Shown: one piece after another, positions 1-42,420 of the stretch | Position numbering within the stretch: position 1 is the first letter of the stretch | Layout of the letters: each line of letters opens with the position of its first letter | NCBI GenBank assembly: GCA_001821935.1 | Contig: MHOU01000011.1 | Coordinates: 47,022-89,441 of the forward strand | Source: Candidatus Staskawiczbacteria bacterium RIFCSPHIGHO2_02_FULL_43_16 | Lineage (GTDB): Bacteria > Patescibacteriota > Minisyncoccia > Minisyncoccales > Staskawiczbacteraceae | Direction: 5' to 3' | DNA length: 42,420 bases | Translations under genes and position numbers: made by a program | Notes under the pieces: model-generated | Database searches by the model: none | The model's input: only the letters and a program-made list of their open reading frames with translations | Told to the model about the DNA's origin: nothing

Positions 1-2832
1 ATCCGCAGCCCCGGGGCGTTTTTTACCTCGCGGTCAGCAAAAGGCAAAAACTTTTTTGGGGCAAAGGTTATTCCCAATCGTGGTGCCTGGCTTGAATTTG
101 AAACCGAAGAATCTGGGTTTGTGGGCGTTAAAATTAATCGCAAGCGCAAAGTGCCGGCCACCACACTTTTGATGGCCTTGGGGTTGGAAAACATTGAAAA
201 AATCCAAAAAGAATTTAAAGATGTTGATACCGGGGAAATAAAATATATTTATGAAACCTTAAAGCGCGACACCTGCAAAGACCAAAAAGAAGCCCTGGTG
301 GAAATATATCGAAGGCTGCGGCCGGGGGATCTGGTGACGCCCGACACCGCCCAAGATTTGATTTTCAACATGTTCTTTAATTTTGACCGGTACGACTTGT
401 CAAAAGTGGGGCGCTGGAAAACTTGGATGCGCCTGCCCGGTTTAAACACCAAGAAAAAAGACGCCGGTAGCGACATCACCAAAGAAGAACGAATTTTAAG
501 CATTGAGGACTTGGTGGAAGTGGTCAAAGAAGTCATCAAGTTAAACAATAATCCCAACGCCAAAGCCGACCAGGTTGACCACTTGGGAAACCGGCGCGTG
601 CGGACCTTGTCTGAATTGTTGCAAAATCGGTTGCGGGTTGGTTTGATGCGCATGGAAAGGATTATTAAAGACAAAATGTCCACCTTGGATCCTTCCACCA
701 TCACCGCCACCCAACTGATCAACCCGCGGCCGCTGATGGCCGTGGTGAAAGAATTTTTCACCTCTTCACAATTTTCACAGTTCATGGATAACGAAAATCC
801 GTTAGCGGAACTTGAACACAAAAGGCGCTTGACCACCACGGGTCCCGGGGGATTAACCCGCGAACGGGCCGGCTTTGAAGTGCGCGATGTGCAGCCTAGC
901 CACTATGGAAGGATTTGCCCAATTGAAACTCCGGAAGGCCAGAACGTGGGATTGGTGGGCCACTTGGCTTCCTTTGCGCGGGTCAACCCGTATGGGTTTA
1001 TAGAAGCCCCTTATTTTAAAGTAAAAAACGGCAAGATTACCGATGAAGTTCATTATTTGTCAGCCCAAGAGGAAGAACGGTACATTATTGTGCCGGCTTC
1101 CGTGCCGATTGATAAGAATGGCAAAATTTTACCGGAAATTCCGCCCAACAAAGTGGAGGCCCGGGTAAAGGGAGAACCGGCCGAAACGGAAATTTCCAAG
1201 GTGGATTACTCCGATGTTTCCAGCAAACAGTTTATTTCTGCGGCCGCTTCCCTGATTCCATTTTTGCAAAATGACGATGCTTCCCGCGCCCTGATGGGTT
1301 CAAACATGCAACGCCAGGCCGTGCCGTTGATCAGGCCAGAGGCTCCGCTGGTAGGAACCGGAGTGGAAAGAAACGTGGCTCGCGATTCCGGCCAGGTGAT
1401 TTTAGCCACCTCTAATGGGGTGGTCAAAGAAGTGGATGCTTCCCATATTTTGGTGCAATACGACGTGTCTGGCAAGAAAGTTACCCAAGATTATGAATTG
1501 CAAACCTTTGTGCGGACCAACCAATATTCCTGTTTCCACCAAAAACCGATTGTCCAAAAAGGGGATCATTTCAAAAAAGGCGATGTGCTGGCCGATGGGG
1601 CCGCCATTGACCAGGGCCGCTTGGCGCTGGGAAGGAATATTTTAGTCTGTTTTTTGCCGTTACGCGGAGGAGGGTTTGAAGACTCCATTACCATTTCCGA
1701 AAAGTTAGTCAAAGAATTTGAATTTACTTCTATCCATATAGAAGATTTTACCTGCGACGTGCGTGAAACAAAATTGGGCGATGAACAAACCACTTCTGAT
1801 ATTCCCAATGTGGGGGAAGAAAAATTGAAAGATTTGGATGAAGAGGGCATTGTGCGGGTAGGAGCCAGTGTGGGCCCCAACGATATTTTGGTGGGAAAAA
1901 TTTCGCCCAAAGGGGAAGCCGAATTAACACCGGAAGAACGGTTATTGCGCGCCATTTTCGGTGAAAAGGCCAAAGATGTCAAAGACACTTCCATGCGGGT
2001 TGAACACGGCAAGCACGGAAAGGTGACTAATGTGAAAATCTTTTCCCGCGAATTGGGTCATAAGCTGGAACCGGGGGTGATTAAAAAAATCCAGGTGGAA
2101 GTTTCGGAAATCCGGCACGTTAAAGTGGGAGACAAATTGGTGGGACGCCACGGAAACAAAGGAGTGGTTTCGCGCATTGCCTCGGAAGCGGAAATGCCAT
2201 TTTTGGCAGACGGGACTCCGGTAGATTTGGTTTTGTCGCCATTGTCCGTTCCTTCTCGTATGAACCTGGGGCAGATTTTGGAAACCCATCTTGGTTGGGC
2301 CGCCCATAAACTAAACTACTTGGCTATTACCCCTTCGCTTTTAGGGGCTCATAAAGAAGATATCAAAAAAGAATTGAAAGAAGCGGGTTTGCCCGAAAGT
2401 GGCCAAACTACCTTGTATGACGGCCGAACCGGCCAGCCGTTCCCGCGGCCGATTACGGTTGGCTACATGTATATCATGAAACTGATCCACATGGTTGATG
2501 ACAAGGTGCACGCCAGGTCTATTGGCCCATATTCATTGATTACCCAGCAGCCTTTGGGAGGAAAAGCCCAGTTTGGAGGCCAGAGGTTCGGGGAAATGGA
2601 AGTCTGGGCGCTGCAAGGTTATGGCGCCGCTTACACGTTGCAGGAAATGTTAACCATTAAATCTGACGATGTGGTGGGAAGGGCCACAACCTATGAAAGC
2701 ATTTTAAAGGGCGAGCCGATTAAAAACCCCAACATCCCAGCTTCATTTAATTTGTTAGTGGCTGAATTGAAATCGCTTGGAATGGGAGTTGAGGTGAAAG
2801 AAAAGATCAGGGAAAAAGATTCTAAAAATTAA
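1..2832 (+). CDS. rpoB: DNA-directed RNA polymerase subunit beta (5' end outside window)
   Basis: The frame is open from base 1, so the true start lies upstream of the window. The product is the beta subunit of RNA polymerase, which forms part of the active-site cleft with beta'. Recognisable family blocks include the rifampicin-pocket region (SSQFSQFMDNENPLAEL, then HKRRLTTTGPGGL, about nt 760-855), CPIETPEGQNVGLV (about nt 916-957), KHGNKG-type catalytic region (GRHGNKGVVS, about nt 2143-2172) and the C-terminal QPLGGKAQFGGQRFGEME clamp-anchoring block. At rifampicin-contact positions this protein differs from the E. coli consensus (F for L511, T for S531, T for L533). It ends with TAA 12 bases before rpoC, so the two are co-transcribed. 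Identity is certain; only the N-terminal extent is unknown. Confidence 0.98.
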   Translation: MRSPGAFFTSRSAKGKNFFGAKVIPNRGAWLEFETEESGFVGVKINRKRKVPATTLLMALGLENIEKIQKEFKDVDTGEIKYIYETLKRDTCKDQKEALVEIYRRLRPGDLVTPDTAQDLIFNMFFNFDRYDLSKVGRWKTWMRLPGLNTKKKDAGSDITKEERILSIEDLVEVVKEVIKLNNNPNAKADQVDHLGNRRVRTLSELLQNRLRVGLMRMERIIKDKMSTLDPSTITATQLINPRPLMAVVKEFFTSSQFSQFMDNENPLAELEHKRRLTTTGPGGLTRERAGFEVRDVQPSHYGRICPIETPEGQNVGLVGHLASFARVNPYGFIEAPYFKVKNGKITDEVHYLSAQEEERYIIVPASVPIDKNGKILPEIPPNKVEARVKGEPAETEISKVDYSDVSSKQFISAAASLIPFLQNDDASRALMGSNMQRQAVPLIRPEAPLVGTGVERNVARDSGQVILATSNGVVKEVDASHILVQYDVSGKKVTQDYELQTFVRTNQYSCFHQKPIVQKGDHFKKGDVLADGAAIDQGRLALGRNILVCFLPLRGGGFEDSITISEKLVKEFEFTSIHIEDFTCDVRETKLGDEQTTSDIPNVGEEKLKDLDEEGIVRVGASVGPNDILVGKISPKGEAELTPEERLLRAIFGEKAKDVKDTSMRVEHGKHGKVTNVKIFSRELGHKLEPGVIKKIQVEVSEIRHVKVGDKLVGRHGNKGVVSRIASEAEMPFLADGTPVDLVLSPLSVPSRMNLGQILETHLGWAAHKLNYLAITPSLLGAHKEDIKKELKEAGLPESGQTTLYDGRTGQPFPRPITVGYMYIMKLIHMVDDKVHARSIGPYSLITQQPLGGKAQFGGQRFGEMEVWALQGYGAAYTLQEMLTIKSDDVVGRATTYESILKGEPIKNPNIPASFNLLVAELKSLGMGVEVKEKIREKDSKN

Positions 2833-2844
2833 TTATAACAACTC

Positions 2845-5800
2845 ATGCGAGTACTAGACTTAGAATCAATCAGAATCAAAATTGCCTCGCCTGAGGAGAT
2901 TTTGTCATGGTCGCACGGTGAGATTATTCGGCCGGAAACTATTAATTACCGCACTCAAAAACCGGAAAAGGACGGCTTGTTTGACGAGCGCATTTTTGGC
3001 CCGGAAAAAGATTATGAATGCGCCTGTGGAAAGTATAAAAGAATCCGGTACAAGGGCGTGGTTTGCGACCGCTGCGGGGTGGAAGTGACCAAAAGCCAGG
3101 TAAGGCGCGAAAGGATGGGCCACATTAAACTGGCCACGCCGGTTTCGCATATCTGGTTTTTACGGGGTGTGCCAAGCCGCATGGGTTTGGTGTTGAATAA
3201 ATCCAGCCAACAATTGGAAAAAGTAATTTATTTTTCCAGCTATATCATTACCAAAGTGGACAACGAAGCCCGTCAGCGCTTGCTGGACGCGGTTGAGCAG
3301 GAATTTAAAGTAAAATCTAAGAAAGCCGCCAACGAAGCGGAGAAAACCGAATACAAGCAGCTGCGCGAAAAAGTAAAAGAAGAAATTTTAGAAATAAAAC
3401 CTTTGAGAATTTTGTCAGAAGTTGTTTACCATGATATTTCATTAAAATACGGGGAAATGTTTGAAGCGGGAACGGGTGCCGAGGTGGTTAAAGAATTGTT
3501 CACCAAAGTTGATTTGCAAATCACCGTTGAAGAATTGGTGAAAGAAGCCGAAGATGCCCCGCCCCTGTTAAAAAAGAAAATTTTGCGCCGCTTGAAGTTG
3601 TTCCAGGGAATGTTGAAAGCCAAAGTTCGGCCGGAATGGATGTTTATGGATGTTTTGCCTGTGTTGCCGCCCGATTTGCGCCCCATGGTGCAACTGGATG
3701 GAGGCCGCTATGCTTCCAGCGATTTAAATGATTTATACAGAAGGGTAATTAACCGTAATAACCGGTTAAAATACTTGCAGGAAATTTCGGCTCCGCCGGT
3801 TATTGTGCGCAATGAAAAGCGCATGCTGCAAGAAGCGGTTGATGCCTTGATTGATAACGACATGAGAAAAGGCGTAACCACTACTGCCACCACTGGCGGC
3901 AAGCGGCTCTTAAAATCATTAGCCGCCATGCTGGCCGGAAAGCAGGGAAGGTTCAGGCAGAACTTACTGGGCAAGCGCGTGGATTATTCCGGAAGGTCCG
4001 TGATTGTGGTTGGGCCGGAATTGAAATTTTCCCAGTGCGGTTTGCCAAAAACCATGGCTTTGGAAATTTTCAAACCCTTTGTTATCAAGCGTATTTTAGA
4101 TAAAGAATTGGCTTATAACATTCGCGGCGCCGCCCGGTTGATTGAAGAAAAAGTCCCTGAAGTGTGGGCGATTTTGGAAGAAGTGGTGGCCGGCAAAGTA
4201 GTGCTACTTAACCGCGCCCCGACTTTGCATAGATTAGGTATTCAAGCGTTTCACCCGGTTTTGACCGAAGGGGAAACCATTAGGTTGCATCCGCTGGCTT
4301 GCGAGGCTTTTAATGCCGACTTTGACGGTGATCAAATGGCCGTGTATTTGCCGCTTTCCGATGAAGCCCAAAAAGAAGCCCGCGAAATTATGCTTTCCAG
4401 TTTGAACTTGTTAAGGCCGGCCACCGGCTTGCCGGTTATCGGGCCATTCCGCGATATTGCTTTGGGTTGCTATTTGCTGACCAAAATGAAAGAGCCGAAA
4501 GATGCCAAAGAGGTTAAGGTGTATTCTAGCGATTCCGAGGCGGTGACCGCTTATGAATACGGTTTTGTAACCTTAACGGCCAAGATCAGGGTGCCCAACC
4601 CAAAATCGGCCGAACATGAGTTAATTGAAACCTGCGTGGGCCGGTTGATTTTAAATGCCCAGTTGCCGCCTACTTATCCGTACGTTTCCAAACTGATAGA
4701 CAACAAGGCGCTCAAAGCTTTGATCCGCGATTTGATTGAAAAATACCCGGGCGCTGAATCCATTGAAGCCTTGGATAAAATCAAAGTGATGGGGTTTGAG
4801 TATTGCACCCTTTCCGGCATTTCCTGGGGCATGGATGACCTGATTGTGCCAAAAGAGAAGGGGCAGATGATCATGGACGCCGAAAAAGAAGTGGAGCGCA
4901 TTGATTCTCATTTTGAAAAGGGGCTTTTAAGCCACGACGAAAAAACCAGCCAGAAAATTTTGCTTTGGCAGGGCGTTAAAACCAAACTGGAAGCGCTTTT
5001 GAAAACCACTTTGCCCGAAGACGGTTCCGTGCTTTCTATTATCAGCGCCGGAGCCCGCGCTACCTGGTCGCAGCCCGTGCAGATGGCCGGCATGAAGGGG
5101 TTGGTAAACAATCCGGCCGGAGACATTATTGAACTGCCGGTTAAGTCTTCATTTGCCGAAGGCTTTAATGTGCTGGAATACTTTATTTCCACCCATGGAG
5201 CCAGAAAGGGAACGGCTGACACAGCTTTGAGGACTTCTTCTGCCGGTTACCTGACCCGAAGATTGATTGACGTGGCTCACGATGTGATTGTGTGGGAAGA
5301 GGATTGCGGCGATAAAAAAGGCAAAGAAGTGCTGCGAAAAGACGCCGAAGATATTGAACAGGACTTTGTCTTTAAATTGGTGGGCCGGGTTTGCACCCAA
5401 GATGTTTTGTCAAAGTTAAATAAAAAGCAAGCCATTACCAAAAAGGGAGAAATTATCAGCTGGGCTCAGGCCAAACAGATAAAAGAAGAAGAGGTGGAAG
5501 CGGTGAATTTACGTTCCCCATTAACCTGCCAAAGTATCCGCGGCGTGTGCCAGAAGTGCTATGGGTGGGATTTGAGCCGTAATAATCTGGTAAAATTGGG
5601 TGAAGCCGTGGGAGTGGTGGCCGCCCAGGCCATTGGAGAACCGGGAACCCAGCTTACACTGCGAACCCATCACTTGGGGGGAGTAGTTGGGTCGGGCGAT
5701 ATTACCCAAGGTTTGCCGCGTATTGAAGAAATTTTTGAAGCCCGCGCTCCAAAAGGGGAAGCGGTCATGTCTTTGACTGATGGAAAGGTGACGGCTATCA

Positions 5801-6441
5801 ATGAAGAAACCCGCGTGGTAACCATCCAGCCCACCGGCGATGCCAAAAACAAAAAAGGCATTGTGATTACCGCCGGTAAAAAAGCCTTGCCGATTGATTA
5901 CAAAATTCCGGGCAAAATTGCCATGTTGGTGGCGGTGGGCCAAGAAGTGAAAGAAAACCAGCCTTTGTGCGGTGGAAATTTGGATTTGAAAAAACTGTAT
6001 AAATCCGCCGGCTTGCAGGAAACCCAAAATTACATTCTTAAAGAAGTGCAGAGGATTTACTCTTCCCAGGGTGTGGACATCCATGATAAGCACATTGAAG
6101 CCATCATTTCAAAAATGTTTTCGCGCATCCGCATTAAAGAAGAGGGTCAGGGTGAATGGGTGCGAGGTGAAATTATTGAGTGGTCTGTATTCCAAGAAGA
6201 AGTGGAGCGCTTGAAAAAAGCTAAAAAAGAAGCGCCAATAGGGGCTCAGATTTTGTTGGGAATTTCAGAGGTGGCGCTGGCTTCGGAAAGCTTCTTGTCT
6301 GCCGCTTCATTCCAACAAACTTCGCGCGTGTTGATTAAAGCAGCGCTTGAAGGCAAAGAAGATAAATTGCGCGGATTGAAAGAAAACGTTATTATCGGGA
6401 AACTGATTCCGGTGGGGACGGGGTTTAGGCCTAATAAATAG
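2845..6441 (+). CDS. rpoC: DNA-directed RNA polymerase subunit beta'
   Basis: The 1198-residue beta' subunit is complete and starts at the ATG just after rpoB. The N-terminal zinc site is visible as four cysteines at residues 59, 61, 74 and 77 (CACGKYKRIRYKGVVCDRCG). The catalytic magnesium loop NADFDGD is at residues 490-496. The second zinc site is formed by the cysteine in WEEDCG and those in CQSIRGVCQKCYGWD. The trigger-loop/bridge region follows as QAIGEPGTQLTLRTHH. The length is near that of compact bacterial beta' subunits lacking lineage-specific insertions. It is the second gene of the rpoBC unit and is followed by a palindromic repeat and a terminator. Confidence 0.98.
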   Translation: MRVLDLESIRIKIASPEEILSWSHGEIIRPETINYRTQKPEKDGLFDERIFGPEKDYECACGKYKRIRYKGVVCDRCGVEVTKSQVRRERMGHIKLATPVSHIWFLRGVPSRMGLVLNKSSQQLEKVIYFSSYIITKVDNEARQRLLDAVEQEFKVKSKKAANEAEKTEYKQLREKVKEEILEIKPLRILSEVVYHDISLKYGEMFEAGTGAEVVKELFTKVDLQITVEELVKEAEDAPPLLKKKILRRLKLFQGMLKAKVRPEWMFMDVLPVLPPDLRPMVQLDGGRYASSDLNDLYRRVINRNNRLKYLQEISAPPVIVRNEKRMLQEAVDALIDNDMRKGVTTTATTGGKRLLKSLAAMLAGKQGRFRQNLLGKRVDYSGRSVIVVGPELKFSQCGLPKTMALEIFKPFVIKRILDKELAYNIRGAARLIEEKVPEVWAILEEVVAGKVVLLNRAPTLHRLGIQAFHPVLTEGETIRLHPLACEAFNADFDGDQMAVYLPLSDEAQKEAREIMLSSLNLLRPATGLPVIGPFRDIALGCYLLTKMKEPKDAKEVKVYSSDSEAVTAYEYGFVTLTAKIRVPNPKSAEHELIETCVGRLILNAQLPPTYPYVSKLIDNKALKALIRDLIEKYPGAESIEALDKIKVMGFEYCTLSGISWGMDDLIVPKEKGQMIMDAEKEVERIDSHFEKGLLSHDEKTSQKILLWQGVKTKLEALLKTTLPEDGSVLSIISAGARATWSQPVQMAGMKGLVNNPAGDIIELPVKSSFAEGFNVLEYFISTHGARKGTADTALRTSSAGYLTRRLIDVAHDVIVWEEDCGDKKGKEVLRKDAEDIEQDFVFKLVGRVCTQDVLSKLNKKQAITKKGEIISWAQAKQIKEEEVEAVNLRSPLTCQSIRGVCQKCYGWDLSRNNLVKLGEAVGVVAAQAIGEPGTQLTLRTHHLGGVVGSGDITQGLPRIEEIFEARAPKGEAVMSLTDGKVTAINEETRVVTIQPTGDAKNKKGIVITAGKKALPIDYKIPGKIAMLVAVGQEVKENQPLCGGNLDLKKLYKSAGLQETQNYILKEVQRIYSSQGVDIHDKHIEAIISKMFSRIRIKEEGQGEWVRGEIIEWSVFQEEVERLKKAKKEAPIGAQILLGISEVALASESFLSAASFQQTSRVLIKAALEGKEDKLRGLKENVIIGKLIPVGTGFRPNK

Positions 6442-6446
6442 AATCT

Positions 6447-6496
6447 GGAAGCTAGCCGCCTTGTTAGGCGAGCCTCGCCCCGTTGGGCGGGTATCT
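6447..6496 (+). repeat. Dispersed palindromic element, copy 1
   Basis: A 50-base GC-rich element lies six bases after the rpoC stop. It can form three short overlapping hairpins: CGCCT-TGTT-AGGCG (6457-6470), GGCGAG-C-CTCGCC (6467-6479) and CGCCC-CGTT-GGGCG (6476-6489). An exact inverted copy is at 11021-11070, and a diverged copy with the same three-hairpin plan lies inside tag at 42379-42420. Confidence 0.85.
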
Positions 6497-6510
6497 GAAA
6501 TCTAGAATGC

Positions 6511-6538
6511 AAAAAACTGTCCGCTCGGGCGGTTTTTT
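6511..6538 (+). terminator. Rho-independent terminator of rpoBC
   Basis: A short GC stem CCGC-TCGG-GCGG is followed by six T residues and preceded by a complementary A-run. It lies about 80 bases after the rpoC stop. Confidence 0.75.
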
Positions 6539-6549
6539 GTTGTTTTGGG

Positions 6550-6578
6550 TAATGCTTCAACCTATATTTGAAGCATTA
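6550..6578. repeat. Perfect 11-bp inverted repeat upstream of an isolated gene
   Basis: TAATGCTTCAA is followed by the 7-base spacer CCTATAT and its exact complement. There is no T-run, so this is not an obvious terminator. It sits immediately before the promoter at 6586 and could insulate it or bind a protein. Confidence 0.6.
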
Positions 6579-6585
6579 AGGAAAT

Positions 6586-6614
6586 TTGACTTGTTCCCAT
6601 GTATTTGGCATACT
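6586..6614 (+). promoter_or_regulatory. Sigma-70-like promoter for the gene at 6670
   Basis: TTGACT, a 17-base spacer and CATACT, giving a start near 6621 and a leader of about 50 bases that ends in a strong AAGGAG Shine-Dalgarno (6657-6662). Confidence 0.55.
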
Positions 6615-6669
6615 GTAATTAGATCGTTCCCAATTAGCAGTCTTCCTCTTTCTCACAAGGAGAGCTTCC

Positions 6670-7353
6670 ATGAGTCTTGGCAGCATTGACACGGCGACTG
6701 GCAAAAGGCATCTGGATATTCCCCATGTCCAAGTTGCAAGCATGGTACTTGGTGACCGGAGTAAGCCAGAGGGGCGCCCCTTGCCCGCACCTACTTCTTC
6801 GTTGGACGGATTAAAAAAGTATGTCCAACGAGCTGCGGCCATTGGCTATGAGCCGGATCCTGTTCATGTGCTTTATGAACAGCTCAAGATCGTCATCGCC
6901 GAGAACAACATCCTTCTCTACGACGACAAAGCTGTCCATGAGTGGATGTGTAAGATGGCTCAAAAGCAGGGGCCGAGGATGAAATGGGTGTGGAAATCTC
7001 TCACCAAGCCGCTCGAGCAGTTGATCGGAAGGGAGGCTGCGTGGAGTATTCACTACCAGTACAAAGCCTACGAATTGAAGATCGATGGCTATTATGGCGA
7101 AGTCGACAGGACAAGCCGGTACACCAAAATCATTCCCGAAGCAGTGCTGGCAACGGCTGAAACCATCCTCAAACACTTCAAGAAAACAGACCCCATCTGC
7201 TTGTTGGTGTCTGACTACGCAGTGGTCCAGCCGGATCCATTCTTAGCGGTGGCGGTGCCGCAGTTTCCGTTCCTGATCGTTGACTTCTGGGACGAACCCG
7301 GGTTTCAACCGAAAGCCGCGGAAACGAATACGCAAAAAGGGCTAAACAAGTAA
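6670..7353 (+). CDS. Uncharacterised 227-residue soluble protein
   Basis: I do not recognise a characterised family. The start is set by AAGGAG eight bases upstream of ATG. The protein has no signal peptide or membrane segment and is rich in W, Y and K. A conserved-looking C-terminal block reads DPFLAVAVPQFPFLIVDFWD followed by EPGF. The gene stands alone: its own promoter (6586), strong ribosome binding site and terminator (7382). Codon choice is more balanced, with many C-ending codons, than in rpoBC or ftsK, which suggests a different history. The same stand-alone design is seen for the DGR target gene (22065) and the metallopeptidase gene (39259). Function cannot be assigned from sequence; that it is a real gene is well supported. 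Confidence 0.8.
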   Translation: MSLGSIDTATGKRHLDIPHVQVASMVLGDRSKPEGRPLPAPTSSLDGLKKYVQRAAAIGYEPDPVHVLYEQLKIVIAENNILLYDDKAVHEWMCKMAQKQGPRMKWVWKSLTKPLEQLIGREAAWSIHYQYKAYELKIDGYYGEVDRTSRYTKIIPEAVLATAETILKHFKKTDPICLLVSDYAVVQPDPFLAVAVPQFPFLIVDFWDEPGFQPKAAETNTQKGLNK

Positions 7354-7381
7354 CGCACTGCGTTACGGCGAAGCCATTCCG

Positions 7382-7414
7382 AGCCCGATGATTTACAAAT
7401 CACCGGGCTTTTTT
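7382..7414 (+). terminator. Terminator of the gene at 6670
   Basis: A long stem pairs AGCCCG-TGATT with AATCA-CGGGCT around one A.C mismatch, followed by six T residues. Confidence 0.85.
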
Positions 7415-7437
7415 CATGTAAAAAATTAATGGAGCGA

Positions 7438-7562
7438 GGGTTGCGATTCAAAGGACGCTTCGCAGGTGATTTTGCATGGTCCCGCGAAGCGGGAAAATTA
7501 CCGAGACGCGAACAGTCATTTCTCGCTGGAGAAATGAACTGTGACCTTTGAACCGCATACCC
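7438..7562. ncRNA. Structured three-way-junction element (candidate RNA or mobile repeat)
   Basis: This 125-base intergenic stretch folds almost completely. The closing stem pairs 7438-7454 with 7545-7562, 16 base pairs with one A.C mismatch and one bulged base. Inside it, CGCTTCGC (7456-7463) pairs with GCGAAGCG (7484-7491). A second arm pairs ACAGT plus CATTTCTC (7512-7524) with GAGAAATG plus ACTGT (7529-7542) around a GCTG loop. The hairpin CCCGC-GAA-GCGGG (7481-7493) competes with the first inner arm. It lies between a terminator and the ftsK promoter. It could be a small RNA, a switch, or a dispersed palindromic element; the strand is not determined. Confidence 0.55.
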
Positions 7563-7577
7563 GAGCGGAATATCCAC

Positions 7578-7607
7578 TTGAATATTTACAAAACCAGGTG
7601 GTACAAT
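7578..7607 (+). promoter_or_regulatory. Promoter of ftsK
   Basis: TTGAAT, an 18-base spacer and TACAAT, predicting a start only about 6 bases before the ATG at 7620. Confidence 0.55.
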
Positions 7608-7619
7608 GAAGGAATTATC

Positions 7620-9851
7620 ATGGCGAAACCAGACAAAAACCAAAAAGAAAACGGCAAGAACGGCAAGCTCAAGAAAAAAGAGCATATTTTGCATACCAAA
7701 ACCAAAAAGTGGATCAAGGGTATTTTGATGTGCTTGATTGCCGTCATTGCTACCCTCTCGTTTTTTGGCAAGGCGGGGATGGCGGGCGAGTGGCTGGTAT
7801 ATTTTTTGAACCTTTTGTTCGGGGACTCGCGTCTGACGGTTACCACCATTATCCTATCGCTGTTTGCCAGCGGTTTGGTATTTTTAAAATCCCATAAGCG
7901 GGTGAAGGCGCTGGCTATCGGGCTGGCCATTTTGCTTACCATTGTTGGCATTTCGGGCCTGGCGGGCAACCAGAATTTGAATATGGAATACATTGGCGCC
8001 GTGGGCTGGTTTGCCAAACTGCTTTTGAGCGGTTTCGGCTTGTTGGTGGCCAACATTGTTTTTGCCACGATTATTATCATTGGCTTGTTTATTTTCCTGC
8101 AATTTTTATGGAATGACCAGCCAAAAGAGTTGGAAGAAAAAAGGGCAGTCGGGGTTTTCCCGTTAAAAAGCACCGATTCACCCAATTTGAAAATCACGGG
8201 CGTGCAGCCACCGGCTCAGAAAGAAGAATTAAAGCCCCGGCCTTCGCTGTTTAAGAAAGAAGATGCCAATAAAAAAGAGGCGGTGCCCATTTTGGTTAAC
8301 GCCAGCCAGCCCATTCAGAAAGGAAAATACGCTCTGCCGCCAATTGATTTATTGAATAAAAATGAAACCGCCCCAACCAGCGGCAATATTAAAGAAAACT
8401 CTCTGATTATCAAAAAGACCCTGGAAAATTTTGGCATTCCAGTGGAAATGGCTGAGGTAAACGTGGGGCCAGCAGTTACCCAATATGCTTTTAAACCCGC
8501 TGAAGGAGTTAAATTGTCTAAGATTACTACGCTTTCTAACAACTTAGCACTAGCTCTGGCTGCCCACCCCATTAGGATTGAAGCGCCCATTCCCGGAAAA
8601 GCCTTGGTGGGCATTGAAGTGCCCAATAAGGTGCGGGCCACGGTAGTGCTGCGCAATTTGATTGCTGATGTGGCTTATCAAGACGCCGAATCCCCGTTAA
8701 TGATTGCCCTGGGAAAAGATGTTTCGGGCAATCCGGTCTATACCGCCCTGGAAGAACAGCCCCACATGCTGGTGGCCGGCGCCACGGGTACAGGGAAAAC
8801 CATTTTTTTGAATTCCCTGATTTTGAGCATGCTCTATAAAAGCACGCCCGAACATTTGCGGTTGATCATGGTTGACCCCAAGCGGGTGGAATTCCAAAAC
8901 TACAATAACATTCCGCATTTGCTGTGCCCGGTGATTAACGATGCCACTAAAACGATTAACGCTTTGCAATGGCTGGCCAAGGAAATGGAACGGCGCTTTG
9001 AAGTGTTCTCTGAAATTTCCGCCAGGAATATTAAAAGTTACAACGCTAATAAATCGGTCATTACGGCCGGCACACAACTGCCCTACATTGTGGTGGTGGT
9101 GGATGAGTTGGCAGATTTGATGGCCGCCAAGGGAAAGGAATTGGAAGCGGGGATTGTGCGTTTGGCGCAGATGGCGCGGGCTACGGGCATCCACTTGGTG
9201 TTGGCCACCCAGCGGCCTTCGGTTGAAGTTATTACCGGTTTAATCAAAGCCAACATTTCCAGCCGGATCAGTTTCCAGGTGGCCAGCCAGATTGACTCGC
9301 GCACGGTTATAGACACTTCCGGCGCTGAAAAATTGCTGGGCCTGGGCGATATGTTATTTTTGTCATCAAAGAGTTCTAAAATTACCCGGGTTCAGGGTCC
9401 GTATGTTTCGGAAAAAGAAGTTAAAAAAGTCACCGATTGGCTGGACGAACAGGCTAAGATGGTGGATGAGCCCCAAAGCGAGCTGATTGCCAACCTAAAA
9501 GACACGCTGGAACGCCAGGAAGAAAGCGAAGAAAAAGGCGGAGGGGATGTGTTTTTTGGCGACAGTGACCCGCTGTTTGATGATGTAAAAAGAATTGTCA
9601 TTGAAACCCAAAAAGCTTCAGCATCGTTTTTGCAGCGCAGGCTGCGCATTGGTTATTCGCGAGCCGCGCGGCTAATTGATATGCTGGAAGACCAGGGGGT
9701 GGTAGGTCCCGCCGACGGCGCCAAGCCGCGCGATGTGTATGGTGAGCCAAGCAAGGCTCAGATGGCAGATACCGGCCCGAGCGGTTTAGATGAATCGGAG
9801 GAGTTACCCAAAACCGCAGCGGCTGAAAGTGAAACTTGGGAGAAAATATAA
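7620..9851 (+). CDS. ftsK: DNA translocase FtsK/SpoIIIE
   Basis: A septum-located ATP-driven DNA pump that clears chromosome termini at division. I chose the ATG at 7620 (743 residues), preceded by GAAGGA; the frame is open 24 codons further up but that would precede the promoter. About four hydrophobic segments span the first 165 residues (short FtsK membrane domain). A basic/acidic linker is followed by the alpha/beta motor domain with Walker A GATGTGKT (residues 387-394) and Walker B VVVVDELADLM. At the C-terminus a gamma winged-helix domain begins near DPLFDDVKRIV, which in the family reads KOPS sequences and contacts XerD. All three functional parts are present. recA follows 55 bases downstream. 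Confidence 0.96.
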   Translation: MAKPDKNQKENGKNGKLKKKEHILHTKTKKWIKGILMCLIAVIATLSFFGKAGMAGEWLVYFLNLLFGDSRLTVTTIILSLFASGLVFLKSHKRVKALAIGLAILLTIVGISGLAGNQNLNMEYIGAVGWFAKLLLSGFGLLVANIVFATIIIIGLFIFLQFLWNDQPKELEEKRAVGVFPLKSTDSPNLKITGVQPPAQKEELKPRPSLFKKEDANKKEAVPILVNASQPIQKGKYALPPIDLLNKNETAPTSGNIKENSLIIKKTLENFGIPVEMAEVNVGPAVTQYAFKPAEGVKLSKITTLSNNLALALAAHPIRIEAPIPGKALVGIEVPNKVRATVVLRNLIADVAYQDAESPLMIALGKDVSGNPVYTALEEQPHMLVAGATGTGKTIFLNSLILSMLYKSTPEHLRLIMVDPKRVEFQNYNNIPHLLCPVINDATKTINALQWLAKEMERRFEVFSEISARNIKSYNANKSVITAGTQLPYIVVVVDELADLMAAKGKELEAGIVRLAQMARATGIHLVLATQRPSVEVITGLIKANISSRISFQVASQIDSRTVIDTSGAEKLLGLGDMLFLSSKSSKITRVQGPYVSEKEVKKVTDWLDEQAKMVDEPQSELIANLKDTLERQEESEEKGGGDVFFGDSDPLFDDVKRIVIETQKASASFLQRRLRIGYSRAARLIDMLEDQGVVGPADGAKPRDVYGEPSKAQMADTGPSGLDESEELPKTAAAESETWEKI

Positions 9852-9906
9852 TTTTTAAATAAGTAATATTCTAGATTCTAGTTATTAGATTCTGGATTTT
9901 AAAAAT

Positions 9907-10980
9907 ATGGCTAAAGAAAAAAAGGAAACCCTCGGCCGTAGGCCTATGGGCGAGGCAAAAAAAGAGGCTCAGGAAAAGCAACACAAGGCGCTAGATTCGG
10001 CGATGAAGGAAATTAAGGAAAAGTATGGCGAAGGGTCTATCATGAAACTTTCCGAAAGCAATAAGGTGAATGTGGATACCATTCCCACCGGATCCATTGC
10101 CATGGATATGGCGCTGGGGGTGGGCGGGATGCCGCGGGGGAGGATTATTGAAATTTATGGGGCGGAGTCTAGCGGCAAAACCACCTTGTGTTTGCACATT
10201 GTGGCTGAAGCCCAAAAAAAAGGCGGTGTGTGCGCTTATATTGATGCCGAACACGCCATGGATCCTGATTACGCCAAACGGCTTGGAGTAAATACGGATG
10301 ACTTGTTAATTTCCCAGCCGGATTCCGGCGAAAACGCGTTGCAAATTGTGGAAACGTTGGTCAATACCAAAAACGTGGATGTGATTGTGGTGGACTCGGT
10401 GGCTGCTTTGACCCCCCAGCGCGAAATTGAAGGTGAAATTGGAGACCAGCACATGGGCTTGCAGGCGCGCATGATGAGCCAGGCTTGCCGGAAGCTTTCC
10501 AGCATTGCCTCCAAATCAAACACCATGATTATTTTTATCAACCAAACCCGCATGAAAATTGGTATGGTCTTTGGAAATCCAGAAACCACACCAGGCGGAT
10601 TGGCCTTGAAATTTTATGCTTCGGTGCGGGTGAATCTGGCCCGGACCGCCCAAATAAAAAGCGGAGATGAAATTGTTGGCAACCGGGTGAAAGCCAAGGT
10701 GGTAAAAAACAAAGTGGCCGCCCCCTTTCGTGTGGCTGAATTTGATATTTATTATAACGAAGGCATTTCAAAAAGCGGCGATGCGCTGCGCGCCGGTTTG
10801 GCCAATGGTATGATAAAACAAACAGGGAACACCTTTACCCTTGATGGTGAAAAAATGGGTGTGGGCACCGAAACCGCCAAACATTACTTGAAAGAACATC
10901 CCGAAGCCATTAAAAAAATCAAAGCGGCCGCGGCTTCATTTGTGGTTGCCGGCCCAGCCGCAAAAGAGGAGGAAGAGTAA
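9907..10980 (+). CDS. recA: Recombinase RecA
   Basis: A 357-residue RecA, the strand-exchange ATPase of homologous recombination. Walker A reads GAESSGKT (G in place of the more usual P context), the DNA-binding L2 region reads GNPETTPGG, and the C-terminus ends in acidic EEEE as is typical. The N-terminus is longer than usual: the residues [10 protein letters not shown] are encoded by a 26-base near-perfect palindrome (9930-9955), which suggests an in-frame repeat insertion ahead of the core. It probably shares transcription with ftsK, and a perfect bidirectional terminator follows directly. No LexA-like operator is recognisable upstream. Confidence 0.98.
9930..9955. repeat. Palindrome inside the recA N-terminal coding region
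   Basis: A 26-base palindrome with arms CCTCGGCCGTAGG and CCTATGGGCGAGG: 12 of 13 pairs form (one G.T wobble, one G.G mismatch). It encodes a poorly conserved N-terminal extension. Confidence 0.6.
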
Positions 10981-11010
10981 ATAAAAACAGCCCCGCGGGG
11001 CTGTTTTTAT
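10981..11010. terminator. Bidirectional terminator between recA and rpsR
   Basis: A perfect 30-base palindrome begins directly after the recA stop, with an AACAGCCCCG stem arm, A-run on one side and T-run on the other. It can end transcripts from both strands. Confidence 0.9.
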
Positions 11011-11020
11011 TCTAGCTTCT

Positions 11021-11070
11021 AGATACCCGCCCAACGGGGCGAGGCTCGCCTAACAAGGCGGCTAGCTTCC
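11021..11070 (-). repeat. Dispersed palindromic element, copy 2 (inverted)
   Basis: Exact reverse complement of 6447-6496 over 50 bases. Together the two copies form inverted repeats around the block holding the 6670 gene, ftsK and recA. Confidence 0.9.
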
Positions 11071-11088
11071 CTGCCTGCCGGCAGGCAG
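11071..11088. repeat. 18-base perfect palindrome
   Basis: CTGCCTGCCGGCAGGCAG lies between the inverted element and the rpsR stop. It is absent from the otherwise identical copy near 6446, so it looks like an insertion of a second small palindrome. Confidence 0.7.
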
Positions 11089-11091
11089 ATT

Positions 11092-11289
11092 CTATTTAGG
11101 TGTATACGCCATCATTCCCATTTGCCGGGCCTGCTTAATGGCCGTAGCGATTTTACGCTGGTGGTGGCTGCAAAGACCCGTTTTTTTCCGTGGCTTTATT
11201 TTAAAAAAGCCGGAAATAAAACGGGAGAGCAATTCCGTGTTTTTATAATCAACTTCGTTGATATTTTTTTGGCAAAAGTAGCAAACCAT
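11092..11289 (-). CDS. rpsR: 30S ribosomal protein S18
   Basis: A 65-residue S18, which binds 16S rRNA and pairs with S6 on the small-subunit platform. The basic core KNTELLSRFISGFFKIKPRK and the terminal block around LCSHHQRKIATAIKQARQMG are typical. The N-terminal CYFC pair with the later CSHH resembles zinc-binding S18 variants (inference). It is last in the rpsF-ssb-rpsR operon. The 105 bases between it and ssb (11290-11394) are A/T-rich low-complexity sequence with no gene visible. Confidence 0.95.
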   Translation of the reverse strand: MVCYFCQKNINEVDYKNTELLSRFISGFFKIKPRKKTGLCSHHQRKIATAIKQARQMGMMAYTPK

Positions 11290-11394
11290 ACGTGTAAATT
11301 TTATAATTTTTAATTTTGTAAATAATTTTTCAAATACTTTAATTTTTAAACATTAAACAATTTAGTCATTATTTAAAAATTAAAAATTGGAAAT

Positions 11395-11919
11395 TCAAAA
11401 GGGGATGTCCTTAACATCGATCTCATTATTCTCGTCTCCCTTCGGCTCTTCCTGGCTTACGAAACTGGTGACCGGGGCATTTTCTTCAATAATGGGTATC
11501 TCTTCGGCTTTGGGCATATTGTTCATTGGTGCCGGGGCCGAATATGGTTTTTGGTAATTTGAAGTTCCTGTGGCCGGCGCCCCCTGTCCTTGTGGCCTTG
11601 GGCCCAGTTGCAACGTTTCGGCAATGATTTCTGTCCTGAATTTTTTCACCCCATCCGTTCCTTGCCAGCTTGAGGTTTTAATTCTACCTTCTATGAAAAT
11701 GAGCGCGCCTTTGGTTAAATATCTTGAAGCAATGTCAGCCAGCTTTCCGAATGCCACAATATTATGGAATTCCACATCCTGTTTTTTCTGCCCGGCCTGG
11801 TCGGTGTAAAACCTATTGGTGGCAATCCCGAAATTCACTACTTGCTGACCAGAAGGCAATGCGCGGGACTCCGGATCGCGCGTTACGTTTCCTAAAATAA
11901 AGGCTTTATTAAAATTCAT
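11395..11919 (-). CDS. ssb: Single-stranded DNA-binding protein
   Basis: A 174-residue SSB with an OB fold in roughly the first 110 residues (MNFNKAFILGNVTRDPE, then FIEGRIKTSSWQ). A flexible Gly/Pro/acidic linker follows, and the conserved acidic tip here reads DVKDIPF, the tail that recruits repair and replication proteins. It sits four bases after rpsF and upstream of rpsR, the usual S6-SSB-S18 order. Complete and normal. Confidence 0.97.
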   Translation of the reverse strand: MNFNKAFILGNVTRDPESRALPSGQQVVNFGIATNRFYTDQAGQKKQDVEFHNIVAFGKLADIASRYLTKGALIFIEGRIKTSSWQGTDGVKKFRTEIIAETLQLGPRPQGQGAPATGTSNYQKPYSAPAPMNNMPKAEEIPIIEENAPVTSFVSQEEPKGDENNEIDVKDIPF

Positions 11920-11923
11920 GAAT

Positions 11924-12349
11924 TTATTCCGAAAGGATTTCGTCTAATTTTTTGTTAATGTCTTCCATTTGGACTTTCTTTGACGGTTTGGCGGGCTTTG
12001 CCATTTGAGCCATGCCCGCTATGGCCACCGGTTTTCTGGTCCTTCGTTCTTTCATGATTTTCACCGGTTTTTTAACAATCAAAAAGTGCCGTAATACTTT
12101 GGCGTTTTTTTCCAACTGGGCTTTCATGGGTTTAATCTGGTTTTCTTCAACGGTAAATTCCGTAGTGACAAAAAATCCTGAACTTTGCTTTTTTATCTGG
12201 TAAGCCAGGGGTTGGGGCGTGGTTTTTTCAGATTTTATGATAACTCCGCCGGTTGCCTGCAAAGAAGCCTCAAAGTCTTTTTTGACGCCGTCGGCTTCTT
12301 CCATGGTCATATGGGAAGAAATAATATAGGTTAATTCGTAAGTTTGCAT
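11924..12349 (-). CDS. rpsF: 30S ribosomal protein S6
   Basis: A 141-residue S6 that partners S18 on the small subunit. The start MQTYELTYIIS and the block KKQSSGFFVTTEFTVEE are characteristic. A lysine-rich extension of about 45 residues follows the core fold (after about residue 95), longer than in E. coli. It is the first gene of the rpsF-ssb-rpsR operon, divergent from the phosphohexomutase gene; the shared intergenic region is only about 70 bases. Confidence 0.95.
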   Translation of the reverse strand: MQTYELTYIISSHMTMEEADGVKKDFEASLQATGGVIIKSEKTTPQPLAYQIKKQSSGFFVTTEFTVEENQIKPMKAQLEKNAKVLRHFLIVKKPVKIMKERRTRKPVAIAGMAQMAKPAKPSKKVQMEDINKKLDEILSE

Positions 12350-12405
12350 ATATTTAGTTAGTGCAATAATAGCAAATAGCTATGGAAAAATCAAGCCCCT
12401 TGATA

Positions 12406-12411
12406 TATAAT
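12406..12411 (+). promoter_or_regulatory. Consensus -10 box giving a leaderless transcript
   Basis: TATAAT ends six bases before the ATG at 12418, so transcription should begin at or next to the start codon. The -35 region is weak. Confidence 0.6.
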
Positions 12412-12417
12412 TCTAGA

Positions 12418-13749
12418 ATGATTAACCCATCTATTTTCAAGTCATACGATGTGCGGGGCATTTATCCTGCTGACCTAAATGAAGAAGCTGCTTATCAGAT
12501 AGGTCGGGCTTTTGTTGCTCATACAGGCGCTAAAAATGTGGTTGTGGGTTATGACGCGCGTCTGTCATCACCAGCCTTATTTAAAGCTCTTGCAGGGGGT
12601 CTTTTGGCTGGGGGCGCTAAAGTAATCACTATCGGTCAAGTGCCCACGGAATGCCTTTATTTTGCTGTGGGTAATTATGATTTTGACGCAGGTATTATGA
12701 TTACCGCTAGCCATAATCCCAAGGAATATAATGGGTTTAAGATGGTTGTCAAAAAAAAGGACTTTGTAGAAATTATTCCCGGCAAGGATATTGCAAAGCT
12801 GATAGAAGACAATGGTATTACTACAGAAGAAAATATCCAATTGCAAGAAAAAGATATATGGAGTGACTATATCAATCATGCTACCGCCCTTGTCGATTTG
12901 ACTAAGTTGGCAGCAATGAATGTTGTTATCGATGCTTCAAATGGTGTTGGTGGTTTGGGGATTTTAAAAGTTCAAGGTAAATTACCAATTAAGATTGCTA
13001 CTTTAAATTTTAAGCCGGATGGTAATTTTCCTAATCATGATCCCAACCCCTTAGTAGAAGGTTCAGCAGACCAAATTAAAAAAGAAATCAAAGAGCAAAA
13101 AGCCGATATGGGATTTATTTTTGACGGTGATGCGGATAGAATTTATGTTGTAACCGAACAGGGGGAATTTATTAAAGCCGACATTACATTAACACTTTTG
13201 GCGAAGTATTTTTTGAAAAAATATCCAGGAACGGGCATTGCTTACCATGTTACATGCTCCAAATCAGTAGGTGAATTTGTGAAAAAATGGGGAGGTAAAC
13301 CTATTCGTACAAAAGTTGGTTTTATCAATATTCAAAAAGGATTAATAGAAAATAACGGTATTATGGGAGGCGAGCTTTCTGGTCACTATTGTTTTAAAGA
13401 TAACTTTTATACAGATTCGGGCATGATTGCATTTTTAACTCTGCTCCAAATAATTTCACAAGACAGTAGGAAGGTTTCAGAAATAATGAGAGAATTATCT
13501 TTGTATGTAAAAGACCCAGAAATAAACTTTGAGGTGGAGAATAAAGATGAGATTATGGAAAAAGTAAAACAAAAATATACCGATGGCAGGCAGGATTTTT
13601 TGGATGGTATTAGTGTGTTTTACGATAACTGGTGGTTTAATGTGCGACCGTCAAATACTGAACCGCTGCTAAGGTTAACTATTGAGGCAGATACCAAAGA
13701 GCTACTTGAACAAAAGAAAAAGGAGCTGCAAGATTTTATCGAGCAATAA
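12418..13749 (+). CDS. Phosphomannomutase/phosphoglucomutase
   Basis: A four-domain alpha-D-phosphohexomutase interconverting hexose 6- and 1-phosphates for sugar-nucleotide synthesis. I chose the ATG at 12418 (443 residues, MINPSIFKSYDVRG); 12 extra in-frame codons upstream would overlap the -10 box. The phosphoserine loop TASHNP has Ser at residue 98, the magnesium loop DGDADR is at 236-241, the sugar-binding loop GGELSGH at 317-323, and the phosphate-binding RPSNTEP is near residue 415. All catalytic elements are intact. Mannose versus glucose preference cannot be read from sequence. The gene is convergent with trpS and shares a terminator with it. Confidence 0.93.
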   Translation: MINPSIFKSYDVRGIYPADLNEEAAYQIGRAFVAHTGAKNVVVGYDARLSSPALFKALAGGLLAGGAKVITIGQVPTECLYFAVGNYDFDAGIMITASHNPKEYNGFKMVVKKKDFVEIIPGKDIAKLIEDNGITTEENIQLQEKDIWSDYINHATALVDLTKLAAMNVVIDASNGVGGLGILKVQGKLPIKIATLNFKPDGNFPNHDPNPLVEGSADQIKKEIKEQKADMGFIFDGDADRIYVVTEQGEFIKADITLTLLAKYFLKKYPGTGIAYHVTCSKSVGEFVKKWGGKPIRTKVGFINIQKGLIENNGIMGGELSGHYCFKDNFYTDSGMIAFLTLLQIISQDSRKVSEIMRELSLYVKDPEINFEVENKDEIMEKVKQKYTDGRQDFLDGISVFYDNWWFNVRPSNTEPLLRLTIEADTKELLEQKKKELQDFIEQ

Positions 13750-13778
13750 AAAATGGGGCTATATAAGCCCCATTTTTT
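13748..13778. terminator. Shared bidirectional terminator of the phosphohexomutase gene and trpS
   Basis: AAAAAATGGGGCT and AGCCCCATTTTTT surround a 5-base loop. The trpS stop codon (13759-13761) lies within the hairpin, and the mutase stop abuts it. Confidence 0.92.
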
Positions 13779-14736
13779 CTCTAACCTCTCTCATAGTCTC
13801 TTGCGCTATAACCTGCGCCTTATGTTGCCCTTGTTTTAAAATTTCTTGCACATACACCTCGCGGGTCATCAGTTCTTTTTGTTTCCTTCGGAATGGTTCC
13901 AAATATTGCACTACTACCTGTGCTAAAGATTTTTTGAACTCTCCGTAATTTTTACCCACGAATTCTTTTTCCAAATCTTGGGTGGTTTTGCCTGAAAGCA
14001 AGCTGTAAATCATCAGTAAGTTGGAAATTCCCGGTTTTTTGGTGAGATTATATTTTACTTCTTTGCCGGAATCTGTGGTGGCCGACATAATTTTTTTGGT
14101 AATATCTTCCGGAGAGTCAAACAAAAAGATACAGCTCTTTGCTTCATCAGACTTTGACATTTTTTTCTTAGGGTCAACCAAGCTCATTATTTTTGCCCCT
14201 TCTTTTAAAATCATGCTCGCAGGCTCTTTGAAGGTCTGGCCGAATTTTTGGTTGAATTTACGCGCTAACGTTCGCATTAATTCAATGTGTTGTTCCTGGT
14301 CTTTACCCACCGGCACGGCTTCGCCTTTATACAAAAGCACGTCAGCGGTTTGTAGCACCGGATAATCCAACAGCCCGGCGTTGATATTTTCTTTGAATTT
14401 TTTTGACTTGTCTTTATACTGGGTCATGCGCTCTAACTCTCCAATGGGGGTGATAGTGTTAAACAGCCAGCCCAATTCGGCATGTTCTTTTACTTGCGAC
14501 TGCACAAAAATAATAGATTTTTCGGGATCAATGCCTGCAGCCATTATGGCAATAGAAGTTTCTTTTATTTTCTGTTGCAAGGTTTTGGGGTCGTAGGGGA
14601 TAGTGAGGGCATGCAAATCAACGATACAATAAATGCACTCATTATCTTTTTGGAGCTGGACCCACTGCTTGATGGCTCCCAAATAATTTCCAATGTGTAA
14701 TTGGTTTGTCGGCTGTATGCCGGAAAAAATTCTCAT
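13759..14736 (-). CDS. trpS: Tryptophanyl-tRNA synthetase
   Basis: A 325-residue class I synthetase that charges tRNA-Trp. The HIGH motif appears as HIGN at residues 14-17 (GIQPTNQLHIGNYLGA) and the KMSKS motif at residues 192-196. Length is standard for a compact TrpRS. An orphan nucleotidyltransferase gene ends seven bases upstream of its start, and a tRNA-like gene with an apparent CCA (Trp-type) anticodon is about 450 bases away on the other strand. No T-box leader or trp-rich leader peptide is visible. Confidence 0.97.
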   Translation of the reverse strand: MRIFSGIQPTNQLHIGNYLGAIKQWVQLQKDNECIYCIVDLHALTIPYDPKTLQQKIKETSIAIMAAGIDPEKSIIFVQSQVKEHAELGWLFNTITPIGELERMTQYKDKSKKFKENINAGLLDYPVLQTADVLLYKGEAVPVGKDQEQHIELMRTLARKFNQKFGQTFKEPASMILKEGAKIMSLVDPKKKMSKSDEAKSCIFLFDSPEDITKKIMSATTDSGKEVKYNLTKKPGISNLLMIYSLLSGKTTQDLEKEFVGKNYGEFKKSLAQVVVQYLEPFRRKQKELMTREVYVQEILKQGQHKAQVIAQETMREVREKMGLI

Positions 14737-14742
14737 GATTAA

Positions 14743-15066
14743 TTAAACCTCAACACCGTATTTTTTAATTTCAAAAATAAGCGGCGTGGCGGTAGCGGCA
14801 AAATCTTTGGAAGAAACCGGGTGCGCTTCAATCCTATTATCAAGTTTCCAGTGCAAAAAATTTAATCTGCTCGACTCTACCATTTCGTCTTTTCCCAATT
14901 TTGGGGAAACGACACAGATGTCAATATCACTGTCTTCCCTAGCATTACCGCGCGCATACGAACCAAACACCAACATCTTTTCAATGGGAATACCTGCATC
15001 TTCAACAGTACGGCGATACTGTAATGCGATTTTTCTAATTTCTTTTTTTATTGTTTTTTTAGCCAT
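14743..15066 (-). CDS. MNT-family nucleotidyltransferase (orphan)
   Basis: A 107-residue minimal nucleotidyltransferase. The motif GS-X10-D-X-D is present (GSYARGNAREDSDID) and a downstream region supplies further acidic residues. Family members often act as antitoxins that AMPylate a HEPN toxin, but no HEPN gene is adjacent. A second copy at 37616-37939 shares 90 of 107 residues, with the C-terminal half almost unchanged. The gene probably shares a transcript with trpS. Substrate unknown; it might modify a protein or RNA. Confidence 0.85.
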   Translation of the reverse strand: MAKKTIKKEIRKIALQYRRTVEDAGIPIEKMLVFGSYARGNAREDSDIDICVVSPKLGKDEMVESSRLNFLHWKLDNRIEAHPVSSKDFAATATPLIFEIKKYGVEV

Positions 15067-15133
15067 GTTATTAATTTGGTCACCTTATTTGACATGACGT
15101 TATTGTACCAAAAGGCAGGGAAGTCCGAAAGAC

Positions 15134-15162
15134 TTGACAGGCCTTCTATTATTGGTTATCAT
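15134..15162 (+). promoter_or_regulatory. Strong promoter of the tRNA-like gene
   Basis: TTGACA, exactly 17 bases, then TATCAT. The predicted start at about 15169 is roughly 15 bases upstream of the tRNA-like fold. Confidence 0.75.
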
Positions 15163-15183
15163 CCGGATATGTTCTTTACTATG

Positions 15184-15277
15184 AAAGGCGAAGCCCTATG
15201 GTAGGGTCCTCGATTCCAAACCGGGAGAAGTGTACGACGTACGCGTACATTTACGGGTTCGAATCCCGTCGCCTTTT
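15184..15277 (+). tRNA. Noncanonical long-arm tRNA-like gene, apparent anticodon CCA
   Basis: A 94-base cloverleaf can be drawn. Acceptor AAAGGCG (15184-15190) pairs with CGCCTTT (15270-15276). A D-arm GCCC-TATGGTA-GGGT and a perfect T-arm ACGGG-TTCGAAT-CCCGT are present. The anticodon loop TTCCAAA places CCA at 15216-15218, closed by a weak stem with a U.G pair and an A.C mismatch. The variable arm is a 9-bp stem (AAGTGTACG with CGTACATTT, one G.T pair) around ACGTACG. Position 8 is A, not U. Long variable arms belong to Ser, Leu, Tyr and Sec tRNAs, not Trp, so the amino acid is unclear. It has its own promoter and terminator, arguing against a dead remnant. Confidence 0.55.
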
Positions 15278-15280
15278 TTC

Positions 15281-15308
15281 AAGCCACTTTCTTGGAAGTG
15301 GCTTTTTT
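15281..15308 (+). terminator. Terminator of the tRNA-like gene
   Basis: A 9-bp stem AAGCCACTT/AAGTGGCTT with a 6-base loop, followed by a T-run, four bases after the tRNA-like fold. Confidence 0.85.
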
Positions 15309-15319
15309 CTTGCAATTTT

Positions 15320-17164
15320 TTACACCTCAATTACCACGGGCAAGACCATCGGTCTTCGTGATGTTTTGGTGGCTAGGAAGTCACCCACTTTGTTGCGGAT
15401 TTCTTCTTTGACGTATGACCAGTCCGGCGTGGTTTGGCCATGGCCGCCGGTTTTTTCAACGATTTCCACCACGCGTTTGCGGGTTTGGGAAAGCAAATCT
15501 TTTGATTCTCGCAGATATACAAATCCGCGGGAAATGATATCCGGGCTGCCTTTTACCTTTCCGGTTTTGCTGTCAATGATGGTCACAATCACAAACATCC
15601 CGTCTTGGGCCAAGGCTTGGCGGTCACGCAAGACAATTTCCCCCACATCACCCACGCCAAGGCCGTCTACAAACACATAGTTGCTGGGCACTTTTTCTTT
15701 TAACATTTCCGCGCCTTGTTTTGTAAACTTTATTACAGAGCCATTATCGGGCACGAAGATTTTATGCTTTAAGATTCCCATGCTCCAACCAATACGCTGG
15801 GCTTCTTTTAACATGAAGTGGTTACCGTAAACCGGAATAAAATAGTCCGGTTTTGTTTCGGCTAGCATTTGTTTAATGCCATCAACGTTGGTGTGGCCGG
15901 AAGCGTGCACGTTCATAATGTCGTTGTGATACACATTGTCAGATAGGCGATAAATGTTGTCCTTGACACGCTGGACGGTTCGTTCGTTTCCAGGAATAAC
16001 CGAAGAAGAGAAAATAATGGTATCTTCTTTTTTAATACTAATGTACTTGTGGTTGCCGGCAATAATGCGGGGCAGGGCGGCCATTTCTTCTCCCTGGGCG
16101 CCCGTGCAAATAATGATGACTTTGTTGTCCGGGTAGCTTTTGATTGAGTCAACCGGAATGACCACTCCCTTGGGAACTTTGATATAGCCTAACTGGGTGG
16201 CCAGCTCAATATTCATTTTCATGGAAAAACCGTCCAGTGCCACTTTTTTGTTATTGGCGGCGGCAAATTCCATCACTTGCTTGATTCTTTCTATTTGGCT
16301 AGAAAAGGTAGCAATAATGGTGCGGCCAGGGGCATTGCCGATGATTTTATTGATGTTTCCCATCATCTCTTGTTCAGTCACCGGGGTTTTGGTGTTCACT
16401 GCGCCCAAGGCTTCCAGCATTAAAATGGTTGGCCGTTTGAGGTTGGCTAACTGATGGTAGTGCAAAACGTCTCGGCCGATGGGGTCTTTTTCAATGGTCC
16501 AATCGCCTGGATGCACCACGGTGGCTACGGGGGTTTCTAAGATCACACCCACCGCGTCCATAATGGCGTGGTCAATGGCAAACCAGGAAATTTTAAAGCT
16601 TCCTAAATCAGTTTTTTCATCCAGTGACTTTATGTAGGTAGTTTTTAACTTTTTAGAACTGCCCTTGTCGCTGTCTTCCATGCGGTGCTTTATCATTTCC
16701 ATAGTTAGGGGTCGGCCGATGACTTGCGGATAGTTGAGTTTTTTAAGCAATATTGCGGCGGCTCCAATATGGTCTAAGTGGCCGTGGCTAAAGATAACCG
16801 CTTTAATATTTTTTTCTTTGCCTTTCAAGTATTCCGTATTGGGAATGACATAATCTATCCCGGGCATATCTTCTTCGGGAAATTGAAGCCCCATGTCTAA
16901 AATAACAATATCCTGGCCATATTCAAACACGGTCATATTCCGCCCTACTTCTTCGCACCCTCCCAAGGGAATGATTTTTAAATTGTCTTCCGGTTTCCAA
17001 ACCATGGGTTTTAAGCCCGGAGCTTCTGTCCACTTTTGGCCGATAGCCGAAGGCTCCGGCCGGCGCCGGAATCTATTATTATTTCCATGCCGGCGCGGTT
17101 TTTGCCCTTGTTTTGCCGTCCCGAAGTTTTGAGCAGGGGCGGGTTTCTTTTGTTCTTGTATCAT
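15320..17164 (-). CDS. rnj: Ribonuclease J
   Basis: A 614-residue metallo-beta-lactamase/beta-CASP nuclease with 5'-to-3' exo- and endonuclease roles in mRNA turnover and rRNA maturation. The metal-binding motif HGHLDH is at residues 127-132, and later conserved elements include DGFSMKMN-type beta-CASP segments and the ASGHTNVDG motif. The first 50 residues are an Arg/Gln/Pro-rich disordered extension likely to bind RNA. It ends close to the tRNA-like gene on the other strand, and tRNA-Leu lies about 105 bases upstream. Confidence 0.96.
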   Translation of the reverse strand: MIQEQKKPAPAQNFGTAKQGQKPRRHGNNNRFRRRPEPSAIGQKWTEAPGLKPMVWKPEDNLKIIPLGGCEEVGRNMTVFEYGQDIVILDMGLQFPEEDMPGIDYVIPNTEYLKGKEKNIKAVIFSHGHLDHIGAAAILLKKLNYPQVIGRPLTMEMIKHRMEDSDKGSSKKLKTTYIKSLDEKTDLGSFKISWFAIDHAIMDAVGVILETPVATVVHPGDWTIEKDPIGRDVLHYHQLANLKRPTILMLEALGAVNTKTPVTEQEMMGNINKIIGNAPGRTIIATFSSQIERIKQVMEFAAANNKKVALDGFSMKMNIELATQLGYIKVPKGVVIPVDSIKSYPDNKVIIICTGAQGEEMAALPRIIAGNHKYISIKKEDTIIFSSSVIPGNERTVQRVKDNIYRLSDNVYHNDIMNVHASGHTNVDGIKQMLAETKPDYFIPVYGNHFMLKEAQRIGWSMGILKHKIFVPDNGSVIKFTKQGAEMLKEKVPSNYVFVDGLGVGDVGEIVLRDRQALAQDGMFVIVTIIDSKTGKVKGSPDIISRGFVYLRESKDLLSQTRKRVVEIVEKTGGHGQTTPDWSYVKEEIRNKVGDFLATKTSRRPMVLPVVIEV

Positions 17165-17269
17165 GCGTTTTGTTTTTTACTGCTGTATTTTTGAGTTCAT
17201 ACAGCAAATTAATATTTTTTATTTTAGTTTACTTTTTTAATTACGAATTTTAGTAAGTGCCAGAATTTG

Positions 17270-17351
17270 TGCCCGGGACAGGAGTCGAACCTGCAAGCCT
17301 TGCGGCGTACGCACCTGAAGCGTATGCGGTTGCCAATTTCGCCACCCGGGC
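17270..17351 (-). tRNA. tRNA-Leu (anticodon CAG)
   Basis: The reverse strand folds as a type II tRNA: acceptor GCCCGGG/CCCGGGC with discriminator A, anticodon stem TACGC/GCGTA around loop TTCAGGT (anticodon CAG, reading CUG), a long variable arm, and T-arm GCAGG-TTCGACT-CCTGT. CCA is not encoded. It sits between rnj and pgi on the same strand. Confidence 0.93.
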
Positions 17352-17403
17352 ATCATTTTGTTTATTTTGTTTAACTCTTTTGTTTAACTCCGGGATTTAA
17401 ACG

Positions 17404-17991
17404 CTATTTCGCTTTCAAAAAACTTAAATCTTCGGGAACTTCTTTGAGCGGCTCTTCAAATCGTAATTCGGGAACGTGCTTATATTTTGGATTTTTCACC
17501 CAGCCTTCAGTGGTGTAGTAATAACATTCGCCCTGGTTTTTTTCAAACATACTGAAATTTCCCTGGTCTTTTTCGGCAATCCAATTTGCTGTTTTCAAAA
17601 CACTGTCAGAAGGATTAATGGTGACATGCCCGTAGCCGGCTGGAATAATAATCACATCCCCTTTTTTTCCATGAACGGCAAACACATCTTTGATTTCATT
17701 CTCGTCTCCCAGTTGGGCAAAATATATGCCTTCGCCTTCCAGTACCATATACACTTCGCCGTAAAAACCGGCGTGAATATGGCCTTTGGTTTTTACAAAT
17801 TCATTGCCAAACATACGTGGGGGAATAACGGTAACGTCGTAACGTAGGCCGCCTTTTATTTCCAGCTTCCGGTACATTTTGTACAGCTCAACATTTTCCG
17901 CCGTTTTGGCAAATTCCTGGTCGGCTAAAACCATGCGCACGTCATCTAAATGACGTACGTCCGGTGTAATTTTTGTTAAATCTATTTCCAT
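17404..17991 (-). CDS. pgiA: Cupin-type glucose-6-phosphate isomerase
   Basis: A 195-residue cupin isomerase of the type first known in archaea, unrelated to classical PGI, interconverting glucose-6-phosphate and fructose-6-phosphate with a bound metal. Cupin motif 1 reads TKGHIHAGFYGEVY (two His plus Glu as metal ligands) and motif 2 PAGYGHVTINPSD (third His). I prefer the ATG at 17991; a TTG eight codons upstream would overlap the preceding gene by 34 bases. Even with the ATG it overlaps the solute-binding-protein gene by 10 bases, so the two are translationally coupled. Confidence 0.9.
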   Translation of the reverse strand: MEIDLTKITPDVRHLDDVRMVLADQEFAKTAENVELYKMYRKLEIKGGLRYDVTVIPPRMFGNEFVKTKGHIHAGFYGEVYMVLEGEGIYFAQLGDENEIKDVFAVHGKKGDVIIIPAGYGHVTINPSDSVLKTANWIAEKDQGNFSMFEKNQGECYYYTTEGWVKNPKYKHVPELRFEEPLKEVPEDLSFLKAK

Positions 17992-20003
17992 ACTCGCTTT
18001 GTTTTTATGTACCAATGAGTTGCATCTATAAACCTCTTGGCCGGGTCAATGATTTTTCCGCCCGCAATTCCTTGCACCCTGTCTGAAACCCAATATAAGT
18101 AATCGGGGTTGTATAAAAATAGTGCGGGGGCGTCGTCAATGATGATGTTTTGCAATTTTTCCAGTTTCTGCTCTTTTAGTAATAAATCCATGGTTTCGCG
18201 GGATTCTTTCAGTAATTGGTCAACCGTTTTATTTTCATAGGAGGAAAGGTTCAGTCCCGGATCCAGCCGCTGGGAAGAATGCCAGAAGGGGTAAAAATCC
18301 GGCTGGCTGCCCAAGGCTTCGCCATACAGCAGCGCATCATAGCTGCGGTTTTTGATGATCGGTTTTAAATCGGTCAGGGAAACGGCATGAATGGTAACCG
18401 TTGCACCCACACTCTCCCAATAGTGTTTTAATTGGTTGGCCACTTCTACCAGTTGGGGTTGATTTACCGTGGTTAAGGTAAACGCCAGGGGCTGGGAATT
18501 GGTGGAGGGGGCGGCGCACAGTTCATTGAGCTTTTTTCGGGTTGATTCTCCGGTTTCGCCGGTGGGTTTTAAATTCGGCAGATATTTTTTTTGAAATTCC
18601 GTCACTGCCTGTTCGGTAATAGCACTATATGTTCCGCCGGTTTCAGGCGCCAGGATATTTTTAAAATTCTCATCCAGTTTGGCTAAACAGGCTTGCAACT
18701 GGGTGACCGCGGTGCCTTTTGAACCCACTTTCAGGTAGGCGGTAAATTGGAAGGCGGGTTTTTTGGTAGTTGATTTTTCCCGCACAGCCTGGGTGCCTGC
18801 GGTGAGCGGAGTCGAACCGTTTTCCTTAAATCCCGTTTTATCCAGCAGATTTTTTGCCAAATCCATATCAAAAGCATAGGTGTTGGCCGGTTTTTGGTAT
18901 TCAAAAAAATTAGGCAGGATGGGCGAGTCAATGATAACCGGATTATTACCGGCGCCGGCTTGGATTTTAGCCGTCAAATCTTGCTTGTCGGTGGCATAGG
19001 AAAAGGCCTTACGCATGTTTTTATCGGCAAACAGCGAGGTTTTTTGGGTGTTGAAAAATACGGCAAAGTAACGGGGCAACGAGAAGGAATAGGTTGCAAA
19101 TTCGGTGGCATTCAGCCAGCCCTGGCGTATTTGCTGTTTTACTTGCACCTGGTTATTATCCAAGGCCGCCAGACTGAAGGCTGATAATCGGCCTGCATTG
19201 ACCGCTTTTACCAAATCTTCTTTCTTTTCAAAAAATTCAAATTCCATGGTGGCAATGAACGAAGCGGTTTGGTAATATCGCCGGTTGGATTCCAGCCGCA
19301 TGGTTTTGATAAAGCCGGCGTCGGTTTGGTTGAGGTTCAAAAAGGTGAAGGGGCCGGAGCCCACCGGCTGCAGGTTATACAGTGAAAGAGGGAAGTTTTC
19401 CGGTAAGATTCCTTCCCAAATATGTTTGGGGATTATTTTTACCGTCAGGTTTTCCAAAAAGGAATTATAGGGGGCCTTTAACGTAAAACGCACCGATTTT
19501 TCTGAAAGTTTTTCTGCTTGAACATCTATCCAGTTGGCCCTAAGCGGACTTTTGTGGGCGGGATTTTGGATGGTGGTGATGGTAAAAACAATGTCATCGG
19601 CAGTCAGAGGCTTGCCGTCGTGCCAGAATACATCATTTTTCAAGGCAAACTCATACACTTTCCCATTGCTTAAAATCTTGTAGTCCTGGGCCAGGTCTTT
19701 GGTGAGCTTGCCTTCGCCATCATAGGTCATCAAGCCGGAAAAAATCAGGCCCAACAATGTCCGGTCAATGTCATTGGTTTCGCCGTACACGGGATTAATA
19801 AATCTTGGCTGGCCTACCATGCCTTCTGTATAGGTTCCGCCGGCAGCCGGAGCAATTTTGGTATTATTAAAATAAAACGAACCCGTTAACCATAAAAAAG
19901 AAACCAGGGCCAAAGAAAAAAATACCAGCAGGCTTATTTTTTCACCCCTTTTTAACACTTTAAAAATTTGTTTCCACTGGGAAAAACTGGGAAATTTTTT
20001 CAT
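17982..20003 (-). CDS. Family 5 extracellular solute-binding protein with inserted peptidoglycan-binding domain
   Basis: A 673-residue membrane-anchored protein. A single hydrophobic segment (about residues 24-45) follows a basic N-terminus, with no lipobox cysteine. Residues 55-400 and 505-660 match the oligopeptide/dipeptide SBP_bac_5 fold (GLMTYDGEGKLTKDLAQDY, then LKNDVFWHDGKPLTADDIVF). Between them, about residues 420-497, is a PG_binding_1-like domain (LKVGSKGTAVTQLQACL, AVTEFQKKYLPNLKPTGETG). This would tether the binding protein to peptidoglycan. No permease or ATPase genes are nearby. The linker before the inserted domain contains a short repeat-like sequence (18801-18819). It lies downstream of secG. 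Confidence 0.88.
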   Translation of the reverse strand: MKKFPSFSQWKQIFKVLKRGEKISLLVFFSLALVSFLWLTGSFYFNNTKIAPAAGGTYTEGMVGQPRFINPVYGETNDIDRTLLGLIFSGLMTYDGEGKLTKDLAQDYKILSNGKVYEFALKNDVFWHDGKPLTADDIVFTITTIQNPAHKSPLRANWIDVQAEKLSEKSVRFTLKAPYNSFLENLTVKIIPKHIWEGILPENFPLSLYNLQPVGSGPFTFLNLNQTDAGFIKTMRLESNRRYYQTASFIATMEFEFFEKKEDLVKAVNAGRLSAFSLAALDNNQVQVKQQIRQGWLNATEFATYSFSLPRYFAVFFNTQKTSLFADKNMRKAFSYATDKQDLTAKIQAGAGNNPVIIDSPILPNFFEYQKPANTYAFDMDLAKNLLDKTGFKENGSTPLTAGTQAVREKSTTKKPAFQFTAYLKVGSKGTAVTQLQACLAKLDENFKNILAPETGGTYSAITEQAVTEFQKKYLPNLKPTGETGESTRKKLNELCAAPSTNSQPLAFTLTTVNQPQLVEVANQLKHYWESVGATVTIHAVSLTDLKPIIKNRSYDALLYGEALGSQPDFYPFWHSSQRLDPGLNLSSYENKTVDQLLKESRETMDLLLKEQKLEKLQNIIIDDAPALFLYNPDYLYWVSDRVQGIAGGKIIDPAKRFIDATHWYIKTKRVWK
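18801..18819 (-). repeat. Repeat-like segment in the solute-binding-protein linker
   Basis: The plus-strand sequence GGTGAGCGGAGTCGAACCG encodes part of the linker before the peptidoglycan-binding domain. It resembles short dispersed repeats I associate with environmental bacterial genomes; this is recollection, and there is no second copy in the window. Confidence 0.35.
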
Positions 20004-20009
20004 TGAGAA

Positions 20010-20225
20010 TTAGAAAACGAGGCTGGCGATGCCGCAAGCGATAAACAGCACGGATGCTACTATTGTAGCATAATAGAGTTTTTGTTGTATGCCGCGCCGC
20101 GAGGAATAAAATTCTCCGCCGCCGCCAAAGGCGCTTCCCAAAGCCGCGCCGCGTTGTTGGACCGCAATAAGGATGATTAAAATAATGGAGATGACAATTT
20201 GCCCGTAAAAAAGGTAGATATTCAT
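20010..20225 (-). CDS. secG: Preprotein translocase subunit SecG
   Basis: A 71-residue SecG with two membrane helices (about residues 4-22 and 50-70) separated by a Gly-rich loop (SAFGGGGEFYSSRRG). The family motif VQQRGAALGSAFGG is intact. It associates with SecYE to stimulate export. It is followed seven bases later by the solute-binding-protein gene and preceded by the holin-like gene, so the run appears to be one transcription unit of envelope functions. Confidence 0.93.
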   Translation of the reverse strand: MNIYLFYGQIVISIILIILIAVQQRGAALGSAFGGGGEFYSSRRGIQQKLYYATIVASVLFIACGIASLVF

Positions 20226-20229
20226 ATGG

Positions 20230-20619
20230 TTATTCTTGTTTTGCTAAAATATTATTGGCGATAATGTGTAGCGCCCAAATGATGACCGCGGTCCAAAATA
20301 AAGGATACCACAGCGGCGCGCTCAATTCTTGGAAAATGTAATCTACGCTCCAAATCAAAGCCATGTTAATGATAAACCCGAACAGTCCCAAGGTGATAAT
20401 TTTCAAGGGCAAGGCAAGGGTGTCTAAAATGGGTTTGATGTAAAAATTAATCAGGCCGAGGGTGGTTCCCAAAATTAAAAACATTTGCCACAGATGGGTT
20501 AGCCCAAAGCCAAAAAAGTTTGAATTGGCATGCAGGGTAACGCTAACTCCCGGCACAAACATGGTTGCCAGCCACAGCCCCAGGGTAGCCGTAATGATTG
20601 AAGAGAAAAGCTTGCGCAT
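20230..20619 (-). CDS. Phage-holin-family (superfamily IV-like) membrane protein
   Basis: A 129-residue protein with four predicted membrane helices and the pattern of the PF04020-type family (LINFYIKPILDTLALPLKIITLGLFGFIIN). Despite the family name, members are common chromosomal proteins of unknown role and no phage genes are nearby. It ends four bases before secG. Function not known. Confidence 0.8.
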   Translation of the reverse strand: MRKLFSSIITATLGLWLATMFVPGVSVTLHANSNFFGFGLTHLWQMFLILGTTLGLINFYIKPILDTLALPLKIITLGLFGFIINMALIWSVDYIFQELSAPLWYPLFWTAVIIWALHIIANNILAKQE

Positions 20620-20639
20620 TACTACCTACGATAGCATTT

Positions 20640-21938
20640 TCAGGTTTTTGGGTCAAGAAGCGCGCGTTTTCGTACTTTCTTATGATAGGTGATGGCGAAT
20701 CTATGGGCTTCATCATCTAGTGTCACGATGACGTTATATATTTCCTGAGGCAGGTCTTTAAGCGGGATTGGTTTTTTCTGGCCTTCAATAAAAAGCTCTC
20801 GCCGTCCTTTCGCCATCGAAATTATTTTAATATTTTTTGAATTTTGGTATTGTTTGTGATTTGTATATTGTAATTTGGAATTTATAGCAACGTTAAGTTG
20901 CGCCTTTCCTCCATCAATCAGCATCACTTCCGGATATCCCCATTCCGGGTGGGCCAGCCGGCGGGTTAACACTTCCCGCAACATGGCAATGTCATTGGGT
21001 TCGTTTTTCATCCTAATGCGGAATTTTTTGTACTGGCTTTTATCCGGCGCCCCATTTTTAAAAACCACCATACTGCCCACGGCAAACTTTCCTTGAATAT
21101 TAGAAACATCGTAGCATTCAATTTTATTGATGGTGGTTTTCATACCTAAAATCTCTTGCATGATTTTTTGCGTTGTATGCCATTGATTATTGGTAATTTT
21201 TGCGCTTTCAATCACATGGGTATGTTGCATAATTTGCTCTAGCGCCCGGATTTTATCATGCACTTTTTGAGCATTCTCGTATTCTTGAGAATTTGAGAAT
21301 ACTTCCATTTCGCGCCGCAGGGCATATAGCACTGTTTTACGCTTACCCTGTAAAATTTCCATCAGCTTTTTTAAATCTTTTTTATACTCTACTACATTAG
21401 GATTAGTCCCTGGACAGAGCCCCAAATGGCACCAGGTGCATTTGTTTTTTGGATGCTTTGCACTGGTGTAATAGGGGAATACCCGTCGCAAATATTTTAG
21501 TGTTTTTTTTAGAGCGTTTCCTTCTATAAAGGGACCAATGTACTTGGTGCTTACACTATCTTTTTGATGGGTGATAAAAACAATGGGTTTTTCACTTTTG
21601 GTAATGGCAACATAAAAATAGTTCTTGCCGTCTTTCCAGACTACATTAAATTTTGGCAGATGTTTTTTTATTAAATTGGCTTCCAATACCAAGGCTTCAA
21701 TTTCGGAATTGGTATTAATGAAATCTATCTTGGTAATTTTTCCCACAAATACACTGTCTTTATAAGTCGGCTGCATGAAATGGTTTTTTACCCTATCTTT
21801 GATATTTATGGCCTTTCCTATATAAATAGGTGTTGGGTATTTGGTGTTGGGTTTTGGTTTTTCATAAAACAAATACACCCCCGCCGTTTTCGGGAGGTTA
21901 TTAATAGTGTCTTTTAATTTGGGGTTAATATCAAGCAT
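20640..21938 (-). CDS. uvrC: Excinuclease ABC subunit C, short form
   Basis: A 432-residue UvrC. The GIY-YIG nuclease domain occupies about residues 12-95 (AGVYLFY, then PIYIGKAINIKDRVKNHF) and makes the 3' incision. A cysteine cluster (KCTWCHLGLC) follows. A UVR-type helical hairpin is near residues 195-230, and the RNase H-like domain for the 5' incision ends the protein (IECYDVSNIQGKFAVGSMVVF, MLIDGGKAQL). The C-terminal tandem helix-hairpin-helix region of standard 600-residue UvrC is missing, as is common in reduced genomes. It is divergent from the DGR target gene. uvrA is also in the window (24656), about 2.7 kb away. Confidence 0.94.
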   Translation of the reverse strand: MLDINPKLKDTINNLPKTAGVYLFYEKPKPNTKYPTPIYIGKAINIKDRVKNHFMQPTYKDSVFVGKITKIDFINTNSEIEALVLEANLIKKHLPKFNVVWKDGKNYFYVAITKSEKPIVFITHQKDSVSTKYIGPFIEGNALKKTLKYLRRVFPYYTSAKHPKNKCTWCHLGLCPGTNPNVVEYKKDLKKLMEILQGKRKTVLYALRREMEVFSNSQEYENAQKVHDKIRALEQIMQHTHVIESAKITNNQWHTTQKIMQEILGMKTTINKIECYDVSNIQGKFAVGSMVVFKNGAPDKSQYKKFRIRMKNEPNDIAMLREVLTRRLAHPEWGYPEVMLIDGGKAQLNVAINSKLQYTNHKQYQNSKNIKIISMAKGRRELFIEGQKKPIPLKDLPQEIYNVIVTLDDEAHRFAITYHKKVRKRALLDPKT

Positions 21939-21951
21939 ATTTTACACCCTC

Positions 21952-21980
21952 ATAATACCACATTTTTCATCTATTGACAA
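21952..21980 (-). promoter_or_regulatory. Promoter of uvrC
   Basis: On the minus strand TTGTCA, 17 bases, then TATTAT, with a start about six bases before the uvrC ATG. Its -35 box overlaps the -35 box of the DGR target promoter on the other strand. Confidence 0.65.
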
Positions 21981-22002
21981 GGATTTTTGAATATGCTACC
22001 AT
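21974..22002 (+). promoter_or_regulatory. Promoter of the DGR target gene
   Basis: A consensus TTGACA, 17 bases, then TACCAT. The leader of about 55 bases ends in ACGGAGAAAGTC before the ATG. Confidence 0.75.
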
Positions 22003-22064
22003 GCAAGCATAGGGTAAATGGCTTATTTTAGGCTGTTCCCTAGGTACATTTTACGGAGAAAGTC

Positions 22065-22781
22065 ATGAGTGCAGATCGCATGTGTGACGATATGATCAGT
22101 TTCAGCCAAGGAGGAGAATTCCTTCGGAAATTGGTCAGCGCCGGCCTCACGAGTGAAATCGCCCAAGAGGTGATTACCTCGCGTGGCAACAAGAAAGCTA
22201 AGGCCATGATGGCGGTTCTGCAAATCGCAGACGCGCCAGCATTGGTTGAGGCATCCGTCCAGAAGTTCGAGGTCTTCAAAAACCTCGGCATCCTGACGGT
22301 GCCCGGCGATTACGTTCACGCCACGCGCCTGGCCGAGTTTTACAAGCGGCATCAGAGCGGGAAGAAAAAGTCCTTTTACTTCTATAATGAAGACATCAAG
22401 GACGAAAACTTCCCCAACCCCAGTCGTATCGTCAAGCCAGGCGATAAATTACGGGTGGATGTTTGTCGGCAAATCGTGGGTGGCGACACTGCCTCGGAAG
22501 AGCGGATGGCATTCCTGGCCAATCAGGGAGGTGTTCTCCTTGGTGCCCAAGGTGCCAGCCTGGTATTTGACGATGAGAAGATGCGCGCCGATTTGCCCAA
22601 AGGCAAGTGGTACTCGTCTTTTGACCAGCCGGAACGCCTCTGGCAGGACGCTCACCGCTACCACCGTGTGCCCTACGTCCACGCCTACTCGAATGGTGAC
22701 TTCAACTTCGACCTCGGTAACTTCGAGAAGCCATGGGACGACGACGATTGTTTCCTCCTCTTCCGCGACTCTGCGGAATAG
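22065..22781 (+). CDS. Diversity-generating retroelement target protein
   Basis: A 238-residue protein whose last 46 residues are encoded by the variable repeat. The start is set by a GGAG seven bases upstream. The N-terminal 80 residues look helical (GGEFLRKLVSAGLTSEIAQE). A middle region follows with KKKSFYFYNEDI and NPSRIVKPGDKLRVDV. The C-terminal segment LWQDAHRYHRVPYVHAYSNG to CFLLFRDSAE is the diversified face, plausibly a C-type-lectin-like fold as in other DGR targets (inference). Eleven residues differ from the template-encoded version: two His, three Tyr, one Val and five Asp where the template would give Asn (or Ile). No signal peptide or membrane helix is visible, so the ligand may be intracellular or export is by an unseen route. 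Base composition differs from neighbouring housekeeping genes. Confidence 0.9.
   Translation: MSADRMCDDMISFSQGGEFLRKLVSAGLTSEIAQEVITSRGNKKAKAMMAVLQIADAPALVEASVQKFEVFKNLGILTVPGDYVHATRLAEFYKRHQSGKKKSFYFYNEDIKDENFPNPSRIVKPGDKLRVDVCRQIVGGDTASEERMAFLANQGGVLLGAQGASLVFDDEKMRADLPKGKWYSSFDQPERLWQDAHRYHRVPYVHAYSNGDFNFDLGNFEKPWDDDDCFLLFRDSAE
22640..22771 (+). repeat. DGR variable repeat (VR)
   Basis: 132 bases aligning without gaps to the template repeat 478 bases downstream. There are 11 mismatches, and each has A in TR with C, T or G in VR (two C, three T, six G). No non-adenine position differs. It covers codons 193 to the end of the conserved block and stops 10 bases before the end of the stop codon. 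Confidence 0.97.
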
Positions 22782-22786
22782 TCCTT

Positions 22787-22800
22787 TGGCCATTAGGCCA
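22787..22800. repeat. Small hairpin just downstream of VR
   Basis: TGGCC-ATTA-GGCCA, a 5-bp stem with a 4-base loop, 15 bases after the end of VR. In the Bordetella phage DGR a small hairpin just after VR promotes retrohoming; equivalence here is inference. Confidence 0.5.
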
Positions 22801-22825
22801 TATGAAAAGTTCTTTCGTTTCTTTG

Positions 22826-22870
22826 GCCCTTCATCTTGTTGCGCGCAACAAGATGAAGGGCTTCTTTTTT
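22826..22870 (+). terminator. 36-base perfect palindrome and terminator after the DGR target gene
   Basis: The two 18-base arms (22826-22843 and 22844-22861, arm starting GCCCTTCATC) are exactly complementary, followed by a T-rich tract. It is a strong terminator; as DNA it could also extrude as a cruciform close to VR. Confidence 0.85.
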
Positions 22871-22942
22871 TCTAAAAAGTATGTATACTACAATCCAGAA
22901 TGAGACAGACTATGCGGCTACGGTTTCATAGTATCAAGTTCA

Positions 22943-23117
22943 CGTAAAAGGAATTCGCCAGAATCCCGTTGGGCATTGCTTTGCGGGCGCGAGCGCCCTT
23001 TTACGAAAAAAAATAACAGAGTCGGTGCAACACACTAATGCATATAAGATGCAGAGTAAAATTCAGGGCGCGGCCAATGGCTGTTCCCGGTGGAACAGGT
23101 GGTGTGTTGTATATTTG
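22943..23117 (+). ncRNA. Structured leader upstream of the template repeat (part of TR RNA)
   Basis: No gene is visible here, but pairing is dense. CGTAAAAGG (22943-22951) pairs with CCTTTTACG (22997-23005). CAACACAC (23028-23035) pairs with GTGTGTTG (23102-23109) and encloses two hairpins, TGCAT-ATAAG-ATGCA (23039-23053) and CTGTTCC-CGGT-GGAACAG (23081-23098). The second domain ends eight bases before TR. A weak promoter candidate (TATACT/TACAAT overlap, 22884-22894) lies upstream. Likely the 5' part of the TR transcript. Confidence 0.55.
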
Positions 23118-23249
23118 CTGGCAGGACGCTAACCGCAACCACCGTGTGCCCAACATCAACGCCAACTCGAATGGTGACTTCAACTTCAACCTCGGTAACT
23201 TCGAGAAGCCATGGAACGACAACAATTGTTTCCTCCTCTTCCGCAACTC
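23118..23249 (+). repeat. DGR template repeat (TR)
   Basis: 132 bases containing 36 adenines, the RNA template for mutagenic reverse transcription. In the frame of the target gene the variable codons are nearly all AAC or AAT, with one ATC, the pattern that allows randomisation without creating stop codons. It lies between the target gene and the reverse transcriptase gene, on the same strand as both. Confidence 0.97.
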
Positions 23250-23264
23250 ATGCATTTTCTCCTG

Positions 23265-23654
23265 TCATTTTCTGGCGGGAGTTTTTTCTTCAATGCTACG
23301 CTTCCAGCCACCGAGCATTCTTCCCACTTCTTCTAATAGTAAAATAAGGCTACCGTATTGCTTATTATCTATGATTTTTTGTTCCCAGCTAATTTGCAGG
23401 AAAAACCGCAGCACATCGCACTTGGCGATGGCTTGGGAGACCAAGGATAATTTCTCAAATTTATCATAGGCGAAACAGCCTCGGTAAACTAGTTCTAGAA
23501 GGGCGCAGAATAATTCGTCAATTTTTACTCCCAAGGTATGGCGGTCAATTCGCGTTAAGTTATCTAAGTCGTCATGCCAAACTCGGTAGGCCTCTTTTGT
23601 CCTAACTAACACCATAGGGATTTTCGAACGATTGGGGGGGGGGTTAATAGCCAT
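23265..23654 (-). CDS. avd: Avd-like four-helix-bundle accessory protein of the DGR
   Basis: A 129-residue helical protein of the Avd/S23-like four-helix-bundle group. Recognisable features are IPMVLVRTKEAYRVW, RIDRHTLGVKIDELF, and ISWEQKIIDNKQYGSLILLL. In known DGRs a pentameric Avd binds the reverse transcriptase and TR RNA. I chose the ATG at 23654, giving MAINPPPN before the conserved region. The three prolines are encoded by a run of ten C residues, a slippage-prone tract. Orientation is unusual: it is antisense to TR and RT, its 3' end is 15 bases from TR, and its start is three bases from the RT start. Confidence 0.85.
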   Translation of the reverse strand: MAINPPPNRSKIPMVLVRTKEAYRVWHDDLDNLTRIDRHTLGVKIDELFCALLELVYRGCFAYDKFEKLSLVSQAIAKCDVLRFFLQISWEQKIIDNKQYGSLILLLEEVGRMLGGWKRSIEEKTPARK

Positions 23655-23657
23655 ACA

Positions 23658-24629
23658 ATGTTTGTAAAAAAGTATAATGATATTATTACGATTGAAAATA
23701 TCCTTACCGCCTGGCAAGGGTTTTTACGTGGCAAGCGGTATAAAAAAGATGTGATTGAATTTCAGGCTTCGCTTTCCCAGAACTTGGCTTTGCTTCATGG
23801 CGACCTTCAAAACAAAACATATCAGCACGGGCCGTATGTTGCCTTTAATATTTCCGATCCCAAGCCGCGCAATATCCATAAAGCTACGGTACGCGACAGG
23901 ATTGTACACCATATCATATACAAAGAATTATATCCATATTTTGAACCACGCTTTATTTATGATTCGTATTCGTGCAGGATTGCTAAGGGTACGCATCGGG
24001 CTTTGGATAGATTTCACAAATTTGCCGGCCAAGTTTCCCGCAACCATACGCAAGGCTGTTTTGTTTTAAAATGCGATGTGCGCAAATTTTTTGCCAGCAT
24101 TGACCAGGCGGTGCTTATGGGAATACTGAGCCGGCACATTGAAGATGGTGCAATATTAGCCTTACTTAAAGAAGTTATTTCTTCTTTTCCTGCGGGATTG
24201 CCGTTGGGAAATTTAACTTCACAGCTGTTGGTAAATATTTATATGCATGAGTTTGATATGTTCATGAAGCAGGAGTTACGGGTTGCCTATTACATCAGGT
24301 ACGCTGATGATTTTGTTACGTTATCTGTCGATAAAACATACTTGAAGCAGGTGCTTGGGCAAATTGAAACCTTTTTAAGGGGAAAGCTTCATCTAACTCT
24401 CCATCCTGACAAAGTGTACATCAAAACCTATGCCTCGGGGGTGGATTTTTTGGGCTGGGTCCATTTTCCGCATCATCGCCAGATCAGGAAAACTACCAAG
24501 AAAAAAATCCTGCGCAACACTAAACATTTCCCAAGGCCGCAAACAGTTAATTCTTATCGTGGATTGCTGGCGCATGGCAACACGTACAAGGTGCAAAAGG
24601 CCGCGGGGATTACTATTGATTTTAGTTAA
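23658..24629 (+). CDS. DGR reverse transcriptase
   Basis: A 323-residue reverse transcriptase, complete. Motif A is KCDVRKFFASID with catalytic Asp at residue 140. The DGR-diagnostic motif 4 reads LPLGNLTSQ (residues 181-189), where most other RTs have a QG pair. The catalytic YADD box is at 215-218. The fingers block RDRIVHHIIYKELYP and FLGW after the active site are also typical. There is no extra nuclease or maturase domain, as expected for DGRs. The start has no clear Shine-Dalgarno other than the G-run at 23634-23643. The uvrA promoter overlaps the 3' end of the gene. Confidence 0.97.
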   Translation: MFVKKYNDIITIENILTAWQGFLRGKRYKKDVIEFQASLSQNLALLHGDLQNKTYQHGPYVAFNISDPKPRNIHKATVRDRIVHHIIYKELYPYFEPRFIYDSYSCRIAKGTHRALDRFHKFAGQVSRNHTQGCFVLKCDVRKFFASIDQAVLMGILSRHIEDGAILALLKEVISSFPAGLPLGNLTSQLLVNIYMHEFDMFMKQELRVAYYIRYADDFVTLSVDKTYLKQVLGQIETFLRGKLHLTLHPDKVYIKTYASGVDFLGWVHFPHHRQIRKTTKKKILRNTKHFPRPQTVNSYRGLLAHGNTYKVQKAAGITIDFS

Positions 24630-24644
24630 AATGCGAGATACAAT
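24616..24644 (+). promoter_or_regulatory. Promoter of uvrA
   Basis: TTGATT, 17 bases, then TACAAT. The -35 box is in the last codons of the RT gene and the predicted start is about 4 bases before the uvrA ATG. Confidence 0.65.
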
Positions 24645-24655
24645 GGTGTATTTCC

Positions 24656-27502
24656 ATGCAAAACGAATTCATTAAAATCAGAGGGGCGCGAGCTCACAAT
24701 TTAAAAAATATTGACTTGGATATCCCCAAAAACAAACTGGTGGTGATTACGGGTTTGTCTGGTTCGGGAAAATCTTCATTGGCGTTTGATACGTTGTACG
24801 CCGAAGGACAGCGCCGGTATGTGGAAAGTTTGTCGGCCTATGCCCGGCAATTTTTGGGCGTGATGGACAAGCCGGACGTTGATAAAATAGAAGGTATCAG
24901 CCCAGCTATTGCCATTGACCAGCGAAAATCGGTGCATAATCCGCGTTCAACCGTGGGGACTATTACAGAGATTTATGATTACCTGCGGCTTTTGTATGCC
25001 CGTATTGGAAAACCGCATTGCCCCAGTTGCAAAAAATTAATTTCACGCCAAACCATAGATCAAATCGTGGAGCAGGTTTTGAAGATAAAATCGGGAAGTG
25101 AAATTATGGTGCTGGGGCCGGTAATTCGTGCCAAAAAGGGGGAACACCAGGCGGTGCTGGAAGAAATACAGCGGGCCGGGTTTATCCGGGTGCGCATTGA
25201 TGGTGATTTGTACCCCATTGAAGAGGCGCTGTTTAGGCCTTTGGAAAAAAATAAAAAACATAGCATTGAAGCGGTGGTTGATAGGCTGGTTTTACCTGCC
25301 CGCCGAAGCCTTGGCGAAGGAGGGGAAAAAGAGTTAGACCGCTCGCGCCTGGTTGATTCCCTGGAAACCGCGTTAAAATTGGGCAAGGGAATAGTAATCG
25401 TAAACACCAAGAAACAAGATGCAAAAACCAAACTAGGAGATTTGATTTTTTCTGAACATTTCGCTTGTGAGGATTGCGGCATTTCATTGCCTGAACTGGA
25501 ACCCCGGACTTTTTCATTTAATAACCCTTATGGCGCTTGCCCCAATTGCACCGGCCTGGGTGAGAAACTGGAAGTTGATCCGGCCCTGGTGATGCCCAAT
25601 AAAAATTTGAGCATTTCCGAGGGCGCTATTTTTCCGTGGAGCCGCGCCAGCCATAAAGTGGGCCGCCAGGGTTATTATTTTTATAAACTGCAAGAACTGG
25701 CGCACGCGCACCATTTTTCATTGGATGTGCCGGTAAAAGATTTGCCAGCAAAGATTATTGAAATTATTTTGCATGGGGATAATGGGGGTTTTGAAGGCGT
25801 AGTGCAAAATTTACAGCGCCGCTACCATGGCAGCGATTCAGAGTGGACGCGGGCGGAAATTGAGCAATACATGATGGTAAAAATGTGCGAAGTTTGCAAA
25901 GGCAAACGGTTAAAACCGGAGGTTTTGGCGGTTACTGTGGGCGATAAGTCTATTGATAATATCGTAGAAATGCCTGTAGAAAAGCTACAAGATTTTTTTG
26001 TAGGTTTGCAAAAAAATCTTGCCGCGGGTGAAACCAAAATCAGCGCGCCCATTACCAAAGAAATCATTGACCGGACCCAATTTTTAATTGACGTGGGTTT
26101 AAATTACTTGAATTTAGACCGCAAAGCCGGCACGCTTTCGGGCGGGGAAGAGCAGCGCATAAGGCTGGCCACCCAAATTGGTTCAAAATTATCCGGGGTG
26201 CTTTACATTTTAGACGAGCCTTCTATTGGTTTGCACGCCCGCGACCAGCAGCGCTTAATTGACACACTGCTTCAATTGCGCGATTTGGGAAATACGGTCA
26301 TTGTGGTGGAACACGATTCTCAAACCATGATGGCCAGCGATTGGATTTTTGACATTGGCCCGGGTGCCGGAAAACACGGCGGCAAAGTGATGTTTGCCGG
26401 AACGCCCAAAGCATTGCTTAAGTCCAACACCCTGACGGGAAAATATTTGTCGGGCCGGTTAAAAGTTGACAGTCAAGAAACAAGAAACAAGATACAAGAA
26501 ACAAACACGCTGCAAAAGTACTTGGAAATTAAGGGGGCGGCAGAGCATAACTTAAAAAACATTGATGTGAAGTTCCCGCTGGGCAAATTTATTTGCGTGA
26601 CGGGGGTTTCGGGGTCTGGGAAATCTTCTTTGGTTTCTGATATTTTAGCCAAGGCGCTTTTAAAACAATTTTACCGCGCCAAAGAAGAGCCGGGTTTGCA
26701 TAAAGAAGTTTTGGGAACCCAGCACATTGATAAAGTGGTGCTGGTTGACCAGTCTCCCATTGGCCGGACGCCGCGCTCAAATCCTGCCACCTATACGGGC
26801 GCGTTTTCATTTATCCGTGACATTTTTACCCAAACTTCAGAGGCCAAAGTGCGCGGTTACGGGCCAGGAAGGTTCAGTTTTAACGTCAAAGGCGGCCGGT
26901 GCGAAGCTTGCGAAGGCCAGGGGGTCAAGAAAGTGGAGATGTATTTTTTACCGGATATTTATGTGGAGTGCGAAGAATGCAAGGGCAAGCGGTATAGCCG
27001 CGAGGTGCTGGAAATTTTATACAAAGACAAAAACATCGCCGACATTTTGAAAATGACCATTGAAGAAGCCGAAGTATTTTTCAAGCATATTCCCGGCGTG
27101 AGCGATAAAATGAAAACGCTTTGCGAGGTGGGATTGTCTTACGTGGAATTAGGGCAGGCGGCCACTTCGCTTTCCGGCGGAGAGGCCCAGCGCATCAAAT
27201 TGGCCACGGAACTTTCCCGCCGCGGCACGGGCAAGACGCTGTATATTTTAGACGAACCCACCACCGGCTTGCATTTTGAAGACATTAAAAAATTGGTTTC
27301 CGTTTTGCGCAGTTTGGTTGATCGGGGGAACACGGTGCTGACCATTGAACACAATCAGGATTTCATCGGATGCGTGGATCATATTATTGATTTAGGCCCC
27401 GAGGGCGGTGAAAGAGGCGGCCAGATTATTGCGGAAGGCAGCCCGGCCGAAATTATGAAAGTCAAGAAAAGTTACACTGGTAAATATTTGAAAAGTATGT
27501 AA
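24656..27502 (+). CDS. uvrA: Excinuclease ABC subunit A
   Basis: A 948-residue UvrA, the damage-sensing ABC ATPase of nucleotide excision repair. Walker A loops are GLSGSGKS (residues 33-40) and GVSGSGKS in the second half. ABC signatures LSGGEEQRIRLATQ and LSGGEAQRIKLATE and both ILDEP Walker B boxes are present. Zinc modules use CPSC, CEDC/CPNC and CEAC/CEEC pairs. Two stretches look inserted: PARRSLGEGG near residues 214-223, encoded by a GC-rich palindrome (25295-25324) just after the conserved VVDRLV block, and a simple repeat-encoded linker (26473-26503) between the two halves. Both keep the frame. Confidence 0.97.
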   Translation: MQNEFIKIRGARAHNLKNIDLDIPKNKLVVITGLSGSGKSSLAFDTLYAEGQRRYVESLSAYARQFLGVMDKPDVDKIEGISPAIAIDQRKSVHNPRSTVGTITEIYDYLRLLYARIGKPHCPSCKKLISRQTIDQIVEQVLKIKSGSEIMVLGPVIRAKKGEHQAVLEEIQRAGFIRVRIDGDLYPIEEALFRPLEKNKKHSIEAVVDRLVLPARRSLGEGGEKELDRSRLVDSLETALKLGKGIVIVNTKKQDAKTKLGDLIFSEHFACEDCGISLPELEPRTFSFNNPYGACPNCTGLGEKLEVDPALVMPNKNLSISEGAIFPWSRASHKVGRQGYYFYKLQELAHAHHFSLDVPVKDLPAKIIEIILHGDNGGFEGVVQNLQRRYHGSDSEWTRAEIEQYMMVKMCEVCKGKRLKPEVLAVTVGDKSIDNIVEMPVEKLQDFFVGLQKNLAAGETKISAPITKEIIDRTQFLIDVGLNYLNLDRKAGTLSGGEEQRIRLATQIGSKLSGVLYILDEPSIGLHARDQQRLIDTLLQLRDLGNTVIVVEHDSQTMMASDWIFDIGPGAGKHGGKVMFAGTPKALLKSNTLTGKYLSGRLKVDSQETRNKIQETNTLQKYLEIKGAAEHNLKNIDVKFPLGKFICVTGVSGSGKSSLVSDILAKALLKQFYRAKEEPGLHKEVLGTQHIDKVVLVDQSPIGRTPRSNPATYTGAFSFIRDIFTQTSEAKVRGYGPGRFSFNVKGGRCEACEGQGVKKVEMYFLPDIYVECEECKGKRYSREVLEILYKDKNIADILKMTIEEAEVFFKHIPGVSDKMKTLCEVGLSYVELGQAATSLSGGEAQRIKLATELSRRGTGKTLYILDEPTTGLHFEDIKKLVSVLRSLVDRGNTVLTIEHNQDFIGCVDHIIDLGPEGGERGGQIIAEGSPAEIMKVKKSYTGKYLKSM
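25295..25324. repeat. Palindromic repeat inside uvrA
   Basis: A GC-rich segment with the arms GCC-AAG/CTT-GGC around a single C (one bulged G), flanked by CCTGCC and GGAGGG. It encodes PARRSLGEGG at a place where UvrA proteins normally pass directly from DRLV to the RSRLVDSLETAL block. Confidence 0.6.
26473..26503 (+). repeat. Simple CAAGAAA-type repeat in the uvrA linker
   Basis: Four imperfect units of CAAGAAA/CAAGATA encode the hydrophilic linker SQETRNKIQETN between the two ATPase halves. It probably arose by slippage or repeat insertion. Confidence 0.6.
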
Positions 27503-27535
27503 GTATACCACCAATTAAATATTAATTAAAAATAT

Positions 27536-27826
27536 ATGACCATCAAACCACTTTCAGACCATATTTTAATAGAACCCATCAAAGAAGAGGAAAAAACTGA
27601 TTTTGGGATTGTGTTGCCTGATACGGTCCAAAAAGATAAGTCAGAACAAGGGGTGATTATTGCGGTGGGGCCGGGTAAAAAAACAGATGATGGAAAAATC
27701 ATGATGCTTTCGGTAAAACCGGGAGACAAAGTACTGTTTAGCAAATACGGGCCAAGTGAAATCAAGGTGGATGGGAAAGAGTATTTGATGGCCAGCGAAT
27801 CAGATATTTTGGCAATAATTGAATAA
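27536..27826 (+). CDS. groES: Co-chaperonin GroES
   Basis: A 96-residue GroES, the lid of the GroEL folding chamber. The start TIKPLSDHILIEPIKEEEKT, the mobile loop TDFGIVLPDTVQKDKSEQG and GDKVLFSKYGPSEIKVDGKE are typical. It precedes groEL by 12 bases. No CIRCE inverted repeat is present in the 33 bases after uvrA or before groES, so HrcA control is not indicated. Confidence 0.96.
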   Translation: MTIKPLSDHILIEPIKEEEKTDFGIVLPDTVQKDKSEQGVIIAVGPGKKTDDGKIMMLSVKPGDKVLFSKYGPSEIKVDGKEYLMASESDILAIIE

Positions 27827-29461
<1,635 letters not shown>

Positions 29462-29470
29462 TTAGTATAT

Positions 29471-29503
29471 AAAAAATCTTCCTTGAAAGCAGGAAGATTT
29501 TTT
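29471..29503 (+). terminator. Terminator of groESL
   Basis: A perfect 13-bp stem AAAAAATCTTCCT/AGGAAGATTTTTT around a 7-base loop. Confidence 0.92.
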
Positions 29504-29511
29504 GTTATACT
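29483..29511 (+). promoter_or_regulatory. Promoter nested in the groESL terminator
   Basis: TTGAAA starts at the last stem base and continues into the terminator loop; after 17 bases comes TATACT. It would start transcription near 29518 for the zinc-ribbon gene. Confidence 0.55.
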
Positions 29512-29540
29512 TAAGCCAAGTAATTAAATTGTGCGTTATT

Positions 29541-30074
29541 ATGAATTGTCCCAATAATCATAAAGGTGAAATGGAAAAGGTTTTATTCCACAACGTTGAA
29601 GTGGATTATTGCCCCGAGTGTTTGGGGGCGTGGTTTGACCATGAAGAATTGGCTCATGCCAAAAATGACAAAGACGCCCAATTAAACTGGCTGGATTTTG
29701 ACATTTGGCGGGATAAGGCGAAATTTACCATGTCGCCCAAAGACCGCCGCTGCCCGGCCTGCCGGATTGCGTTTGTAGAAGTTGCTTATGACAATTCGTC
29801 TGTAAAGATAGATTTTTGTAAACATTGCCGGGGAATCTGGCTTGACCGCGGAGAATTTAAGCAAATCATGGTCTATTTGAAAAAAAAGGCCGATTATGAA
29901 ATTTTGCACAAGTACACCAAAAACTTGATTATCCAATTATGGGAAGTGTTTAAGGGACCGGAAAAGTTCCGGGAAGAATTAGGAGATTTTTTTATGTTAT
30001 TAAAATTATTAAATTATAAATTCGTAACGCAGCACCCTCATTTGGAAGCGCTGATTGAGGGTCTGCCAAAATAA
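29541..30074 (+). CDS. TFIIB-type zinc-ribbon protein
   Basis: A 177-residue protein with two zf-TFIIB-like ribbons. The first pairs CPNNH with CPECLGAWFDHEEL; the second pairs CPAC with CKHCRGIWLDRGEF. Both show the family's repeated C..C...W.D..E pattern. The rest is helical with no membrane segment. I chose the ATG at 29541 because the first cysteine module begins immediately after it. Family members are uncharacterised and probably bind nucleic acid or protein. It is followed directly by lemA. Confidence 0.85.
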   Translation: MNCPNNHKGEMEKVLFHNVEVDYCPECLGAWFDHEELAHAKNDKDAQLNWLDFDIWRDKAKFTMSPKDRRCPACRIAFVEVAYDNSSVKIDFCKHCRGIWLDRGEFKQIMVYLKKKADYEILHKYTKNLIIQLWEVFKGPEKFREELGDFFMLLKLLNYKFVTQHPHLEALIEGLPK

Positions 30075-30075
30075 C

Positions 30076-30627
30076 ATGATGTTAACATGGATTATTTTAG
30101 CGGTTATCGTAGTAGTGGTTTTGTGGGTGGTGGCGATTTTCAACGGTTTGGTGGTGCTCAAAAACCGGGCCAAAGAAGCGTGGGCCGATATTGATGTGCA
30201 GTTAAAGCGCCGGTATGATTTAATTCCCAATTTGGTGGAAACGGTAAAAGGCTACGCTGCGCATGAAAAAGAGTTGTTTGAAAAGGTTACCCAGGCTAGG
30301 GCCAGTGCTATGAATGCCCAGGGTGTGCAGGGAAAGGCGCAAGCGGAAAATATGCTTTCGGGCGCGCTGAAAAGTTTGTTTGCAGTTTCAGAAGCCTACC
30401 CAGATTTAAAAGCCTCAGTAAACTTTTTAGAATTACAAAGGGAACTGACTGACACTGAAGATAAAATCCAAGCATCCCGCCGATTTTACAACACCAACGT
30501 GCGCGACCTGAACATTAAAATTGAAAGTTTTCCCGATAGTATGTTGGCCAATATGTTCGGGTTTACAAAAATGGATTTGTTTGAAATAGCCGCCAGCGAA
30601 AAAGAACCGGTCAAAGTGCAGTTTTAA
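30076..30627 (+). CDS. lemA: LemA family protein
   Basis: A 183-residue LemA: one N-terminal membrane helix (residues about 4-24, ILAVIVVVVLWVVAIFNGL) and a long coiled helical domain outside or inside the membrane. Core family motifs are present (LKNRAKEAWADIDVQLKRRYDLIPNLV, YNTNVRDLN, PDSMLANMFGF). Function in bacteria is uncertain; lemA often lies near htpX, as here with one gene between. Start: the first of two adjacent ATGs just after the preceding stop. Confidence 0.92.
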   Translation: MMLTWIILAVIVVVVLWVVAIFNGLVVLKNRAKEAWADIDVQLKRRYDLIPNLVETVKGYAAHEKELFEKVTQARASAMNAQGVQGKAQAENMLSGALKSLFAVSEAYPDLKASVNFLELQRELTDTEDKIQASRRFYNTNVRDLNIKIESFPDSMLANMFGFTKMDLFEIAASEKEPVKVQF

Positions 30628-30649
30628 CCAGGAGCGGTAGTCATTGTCC

Positions 30650-31222
30650 ATGAGTAAAAACCGCATCATCATTATTGTTATTGGGGTAGCGCTCATTGTT
30701 GCCGTGCAGGCAGCGGTGCTGTATTGGCTGGGCCACCCGGTAATATGCCAATGCGAATATTTAAAGATTTGGGACGGAGCCATTAAAGGTGCGGAAAATT
30801 CCCAGCACCTGCTGGATTGGTATTTTTTCTCCCATGTCATTTACGGGTTTATCATCTATTTTTTCCTGTGGCTGGCCGGGGCAAGAAAGCGCGGTTGGCC
30901 CTTGGCCGCCATGATGTTGGTAGTGTTGCTGGCTTCGGCCAGTTGGGAAATATTTGAAAACACCCATTATGTGGTTGACCGTTACCAGCAAGCCACTATT
31001 TCTTCTAACTATTACGGCGATAGCATTATAAATTCATTGATAGACACTACGGCCGTTTTGCTGGGATTCGCGCTTGCCTGGCGCCTGCCGATCAGTGTCA
31101 CCATTATTTTGGCAGTCACCATGGAATTTGTTGCCGGGGCGGTAATCCATGACAACCTTAGTTTAAATGCCATCATGCTGATTTACCCTTTTGAAGCTAT
31201 TTTGCAGTGGCAAAGCGGTTAA
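30650..31222 (+). CDS. DUF2585 (UPF0314) membrane protein
   Basis: A 190-residue integral membrane protein with about five hydrophobic segments. It matches my recall of the DUF2585 pattern closely: CQCEYLKIWDGAIKGAENSQH, LLDWYFFSH, SWEIFENTHYVVDRYQ, NYYGDSIINSLIDT and IHDNLSLNAIML. The repeated His, Asp and Glu residues in or near helices suggest an enzyme or metal site, but no function is known. The family is best known from Alphaproteobacteria, so its presence here hints at transfer. A TTG at 30644, better spaced to AGGAG (30630-30634), is an alternative start. Confidence 0.8.
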   Translation: MSKNRIIIIVIGVALIVAVQAAVLYWLGHPVICQCEYLKIWDGAIKGAENSQHLLDWYFFSHVIYGFIIYFFLWLAGARKRGWPLAAMMLVVLLASASWEIFENTHYVVDRYQQATISSNYYGDSIINSLIDTTAVLLGFALAWRLPISVTIILAVTMEFVAGAVIHDNLSLNAIMLIYPFEAILQWQSG

Positions 31223-31299
31223 GGGAGCCACTCGCGGCTAATTTCTTAATTTTACATTGTCATTTTGCATTTTGATATTTGCATTTTCCATTCATTATT

Positions 31300-32196
31300 A
31301 TGCCAAGCATTTACACTCACGCAGATTCTAATACGCGTAAAACTTGGTTTTTGATAACCTTCTTTTTGGTGTTTGTGATTGCCGTTGGCTGGCTGTTTAG
31401 TTATGTGCTGGATAGCAGTGCTATTTTGTATCTTGCAGTTATTTTGAGTGTTTCTATGAGCATTGGCAGCTACTGGTTTTCAGATAAACTAGTGCTTTCT
31501 ATGGCTCATGCCAAACTTATTGAAAAAAAAGATAATCCTGAATTATACCGGCTGGTAGAAAATTTGTGCATTACCGCAGGTTTGCCCGTGCCCAAAATTT
31601 ATATTATAGAAGAAGCTCAATTAAATGCTTTTGCCACAGGGCGTGATAAAAATCATGCGGTGGTTGCCGTAACCCGCGGGCTTTTACAACGCCTTGATAA
31701 AAATGAGTTACAGGGGGTAATTGCTCACGAATTAAGCCACATTGGCAATAAAGACATGTTGGTAAGTACGGTGGTGGTAATTTTGGTGGGAGTAGTTTCT
31801 TTGCTGGCAAATTTCTTTTTAAGAATAAGTTTTTTGGGCGGGCGCGATAATGATAATAAGCAGGCAGCGGCATTAATGATGGTTTTAGGTTTGGTAGCGG
31901 CTATTTTAGCTCCCATTGCGGCAACCCTGATACAATTGGCCATTTCCCGTAAGCGAGAATTTTTAGCAGATGCCGATGGCGCGCTTTTAACAAGGTATCC
32001 GGAAGGTTTGGCGAGCGCTTTAGAAAAAATTTCAGATGATATGACTCCCATGAAAACCGCCAACACCGCCACCGCTCATTTGTACATAGATTCTCCCTTT
32101 AACGCCAAACAAGGCAAAAATTGGTTTATCAATTTATTCCAAACCCACCCGCCGGTGGAAGAGAGAATTAAGGCTTTGCGCGACATCCACGTATGA
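31300..32196 (+). CDS. htpX: Membrane zinc metallopeptidase HtpX (M48)
   Basis: A 298-residue membrane protease for quality control of envelope proteins. Two N-terminal helices (about residues 12-32 and 36-55) precede the zinc motif HELSH, with the third ligand region RKREFLADADGALL and two more helices between. The C-terminal FQTHPPVEERIKAL block is conserved. It overlaps uppP by four bases (ATGA), so the two are co-translated. The upstream 80 bases are T-rich low-complexity sequence. Confidence 0.95.
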   Translation: MPSIYTHADSNTRKTWFLITFFLVFVIAVGWLFSYVLDSSAILYLAVILSVSMSIGSYWFSDKLVLSMAHAKLIEKKDNPELYRLVENLCITAGLPVPKIYIIEEAQLNAFATGRDKNHAVVAVTRGLLQRLDKNELQGVIAHELSHIGNKDMLVSTVVVILVGVVSLLANFFLRISFLGGRDNDNKQAAALMMVLGLVAAILAPIAATLIQLAISRKREFLADADGALLTRYPEGLASALEKISDDMTPMKTANTATAHLYIDSPFNAKQGKNWFINLFQTHPPVEERIKALRDIHV

Positions 32197-32978
32197 CAAT
32201 ACTGCAAGCTATTATTTTGGGAATTGTTGAGGGTGTGACAGAATTCTTGCCCGTTTCCTCAACCGGGCATTTAATTTTAACTAGCAAATTATTAGGCGTT
32301 GCCGATTCTAACTTTTTAAAAAGTTTTGAAATTGCTATTCAGTTTGGGGCGATACTTTCGGTAGTGGTTTTGTATTTTAAAAAAATACTTTTAAGTGGAG
32401 AGCTTTGGAAAAAAGTTTTAACTGCCTTTTTACCCACGGCAGTAATTGGGTTTTTGTTGTATAAAGTTTTAAAAACGTATTTATTATCAAATTCTTTGCT
32501 GGTAGTGTGGTCGTTGGCTATTGGGGGAGTGGCGCTCATTATTTTTGAATGGTGGAACGCCAAAAAAACCCAGTTCCGTGGTTCGGACTACAGGACTGAA
32601 AATATTGACTATAAAAAATCTTTTTTGGTGGGATTGGTGCAATCTTTGGCCATTATTCCGGGGGTTTCGCGCAGCGGAGCAACCATTATTGGGGGATTGT
32701 TGATGGGAATCAATCGCCAAGCCATTGTTGAGTTTTCTTTTTTGTTAGCCGTGCCAACCATGGCCGCCGCTACCGGATATGATTTATACAAAAGCGCCGG
32801 TAGTTTCACCTTCGGCGAATTTCACATATTGGCCATAGGTTTTTTAGTTTCTTTCTTTGTAGCGTGGGCTTCTATAAAGTGGCTCTTATATTTCATTAAA
32901 AACCACACATTTATTTGGTTCGGGGTTTATAGAATTGTGATTGCTTTATTATTTTATTTTTTGGTGATAAAGTGGTAG
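32193..32978 (+). CDS. uppP: Undecaprenyl-diphosphatase
   Basis: A 261-residue polytopic membrane enzyme that dephosphorylates undecaprenyl diphosphate to recycle the cell-wall lipid carrier. Both catalytic boxes are visible: EGVTEFLPVSSTGH (residues 13-26) and PGVSRSGATIIGGLLMGI. Around seven to eight hydrophobic segments. It overlaps the htpX stop codon. Confidence 0.96.
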   Translation: MTILQAIILGIVEGVTEFLPVSSTGHLILTSKLLGVADSNFLKSFEIAIQFGAILSVVVLYFKKILLSGELWKKVLTAFLPTAVIGFLLYKVLKTYLLSNSLLVVWSLAIGGVALIIFEWWNAKKTQFRGSDYRTENIDYKKSFLVGLVQSLAIIPGVSRSGATIIGGLLMGINRQAIVEFSFLLAVPTMAAATGYDLYKSAGSFTFGEFHILAIGFLVSFFVAWASIKWLLYFIKNHTFIWFGVYRIVIALLFYFLVIKW

Positions 32979-32998
32979 GGTTTTGATACGATCAAGCT

Positions 32999-33026
32999 AT
33001 TCGCTTATTCGTACGAATAAGCGAAT
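32999..33026. repeat. 28-base perfect palindrome
   Basis: ATTCGCTTATTCGT is followed immediately by its exact complement. It lies between uppP and tRNA-Ser. No T-run follows, so it is either a weak terminator for uppP or a protein-binding or cruciform site. Confidence 0.75.
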
Positions 33027-33053
33027 AATAAGACATTATATTTTATTTAGTGC

Positions 33054-33137
33054 GGAGGAGTCCTATAGCGGCCATTAGAATAGCTTGGAAAGCTATGACC
33101 TGAAAGGGTCTCGTGGGTTCGAGTCCCACCTCCTCCG
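33054..33137 (+). tRNA. tRNA-Ser (anticodon GGA)
   Basis: Acceptor GGAGGAG pairs with CTCCTCC, with discriminator G as expected for Ser. The D-stem CTA/TAG, anticodon stem ATAGC/GCTAT around TTGGAAA (anticodon GGA, reading UCC/UCU), a long variable arm, and T-arm GTGGG-TTCGAGT-CCCAC are all present. CCA is not encoded. Confidence 0.93.
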
Positions 33138-33194
33138 CAGTGAGTAAAATATTTAATGTAGTGTCGGTAAAAGTGAACTATAAAAACCAGAATT

Positions 33195-34223
33195 ATGAAA
33201 ATAAATACCGCCGAATTAGAATTAAAACTAGCTAAAGCAGCCGAGCAGGTTGTCAGCAAAGAAGAGGCACAGTATTTTGCCGCAGAAACAATAGAAACAC
33301 ATTTACGAAAAGCTCCGCGCACTAATCCGCTAAAATCTTCCATAGGAGATTTGGAGGCCTGCATAAAACATAATGGCAAAAAAATAACATATAAAATTGA
33401 TTTGCCGTCTTTTATTTCCATAGATTTTAACAGCCATGGGCCTCTTTTATATATTAAAAAAATCCATGATGAATTGGAGAAGCGTTCCAATGCAAACGGT
33501 TTAGCAATGGCTGCTTTTACTAATTCCCAGAGCATGCACACTGTCCATGCTTGGGTGCAAGGACTGGCAAAACGGGGTCTTGTAGCAATAGCCGTCTCTA
33601 ATGGTGGTCCCAATGCGGTAATCCCTTTTAATGGTACAAGGGGATTATTCGGAACAAATCCTATGGCCTACGGAATTCCCGGAGAAAATGGCCAAATACA
33701 CTGCGTTGATATGGCCACTTCAGAAATCCCATTTTTTGAAATCAAAGAGGCGCATAAAAATAAAAAACCTTTACGAGAACATTCCGCAGTGGATAGTGAT
33801 GGAAACTTTACCGCTGACGCAAGCAAAGCCTTGGATTTTAGTAAAAGTGAAACAGACCCGGTGTCAAATATAGTTCCAATGGGTGGCGGATATAAGGGTT
33901 ATAATTTGGTTTACTTAATGGAAATGTTAACCAGCGGGCTCATCAATATGCCATCAAGTCCTCAAATGACTCCGGGTGGTTTTATTCCCGAAGAACATGG
34001 TTCAATTTTAATCGTGTTTAATCCTAAAGCCATGGGTTCTGAGGCATCATTAAAATCTTCTATGGCTTCGGTTAATGAAGCATTGAGAAACCAAAAACCA
34101 AAAGCTGGAGAAAGTATCCGTATTCCCGGCGAGGAGGATAGTAAGCGATTTTCACAACTAAAGGGCCAAGAAATTGAAGTTGATGATGCTTTGGTAGAAA
34201 AACTTAATGAGATATTAAAATAA
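33195..34223 (+). CDS. Malate/L-lactate dehydrogenase family (Ldh_2) oxidoreductase
   Basis: A 342-residue NAD(P)-dependent oxidoreductase of the Ldh_2 (MDH2) fold, which reduces 2-oxo acids, distinct from classical LDH. Family marks include AFTNSQSMHTVHAWVQGLAK, FGTNPMAYGIP, DMATSE, MGGGYKGYNLVYLMEML and a C-terminal RIPGEED. The N-terminal region is divergent, and the usual glycine-rich stretch is slightly short. Substrate (malate, lactate, ureidoglycolate and others) cannot be settled. It runs into the next gene with a 2-base gap. Confidence 0.85.
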   Translation: MKINTAELELKLAKAAEQVVSKEEAQYFAAETIETHLRKAPRTNPLKSSIGDLEACIKHNGKKITYKIDLPSFISIDFNSHGPLLYIKKIHDELEKRSNANGLAMAAFTNSQSMHTVHAWVQGLAKRGLVAIAVSNGGPNAVIPFNGTRGLFGTNPMAYGIPGENGQIHCVDMATSEIPFFEIKEAHKNKKPLREHSAVDSDGNFTADASKALDFSKSETDPVSNIVPMGGGYKGYNLVYLMEMLTSGLINMPSSPQMTPGGFIPEEHGSILIVFNPKAMGSEASLKSSMASVNEALRNQKPKAGESIRIPGEEDSKRFSQLKGQEIEVDDALVEKLNEILK

Positions 34224-34225
34224 AC

Positions 34226-34675
34226 ATGAATAAACTAATATTCGTAAGATACGGCGAGCATACAGACCAGCATTTAAATGAAGTAGGAATAAAAGCAATG
34301 ATTTTGGTTGCAGAAAAGTTAAAACACATTCTTGAAAATCAGAATGTTGGTATTGTTTGCGCAGAAGTTCCGCGCGCGGTTGAAAGTGCCCATATTATTT
34401 CTGAAACTCTCAATGTGCCCCCGGCAAAACACTTTGCCCAACTTTATGCCTCAGAAGACGCGCCTATTTACTTAACCAAGGCAGTGGAAGTAATAGATTC
34501 TGCCGGCGGAGAGCATGACGTTTTGATAGCGGTGGTTTCCCGGGAATATATAGAAACTCTGCCTAATTTTATACTACAAAGTTTAGGTGTTGAAAAACCG
34601 ATAGAAACACATTTGGAAAGGGGAGAGATTTTAGTTTTAGATTACAGTAAAAAAGAGATAACGTATTTGCGTTAA
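34226..34675 (+). CDS. Histidine-phosphatase-like protein lacking catalytic histidines
   Basis: A 149-residue protein with the layout of the small SixA/phosphoglycerate-mutase branch. The N-terminal motif, normally RHGE, reads RYGEH (residues 8-12). The middle PRAVESAHIISETL resembles the R..ET.. helix. The later SH motif is replaced by VVSREY. Both catalytic histidines thus appear lost, so this is probably a non-catalytic binding protein or a degenerate enzyme. Family assignment is moderate and based on pattern only. It is sandwiched between the Ldh_2 gene and a YdeI-like gene with near-zero spacing. Confidence 0.6.
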   Translation: MNKLIFVRYGEHTDQHLNEVGIKAMILVAEKLKHILENQNVGIVCAEVPRAVESAHIISETLNVPPAKHFAQLYASEDAPIYLTKAVEVIDSAGGEHDVLIAVVSREYIETLPNFILQSLGVEKPIETHLERGEILVLDYSKKEITYLR

Positions 34676-34679
34676 TTTT

Positions 34680-34931
34680 ATGAGGAAAAAAGGCATTGCC
34701 ATTGGCACAGTGCATGCATTGCCAGAGGATTTGCGAAAGGCACTTACTTCCTCCCTGGTGGCGCTAACAAAATGGGAAGATATTACTCCGCTCGCGCGAA
34801 ACGAGTGGATTTGTTGGGTTGTATCAGTTAAGAAACTAGAAACAAGAAAAAATCACATTGAAAGAGCGCGCACGGAACTTGTAGAAGGAAAACGTAGGCC
34901 CTGTTGTTGGGCTGGTTGCAGGCATCGTTAA
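34680..34931 (+). CDS. YdeI/OmdA C-terminal-domain protein
   Basis: An 83-residue small protein resembling the YdeI/OmpD-associated family (ALPEDLRKALTSS, RNEWICWVVSVKKLETRKNHIERARTEL with the typical ETR..RI pattern, ending in a Cys-rich CCWAGC). It starts four bases after the preceding stop. Family members are linked to stress or peptide resistance but have no established biochemical role. Confidence 0.75.
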   Translation: MRKKGIAIGTVHALPEDLRKALTSSLVALTKWEDITPLARNEWICWVVSVKKLETRKNHIERARTELVEGKRRPCCWAGCRHR

Positions 34932-34958
34932 ACAGAAAATTATTAAATCCTAAATCCG

Positions 34959-35042
34959 AAACCCTAAATCCTAAATAAATCCAAAACACTAAATACAAAA
35001 TCCAAAAATTGTTTAGAGTTTAGTATTTAGAATTTAGAGTTT
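34959..35042. repeat. Large imperfect inverted repeat of CTAAAT-type units
   Basis: AAACCCTAAATCCTAAAT (34959-34976) pairs at 16 of 18 positions with 35025-35042. Inner A/T-rich units repeat the same CTAAATnC theme. It fills the whole gap between two small genes; I see no gene inside. Confidence 0.6.
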
Positions 35043-35063
35043 CTTTTATAAGGTAAAAGTATT

Positions 35064-35438
35064 ATGGCAAAAGGTACTTATGTCGATGGGTTTGTAATTC
35101 CCATCCCAAAAAAGAATACTGCTAAATATAAAAAAATGGCGCAGGAGGGGGCGAAAATTTGGAAACAGTTTGGTGCGTTAGAATATAAAGAATGTATTCT
35201 TGATGACCCAAATCAACCACATGTTAAGTTTACGTTTCCGAAAATGGCTAAAGCAAAATCGGGCGAAACGGTGTGGTTTTCTTTTATTGTTTTCAAATCA
35301 CGCCAACACCGCGATGCAGTCAATAAAAAAGTTATGGCCTATTTTGAAAAGAAATACAGTAAAGAGGCTATGAAGGATATGCCGTTTGATATGAAGCGCA
35401 TGGCCTACGCAGGGTTTAAAGTAATAGTAAACGCTTAA
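35064..35438 (+). CDS. DUF1428 family protein
   Basis: A 124-residue protein matching DUF1428: YVDGFVIPIPKKNTAKYKKMAQ at the start, WKQFGALEYKECILDD, and the ending FDMKRMAYAGFKVIV. Members adopt a ferredoxin-like dimeric alpha/beta fold of unknown function. It is six bases from the DHFR-like gene, in a string of small accessory proteins on one strand. Confidence 0.88.
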   Translation: MAKGTYVDGFVIPIPKKNTAKYKKMAQEGAKIWKQFGALEYKECILDDPNQPHVKFTFPKMAKAKSGETVWFSFIVFKSRQHRDAVNKKVMAYFEKKYSKEAMKDMPFDMKRMAYAGFKVIVNA

Positions 35439-35444
35439 ACTTTT

Positions 35445-36041
35445 ATGAGAAAAATTATTGTTTTAGAATTTATAACGCTTGATGGGGTGATGCAGGCACC
35501 TGGCGGACCAGAAGAAGACACTTCCGGTGGTTTTAAATACGGCGGGTGGACGGTACCCTATTTTGATGATTTTGCTGGTAAAGTCATGGCCGAGCAAATG
35601 AAGCAGCCCTTTAGTTTGCTTTTGGGAAGAAAAACATTTGAAATTTTCGCTTCATATTGGCCGCAGCATGAAGATCAGTGGCCTGGCATTAATGATGTCA
35701 CTAAGTATGTGGTTTCAAATACCCTAGATAAAAGCGATTGGAAAAATTCTGTATTTATAAAAGGTGATGTGGCAGAAGAAATAAAAAAGTTAAAGCAGGG
35801 GGATGGCCCAAATTTGCACGTCTATGGCAGTAGTAACTTTACCCAAACGCTATTGAAGCGTGATCTGGTTGATGAGTTATGGCTTAAGATATTCCCCATC
35901 ACCCTTGGCACAGGCAAGCGCTTGTTTGCCGAAGGCACGATTCCCGCGGCTTTTACATTAATTGATAGCAAAATTTCCCCCGGTGGAGTTATTTTCGCCA
36001 ATTACACTCGCGCCGGTGAAGTTAAAACAGGAAGTTTTTAA
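35445..36041 (+). CDS. Dihydrofolate-reductase-family (RibD C-terminal-like) protein
   Basis: A 198-residue protein of the YwjB/YyaP-like group with the RibD C-terminal fold. Features: ITLDGVMQAPGGPEED, LLLGRKTFEIFASYWP, HVYGSSNFTQTLLKRDLVDEL and ITLGTGKRLF. The NADPH-binding loop elements are conserved but a folate role is not shown for this group. It is co-directional with DUF1428 and PhnB-like genes. Confidence 0.88.
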   Translation: MRKIIVLEFITLDGVMQAPGGPEEDTSGGFKYGGWTVPYFDDFAGKVMAEQMKQPFSLLLGRKTFEIFASYWPQHEDQWPGINDVTKYVVSNTLDKSDWKNSVFIKGDVAEEIKKLKQGDGPNLHVYGSSNFTQTLLKRDLVDELWLKIFPITLGTGKRLFAEGTIPAAFTLIDSKISPGGVIFANYTRAGEVKTGSF

Positions 36042-36062
36042 TATAATTACTGCAAAATTACT

Positions 36063-36956
36063 ATGACACAAAAAATTGTTCCCCATTTATGGTTTGATAA
36101 AGAGGCCAAAGAAGCCGCCGAATTTTATGTCTCTCTTTTTCCGGATTCAAAAATAACTAATATCGCCACCTTGCACGATACTCCTTCAGGAGATTGTGAT
36201 GTGGTTTCCTTTGAGCTTTCGGGGCAAAGTTTCATGGCCATTAGTGCTGGGTCTTTATTTAAATTTAACCCGTCGATTTCTTTCTTGAAAGTCTGTCAGA
36301 CGAAAGAGGAAGTTGATGATCTCTGGGCCAAACTTAGAGAAGGTGGGCAAATTCTCATGGACCTTGGCGAGTATCCTTTCAGTAAGAAATACGGTTGGAC
36401 TACCGACAGGTATGGGCTTTCTTGGCAGATTATACTTGACGATGGCCACTATTCTTACAAGCACAAGATTACACCCACGCTGATGTTTGTCAGTGATACT
36501 TGCGACAAGGCCGAAGAGGCAATGACATTTTACACATCAATCTTTCCCGAGAGCTCGGTGGGAAATATAGCCAGATATCCAGCAGGCATGGATCCAAATA
36601 AAGAAGGTGCGGTGATGCACGGTTCAGTAATGCTCGCTGGGCAAGAATTCTTCACCATGGACGCCAGCGCCCGCATGCATAAATTTGCTTTTAATGAAGC
36701 CATCTCACTGATTGTAAGGTGCGACACTCAAGAAGAAATAGATTATTATTGGGGAAAACTTTCCGCGGTGCCAGAATCAGAACAGTGCGGCTGGCTGAAA
36801 GATAAATACGGGGTTTCATGGCAAATTGTTCCAACGGCTATGGCAGAAATAATGAAGGAAAAAGACCCGGAAAAAATGGCCCGGATAACAGAGGCATTCT
36901 TGGCCATGAAAAAATTTGATATTGCAAAGCTCAAGCAAGCGCGGGAAGGGGGGTAA
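36063..36956 (+). CDS. Tandem PhnB-like VOC domain protein
   Basis: A 297-residue protein formed by two fused VOC domains of the PhnB/3-dmu-9_3-mt type. Domain 1 (about residues 1-130) has [20 protein letters not shown] and [12 protein letters not shown]. Domain 2 (about 135-280) has [20 protein letters not shown] and [14 protein letters not shown]. Single-domain proteins of this type dimerise; here the dimer is within one chain. Enzyme activity unknown despite the family's annotation as methyltransferase. Confidence 0.88.
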
Positions 36957-37024
36957 TATAGTGTACATTGGAGTTTGATAGAGCCACTTTTTTCTTTGGT
37001 AAATTTGTGATAGATTTTAATTAT

Positions 37025-37420
37025 ATGAAAAAAATTGAAACCCAAATTTACCAATATTTAAAAGAGCGCGGGTGGGATAATCTGGCTCCGGCAAATATTG
37101 CAAAGTCAATTTCCATTGAAGCGGCAGAGCTTTTGGAAATTTTCCAGTGGACAAATAATTCCCTTGAGGAAACCAAAAAAGATACGCAAAAAATGGCAGA
37201 AATAAAAAAGGAGTTAGCTGATGTGTTGATTTATGCTTTTGATATGGCGGTTTTGTTGGAAATTGATACCCAAAAAATCATTGAGGAAAAATTAGAGCAG
37301 GTGAAAAAGAAATATCCCGCAGTATTAATGCGCAAAAATGCGAAAGCCCAGTCAGGTTCCGGTGCAAGTTCTGAATATTTAAAAATTAAAAATGATTACC
37401 GCAGAAAAGGAAAGTCATAA
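37025..37420 (+). CDS. MazG-like nucleotide pyrophosphohydrolase
   Basis: A 131-residue single-domain MazG-type all-helical enzyme likely to hydrolyse (d)NTPs to monophosphates. Metal-binding signatures are EAAELLEIFQW and KKELADVLIYAFDMA (acidic EExxE-like pattern). The ATG at 37025 gives the family's usual start (MKKIETQIYQYLKERGW). The C-terminus has a lysine-rich tail. It closes the accessory gene run. Confidence 0.85.
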   Translation: MKKIETQIYQYLKERGWDNLAPANIAKSISIEAAELLEIFQWTNNSLEETKKDTQKMAEIKKELADVLIYAFDMAVLLEIDTQKIIEEKLEQVKKKYPAVLMRKNAKAQSGSGASSEYLKIKNDYRRKGKS

Positions 37421-37456
37421 AGAAAACCATGTCTCACATTAATTTGTAAAAAAATT

Positions 37457-37478
37457 CCGCGTTGCTGGGTCAACGCGG
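37457..37478. repeat. 8-bp hairpin after the MazG-like gene
   Basis: CCGCGTTG-CTGGGT-CAACGCGG. Followed only by CTTT, so a weak terminator at best. The rest of 37421-37615 holds no visible gene. Confidence 0.55.
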
Positions 37479-37615
37479 CTTTGGCTCAGGTAACATCCCG
37501 AAGTTAATGAGTTTAATATTCGCACAAGGTACGACAATTACAAAAAATCATTTTATAAAAAGGCAACGGCTATTTATGCTCAAAAATATATTTTAAAAGT
37601 AAATGACTTTAAATC

Positions 37616-37939
37616 ATGGCTAAAAAAACAATAAAAAAAGAAATTAAAAATATATTGTTGCAGTATCGAGAAAAGATAGAAGAATCAGGCATACCAGTTG
37701 AACGTATGGTGTTATTCGGCTCTTATGCTCGTGGCAATACCAGGAAAGACAGTGATATTGATATTTGTGTCGTTTCACCGAAGTTGGGCAAAGATGAAAT
37801 GGCAGAAAGCAGTCAATTAAATTTTTTACACTGGAAGCTTGATAATAGGATTGAAGCGCACCCGGTTTCTTCAAAAGACTTTGCTTCCACCGCCACGCCA
37901 CTTATTTTTGAAATTAAAAAGTACGGAGTCGAAGTGTAA
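37616..37939 (+). CDS. MNT-family nucleotidyltransferase (orphan, paralogue)
   Basis: A 107-residue nucleotidyltransferase with GSYARGNTRKDSDID (GS-X10-D-X-D). It shares 90 of 107 residues with the protein at 14743-15066; 14 of the 17 differences are in residues 11-44, and residues 45-107 differ at three places. There is no HEPN partner next to it. A hairpin overlapping the stop (37927-37953) may terminate transcription. Two near-identical orphan MNT proteins in one window suggest recent duplication or gene conversion. Confidence 0.85.
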   Translation: MAKKTIKKEIKNILLQYREKIEESGIPVERMVLFGSYARGNTRKDSDIDICVVSPKLGKDEMAESSQLNFLHWKLDNRIEAHPVSSKDFASTATPLIFEIKKYGVEV

Positions 37940-37953
37940 AAGCTTCGACTTTT
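37927..37953 (+). terminator. Hairpin overlapping the nucleotidyltransferase stop
   Basis: AGTCGAAG/CTTCGACT (8 bp) with a short T-run; the stop codon is in the loop. Confidence 0.55.
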
Positions 37954-38031
37954 AGGTAGGCAGTGATTTTTGCCAGAACACCGGCCGTGTTGATGGGTGG
38001 GCTGCAGGCATCCGTGAAATTTTTAAATTAA

Positions 38032-38060
38032 TTGACTTGTACTACCAAATATGGTAGTAT
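38032..38060 (+). promoter_or_regulatory. Promoter with embedded operator-like palindrome, cut off by an IS
   Basis: TTGACT, 17 bases, then TAGTAT. The spacer and -10 box lie inside TACTACCA-AATA-TGGTAGTA (38040-38059), a good repressor-site candidate. The next gene on this strand is 39259, now separated by the IS30 element. Confidence 0.65.
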
Positions 38061-38084
38061 TTTTTTAGTCCTGATACTGCAACA

Positions 38085-39158
38085 TCACCCCTCAATCGCA
38101 ACTGAAACTCGGTTTTTATTGTTAATAGATATCTTTTTTGACAAGAATGATTCCCACTGGTTGATCGTTTCAACATTGAGCATACCATGTTCTATCATTA
38201 CCTCAAGCGGCGTTTTGTAACCCAGATTCTTTCTGGGTTTGTTGTTTAAAATAGCCTGAACAAAAGTCATTTCCTCATTTGAATACTGACTCAGGTCGCA
38301 ACCTTTTTTGAAGAATCTTCGCAGAGTTTTAATAACCTGCTCAACATACGGTTTTTGCCAAGCGGAATACGGGTCGCAAAAATATGATGGCAAAGGTGTT
38401 AATTCATGGCATTTATTCTCAATGCCATTGTCTCGCGTAATTGATTTGGCTTGGCTAAAACTTTTCAACATTTCCTGAACCGCTCGTTCGTTAACGCGCG
38501 GCTTTAAATTGCTAATCTTTTCCAGTGCCACATATTTGGCCAACGGTTCGTACAGCACCGACCCAGCCGCCTTACTCCCCGTCTTTTTGCCGGAAACAAA
38601 AGTGTCGTGTTCTAGATGGCCAAATTCGTGCTTGTAGCCTTGGGGTTTGGCCTCAATCCCGACTCGGTTTTTAATCATTGACCGCTTGGTTTTGCCACCT
38701 CTTTTTCTAGGTTTTTTACGATATTGTTTTGAGGGTAAAAGACGGCAGTATCTTTGTCCATAAACTGAGTAGAGCCACTCATAGATCGCAGTTTTGGAGG
38801 CATAGAATGGTTGGCCAGTTGCTTTCATTCTGCCGGATATTTCATCGGGCTGCCAACAATGCCTTAAACCTTCAACAATATACTTTCTTAAATCACGGCT
38901 TTCATTAATCTTTTTTCCTTGATATTTGGCATATTTGCGCCTTCTATACGCTTTGTGGTTGGCGACCGATGATTGGTATGGCCCTTCGCGTGGGCCGTTT
39001 TTTGTTCTTTGGCGACGGCGGTTTCTTTTGATCTCTCTGGAAATGGTGCTTTTGTGCCGACCTATTACGGTGGCTATTTCCTTTTGCTCATGTCCGTCGT
39101 TGAGCATAGCTTCAATGCGATCGCGCTCAAATTGATTCAATTTTGGTTTGTTTTTCAT
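38085..39158 (-). CDS. IS30-family transposase
   Basis: A 357-residue DDE transposase, full length. An N-terminal helix-turn-helix (NQFERDRIEAMLNDGHEQKE, then IGRHKSTISREIKRN) binds the ends. The catalytic core has LEHDTFVSG (first Asp), SITRDNGIE (second Asp) and YVEQVIKTLRRFFKKGCDLS (Glu). The last six residues are encoded across the left inverted repeat into flanking DNA. It appears intact and potentially active. Confidence 0.95.
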   Translation of the reverse strand: MKNKPKLNQFERDRIEAMLNDGHEQKEIATVIGRHKSTISREIKRNRRRQRTKNGPREGPYQSSVANHKAYRRRKYAKYQGKKINESRDLRKYIVEGLRHCWQPDEISGRMKATGQPFYASKTAIYEWLYSVYGQRYCRLLPSKQYRKKPRKRGGKTKRSMIKNRVGIEAKPQGYKHEFGHLEHDTFVSGKKTGSKAAGSVLYEPLAKYVALEKISNLKPRVNERAVQEMLKSFSQAKSITRDNGIENKCHELTPLPSYFCDPYSAWQKPYVEQVIKTLRRFFKKGCDLSQYSNEEMTFVQAILNNKPRKNLGYKTPLEVMIEHGMLNVETINQWESFLSKKISINNKNRVSVAIEG

Positions 39159-39191
39159 CGGTTATATTAACCGATTCCCAGTTGCGATTCA
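38092..39191 (-). mobile_element. IS30-family insertion sequence
   Basis: About 1.1 kb bounded by imperfect 23-base inverted repeats: left 38092-38114 and right 39169-39191 match at 19 of 23 positions (shared core AATCGCAACTG). It carries one transposase gene on the minus strand. No target duplication is obvious, so the exact ends could be a few bases further out; the transposase stop codon lies seven bases outside the left repeat. Confidence 0.85.
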
Positions 39192-39258
39192 AAACGGAGG
39201 TTGCGTACTGGCATTTCACCCTTATCTTGAATTACAACTCACTCAACGGAGGTTTTTC

Positions 39259-40062
39259 ATGATTTCTGATCAAGAACGCCTTAGCGCATTTTTTTCTGTT
39301 GCCACAGAAATGGACGCCATGGTGGCAAACCAAGCTGTGAGGAGTGCTCTGCCTGAGATAGTCGAAAGAATCAATTTGGGTGCAACCGGCATTATTCTCA
39401 TGAGGCCTTTGGAAAGTCTTCAGAACAACTTCAATTTCAAGCATATTTGGCAGTCGCGCCCCACTCTTCCGCCCACTGCCTTGAGAATCTATCCGTTCTT
39501 TGCCGGGGATGCAAAGATTCATAGCACAGCTGCCCAGATCATTTCGGAATTCCACTGGGCGGGCTATACTCACCCTGGGCACACCATCATGGTGAACATG
39601 GAGGCGAAGGAAACTAAGCGCTGCATGGCATGGTTCTTAACTCATGAATTCGGCCATGCTTTAGCGAATCTCAAGGAAGGGTATGCGTTCACTGATCGAA
39701 CGAGCCCGCATGATCGGATGACTGCCCAAGAGGTAAGCATGCGGACATTCGATTATCGTTTGATGCGGGCTCTCGGAGGATCGCAGTACCGGGCGGAGGT
39801 GGATAAAGCCATCTACTGGATCAAGAAATGCGAAGAAAAAGATGACAAGCAAAAACTAACCGACTACTTTTATGATAAAGGAAAGGCCTTGAGTTTGTGT
39901 CTTGGTGAATGCCCGGATCCTACAGGGGAAACCTTCCGCGATGAAATATTTTTTCTCTTGTGCTATCTGGATGCAATCGACCGGAGCCAACCGCCGCATT
40001 TGGCACCACAACTGAAATGCCAACTCATGAAAGAAAGGTTTAATTACATGATTGGCGATTGA
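39259..40062 (+). CDS. Putative zinc metallopeptidase (HEFGH), uncharacterised
   Basis: A 267-residue soluble protein with the metallopeptidase motif THEFGHALAN (HEFGH at residues 129-133). The third ligand might be Glu158 in TAQEVSMRTFDY (inference). No signal peptide. I place the start at 39259 after a strong ACGGAGG; the frame runs 37 codons further up but into the IS end. Base use and the stand-alone layout (strong ribosome site, strong terminator) match the 6670 and 22065 genes. The IS30 insertion separates it from what looks like its own promoter (38032-38060). Protease activity is suggested only by the motif. Confidence 0.75.
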   Translation: MISDQERLSAFFSVATEMDAMVANQAVRSALPEIVERINLGATGIILMRPLESLQNNFNFKHIWQSRPTLPPTALRIYPFFAGDAKIHSTAAQIISEFHWAGYTHPGHTIMVNMEAKETKRCMAWFLTHEFGHALANLKEGYAFTDRTSPHDRMTAQEVSMRTFDYRLMRALGGSQYRAEVDKAIYWIKKCEEKDDKQKLTDYFYDKGKALSLCLGECPDPTGETFRDEIFFLLCYLDAIDRSQPPHLAPQLKCQLMKERFNYMIGD

Positions 40063-40075
40063 CTTTTGCAGGCTC

Positions 40076-40109
40076 AAGCCGAACATTCCCACGTTCGGCT
40101 TCTTTTTTT
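40076..40109 (+). terminator. Terminator of the metallopeptidase gene
   Basis: AAGCCGAAC/GTTCGGCTT around an 8-base loop, then C and seven T residues. Confidence 0.92.
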
Positions 40110-40137
40110 ACTCTTTTCATGATAGTTTTAGGTAACT

Positions 40138-40938
40138 ATGAAAATTATTTCGTGGAACGTAAATGGCATAAGAGCCGTGCATAATAAGGGCCTGTTTGTG
40201 CCGTTTGTGAAAAAATATCAGCCGGATGTGCTTTGTCTCCAAGAGACAAAGGCGTTTGACCATCAGAGCGAAGTGGATTTGCCGGATTATGAAGAGTATT
40301 GGAATTCGGCGACTCGGCCAGGGTATAGTGGTACGGCGATTTTTTCGCGGGAGAAGCCGATTTCGGTGGTTAATGGAATGCCACTAAAAAAGGATGGACG
40401 TCGGGCGTCCATACTATCTGACAAGTACGGTGATCCGCACTTGGAAGGGCGGGTGATTACGGCGGAATTTAAAAAGTGTTATGTGGTTTCAGTGTATACG
40501 CCTAATTCTAAAGATGATTTGAGCCGCATTCCTTTACGACACAAACAGTGGGACCCGGCATTTTTAGCCTATATGAAAGAGTTGGAAAAAACTAAACCTG
40601 TAATATTTTGTGGTGATTTAAATGTGGCCCACACGGCTGATGATTTGGCCAACCCAAAACCAAATATTGGCAAAAAGGGGTTCACCACCGAAGAGCGCAG
40701 TGGAATTGATGAAATAATCAAAGCGGGGTTTGTGGACACCTTCCGCATGTTTACCCAAGGCAATGGCCACTACACCTGGTGGAGCCACTTTGCCAATAGC
40801 CGTTCCAGAAACGTCGGCTGGCGCATAGATTACATTTTCGCCAGCAGTGTCCTAAAGCCCAAAGTCAAAAAAGCCTTAATCTATCCCAGCGTCATGGGCA
40901 GCGACCATTGCCCCGTTGAAATAGAAGTTGCAATATAG
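40138..40938 (+). CDS. xth: Exodeoxyribonuclease III (AP endonuclease)
   Basis: A 266-residue EEP-fold nuclease for abasic sites. The metal and catalytic residues are visible: WNVNGIRA, CLQETKA, FCGDLNVAHT, WRIDYIF and GSDHCPVE. Between the NGMP and GRVITAEF blocks lies an extra stretch (about residues 83-100, LKKDGRRASILSDKYGDPH). Part of it is encoded by the palindrome ATGGACG-TCGGG-CGTCCAT (40394-40412), suggesting an in-frame repeat insertion in a surface loop. Confidence 0.96.
   Translation: MKIISWNVNGIRAVHNKGLFVPFVKKYQPDVLCLQETKAFDHQSEVDLPDYEEYWNSATRPGYSGTAIFSREKPISVVNGMPLKKDGRRASILSDKYGDPHLEGRVITAEFKKCYVVSVYTPNSKDDLSRIPLRHKQWDPAFLAYMKELEKTKPVIFCGDLNVAHTADDLANPKPNIGKKGFTTEERSGIDEIIKAGFVDTFRMFTQGNGHYTWWSHFANSRSRNVGWRIDYIFASSVLKPKVKKALIYPSVMGSDHCPVEIEVAI
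40394..40412. repeat. Palindrome inside xth
   Basis: A perfect 7-bp stem with loop TCGGG. A close relative (GTGGACG-TCGGG-CGTCTAC, one G.T pair) occurs inside tag at 42268-42286, sharing the loop and most of the stem. Confidence 0.65.
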
Positions 40939-40956
40939 GTATTTTTGCCTTACAAT
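40928..40956 (+). promoter_or_regulatory. Leaderless promoter of mntA-hepT
   Basis: TTGCAA, exactly 17 bases, then TACAAT, with six bases between the -10 box and the ATG at 40963. Transcription should begin at the start codon. Confidence 0.65.
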
Positions 40957-40962
40957 ACAAAC

Positions 40963-41256
40963 ATGAGCGTAAAAGATTTACAAAGTAAATTGGCTCCGAT
41001 ATTCCGTCATTATGGCGTTAAACGCGCCTCGGTTTTTGGGTCGGTTGCCAGGGGTGATGACAGGCCGGAAAGCGATGTTGATGTGATGGTAAAACTGGGC
41101 AGGCCCATGGGGCTGGTTGGTTTCGTAGGTTTGGTTAATGAAATGGAGGAAAAGCTTGGGCGAAAGGTGGACTTGGTAACTGAAGGCGGCGTAAATAAAT
41201 TTATTAAGCCCCATATCCTACCTGATTTAAAAACCATCTATGAAGATGAAAAATGA
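40963..41256 (+). CDS. mntA: MntA-type antitoxin nucleotidyltransferase
   Basis: A 97-residue minimal nucleotidyltransferase. The motif GS-X10-D-X-D is intact (G26, S27, D38, D40 in GSVARGDDRPESDVD). In characterised pairs MntA neutralises HepT by adding AMP to a tyrosine. The start at 40963 follows the -10 box by six bases; six extra upstream codons would lie before the predicted transcript. It overlaps hepT by 17 bases, the usual coupled order. Confidence 0.88.
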   Translation: MSVKDLQSKLAPIFRHYGVKRASVFGSVARGDDRPESDVDVMVKLGRPMGLVGFVGLVNEMEEKLGRKVDLVTEGGVNKFIKPHILPDLKTIYEDEK

Positions 41257-41569
41257 TAAGGTTTACATAGACCAGATACTTGATTCAATCAGAAAGATTG
41301 AGTTGTTTGTGAATGGAGTTGATAAAGAAAACTTTCTAGAAAATTCTTTGGTTCAAAGTGCGGTCATTATGCAACTTACGTTGATTGGAGAAGTGTCAAA
41401 GAAAATTTCTGATGATTTGAAAAAGAAAGTGGCCTTGCCCTGGAAAGAAATTGCCGGGTTTCGCGACAAGGCTATCCATAATTATTTTGATATTAACTTA
41501 GACGTGGTTTGGGATACTATTGCTATTGATCTGCCACCATTAAAAGAGGGATTACAAAAAATTTCCTAA
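41240..41569 (+). CDS. hepT: HepT-like HEPN toxin (DUF86)
   Basis: A 109-residue HEPN-domain protein. The RNase/AMPylation motif R-X4-H-X-Y is present as RDKAIHNY (R75, H80, Y82). Helical DUF86 landmarks include VIMQLTLIGEVSKKIS and PWKEIAGFRDKAIHNYFDI. In the family the Arg and His form an RNase site and the Tyr is the residue modified by MntA. An ATG at 41246 is an alternative start. The module is complete and ends in a terminator. Confidence 0.9.
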   Translation: MKMKNDKVYIDQILDSIRKIELFVNGVDKENFLENSLVQSAVIMQLTLIGEVSKKISDDLKKKVALPWKEIAGFRDKAIHNYFDINLDVVWDTIAIDLPPLKEGLQKIS

Positions 41570-41571
41570 TT

Positions 41572-41595
41572 AAAACCGTTAAAAGCGGTTTTTTT
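41572..41595 (+). terminator. Terminator of mntA-hepT
   Basis: AAAACCG/CGGTTTT with a 7-base loop and T-run, three bases after the hepT stop. Confidence 0.85.
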
Positions 41596-41600
41596 GGTGT

Positions 41601-41606
41601 TATAAT
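41601..41606 (+). promoter_or_regulatory. Consensus -10 box for the membrane protein gene
   Basis: TATAAT directly after the hepT terminator; the -35 region is weak. It predicts a leader of about 17 bases. Confidence 0.45.
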
Positions 41607-41629
41607 TACTAAAAGATAAATAAAAACAC

Positions 41630-42022
41630 ATGCACGCAATATTAAAAATGCTAAATATATTTTTCGTGGCGCTGGGGATTATCTTTTTCCTTTTGATTGT
41701 TGGGGCGGGGTGCGTGTGGTGGGCTAACCCTTATGGCATGTTTTCTCCCGGTGTTTCACCGACTTCGGTAATGAATATGATGACCGGAAAAACTAATGTG
41801 AAAATTGATAGTGTTGATAAAAATCCGTTGCTAAACGAACAACAGGAAGCGCAGTTGGAAGGTTTGGGCATAGACCCGGCGACACTGCCTTCGCAAATTA
41901 CTCCCGCCATGGAAGCGTGTTTTACGGCAAAATTAGGGCAAGAAAGAACCAATCAAATTATCCAAGGCTCGGCGCCAACTCCCATTGATTTTTTCAAGGC
42001 CCAGTCGTGTTTATCATTGTAG
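41630..42022 (+). CDS. Uncharacterised single-pass membrane protein
   Basis: A 130-residue protein with one N-terminal hydrophobic helix (about residues 8-30, IFFVALGIIFFLLIVGAGCVWW) and a soluble C-terminal domain with two cysteines (C114 region CFTAKLG and C127) that could form a disulfide outside the cell. The helix-flanking cysteine is not in a clear lipobox. I do not recognise the family; it may be specific to these phyla. An ATG at 41648 is an alternative start. Confidence 0.7.
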   Translation: MHAILKMLNIFFVALGIIFFLLIVGAGCVWWANPYGMFSPGVSPTSVMNMMTGKTNVKIDSVDKNPLLNEQQEAQLEGLGIDPATLPSQITPAMEACFTAKLGQERTNQIIQGSAPTPIDFFKAQSCLSL

Positions 42023-42036
42023 GATGTTTGCTCCAT

Positions 42037-42420
42037 ATGAAAAAAGAAATTCAACGATGTGGGTGGGTTGGGAGTGACCCGCTCATGATAAAATATCATG
42101 ACGAGGAGTGGGGGGTGCCGGTGACTGACGACAAAAAGATATTTGAATTTTTGGTGCTTGAAAGCGCGCAGGCGGGGCTTTCTTGGAGAACAATACTTTA
42201 TAAACGGGAAGGTTATCGGAAATTATTTGCGGGGTTTGACGTGAAAAAAGTGGCCAAGTTTACTGCGGTGGACGTCGGGCGTCTACTTAAAGACCCTGCA
42301 ATTATACGCAACCGACTGAAAATTGAGGCAACCATAAATAACGCACAGAGGTTTTTGGAAGTGCAAAAAGAATTTGGCCGCCCCGTTGGCGGACGGGGCG
42401 AGCCTCGCCCCAAAAGGGCG
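42037..42420 (+). CDS. tag: DNA-3-methyladenine glycosylase I (3' end outside window)
   Basis: The first 128 codons of Tag, which removes 3-methyladenine from DNA. Family marks: RCGWVGSDPLMIKYHDEEWG (zinc-ligand Cys and the catalytic-pocket region), LESAQAGLSWRTIL, and PAIIRNRLKIEATINNAQRF. After VQKEFG, where the family normally continues with SFD-type residues, the frame enters RPVGGRGEPRPKRA, encoded by the dispersed three-hairpin palindromic element. The frame stays open to the window edge. Whether the protein remains functional depends on what follows. Confidence 0.92.
   Translation, partial: MKKEIQRCGWVGSDPLMIKYHDEEWGVPVTDDKKIFEFLVLESAQAGLSWRTILYKREGYRKLFAGFDVKKVAKFTAVDVGRLLKDPAIIRNRLKIEATINNAQRFLEVQKEFGRPVGGRGEPRPKRA
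42268..42286. repeat. Palindrome inside tag related to the one in xth
   Basis: GTGGACG-TCGGG-CGTCTAC encodes VDVGRLL. It shares the loop and most stem bases with 40394-40412, though here the protein length looks normal, so chance similarity is possible. Confidence 0.4.
42379..42420 (+). repeat. Dispersed palindromic element, copy 3, inside tag (runs off the window)
   Basis: It forms the same three overlapping hairpins as copy 1: CGCCCCGT-TGGCGG-ACGGGGCG (42379-42400), GGGGCGAG-C-CTCGCCCC (42395-42411) and CGCCC-CAAAA-GGGCG (42406-42420). The core GGCGAGCCTCGCCCC is unchanged, while outer stem bases differ in a compensated way. Confidence 0.8.

Follow-up and report, generated by a model that had tools for sequence, protein, structure and literature searches.

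The sequence that precedes ftsK in the analysed window (the whole 42,420-nucleotide stretch of contig MHOU01000011.1 from Candidatus Staskawiczbacteria bacterium RIFCSPHIGHO2_02_FULL_43_16) is a structured element of 135 bases that is, with a probability of about 85%, a copy of a mobile repeat. Eight copies in its own genome, near-identical copies at separate sites, sharp ends, a junction that is filled in some genomes and empty in another, and unlike copies at shared junctions all agree with 'mobile palindromic repeat', one of the readings offered in a preliminary description of this DNA. The element is a widespread, newly found variant of the REP/MITE kind, and what is unusual in it is its branched fold, its recurrence across the phylum, its sharp ends, and its preferences for one strand and for the neighbourhood of stop codons.

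Patescibacteria have very small genomes, yet many of them carry the element, and a covariance model is now ready for the annotation of intergenic DNA that is otherwise 'empty'. Covariation lets the active strand and the fold of a mobile repeat be read, and the strand bias opens a way to test whether mobility is linked to the replication fork. Should the mover prove new, it would represent a new transposition or recombination system.

Structure and ends of the element

The preliminary description had recognised a 16-bp closing stem and two inner arms between positions 7438 and 7562, and the computed fold bears this out. The minimum-energy structure of this interval is a three-way junction with a closing stem of 16 pairs and two arms, at -58.4 kcal/mol compared with -32.5 +/- 3.3 kcal/mol for shuffled sequences (n=200; z -7.96), and none of the 200 shuffles matched the native energy. 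Homology between near-identical copies, together with a scan for end motifs, places the ends of the element slightly outside this interval (Table 1). The 5'-GCGAGG/CCGAGC-3' foot formed by these ends could contain a G-C pair and, we presume, tandem G.A pairs.

The hairpin at 7481-7493 (CCCGCGAAGCGGG), which had been thought to compete with one of the arms, is instead the tip of the first arm, P2. Both coexist in the minimum-energy fold, and the tip hairpin is found at the same place in most of 18 compared copies. On the reverse strand the minimum is a different fold, in which CGCTTCGC pairs with GCGAAGCG, and the bases of this alternative pairing are not kept among the same 18 copies. The suggestion that the element is a switch is not supported, because the hairpin belongs to an arm, copies do not preserve the alternative pairing, and there is no fixed position relative to gene starts.

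The proposed setting between a terminator and the ftsK promoter survives in part. A promoter-like site on the + strand does follow the element, as a match to the consensus. The terminator rests on a hairpin and T run at approximately 7381-7415, seen by eye only, downstream of a + strand ORF that ends at 7353; a scan allowing loops of 3-8 only returned no + strand terminator near the element and a single minus-strand site at 7366-7350. The view that the element encodes no obvious protein is upheld: there is no coding signal, copies range from 92 to 188 bases as aligned to the model, and their changes follow base pairing.

Table 1. Positions (in the window) of the element before ftsK, its parts and the adjoining promoter-like site
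Feature	Position	Strand	Basis
Whole element, AGCGAG ... CGAGCG	7433..7567	+	Near-identical copies with unlike flanks have the same ends; end-motif and fold scan
Left end, AGCGAGG	7433..7439	+	Folds
Closing stem P1, 5' strand	7438..7454	+	Fold; covariation among 72 copies
Arm P2	7456..7510	+	Fold, copy comparison, covariation
GNA/GA internal loop in arm P2	7462-7464 / 7503-7504	+	Fold, copies
Bulge GCATGGT in arm P2, conserved and unpaired	7474..7480	+	Pattern count, 151 copies
Tip hairpin of arm P2	7480-7494	+	Fold, copies
Arm P3, with GCTG loop 7525-7528 and single bulged A 7537	7512..7542	+	Fold, copies
Closing stem P1, 3' strand	7545..7562	+	Fold; covariation
Right end, CCGAGCG	7561..7567	+	End comparison, end-motif scan
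Promoter-like site before ftsK, outside the element, just downstream	7578..7607	+	Consensus match only

Covariation and recurring motifs

Compensatory change is found in nearly every part of the fold. Among 72 copies from the family, 47 of the 48 pairs have changed on both sides, including all 16 model pairs of P1, and the figure is already 43 of 48 among the 18 copies from the genus. In the 72 copies, double-change cells number 1118 versus 330 in shuffles, and 90.9% of cells are paired versus 56.8% in shuffles and 34-50% in slid controls. Because the copies were aligned by fitting to the model, which biases the result towards its structure, these controls outweigh the raw percentages. The fold of the element is under selection.

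Pattern scans covered 151 copies: the 72 from the family, 29 from the order, and 50 distant copies from searches of the order up to the phylum. The motifs that recur unpaired are the GNA/GA internal loop, the GCAYGGT bulge and the GCTG/GCAG loop. By pattern, the bulge reads GCATGGT in 67 of the 151 copies and GCACGGT in 14, and the looser form GC(N)(N)GG is found in 140, while CGNAG is present in the P2 region of 122. CGC[TAC]GG occurs beyond base 60 in 126 copies, a loose scan given that the same pattern is also found within the first 60 bases (arm P2) of 69. The typical model match is a three-way junction with a median length of 128 bases.

Copy number and distribution

The host genome comprises 740,502 bases in 12 contigs, and the window holds one copy of the element. 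BLAST against the host genome returned one further full-length match, 76% identical, along with two partial matches and one that is chance-like. A covariance model built from three copies found 18 copies in 5 of the 13 genomes of the genus, and minimum-energy folding gives 16 of these a three-way junction with both arms; in the remaining two (L106 and L107) arm P3 contains a long G+C-rich insert, and part of the fold differs. A model built from the 18 copies gave 72 matches in 17 of the 36 family genomes (E up to 0.01), 8 of them in the host genome, and no match in the other 19. The second-round model leaves out one duplicate (L003) and, in L090, a match on the minus strand (24.4 bits). The search by BLASTN and covariance model that had been recommended at the outset was productive, with many copies found.

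The two copies with inserts are both from the host genome, L106 being L146:8350-8523 and L107 being L143:9471-9647, and in each the insert is an extra long G+C-rich hairpin in arm P3. The arms of the element tolerate insertions.

Beyond the family, with stricter filters than in the family search, matches were found in 98 of 246 genomes of the order, representing 69 of 148 genera, and in 27 of 379 genomes of a phylum sample (3 in the order, 3 more in the class and 21 outside the class). Among these matches are one in G116, a genome from another family of the order (E 6e-31), and one in G458, outside the class (E 2e-22).

An Rfam 15 scan of the window returned tRNA only and no family matching the element, and a further comparison with Rfam 15 gave two chance-level matches (E 3.5 and 10). 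Two pattern scans of viral contigs produced 8 matches that we attribute to chance, none having the fold of the element. The family was not found in the literature on palindromic repeats, transposases and noncoding RNA of Patescibacteria and Parcubacteria, as represented by titles and the starts of abstracts, which does not prove its absence from print; it has apparently not been described previously.

Insertion sites and evidence for mobility

Where nearly identical copies have unlike flanks, what they have in common is the sequence from AGCGAG to CGAGCG only, except for approximately 14 extra bases on the left in genome G016. Both feet are present in 52 of the 72 family copies, 21 of the 29 order copies and 12 of the 50 distant copies, and where feet are lacking, the closing stem is often longer. 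Direct repeats of at least 5 bases were found at the ends of 5 of 87 copies versus 2.7 +/- 1.5 in shuffles: there is no target duplication beyond chance in the 87 copies with recognisable ends, a test that leaves out the 64 of 151 copies whose ends are not recognisable.

Six pairs of copies are at least 95% identical (95-98%); in five both members come from the same genome (G016, G031), and in the sixth from two congeners. Ten pairs that occupy shared junctions (six with both neighbours in common, four with one) are 18-68% identical, with a mean of 38 that is close to the 39 +/- 13 of all pairs. Judged by their sequences, most of the shared-junction copies are best read as independent insertions. 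Shared junctions had also been considered as proof of descent, a use mostly rejected, the copies being for the most part no more alike than random pairs. In one such pair (L136:13770 and L138:8446) the alignment continues across the element, at 74% over 374 bases, and these two may descend from a single insertion.

At one junction the element is present in G010 and G022 in opposite orientations, and at another, G016 and G031 carry the element where G015 has a gap of 11 nt only. One element lies inside another, apparently nested, at L134:8071, and close tandem or inverted neighbouring elements occur in G191 and G207.

No full element was found at the junction before ftsK in the ftsK loci of 31 relatives, several of whose contigs start in or near ftsK. 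The L011 locus has a weak match (21.9 bits, E 0.0023) that covers bases 1-71 and is truncated where the contig begins, with the ftsK match at 499; the L022 locus has a chance-level match (E 0.14), and the L028 locus contains a good match, but not at this junction. As a separate observation, made by eye, different long palindromes lie upstream of ftsK in three other Staskawiczbacteria (L009, L011 and L015), and this intergenic region may be an insertion hot spot.

Gene context and strand preference

Seventy family copies have a neighbouring gene on the right. In 64 of them this gene runs antisense and turns its stop codon towards the element, and in 50 of these 64 the stop is no more than 20 nt from the end of the model match. 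Measured from the end motif, the distance to the stop is 0-6 nt in 35 of the 49 family copies that have both an end motif and a near stop, and zero in ten. Within the wider range of -10 to 60 nt are 58 of the 64 antisense-right copies, 9 of which have no end motif. In at least three family copies the ORF as called ends within the element. Among the 54 family copies that have an antisense neighbour on the left, the start of this gene is no more than 20 nt away in 11. Two exceptions, the window copy and L143:9471, stand before gene starts. Among distant copies the preference is weaker, the right-hand neighbour being antisense in 29 of 49, with its stop within 23 nt in 19 of the 29. These neighbours were called by a simple longest-ORF script, and single cases may err, as with a spurious + strand ORF over groES in L133.

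GC skew on the strand of the element is negative in 65 of 72 family copies, 23 of 29 order copies and 37 of 50 distant copies, related and identical copies being counted, such that the G-poor strand carries 125 of the 151. The host genome supplies 4 of the 7 exceptions with positive skew in the family, the window copy included. In the window's family, replication and gene direction are confounded, and the handful of copies in which the two disagree fall on either side. Genome G558 is a single contig of 998 kb with six copies between 120 and 948 kb, all on one strand (skew -0.22 to -0.40) despite mixed local gene direction, which points to replication. This bias may, however, belong to the inverted-repeat element that carries at least two of the six copies.

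Mismatches within the stems bear on the strand that folds. When the + strand is folded without G.U pairs, 1x1 mismatches are G.T in 36, 13 and 25 cases versus A.C in 16, 6 and 12 for the family, order and distant sets (74 versus 34 in total); copies favouring G.T number 26, 7 and 16 versus 10, 4 and 8 favouring A.C, a difference that is significant in the first set only (p 0.011). The predicted RNA energy is lower for the + strand in 133 of 145 distinct copies, 6 identical rows having been dropped. The excess of G.T over A.C indicates that the + (G-poor) strand is probably the one that folds, whether as RNA or as single-stranded DNA.

Candidate movers

A Y1 (HUH) transposase, the obvious candidate by analogy with REPs, was detected in 75 of the 98 genomes of the order that carry the element versus 56 of the 148 that do not (odds ratio 5.4, p 2.6e-9, with no correction for descent or genome size; detection at E up to 0.001, with 1 of the 131 below the family cut-off). 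In the other 23 element-bearing genomes, some with 6-8 copies, no Y1 gene was found. The host genome has one Y1 gene with no element near it, and among 30 Y1 loci scanned, from 48 Y1 matches in the family, one has an element within approximately 1.5 kb. Ten Y1 loci inspected by eye have other short palindromes instead, on both sides in seven and on at least one side in three. Loci at which short palindromes flank the Y1 gene on both sides include L089, L154, L157, L159, L167, L169 and L170, an example being GTGGGACGTCCGACGTCCCAC in L169, and these palindromes look like the Y1 genes' own REP-type sites.

Two other movers were considered and set aside. An integron is rejected: its integrase (TIGR02249) is above the cut-off in none of the 36 family genomes, with weaker matches in 36 of 36 and in 14 of 14 controls. 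IS1595, a DDE transposase family, is too rare to be the mover, being present in 9 of 246 genomes of the order, 5 of which carry the element.

In two distant groups the core of the element lies inside a longer one. In G118 and G096 (L232-L239) it sits within a 233-base MITE with inverted repeats GGGTAAAGT...CGGACC, near-identical across these two genera of one family and flanked by exact 7-base duplications in 6 of 8 copies, that is, DDE-type transfer there. In G558, as seen by eye, the copies at L259 and L261 lie within another inverted-repeat element (TTATTTTGC...GCGATTA), with flanks alike at the two sites.

Relation to known systems

In an integron attC site the folded strand is antisense to the gene and adjoins its stop codon, unpaired bases serve for recognition, and the R boxes read GTTRRRY. 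The element resembles attC in that its folded strand is antisense to the gene and adjoins the stop in most family copies, but it ends in AGCGAG/CGAGCG, has no R boxes by eye, and belongs to a family in which no genome has an integrase over the cut-off. Like MITEs it is short, non-autonomous and dispersed, and its core does occur inside such elements in G118/G096 and in at least two G558 copies; unlike them, it has no terminal inverted repeats with target duplication in the window's family, where homology mostly ends at the foot.

To our knowledge, a three-way junction with wide covariation is not described for the enterobacterial repeat units RU-1/ERIC and RU-2. These units, of 127 and 168 bp, are small mobile sequences between genes, and they are like the element in size and intergenic spread, as far as comparison by description goes (PMC2759123, partial text).

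The element is also close to the REP/RAYT system (TnpA-REP; GTAG/CGTC-tagged). REPs lie mostly downstream of genes, and their GTAG ends often supply a TAG stop (PMC3733652, partial text); they are hairpins with guide tetranucleotides, occur in REPtrons, and are described as species-specific (PMC6006769, partial text). Like them, the element is dispersed, intergenic and mostly downstream of genes, often touching stop codons; it forms imperfect hairpins with recurrent mispaired bases, shows no flanking duplication, and co-occurs with Y1 genes in the order. It differs in being branched and approximately 135 bases long, whereas REPs are single hairpins of 20-40 bases (PMC3733652, partial text) or 21-65 bases (PMC6006769, partial text). 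It also has AGCGAG/CGAGCG feet rather than GTAG or CGTC, is rarely near Y1 genes, where other palindromes are found, and has a fold that recurs over the phylum rather than within a species.

Proposed mechanism and alternatives

We propose that the element is a copy of a non-autonomous, REP-like mobile repeat, the + strand of which would fold into a fixed three-way junction recognised by a trans-acting enzyme. The folded strand would be single-stranded DNA exposed around replication. The enzyme may recognise the bulge, the loop and the AGCGAG/CGAGCG foot, and it would move or copy the element without target duplication, in the manner of HUH (Y1) enzymes on REPs. Beside a stop codon an insertion might survive because it does the least harm there, or the site itself may be preferred.

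That the element moved as folded single-stranded DNA falls just short of an even chance, and a Y1 enzyme as its mover is tentative and somewhat doubtful. Counting against a folded DNA moved by Y1 are the element-bearing genomes that lack Y1, the Y1 loci that have no element nearby, the small share of distant copies with both feet, and the core found within inverted-repeat elements in two distant groups, in one of them with DDE-type duplications. Targeting of the lagging-strand template is known from IS608 and ISDra2 (PMC6006769, partial text), and a G-poor folding strand would be the opposite of what insertion of the folding strand into that template should give. A broader idea, unlikely as it stands, is a phylum-wide mobile class in which a branched single strand (DNA, or RNA primed at the fork) would insert next to stop codons in a replication-strand-specific manner, by way of a mover unrelated to RAYT, integron or DDE enzymes and with core and foot as exchangeable modules.

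The foremost alternative, also unlikely, is that the active fold is a + strand RNA, either a small RNA or a retro-mobile intermediate, and that the copies in the genomes are its genes or cDNA insertions. The mismatch bias on the + strand, where exceptions to compensatory change are G.T more often than A.C, would also fit an RNA, as would the lower RNA energy of this strand in most distinct copies and the recurring motifs of the internal loop, bulge and terminal loop. Priming on the nascent strand could also give the replication-strand bias. However, G.T is the better tolerated mismatch in DNA as well. Most family copies are antisense to the neighbouring genes, and where a gene starts within 20 nt on the left there is little room for a promoter of the element's own; no common promoter was seen in the flanks by eye, and no Rfam family matches.

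If instead the reverse strand were the functional one, transcribed with the gene as a terminator or mRNA-protecting structure after the stop codon, the antisense right-hand neighbours and their close stops would be as expected, and REPs, which lie mostly downstream of genes (PMC3733652, partial text), can stabilise mRNA (PMC6006769, partial text). We consider such a 3'-end element decidedly unlikely, because the mismatch bias favours the opposite strand, two copies (that of the window and L143:9471) precede the start of a gene, most shared junctions hold copies of dissimilar sequence, one of these junctions has no element in a relative, and a called ORF ends inside the element in at least three copies.

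If a DDE transposase moved the element as a MITE and the three-way junction were a passenger, this would account for the 233-base element of G118 and G096 with its duplications and for the copies within an inverted-repeat element in G558. This reading is improbable for the window's family, in which most comparisons show homology ending at the AGCGAG/CGAGCG foot and there is no sign of duplication; IS1595, the single DDE family examined, is moreover confined to few genomes. A chance palindrome or a template-switch product without function is very unlikely, to the point of being negligible: template switching can perfect long palindromes and in this way mimic compensatory change, but the asymmetric bulge and the loop motifs recur over the phylum sample, and the best-scoring distant matches named above lie in another family of the order and outside the class.

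To return to the mobile repeat, the same feet on other cores, along with the same core within other ends, make core and foot look like exchangeable modules, and palindromes with the same foot and other cores suggest one mover handling several types of element. Long palindromes with AGCGAG/CGAGCG ends that the model missed are present at L141:18172-18312 (minus strand; host genome, contig C11), L015:2296 (minus strand), L138:1353 and L139:1292.

Follow-up and report, generated by a model that had tools for sequence, protein, structure and literature searches.

A complete diversity-generating retroelement in a Patescibacteria genome and a putative slippage switch in its antisense avd gene

The window, i.e., the whole stretch of 42,420 nucleotides analysed here, holds a diversity-generating retroelement (DGR) that is made up of the following features.

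22065..22781, plus strand: target gene, 238 aa, with a diversified C-terminus; the open reading frame was confirmed.
22640..22771, plus strand: variable repeat (VR); its differences from the template repeat lie at template adenines in 11/11 cases.
22826..22861, plus strand: perfect 18 bp inverted repeat, loopless, 54 nt past the VR and followed by a T-rich stretch.
23118..23249, plus strand: template repeat (TR), non-coding; the VR is the sole other copy in the genome.
23265..23654, minus strand: avd, 129 aa (MAINPPPNRSKIPMVLV...GRMLGGW...), antisense to the RT leader; a Pfam bAvd match.
23634..23643, G10 on the plus strand and C10 on the minus strand: homopolymer tract, read as Pro-Pro-Pro in Avd; the proposed slippage switch.
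23652..23654, minus strand: Avd start codon ATG (CAT on the plus strand), 8 nt from the tract.
23658..24629, plus strand: DGR reverse transcriptase (RT), 323 aa, beginning 3 nt away from the divergent start of avd.

By eye, the element is flanked by a uvrC-like gene on the minus strand (20640-21938) and a uvrA-like gene on the plus strand (24656-27502). A sequence-only reading of this DNA had reported a complete DGR, and the coordinates it gave for VR and TR proved exact, and the open reading frames of the target and the RT are both real. Recomputed over the 132 gapless nucleotides, the alignment of VR and TR gave the same 11 differences, all of them at TR adenines; adenine occupies 36 of the 132 positions, and the hypergeometric probability that all 11 fall there by chance is 1.7e-7. 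No non-adenine position of the VR is altered relative to the TR in the window, a kind of change that the reading had named as counting against a DGR. The RT, called DGR-type from its GNLTSQ and YADD motifs, has 8ub7, which we take to be the BPP-1 bRT, as its best solved relative (phmmer, E 1.7e-43), followed by a group II intron RT (E 9.6e-18); it matches Pfam RVT_1 (E 3.5e-19) and groups with RTs that have TR/VR pairs, so that a retron or group II intron type of RT, the other result held to count against a DGR, was not what was found. The Avd-like protein seen alongside is likewise real, with 48.4 bits against Pfam bAvd (cut-off 40, E 1.4e-12) and E 7.5e-15 against NCBIfam DivGenRetAVD, under that model's cut-off; its gene is encoded on the minus strand, in the interval from TR to RT; the reading did not mention this strand. 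The inverted repeat sits where the post-VR stem-loop of known DGRs sits, and it could alternatively be a terminator; no known RNA families were found in 22000-24700. As RT, Avd, target, adenine-only TR/VR pair and inverted repeat after the VR are all present, the element is a genuine, complete DGR. The claim of completeness is therefore borne out, but as a description the reading was incomplete, since the antisense orientation of avd, the poly-G tract and five other DGRs in the genome had been missed. Adenine-directed copying from TR to VR is the known DGR mechanism, and the anatomy and the adenine signature suggest that it also operates here: RT and Avd would copy TR RNA with errors opposite adenines, and the cDNA would take the place of the VR in the last part of the target gene.

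In its adenine-only TR/VR pair, RT, Avd, diversified C-terminus and inverted repeat after the VR the element is like the DGR of the Bordetella phage BPP-1. The BPP-1 genes avd and brt share a single operon and strand with the TR (PMC12875486); the avd of the window, by contrast, is placed between TR and RT in antisense orientation, and a homopolymer runs through its first codons. The element is also like the Patescibacteria (CPR) DGRs of clade 2 of Roux et al. (2021; PMC8144416), which are cell-encoded, belong to the same bacterial group and have targets without recognised domains; Patescibacteria have been described as DGR-enriched (PMC8144416).

The source assembly (740,502 bp in 12 contigs, 95% complete) encodes six DGR-type RTs, and these belong to six complete DGRs, each with its own TR/VR pair; TR adenines account for 100 of the 101 mismatches in the pairs. 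The size of the genome and the named relatives of its DGR RTs point to a Patescibacterium as host. Besides the element in the window, the genome (G000) holds the following DGRs.

C12:112714-113712: DGR L009.
C12:82197-83231: DGR L010.
C2:606-1646: DGR L011.
C2:103370-104398: DGR L012.
C6:5732-6649: DGR L013.

An avd gene was undetectable in four of these five. Many relatives within the same order have one to seven RT-profile matches per genome, and the 127 TR/VR pairs among the collected loci have 2,071 of 2,117 mismatches at TR adenines, a biased rate because the TR/VR finder favours pairs with adenine mismatches. Two loci from two genomes, L091 and L092, have a target of the same family as that in the window and share a near-identical cassette of ~2.6 kb between flanks that are much more different, which points to a recent transfer of the whole DGR. 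Across the repeat the two TRs are identical; of the 19 positions that separate the two VRs, 18 face TR adenines. This is the outcome that the sequence-only reading had proposed to look for in sister genomes. Its further suggestion of recent or ongoing activity is thus shown for the family, and for the copy in the window it is inferred.

The target has relatives among the DGR targets of other Patescibacteria loci (L079-L096 and L120; E 1e-25 to 1e-59), homologues that were reached by RT-based retrieval. A search with 8-residue patterns of the target against GTDB and viral contigs gave no homologues, no family assignment was obtained for the protein, and a PDB search with the target profile gave no significant match. 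The AlphaFold model has pLDDT >90 over most of residues 68-238; fold searches with this model in two libraries gave no significant match, C-type lectins being the best weak matches in both. Kinship of the target (P0001) with EF-Tu was considered on the ground that residues 98-166 match EF-Tu domain 3 (two genomes, E 1e-4), and the match was dismissed as chance since the model has helices at 144-176 and EF-Tu is absent among the listed fold matches. The G+C content is 55% in the target gene, 44% in the window and 42% in the RT gene.

The changes in the window VR are unevenly placed within codons, affecting 11 of 15 adenines at first positions and 0 of 20 at second positions. Ten of them convert AAC or AAT codons to Tyr, His or Asp codons; the remaining one turns ATC into GTC. 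This VR stands alone among the 127 pairs in having at least 6 mutated AAY codons and no second-position change; at a single locus the chance of the pattern is 2e-3 to 2e-4, which is suggestive rather than firm as 127 loci were inspected. In four of the genome's other DGRs, those with a clear VR frame, both adenines of AAY codons are mutated (DGR E4, at a contig edge, was left out of this comparison), and the BPP-1 RT also mutates the second A (PMC12875486), unlike what is found in the window VR. A context rule by which the RT would mutate an A followed by A was rejected: the mutated ATC codon argues against it, as do the second-position changes made by other RTs in the family. Since such changes are found in this clade, selection for Asn to Asp, His or Tyr, or else chance, is a more likely cause of the pattern than a rule of the RT.

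Besides the G10 tract, which as C10 lies at Avd codons 4-7, the 42-kb window has no run of at least seven G or C. Four of the five further DGRs of the genome have G9-11 at the equivalent position, at the RT start or just ahead of it, i.e., five of its six DGRs have the tract, and 5 of the 8 tracts of G9 or longer in this genome are located at DGR RTs. The upstream sequence was long enough for this comparison at 160 loci, of which 115 have G7 or longer, 2 have G6 and 4 have GA repeats. In related Patescibacteria DGRs the tract is 7-14 long, mostly 9-11, where a homopolymer length taken from a single assembly may be off by one. By comparison, the tract is present in 1 of 69 DGR loci from viral contigs and in 0 of 11 Patescibacteria DGRs that have avd on the RT strand. 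It is conserved across RTs that share ~50% identity. GA dinucleotide repeats of up to 32 nt replace the poly-G at the RT start in L128, L139, L143 and L029, and as three (GA)n loci are nested in the poly-G clade of the RT tree it is a simple repeat, and not G as such, that has been kept. At three loci where the tract is broken (L047, L049 and L156) the Pro residues and the frame are retained. Two other roles were considered for the poly-G and rejected, namely those of a purine-rich ribosome site and of a structural part of the TR RNA: its spacing to the RT start is highly variable, and its distance to the TR depends on whether avd is present.

Two further tracts may be mentioned in their own right. 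In L069 (C12:98917-98925) a G9 follows an ATG close to the 5' end of a GNAT-like acetyltransferase frame, and this is a possible second phase-variable gene; in L075 (C12:142380-142389) an intergenic G10 lies upstream of a NUDIX-like gene and is followed by TATTATAAG.

The avd gene in the window is in frame (ON) at its tract length of 10, and lengths of 8, 9, 11 or 12 truncate the protein after 15-17 aa. Across loci the frame is random. Among antisense avd loci with a tract, the Avd core is in frame with an ATG in 34 of 110, one third being 36.7 (p 0.61), whereas antisense avd loci that lack a tract have an upstream ATG in frame in 26 of 28 cases; when counted previously, at a cut-off that differed slightly, 35/112 vs 24/26 were in frame (Fisher p 8e-9). 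The Pro codons of the run precede the Avd core by a few residues. None of the 110 tract loci was found to have an ATG in the interval from the tract to the aligned core, and in all 110 an open ATG, in one of the frames, lies past the tract. This far-side ATG is usually antisense to a histidine codon near the RT N-terminus, and the histidine is encoded by CAT in 97 of 102 cases, compared with 63% for other RT histidines (p 1.5e-13). In the window, avd has a second in-frame ATG past the tract, at codon 14, so that a restart at this codon is possible. Eight DGRs, four in this genome and four in relatives, have no detectable avd. In these the tract (GA in one, G otherwise) lies inside the RT coding sequence, with conserved RT residues directly after it; 3 of the 8 RTs have an in-frame ATG ahead of the tract. 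As the tract is within the RT frame where avd is absent, the switch seems to have passed from avd to the RT in this small sample.

The ON/OFF state is also labile. On a tree of 156 RTs at least 28 ON/OFF changes are needed for the 32 in-frame rows, as compared with 29.2 for shuffled labels. The presence of the tract is clustered on the tree (13 changes), and so is the tract-free in-frame label (13 changes vs 23.5 when shuffled). In the nearest relative of the window RT, L078 (73% identical), avd is out of frame with a G8 tract; in the window it is in frame with G10. Sister pairs one base apart are L028/L030 (9/10) and L115/L124 (9/10); L091/L092, the one near-identical pair, has equal tract lengths, which speaks against phase variation.

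Neisseria, Helicobacter and Campylobacter have phase-variable loci with poly-G/C tracts, known as contingency loci, in which an ATG and a few codons are followed by a homopolymer of 8-12 and then by the protein core, and in which the frame is random between relatives. The loci described here are similar in having a simple repeat in the 5' coding part and a frame state that is random between relatives. They differ in that the gene to be switched is a mutator of another gene, giving two nested layers of variation, and in that they are known from assemblies with one tract length each. Judged from these sequence patterns, the element is quite probably a DGR with a phase-variable mutator that is turned on and off by slippage. 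The avd gene would consist of an ATG beside the RT start, 7-14 C within the first codons and then the Avd core, and a base gained or lost in the tract by slipped-strand mispairing would put the core out of frame. Cells would then toggle between mutating and non-mutating states, and in DGRs that have lost avd the tract in the RT reading frame would do the switching. We infer that slippage takes place at the DNA level in populations and that it controls mutagenesis; in BPP-1 Avd is essential, and its inactivation drops retrohoming to ~1e-9 (PMC12875486).

The tract could instead be a site of slippage for RNA polymerase or the ribosome, so that every cell would make a mixture of frames and Avd would always be low and tuned, with no switch. 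It fits such a mechanism that the conserved length range is 9-11 and that VRs of out-of-frame loci are as diversified as those of in-frame loci, with 54.5% of TR adenines changed at OFF loci vs 54.0% at ON loci (p 0.57), a similarity that would also be expected from DNA switching which is fast relative to VR turnover, or from a leaky OFF state. The frame offsets among the histidine-antisense starts are uneven (33/17/10), +1 being commonest, and this unevenness, together with the codon-14 ATG in the window, counts against phase variation. Programmed frameshifting, however, needs a constant frame, whereas all three frames occur here and one third of the loci are in frame; moreover, ON and OFF are labile on the RT tree and some loci have GA repeats in place of G. 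We therefore consider expression by slippage unlikely. It is decidedly improbable that the tract controls the divergent avd and RT genes as a DNA or RNA element, through promoter spacing or leader structure, with Avd translated from a non-ATG start downstream and its frame incidental. The location of the tract between two divergent starts, and hairpin-like sequences that by eye adjoin it in many loci, are consistent with such a role, but 26 of the 110 tract loci are without an in-frame start codon of any kind, the tract-free antisense avd genes do keep an in-frame upstream ATG (26/28), and in avd-less DGRs the tract is inside the RT coding sequence. That the DGR is an ordinary one and the tract a neutral homopolymer or an assembly error is barely credible and already contradicted, for although assembly of homopolymers is error-prone, the tract recurs at the same place in >110 loci from many Patescibacteria genomes, of the runs of eight or more G or C in these loci (841 kb) 112 lie at the RT-start spot and 4 elsewhere, and the tract is kept across RTs of ~50% identity.

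Phase variation of the mutator thus remains the preferred reading, and it probably extends beyond this locus: across a large Patescibacteria clade, slippage of a homopolymer or GA repeat in avd, or in the RT if avd is lost, would switch the DGR on and off stochastically, and one cell may hold several DGRs that are switched independently. In the open-access papers that were searched, no description was found of a poly-G tract, phase variation or switching in DGRs, and the regulation of DGRs in the wild has been called a frontier (PMC12875486). If the proposal is true, gene predictions for these avd genes and for some RT genes would often be wrong, as about two thirds of the tract-bearing avd copies are out of frame in the assembly. 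A slippage switch would be a simple answer to the question of how DGRs of this Patescibacteria clade turn on. A population would be mostly non-mutating and would always contain a mutating minority, with locked loci occurring as well.
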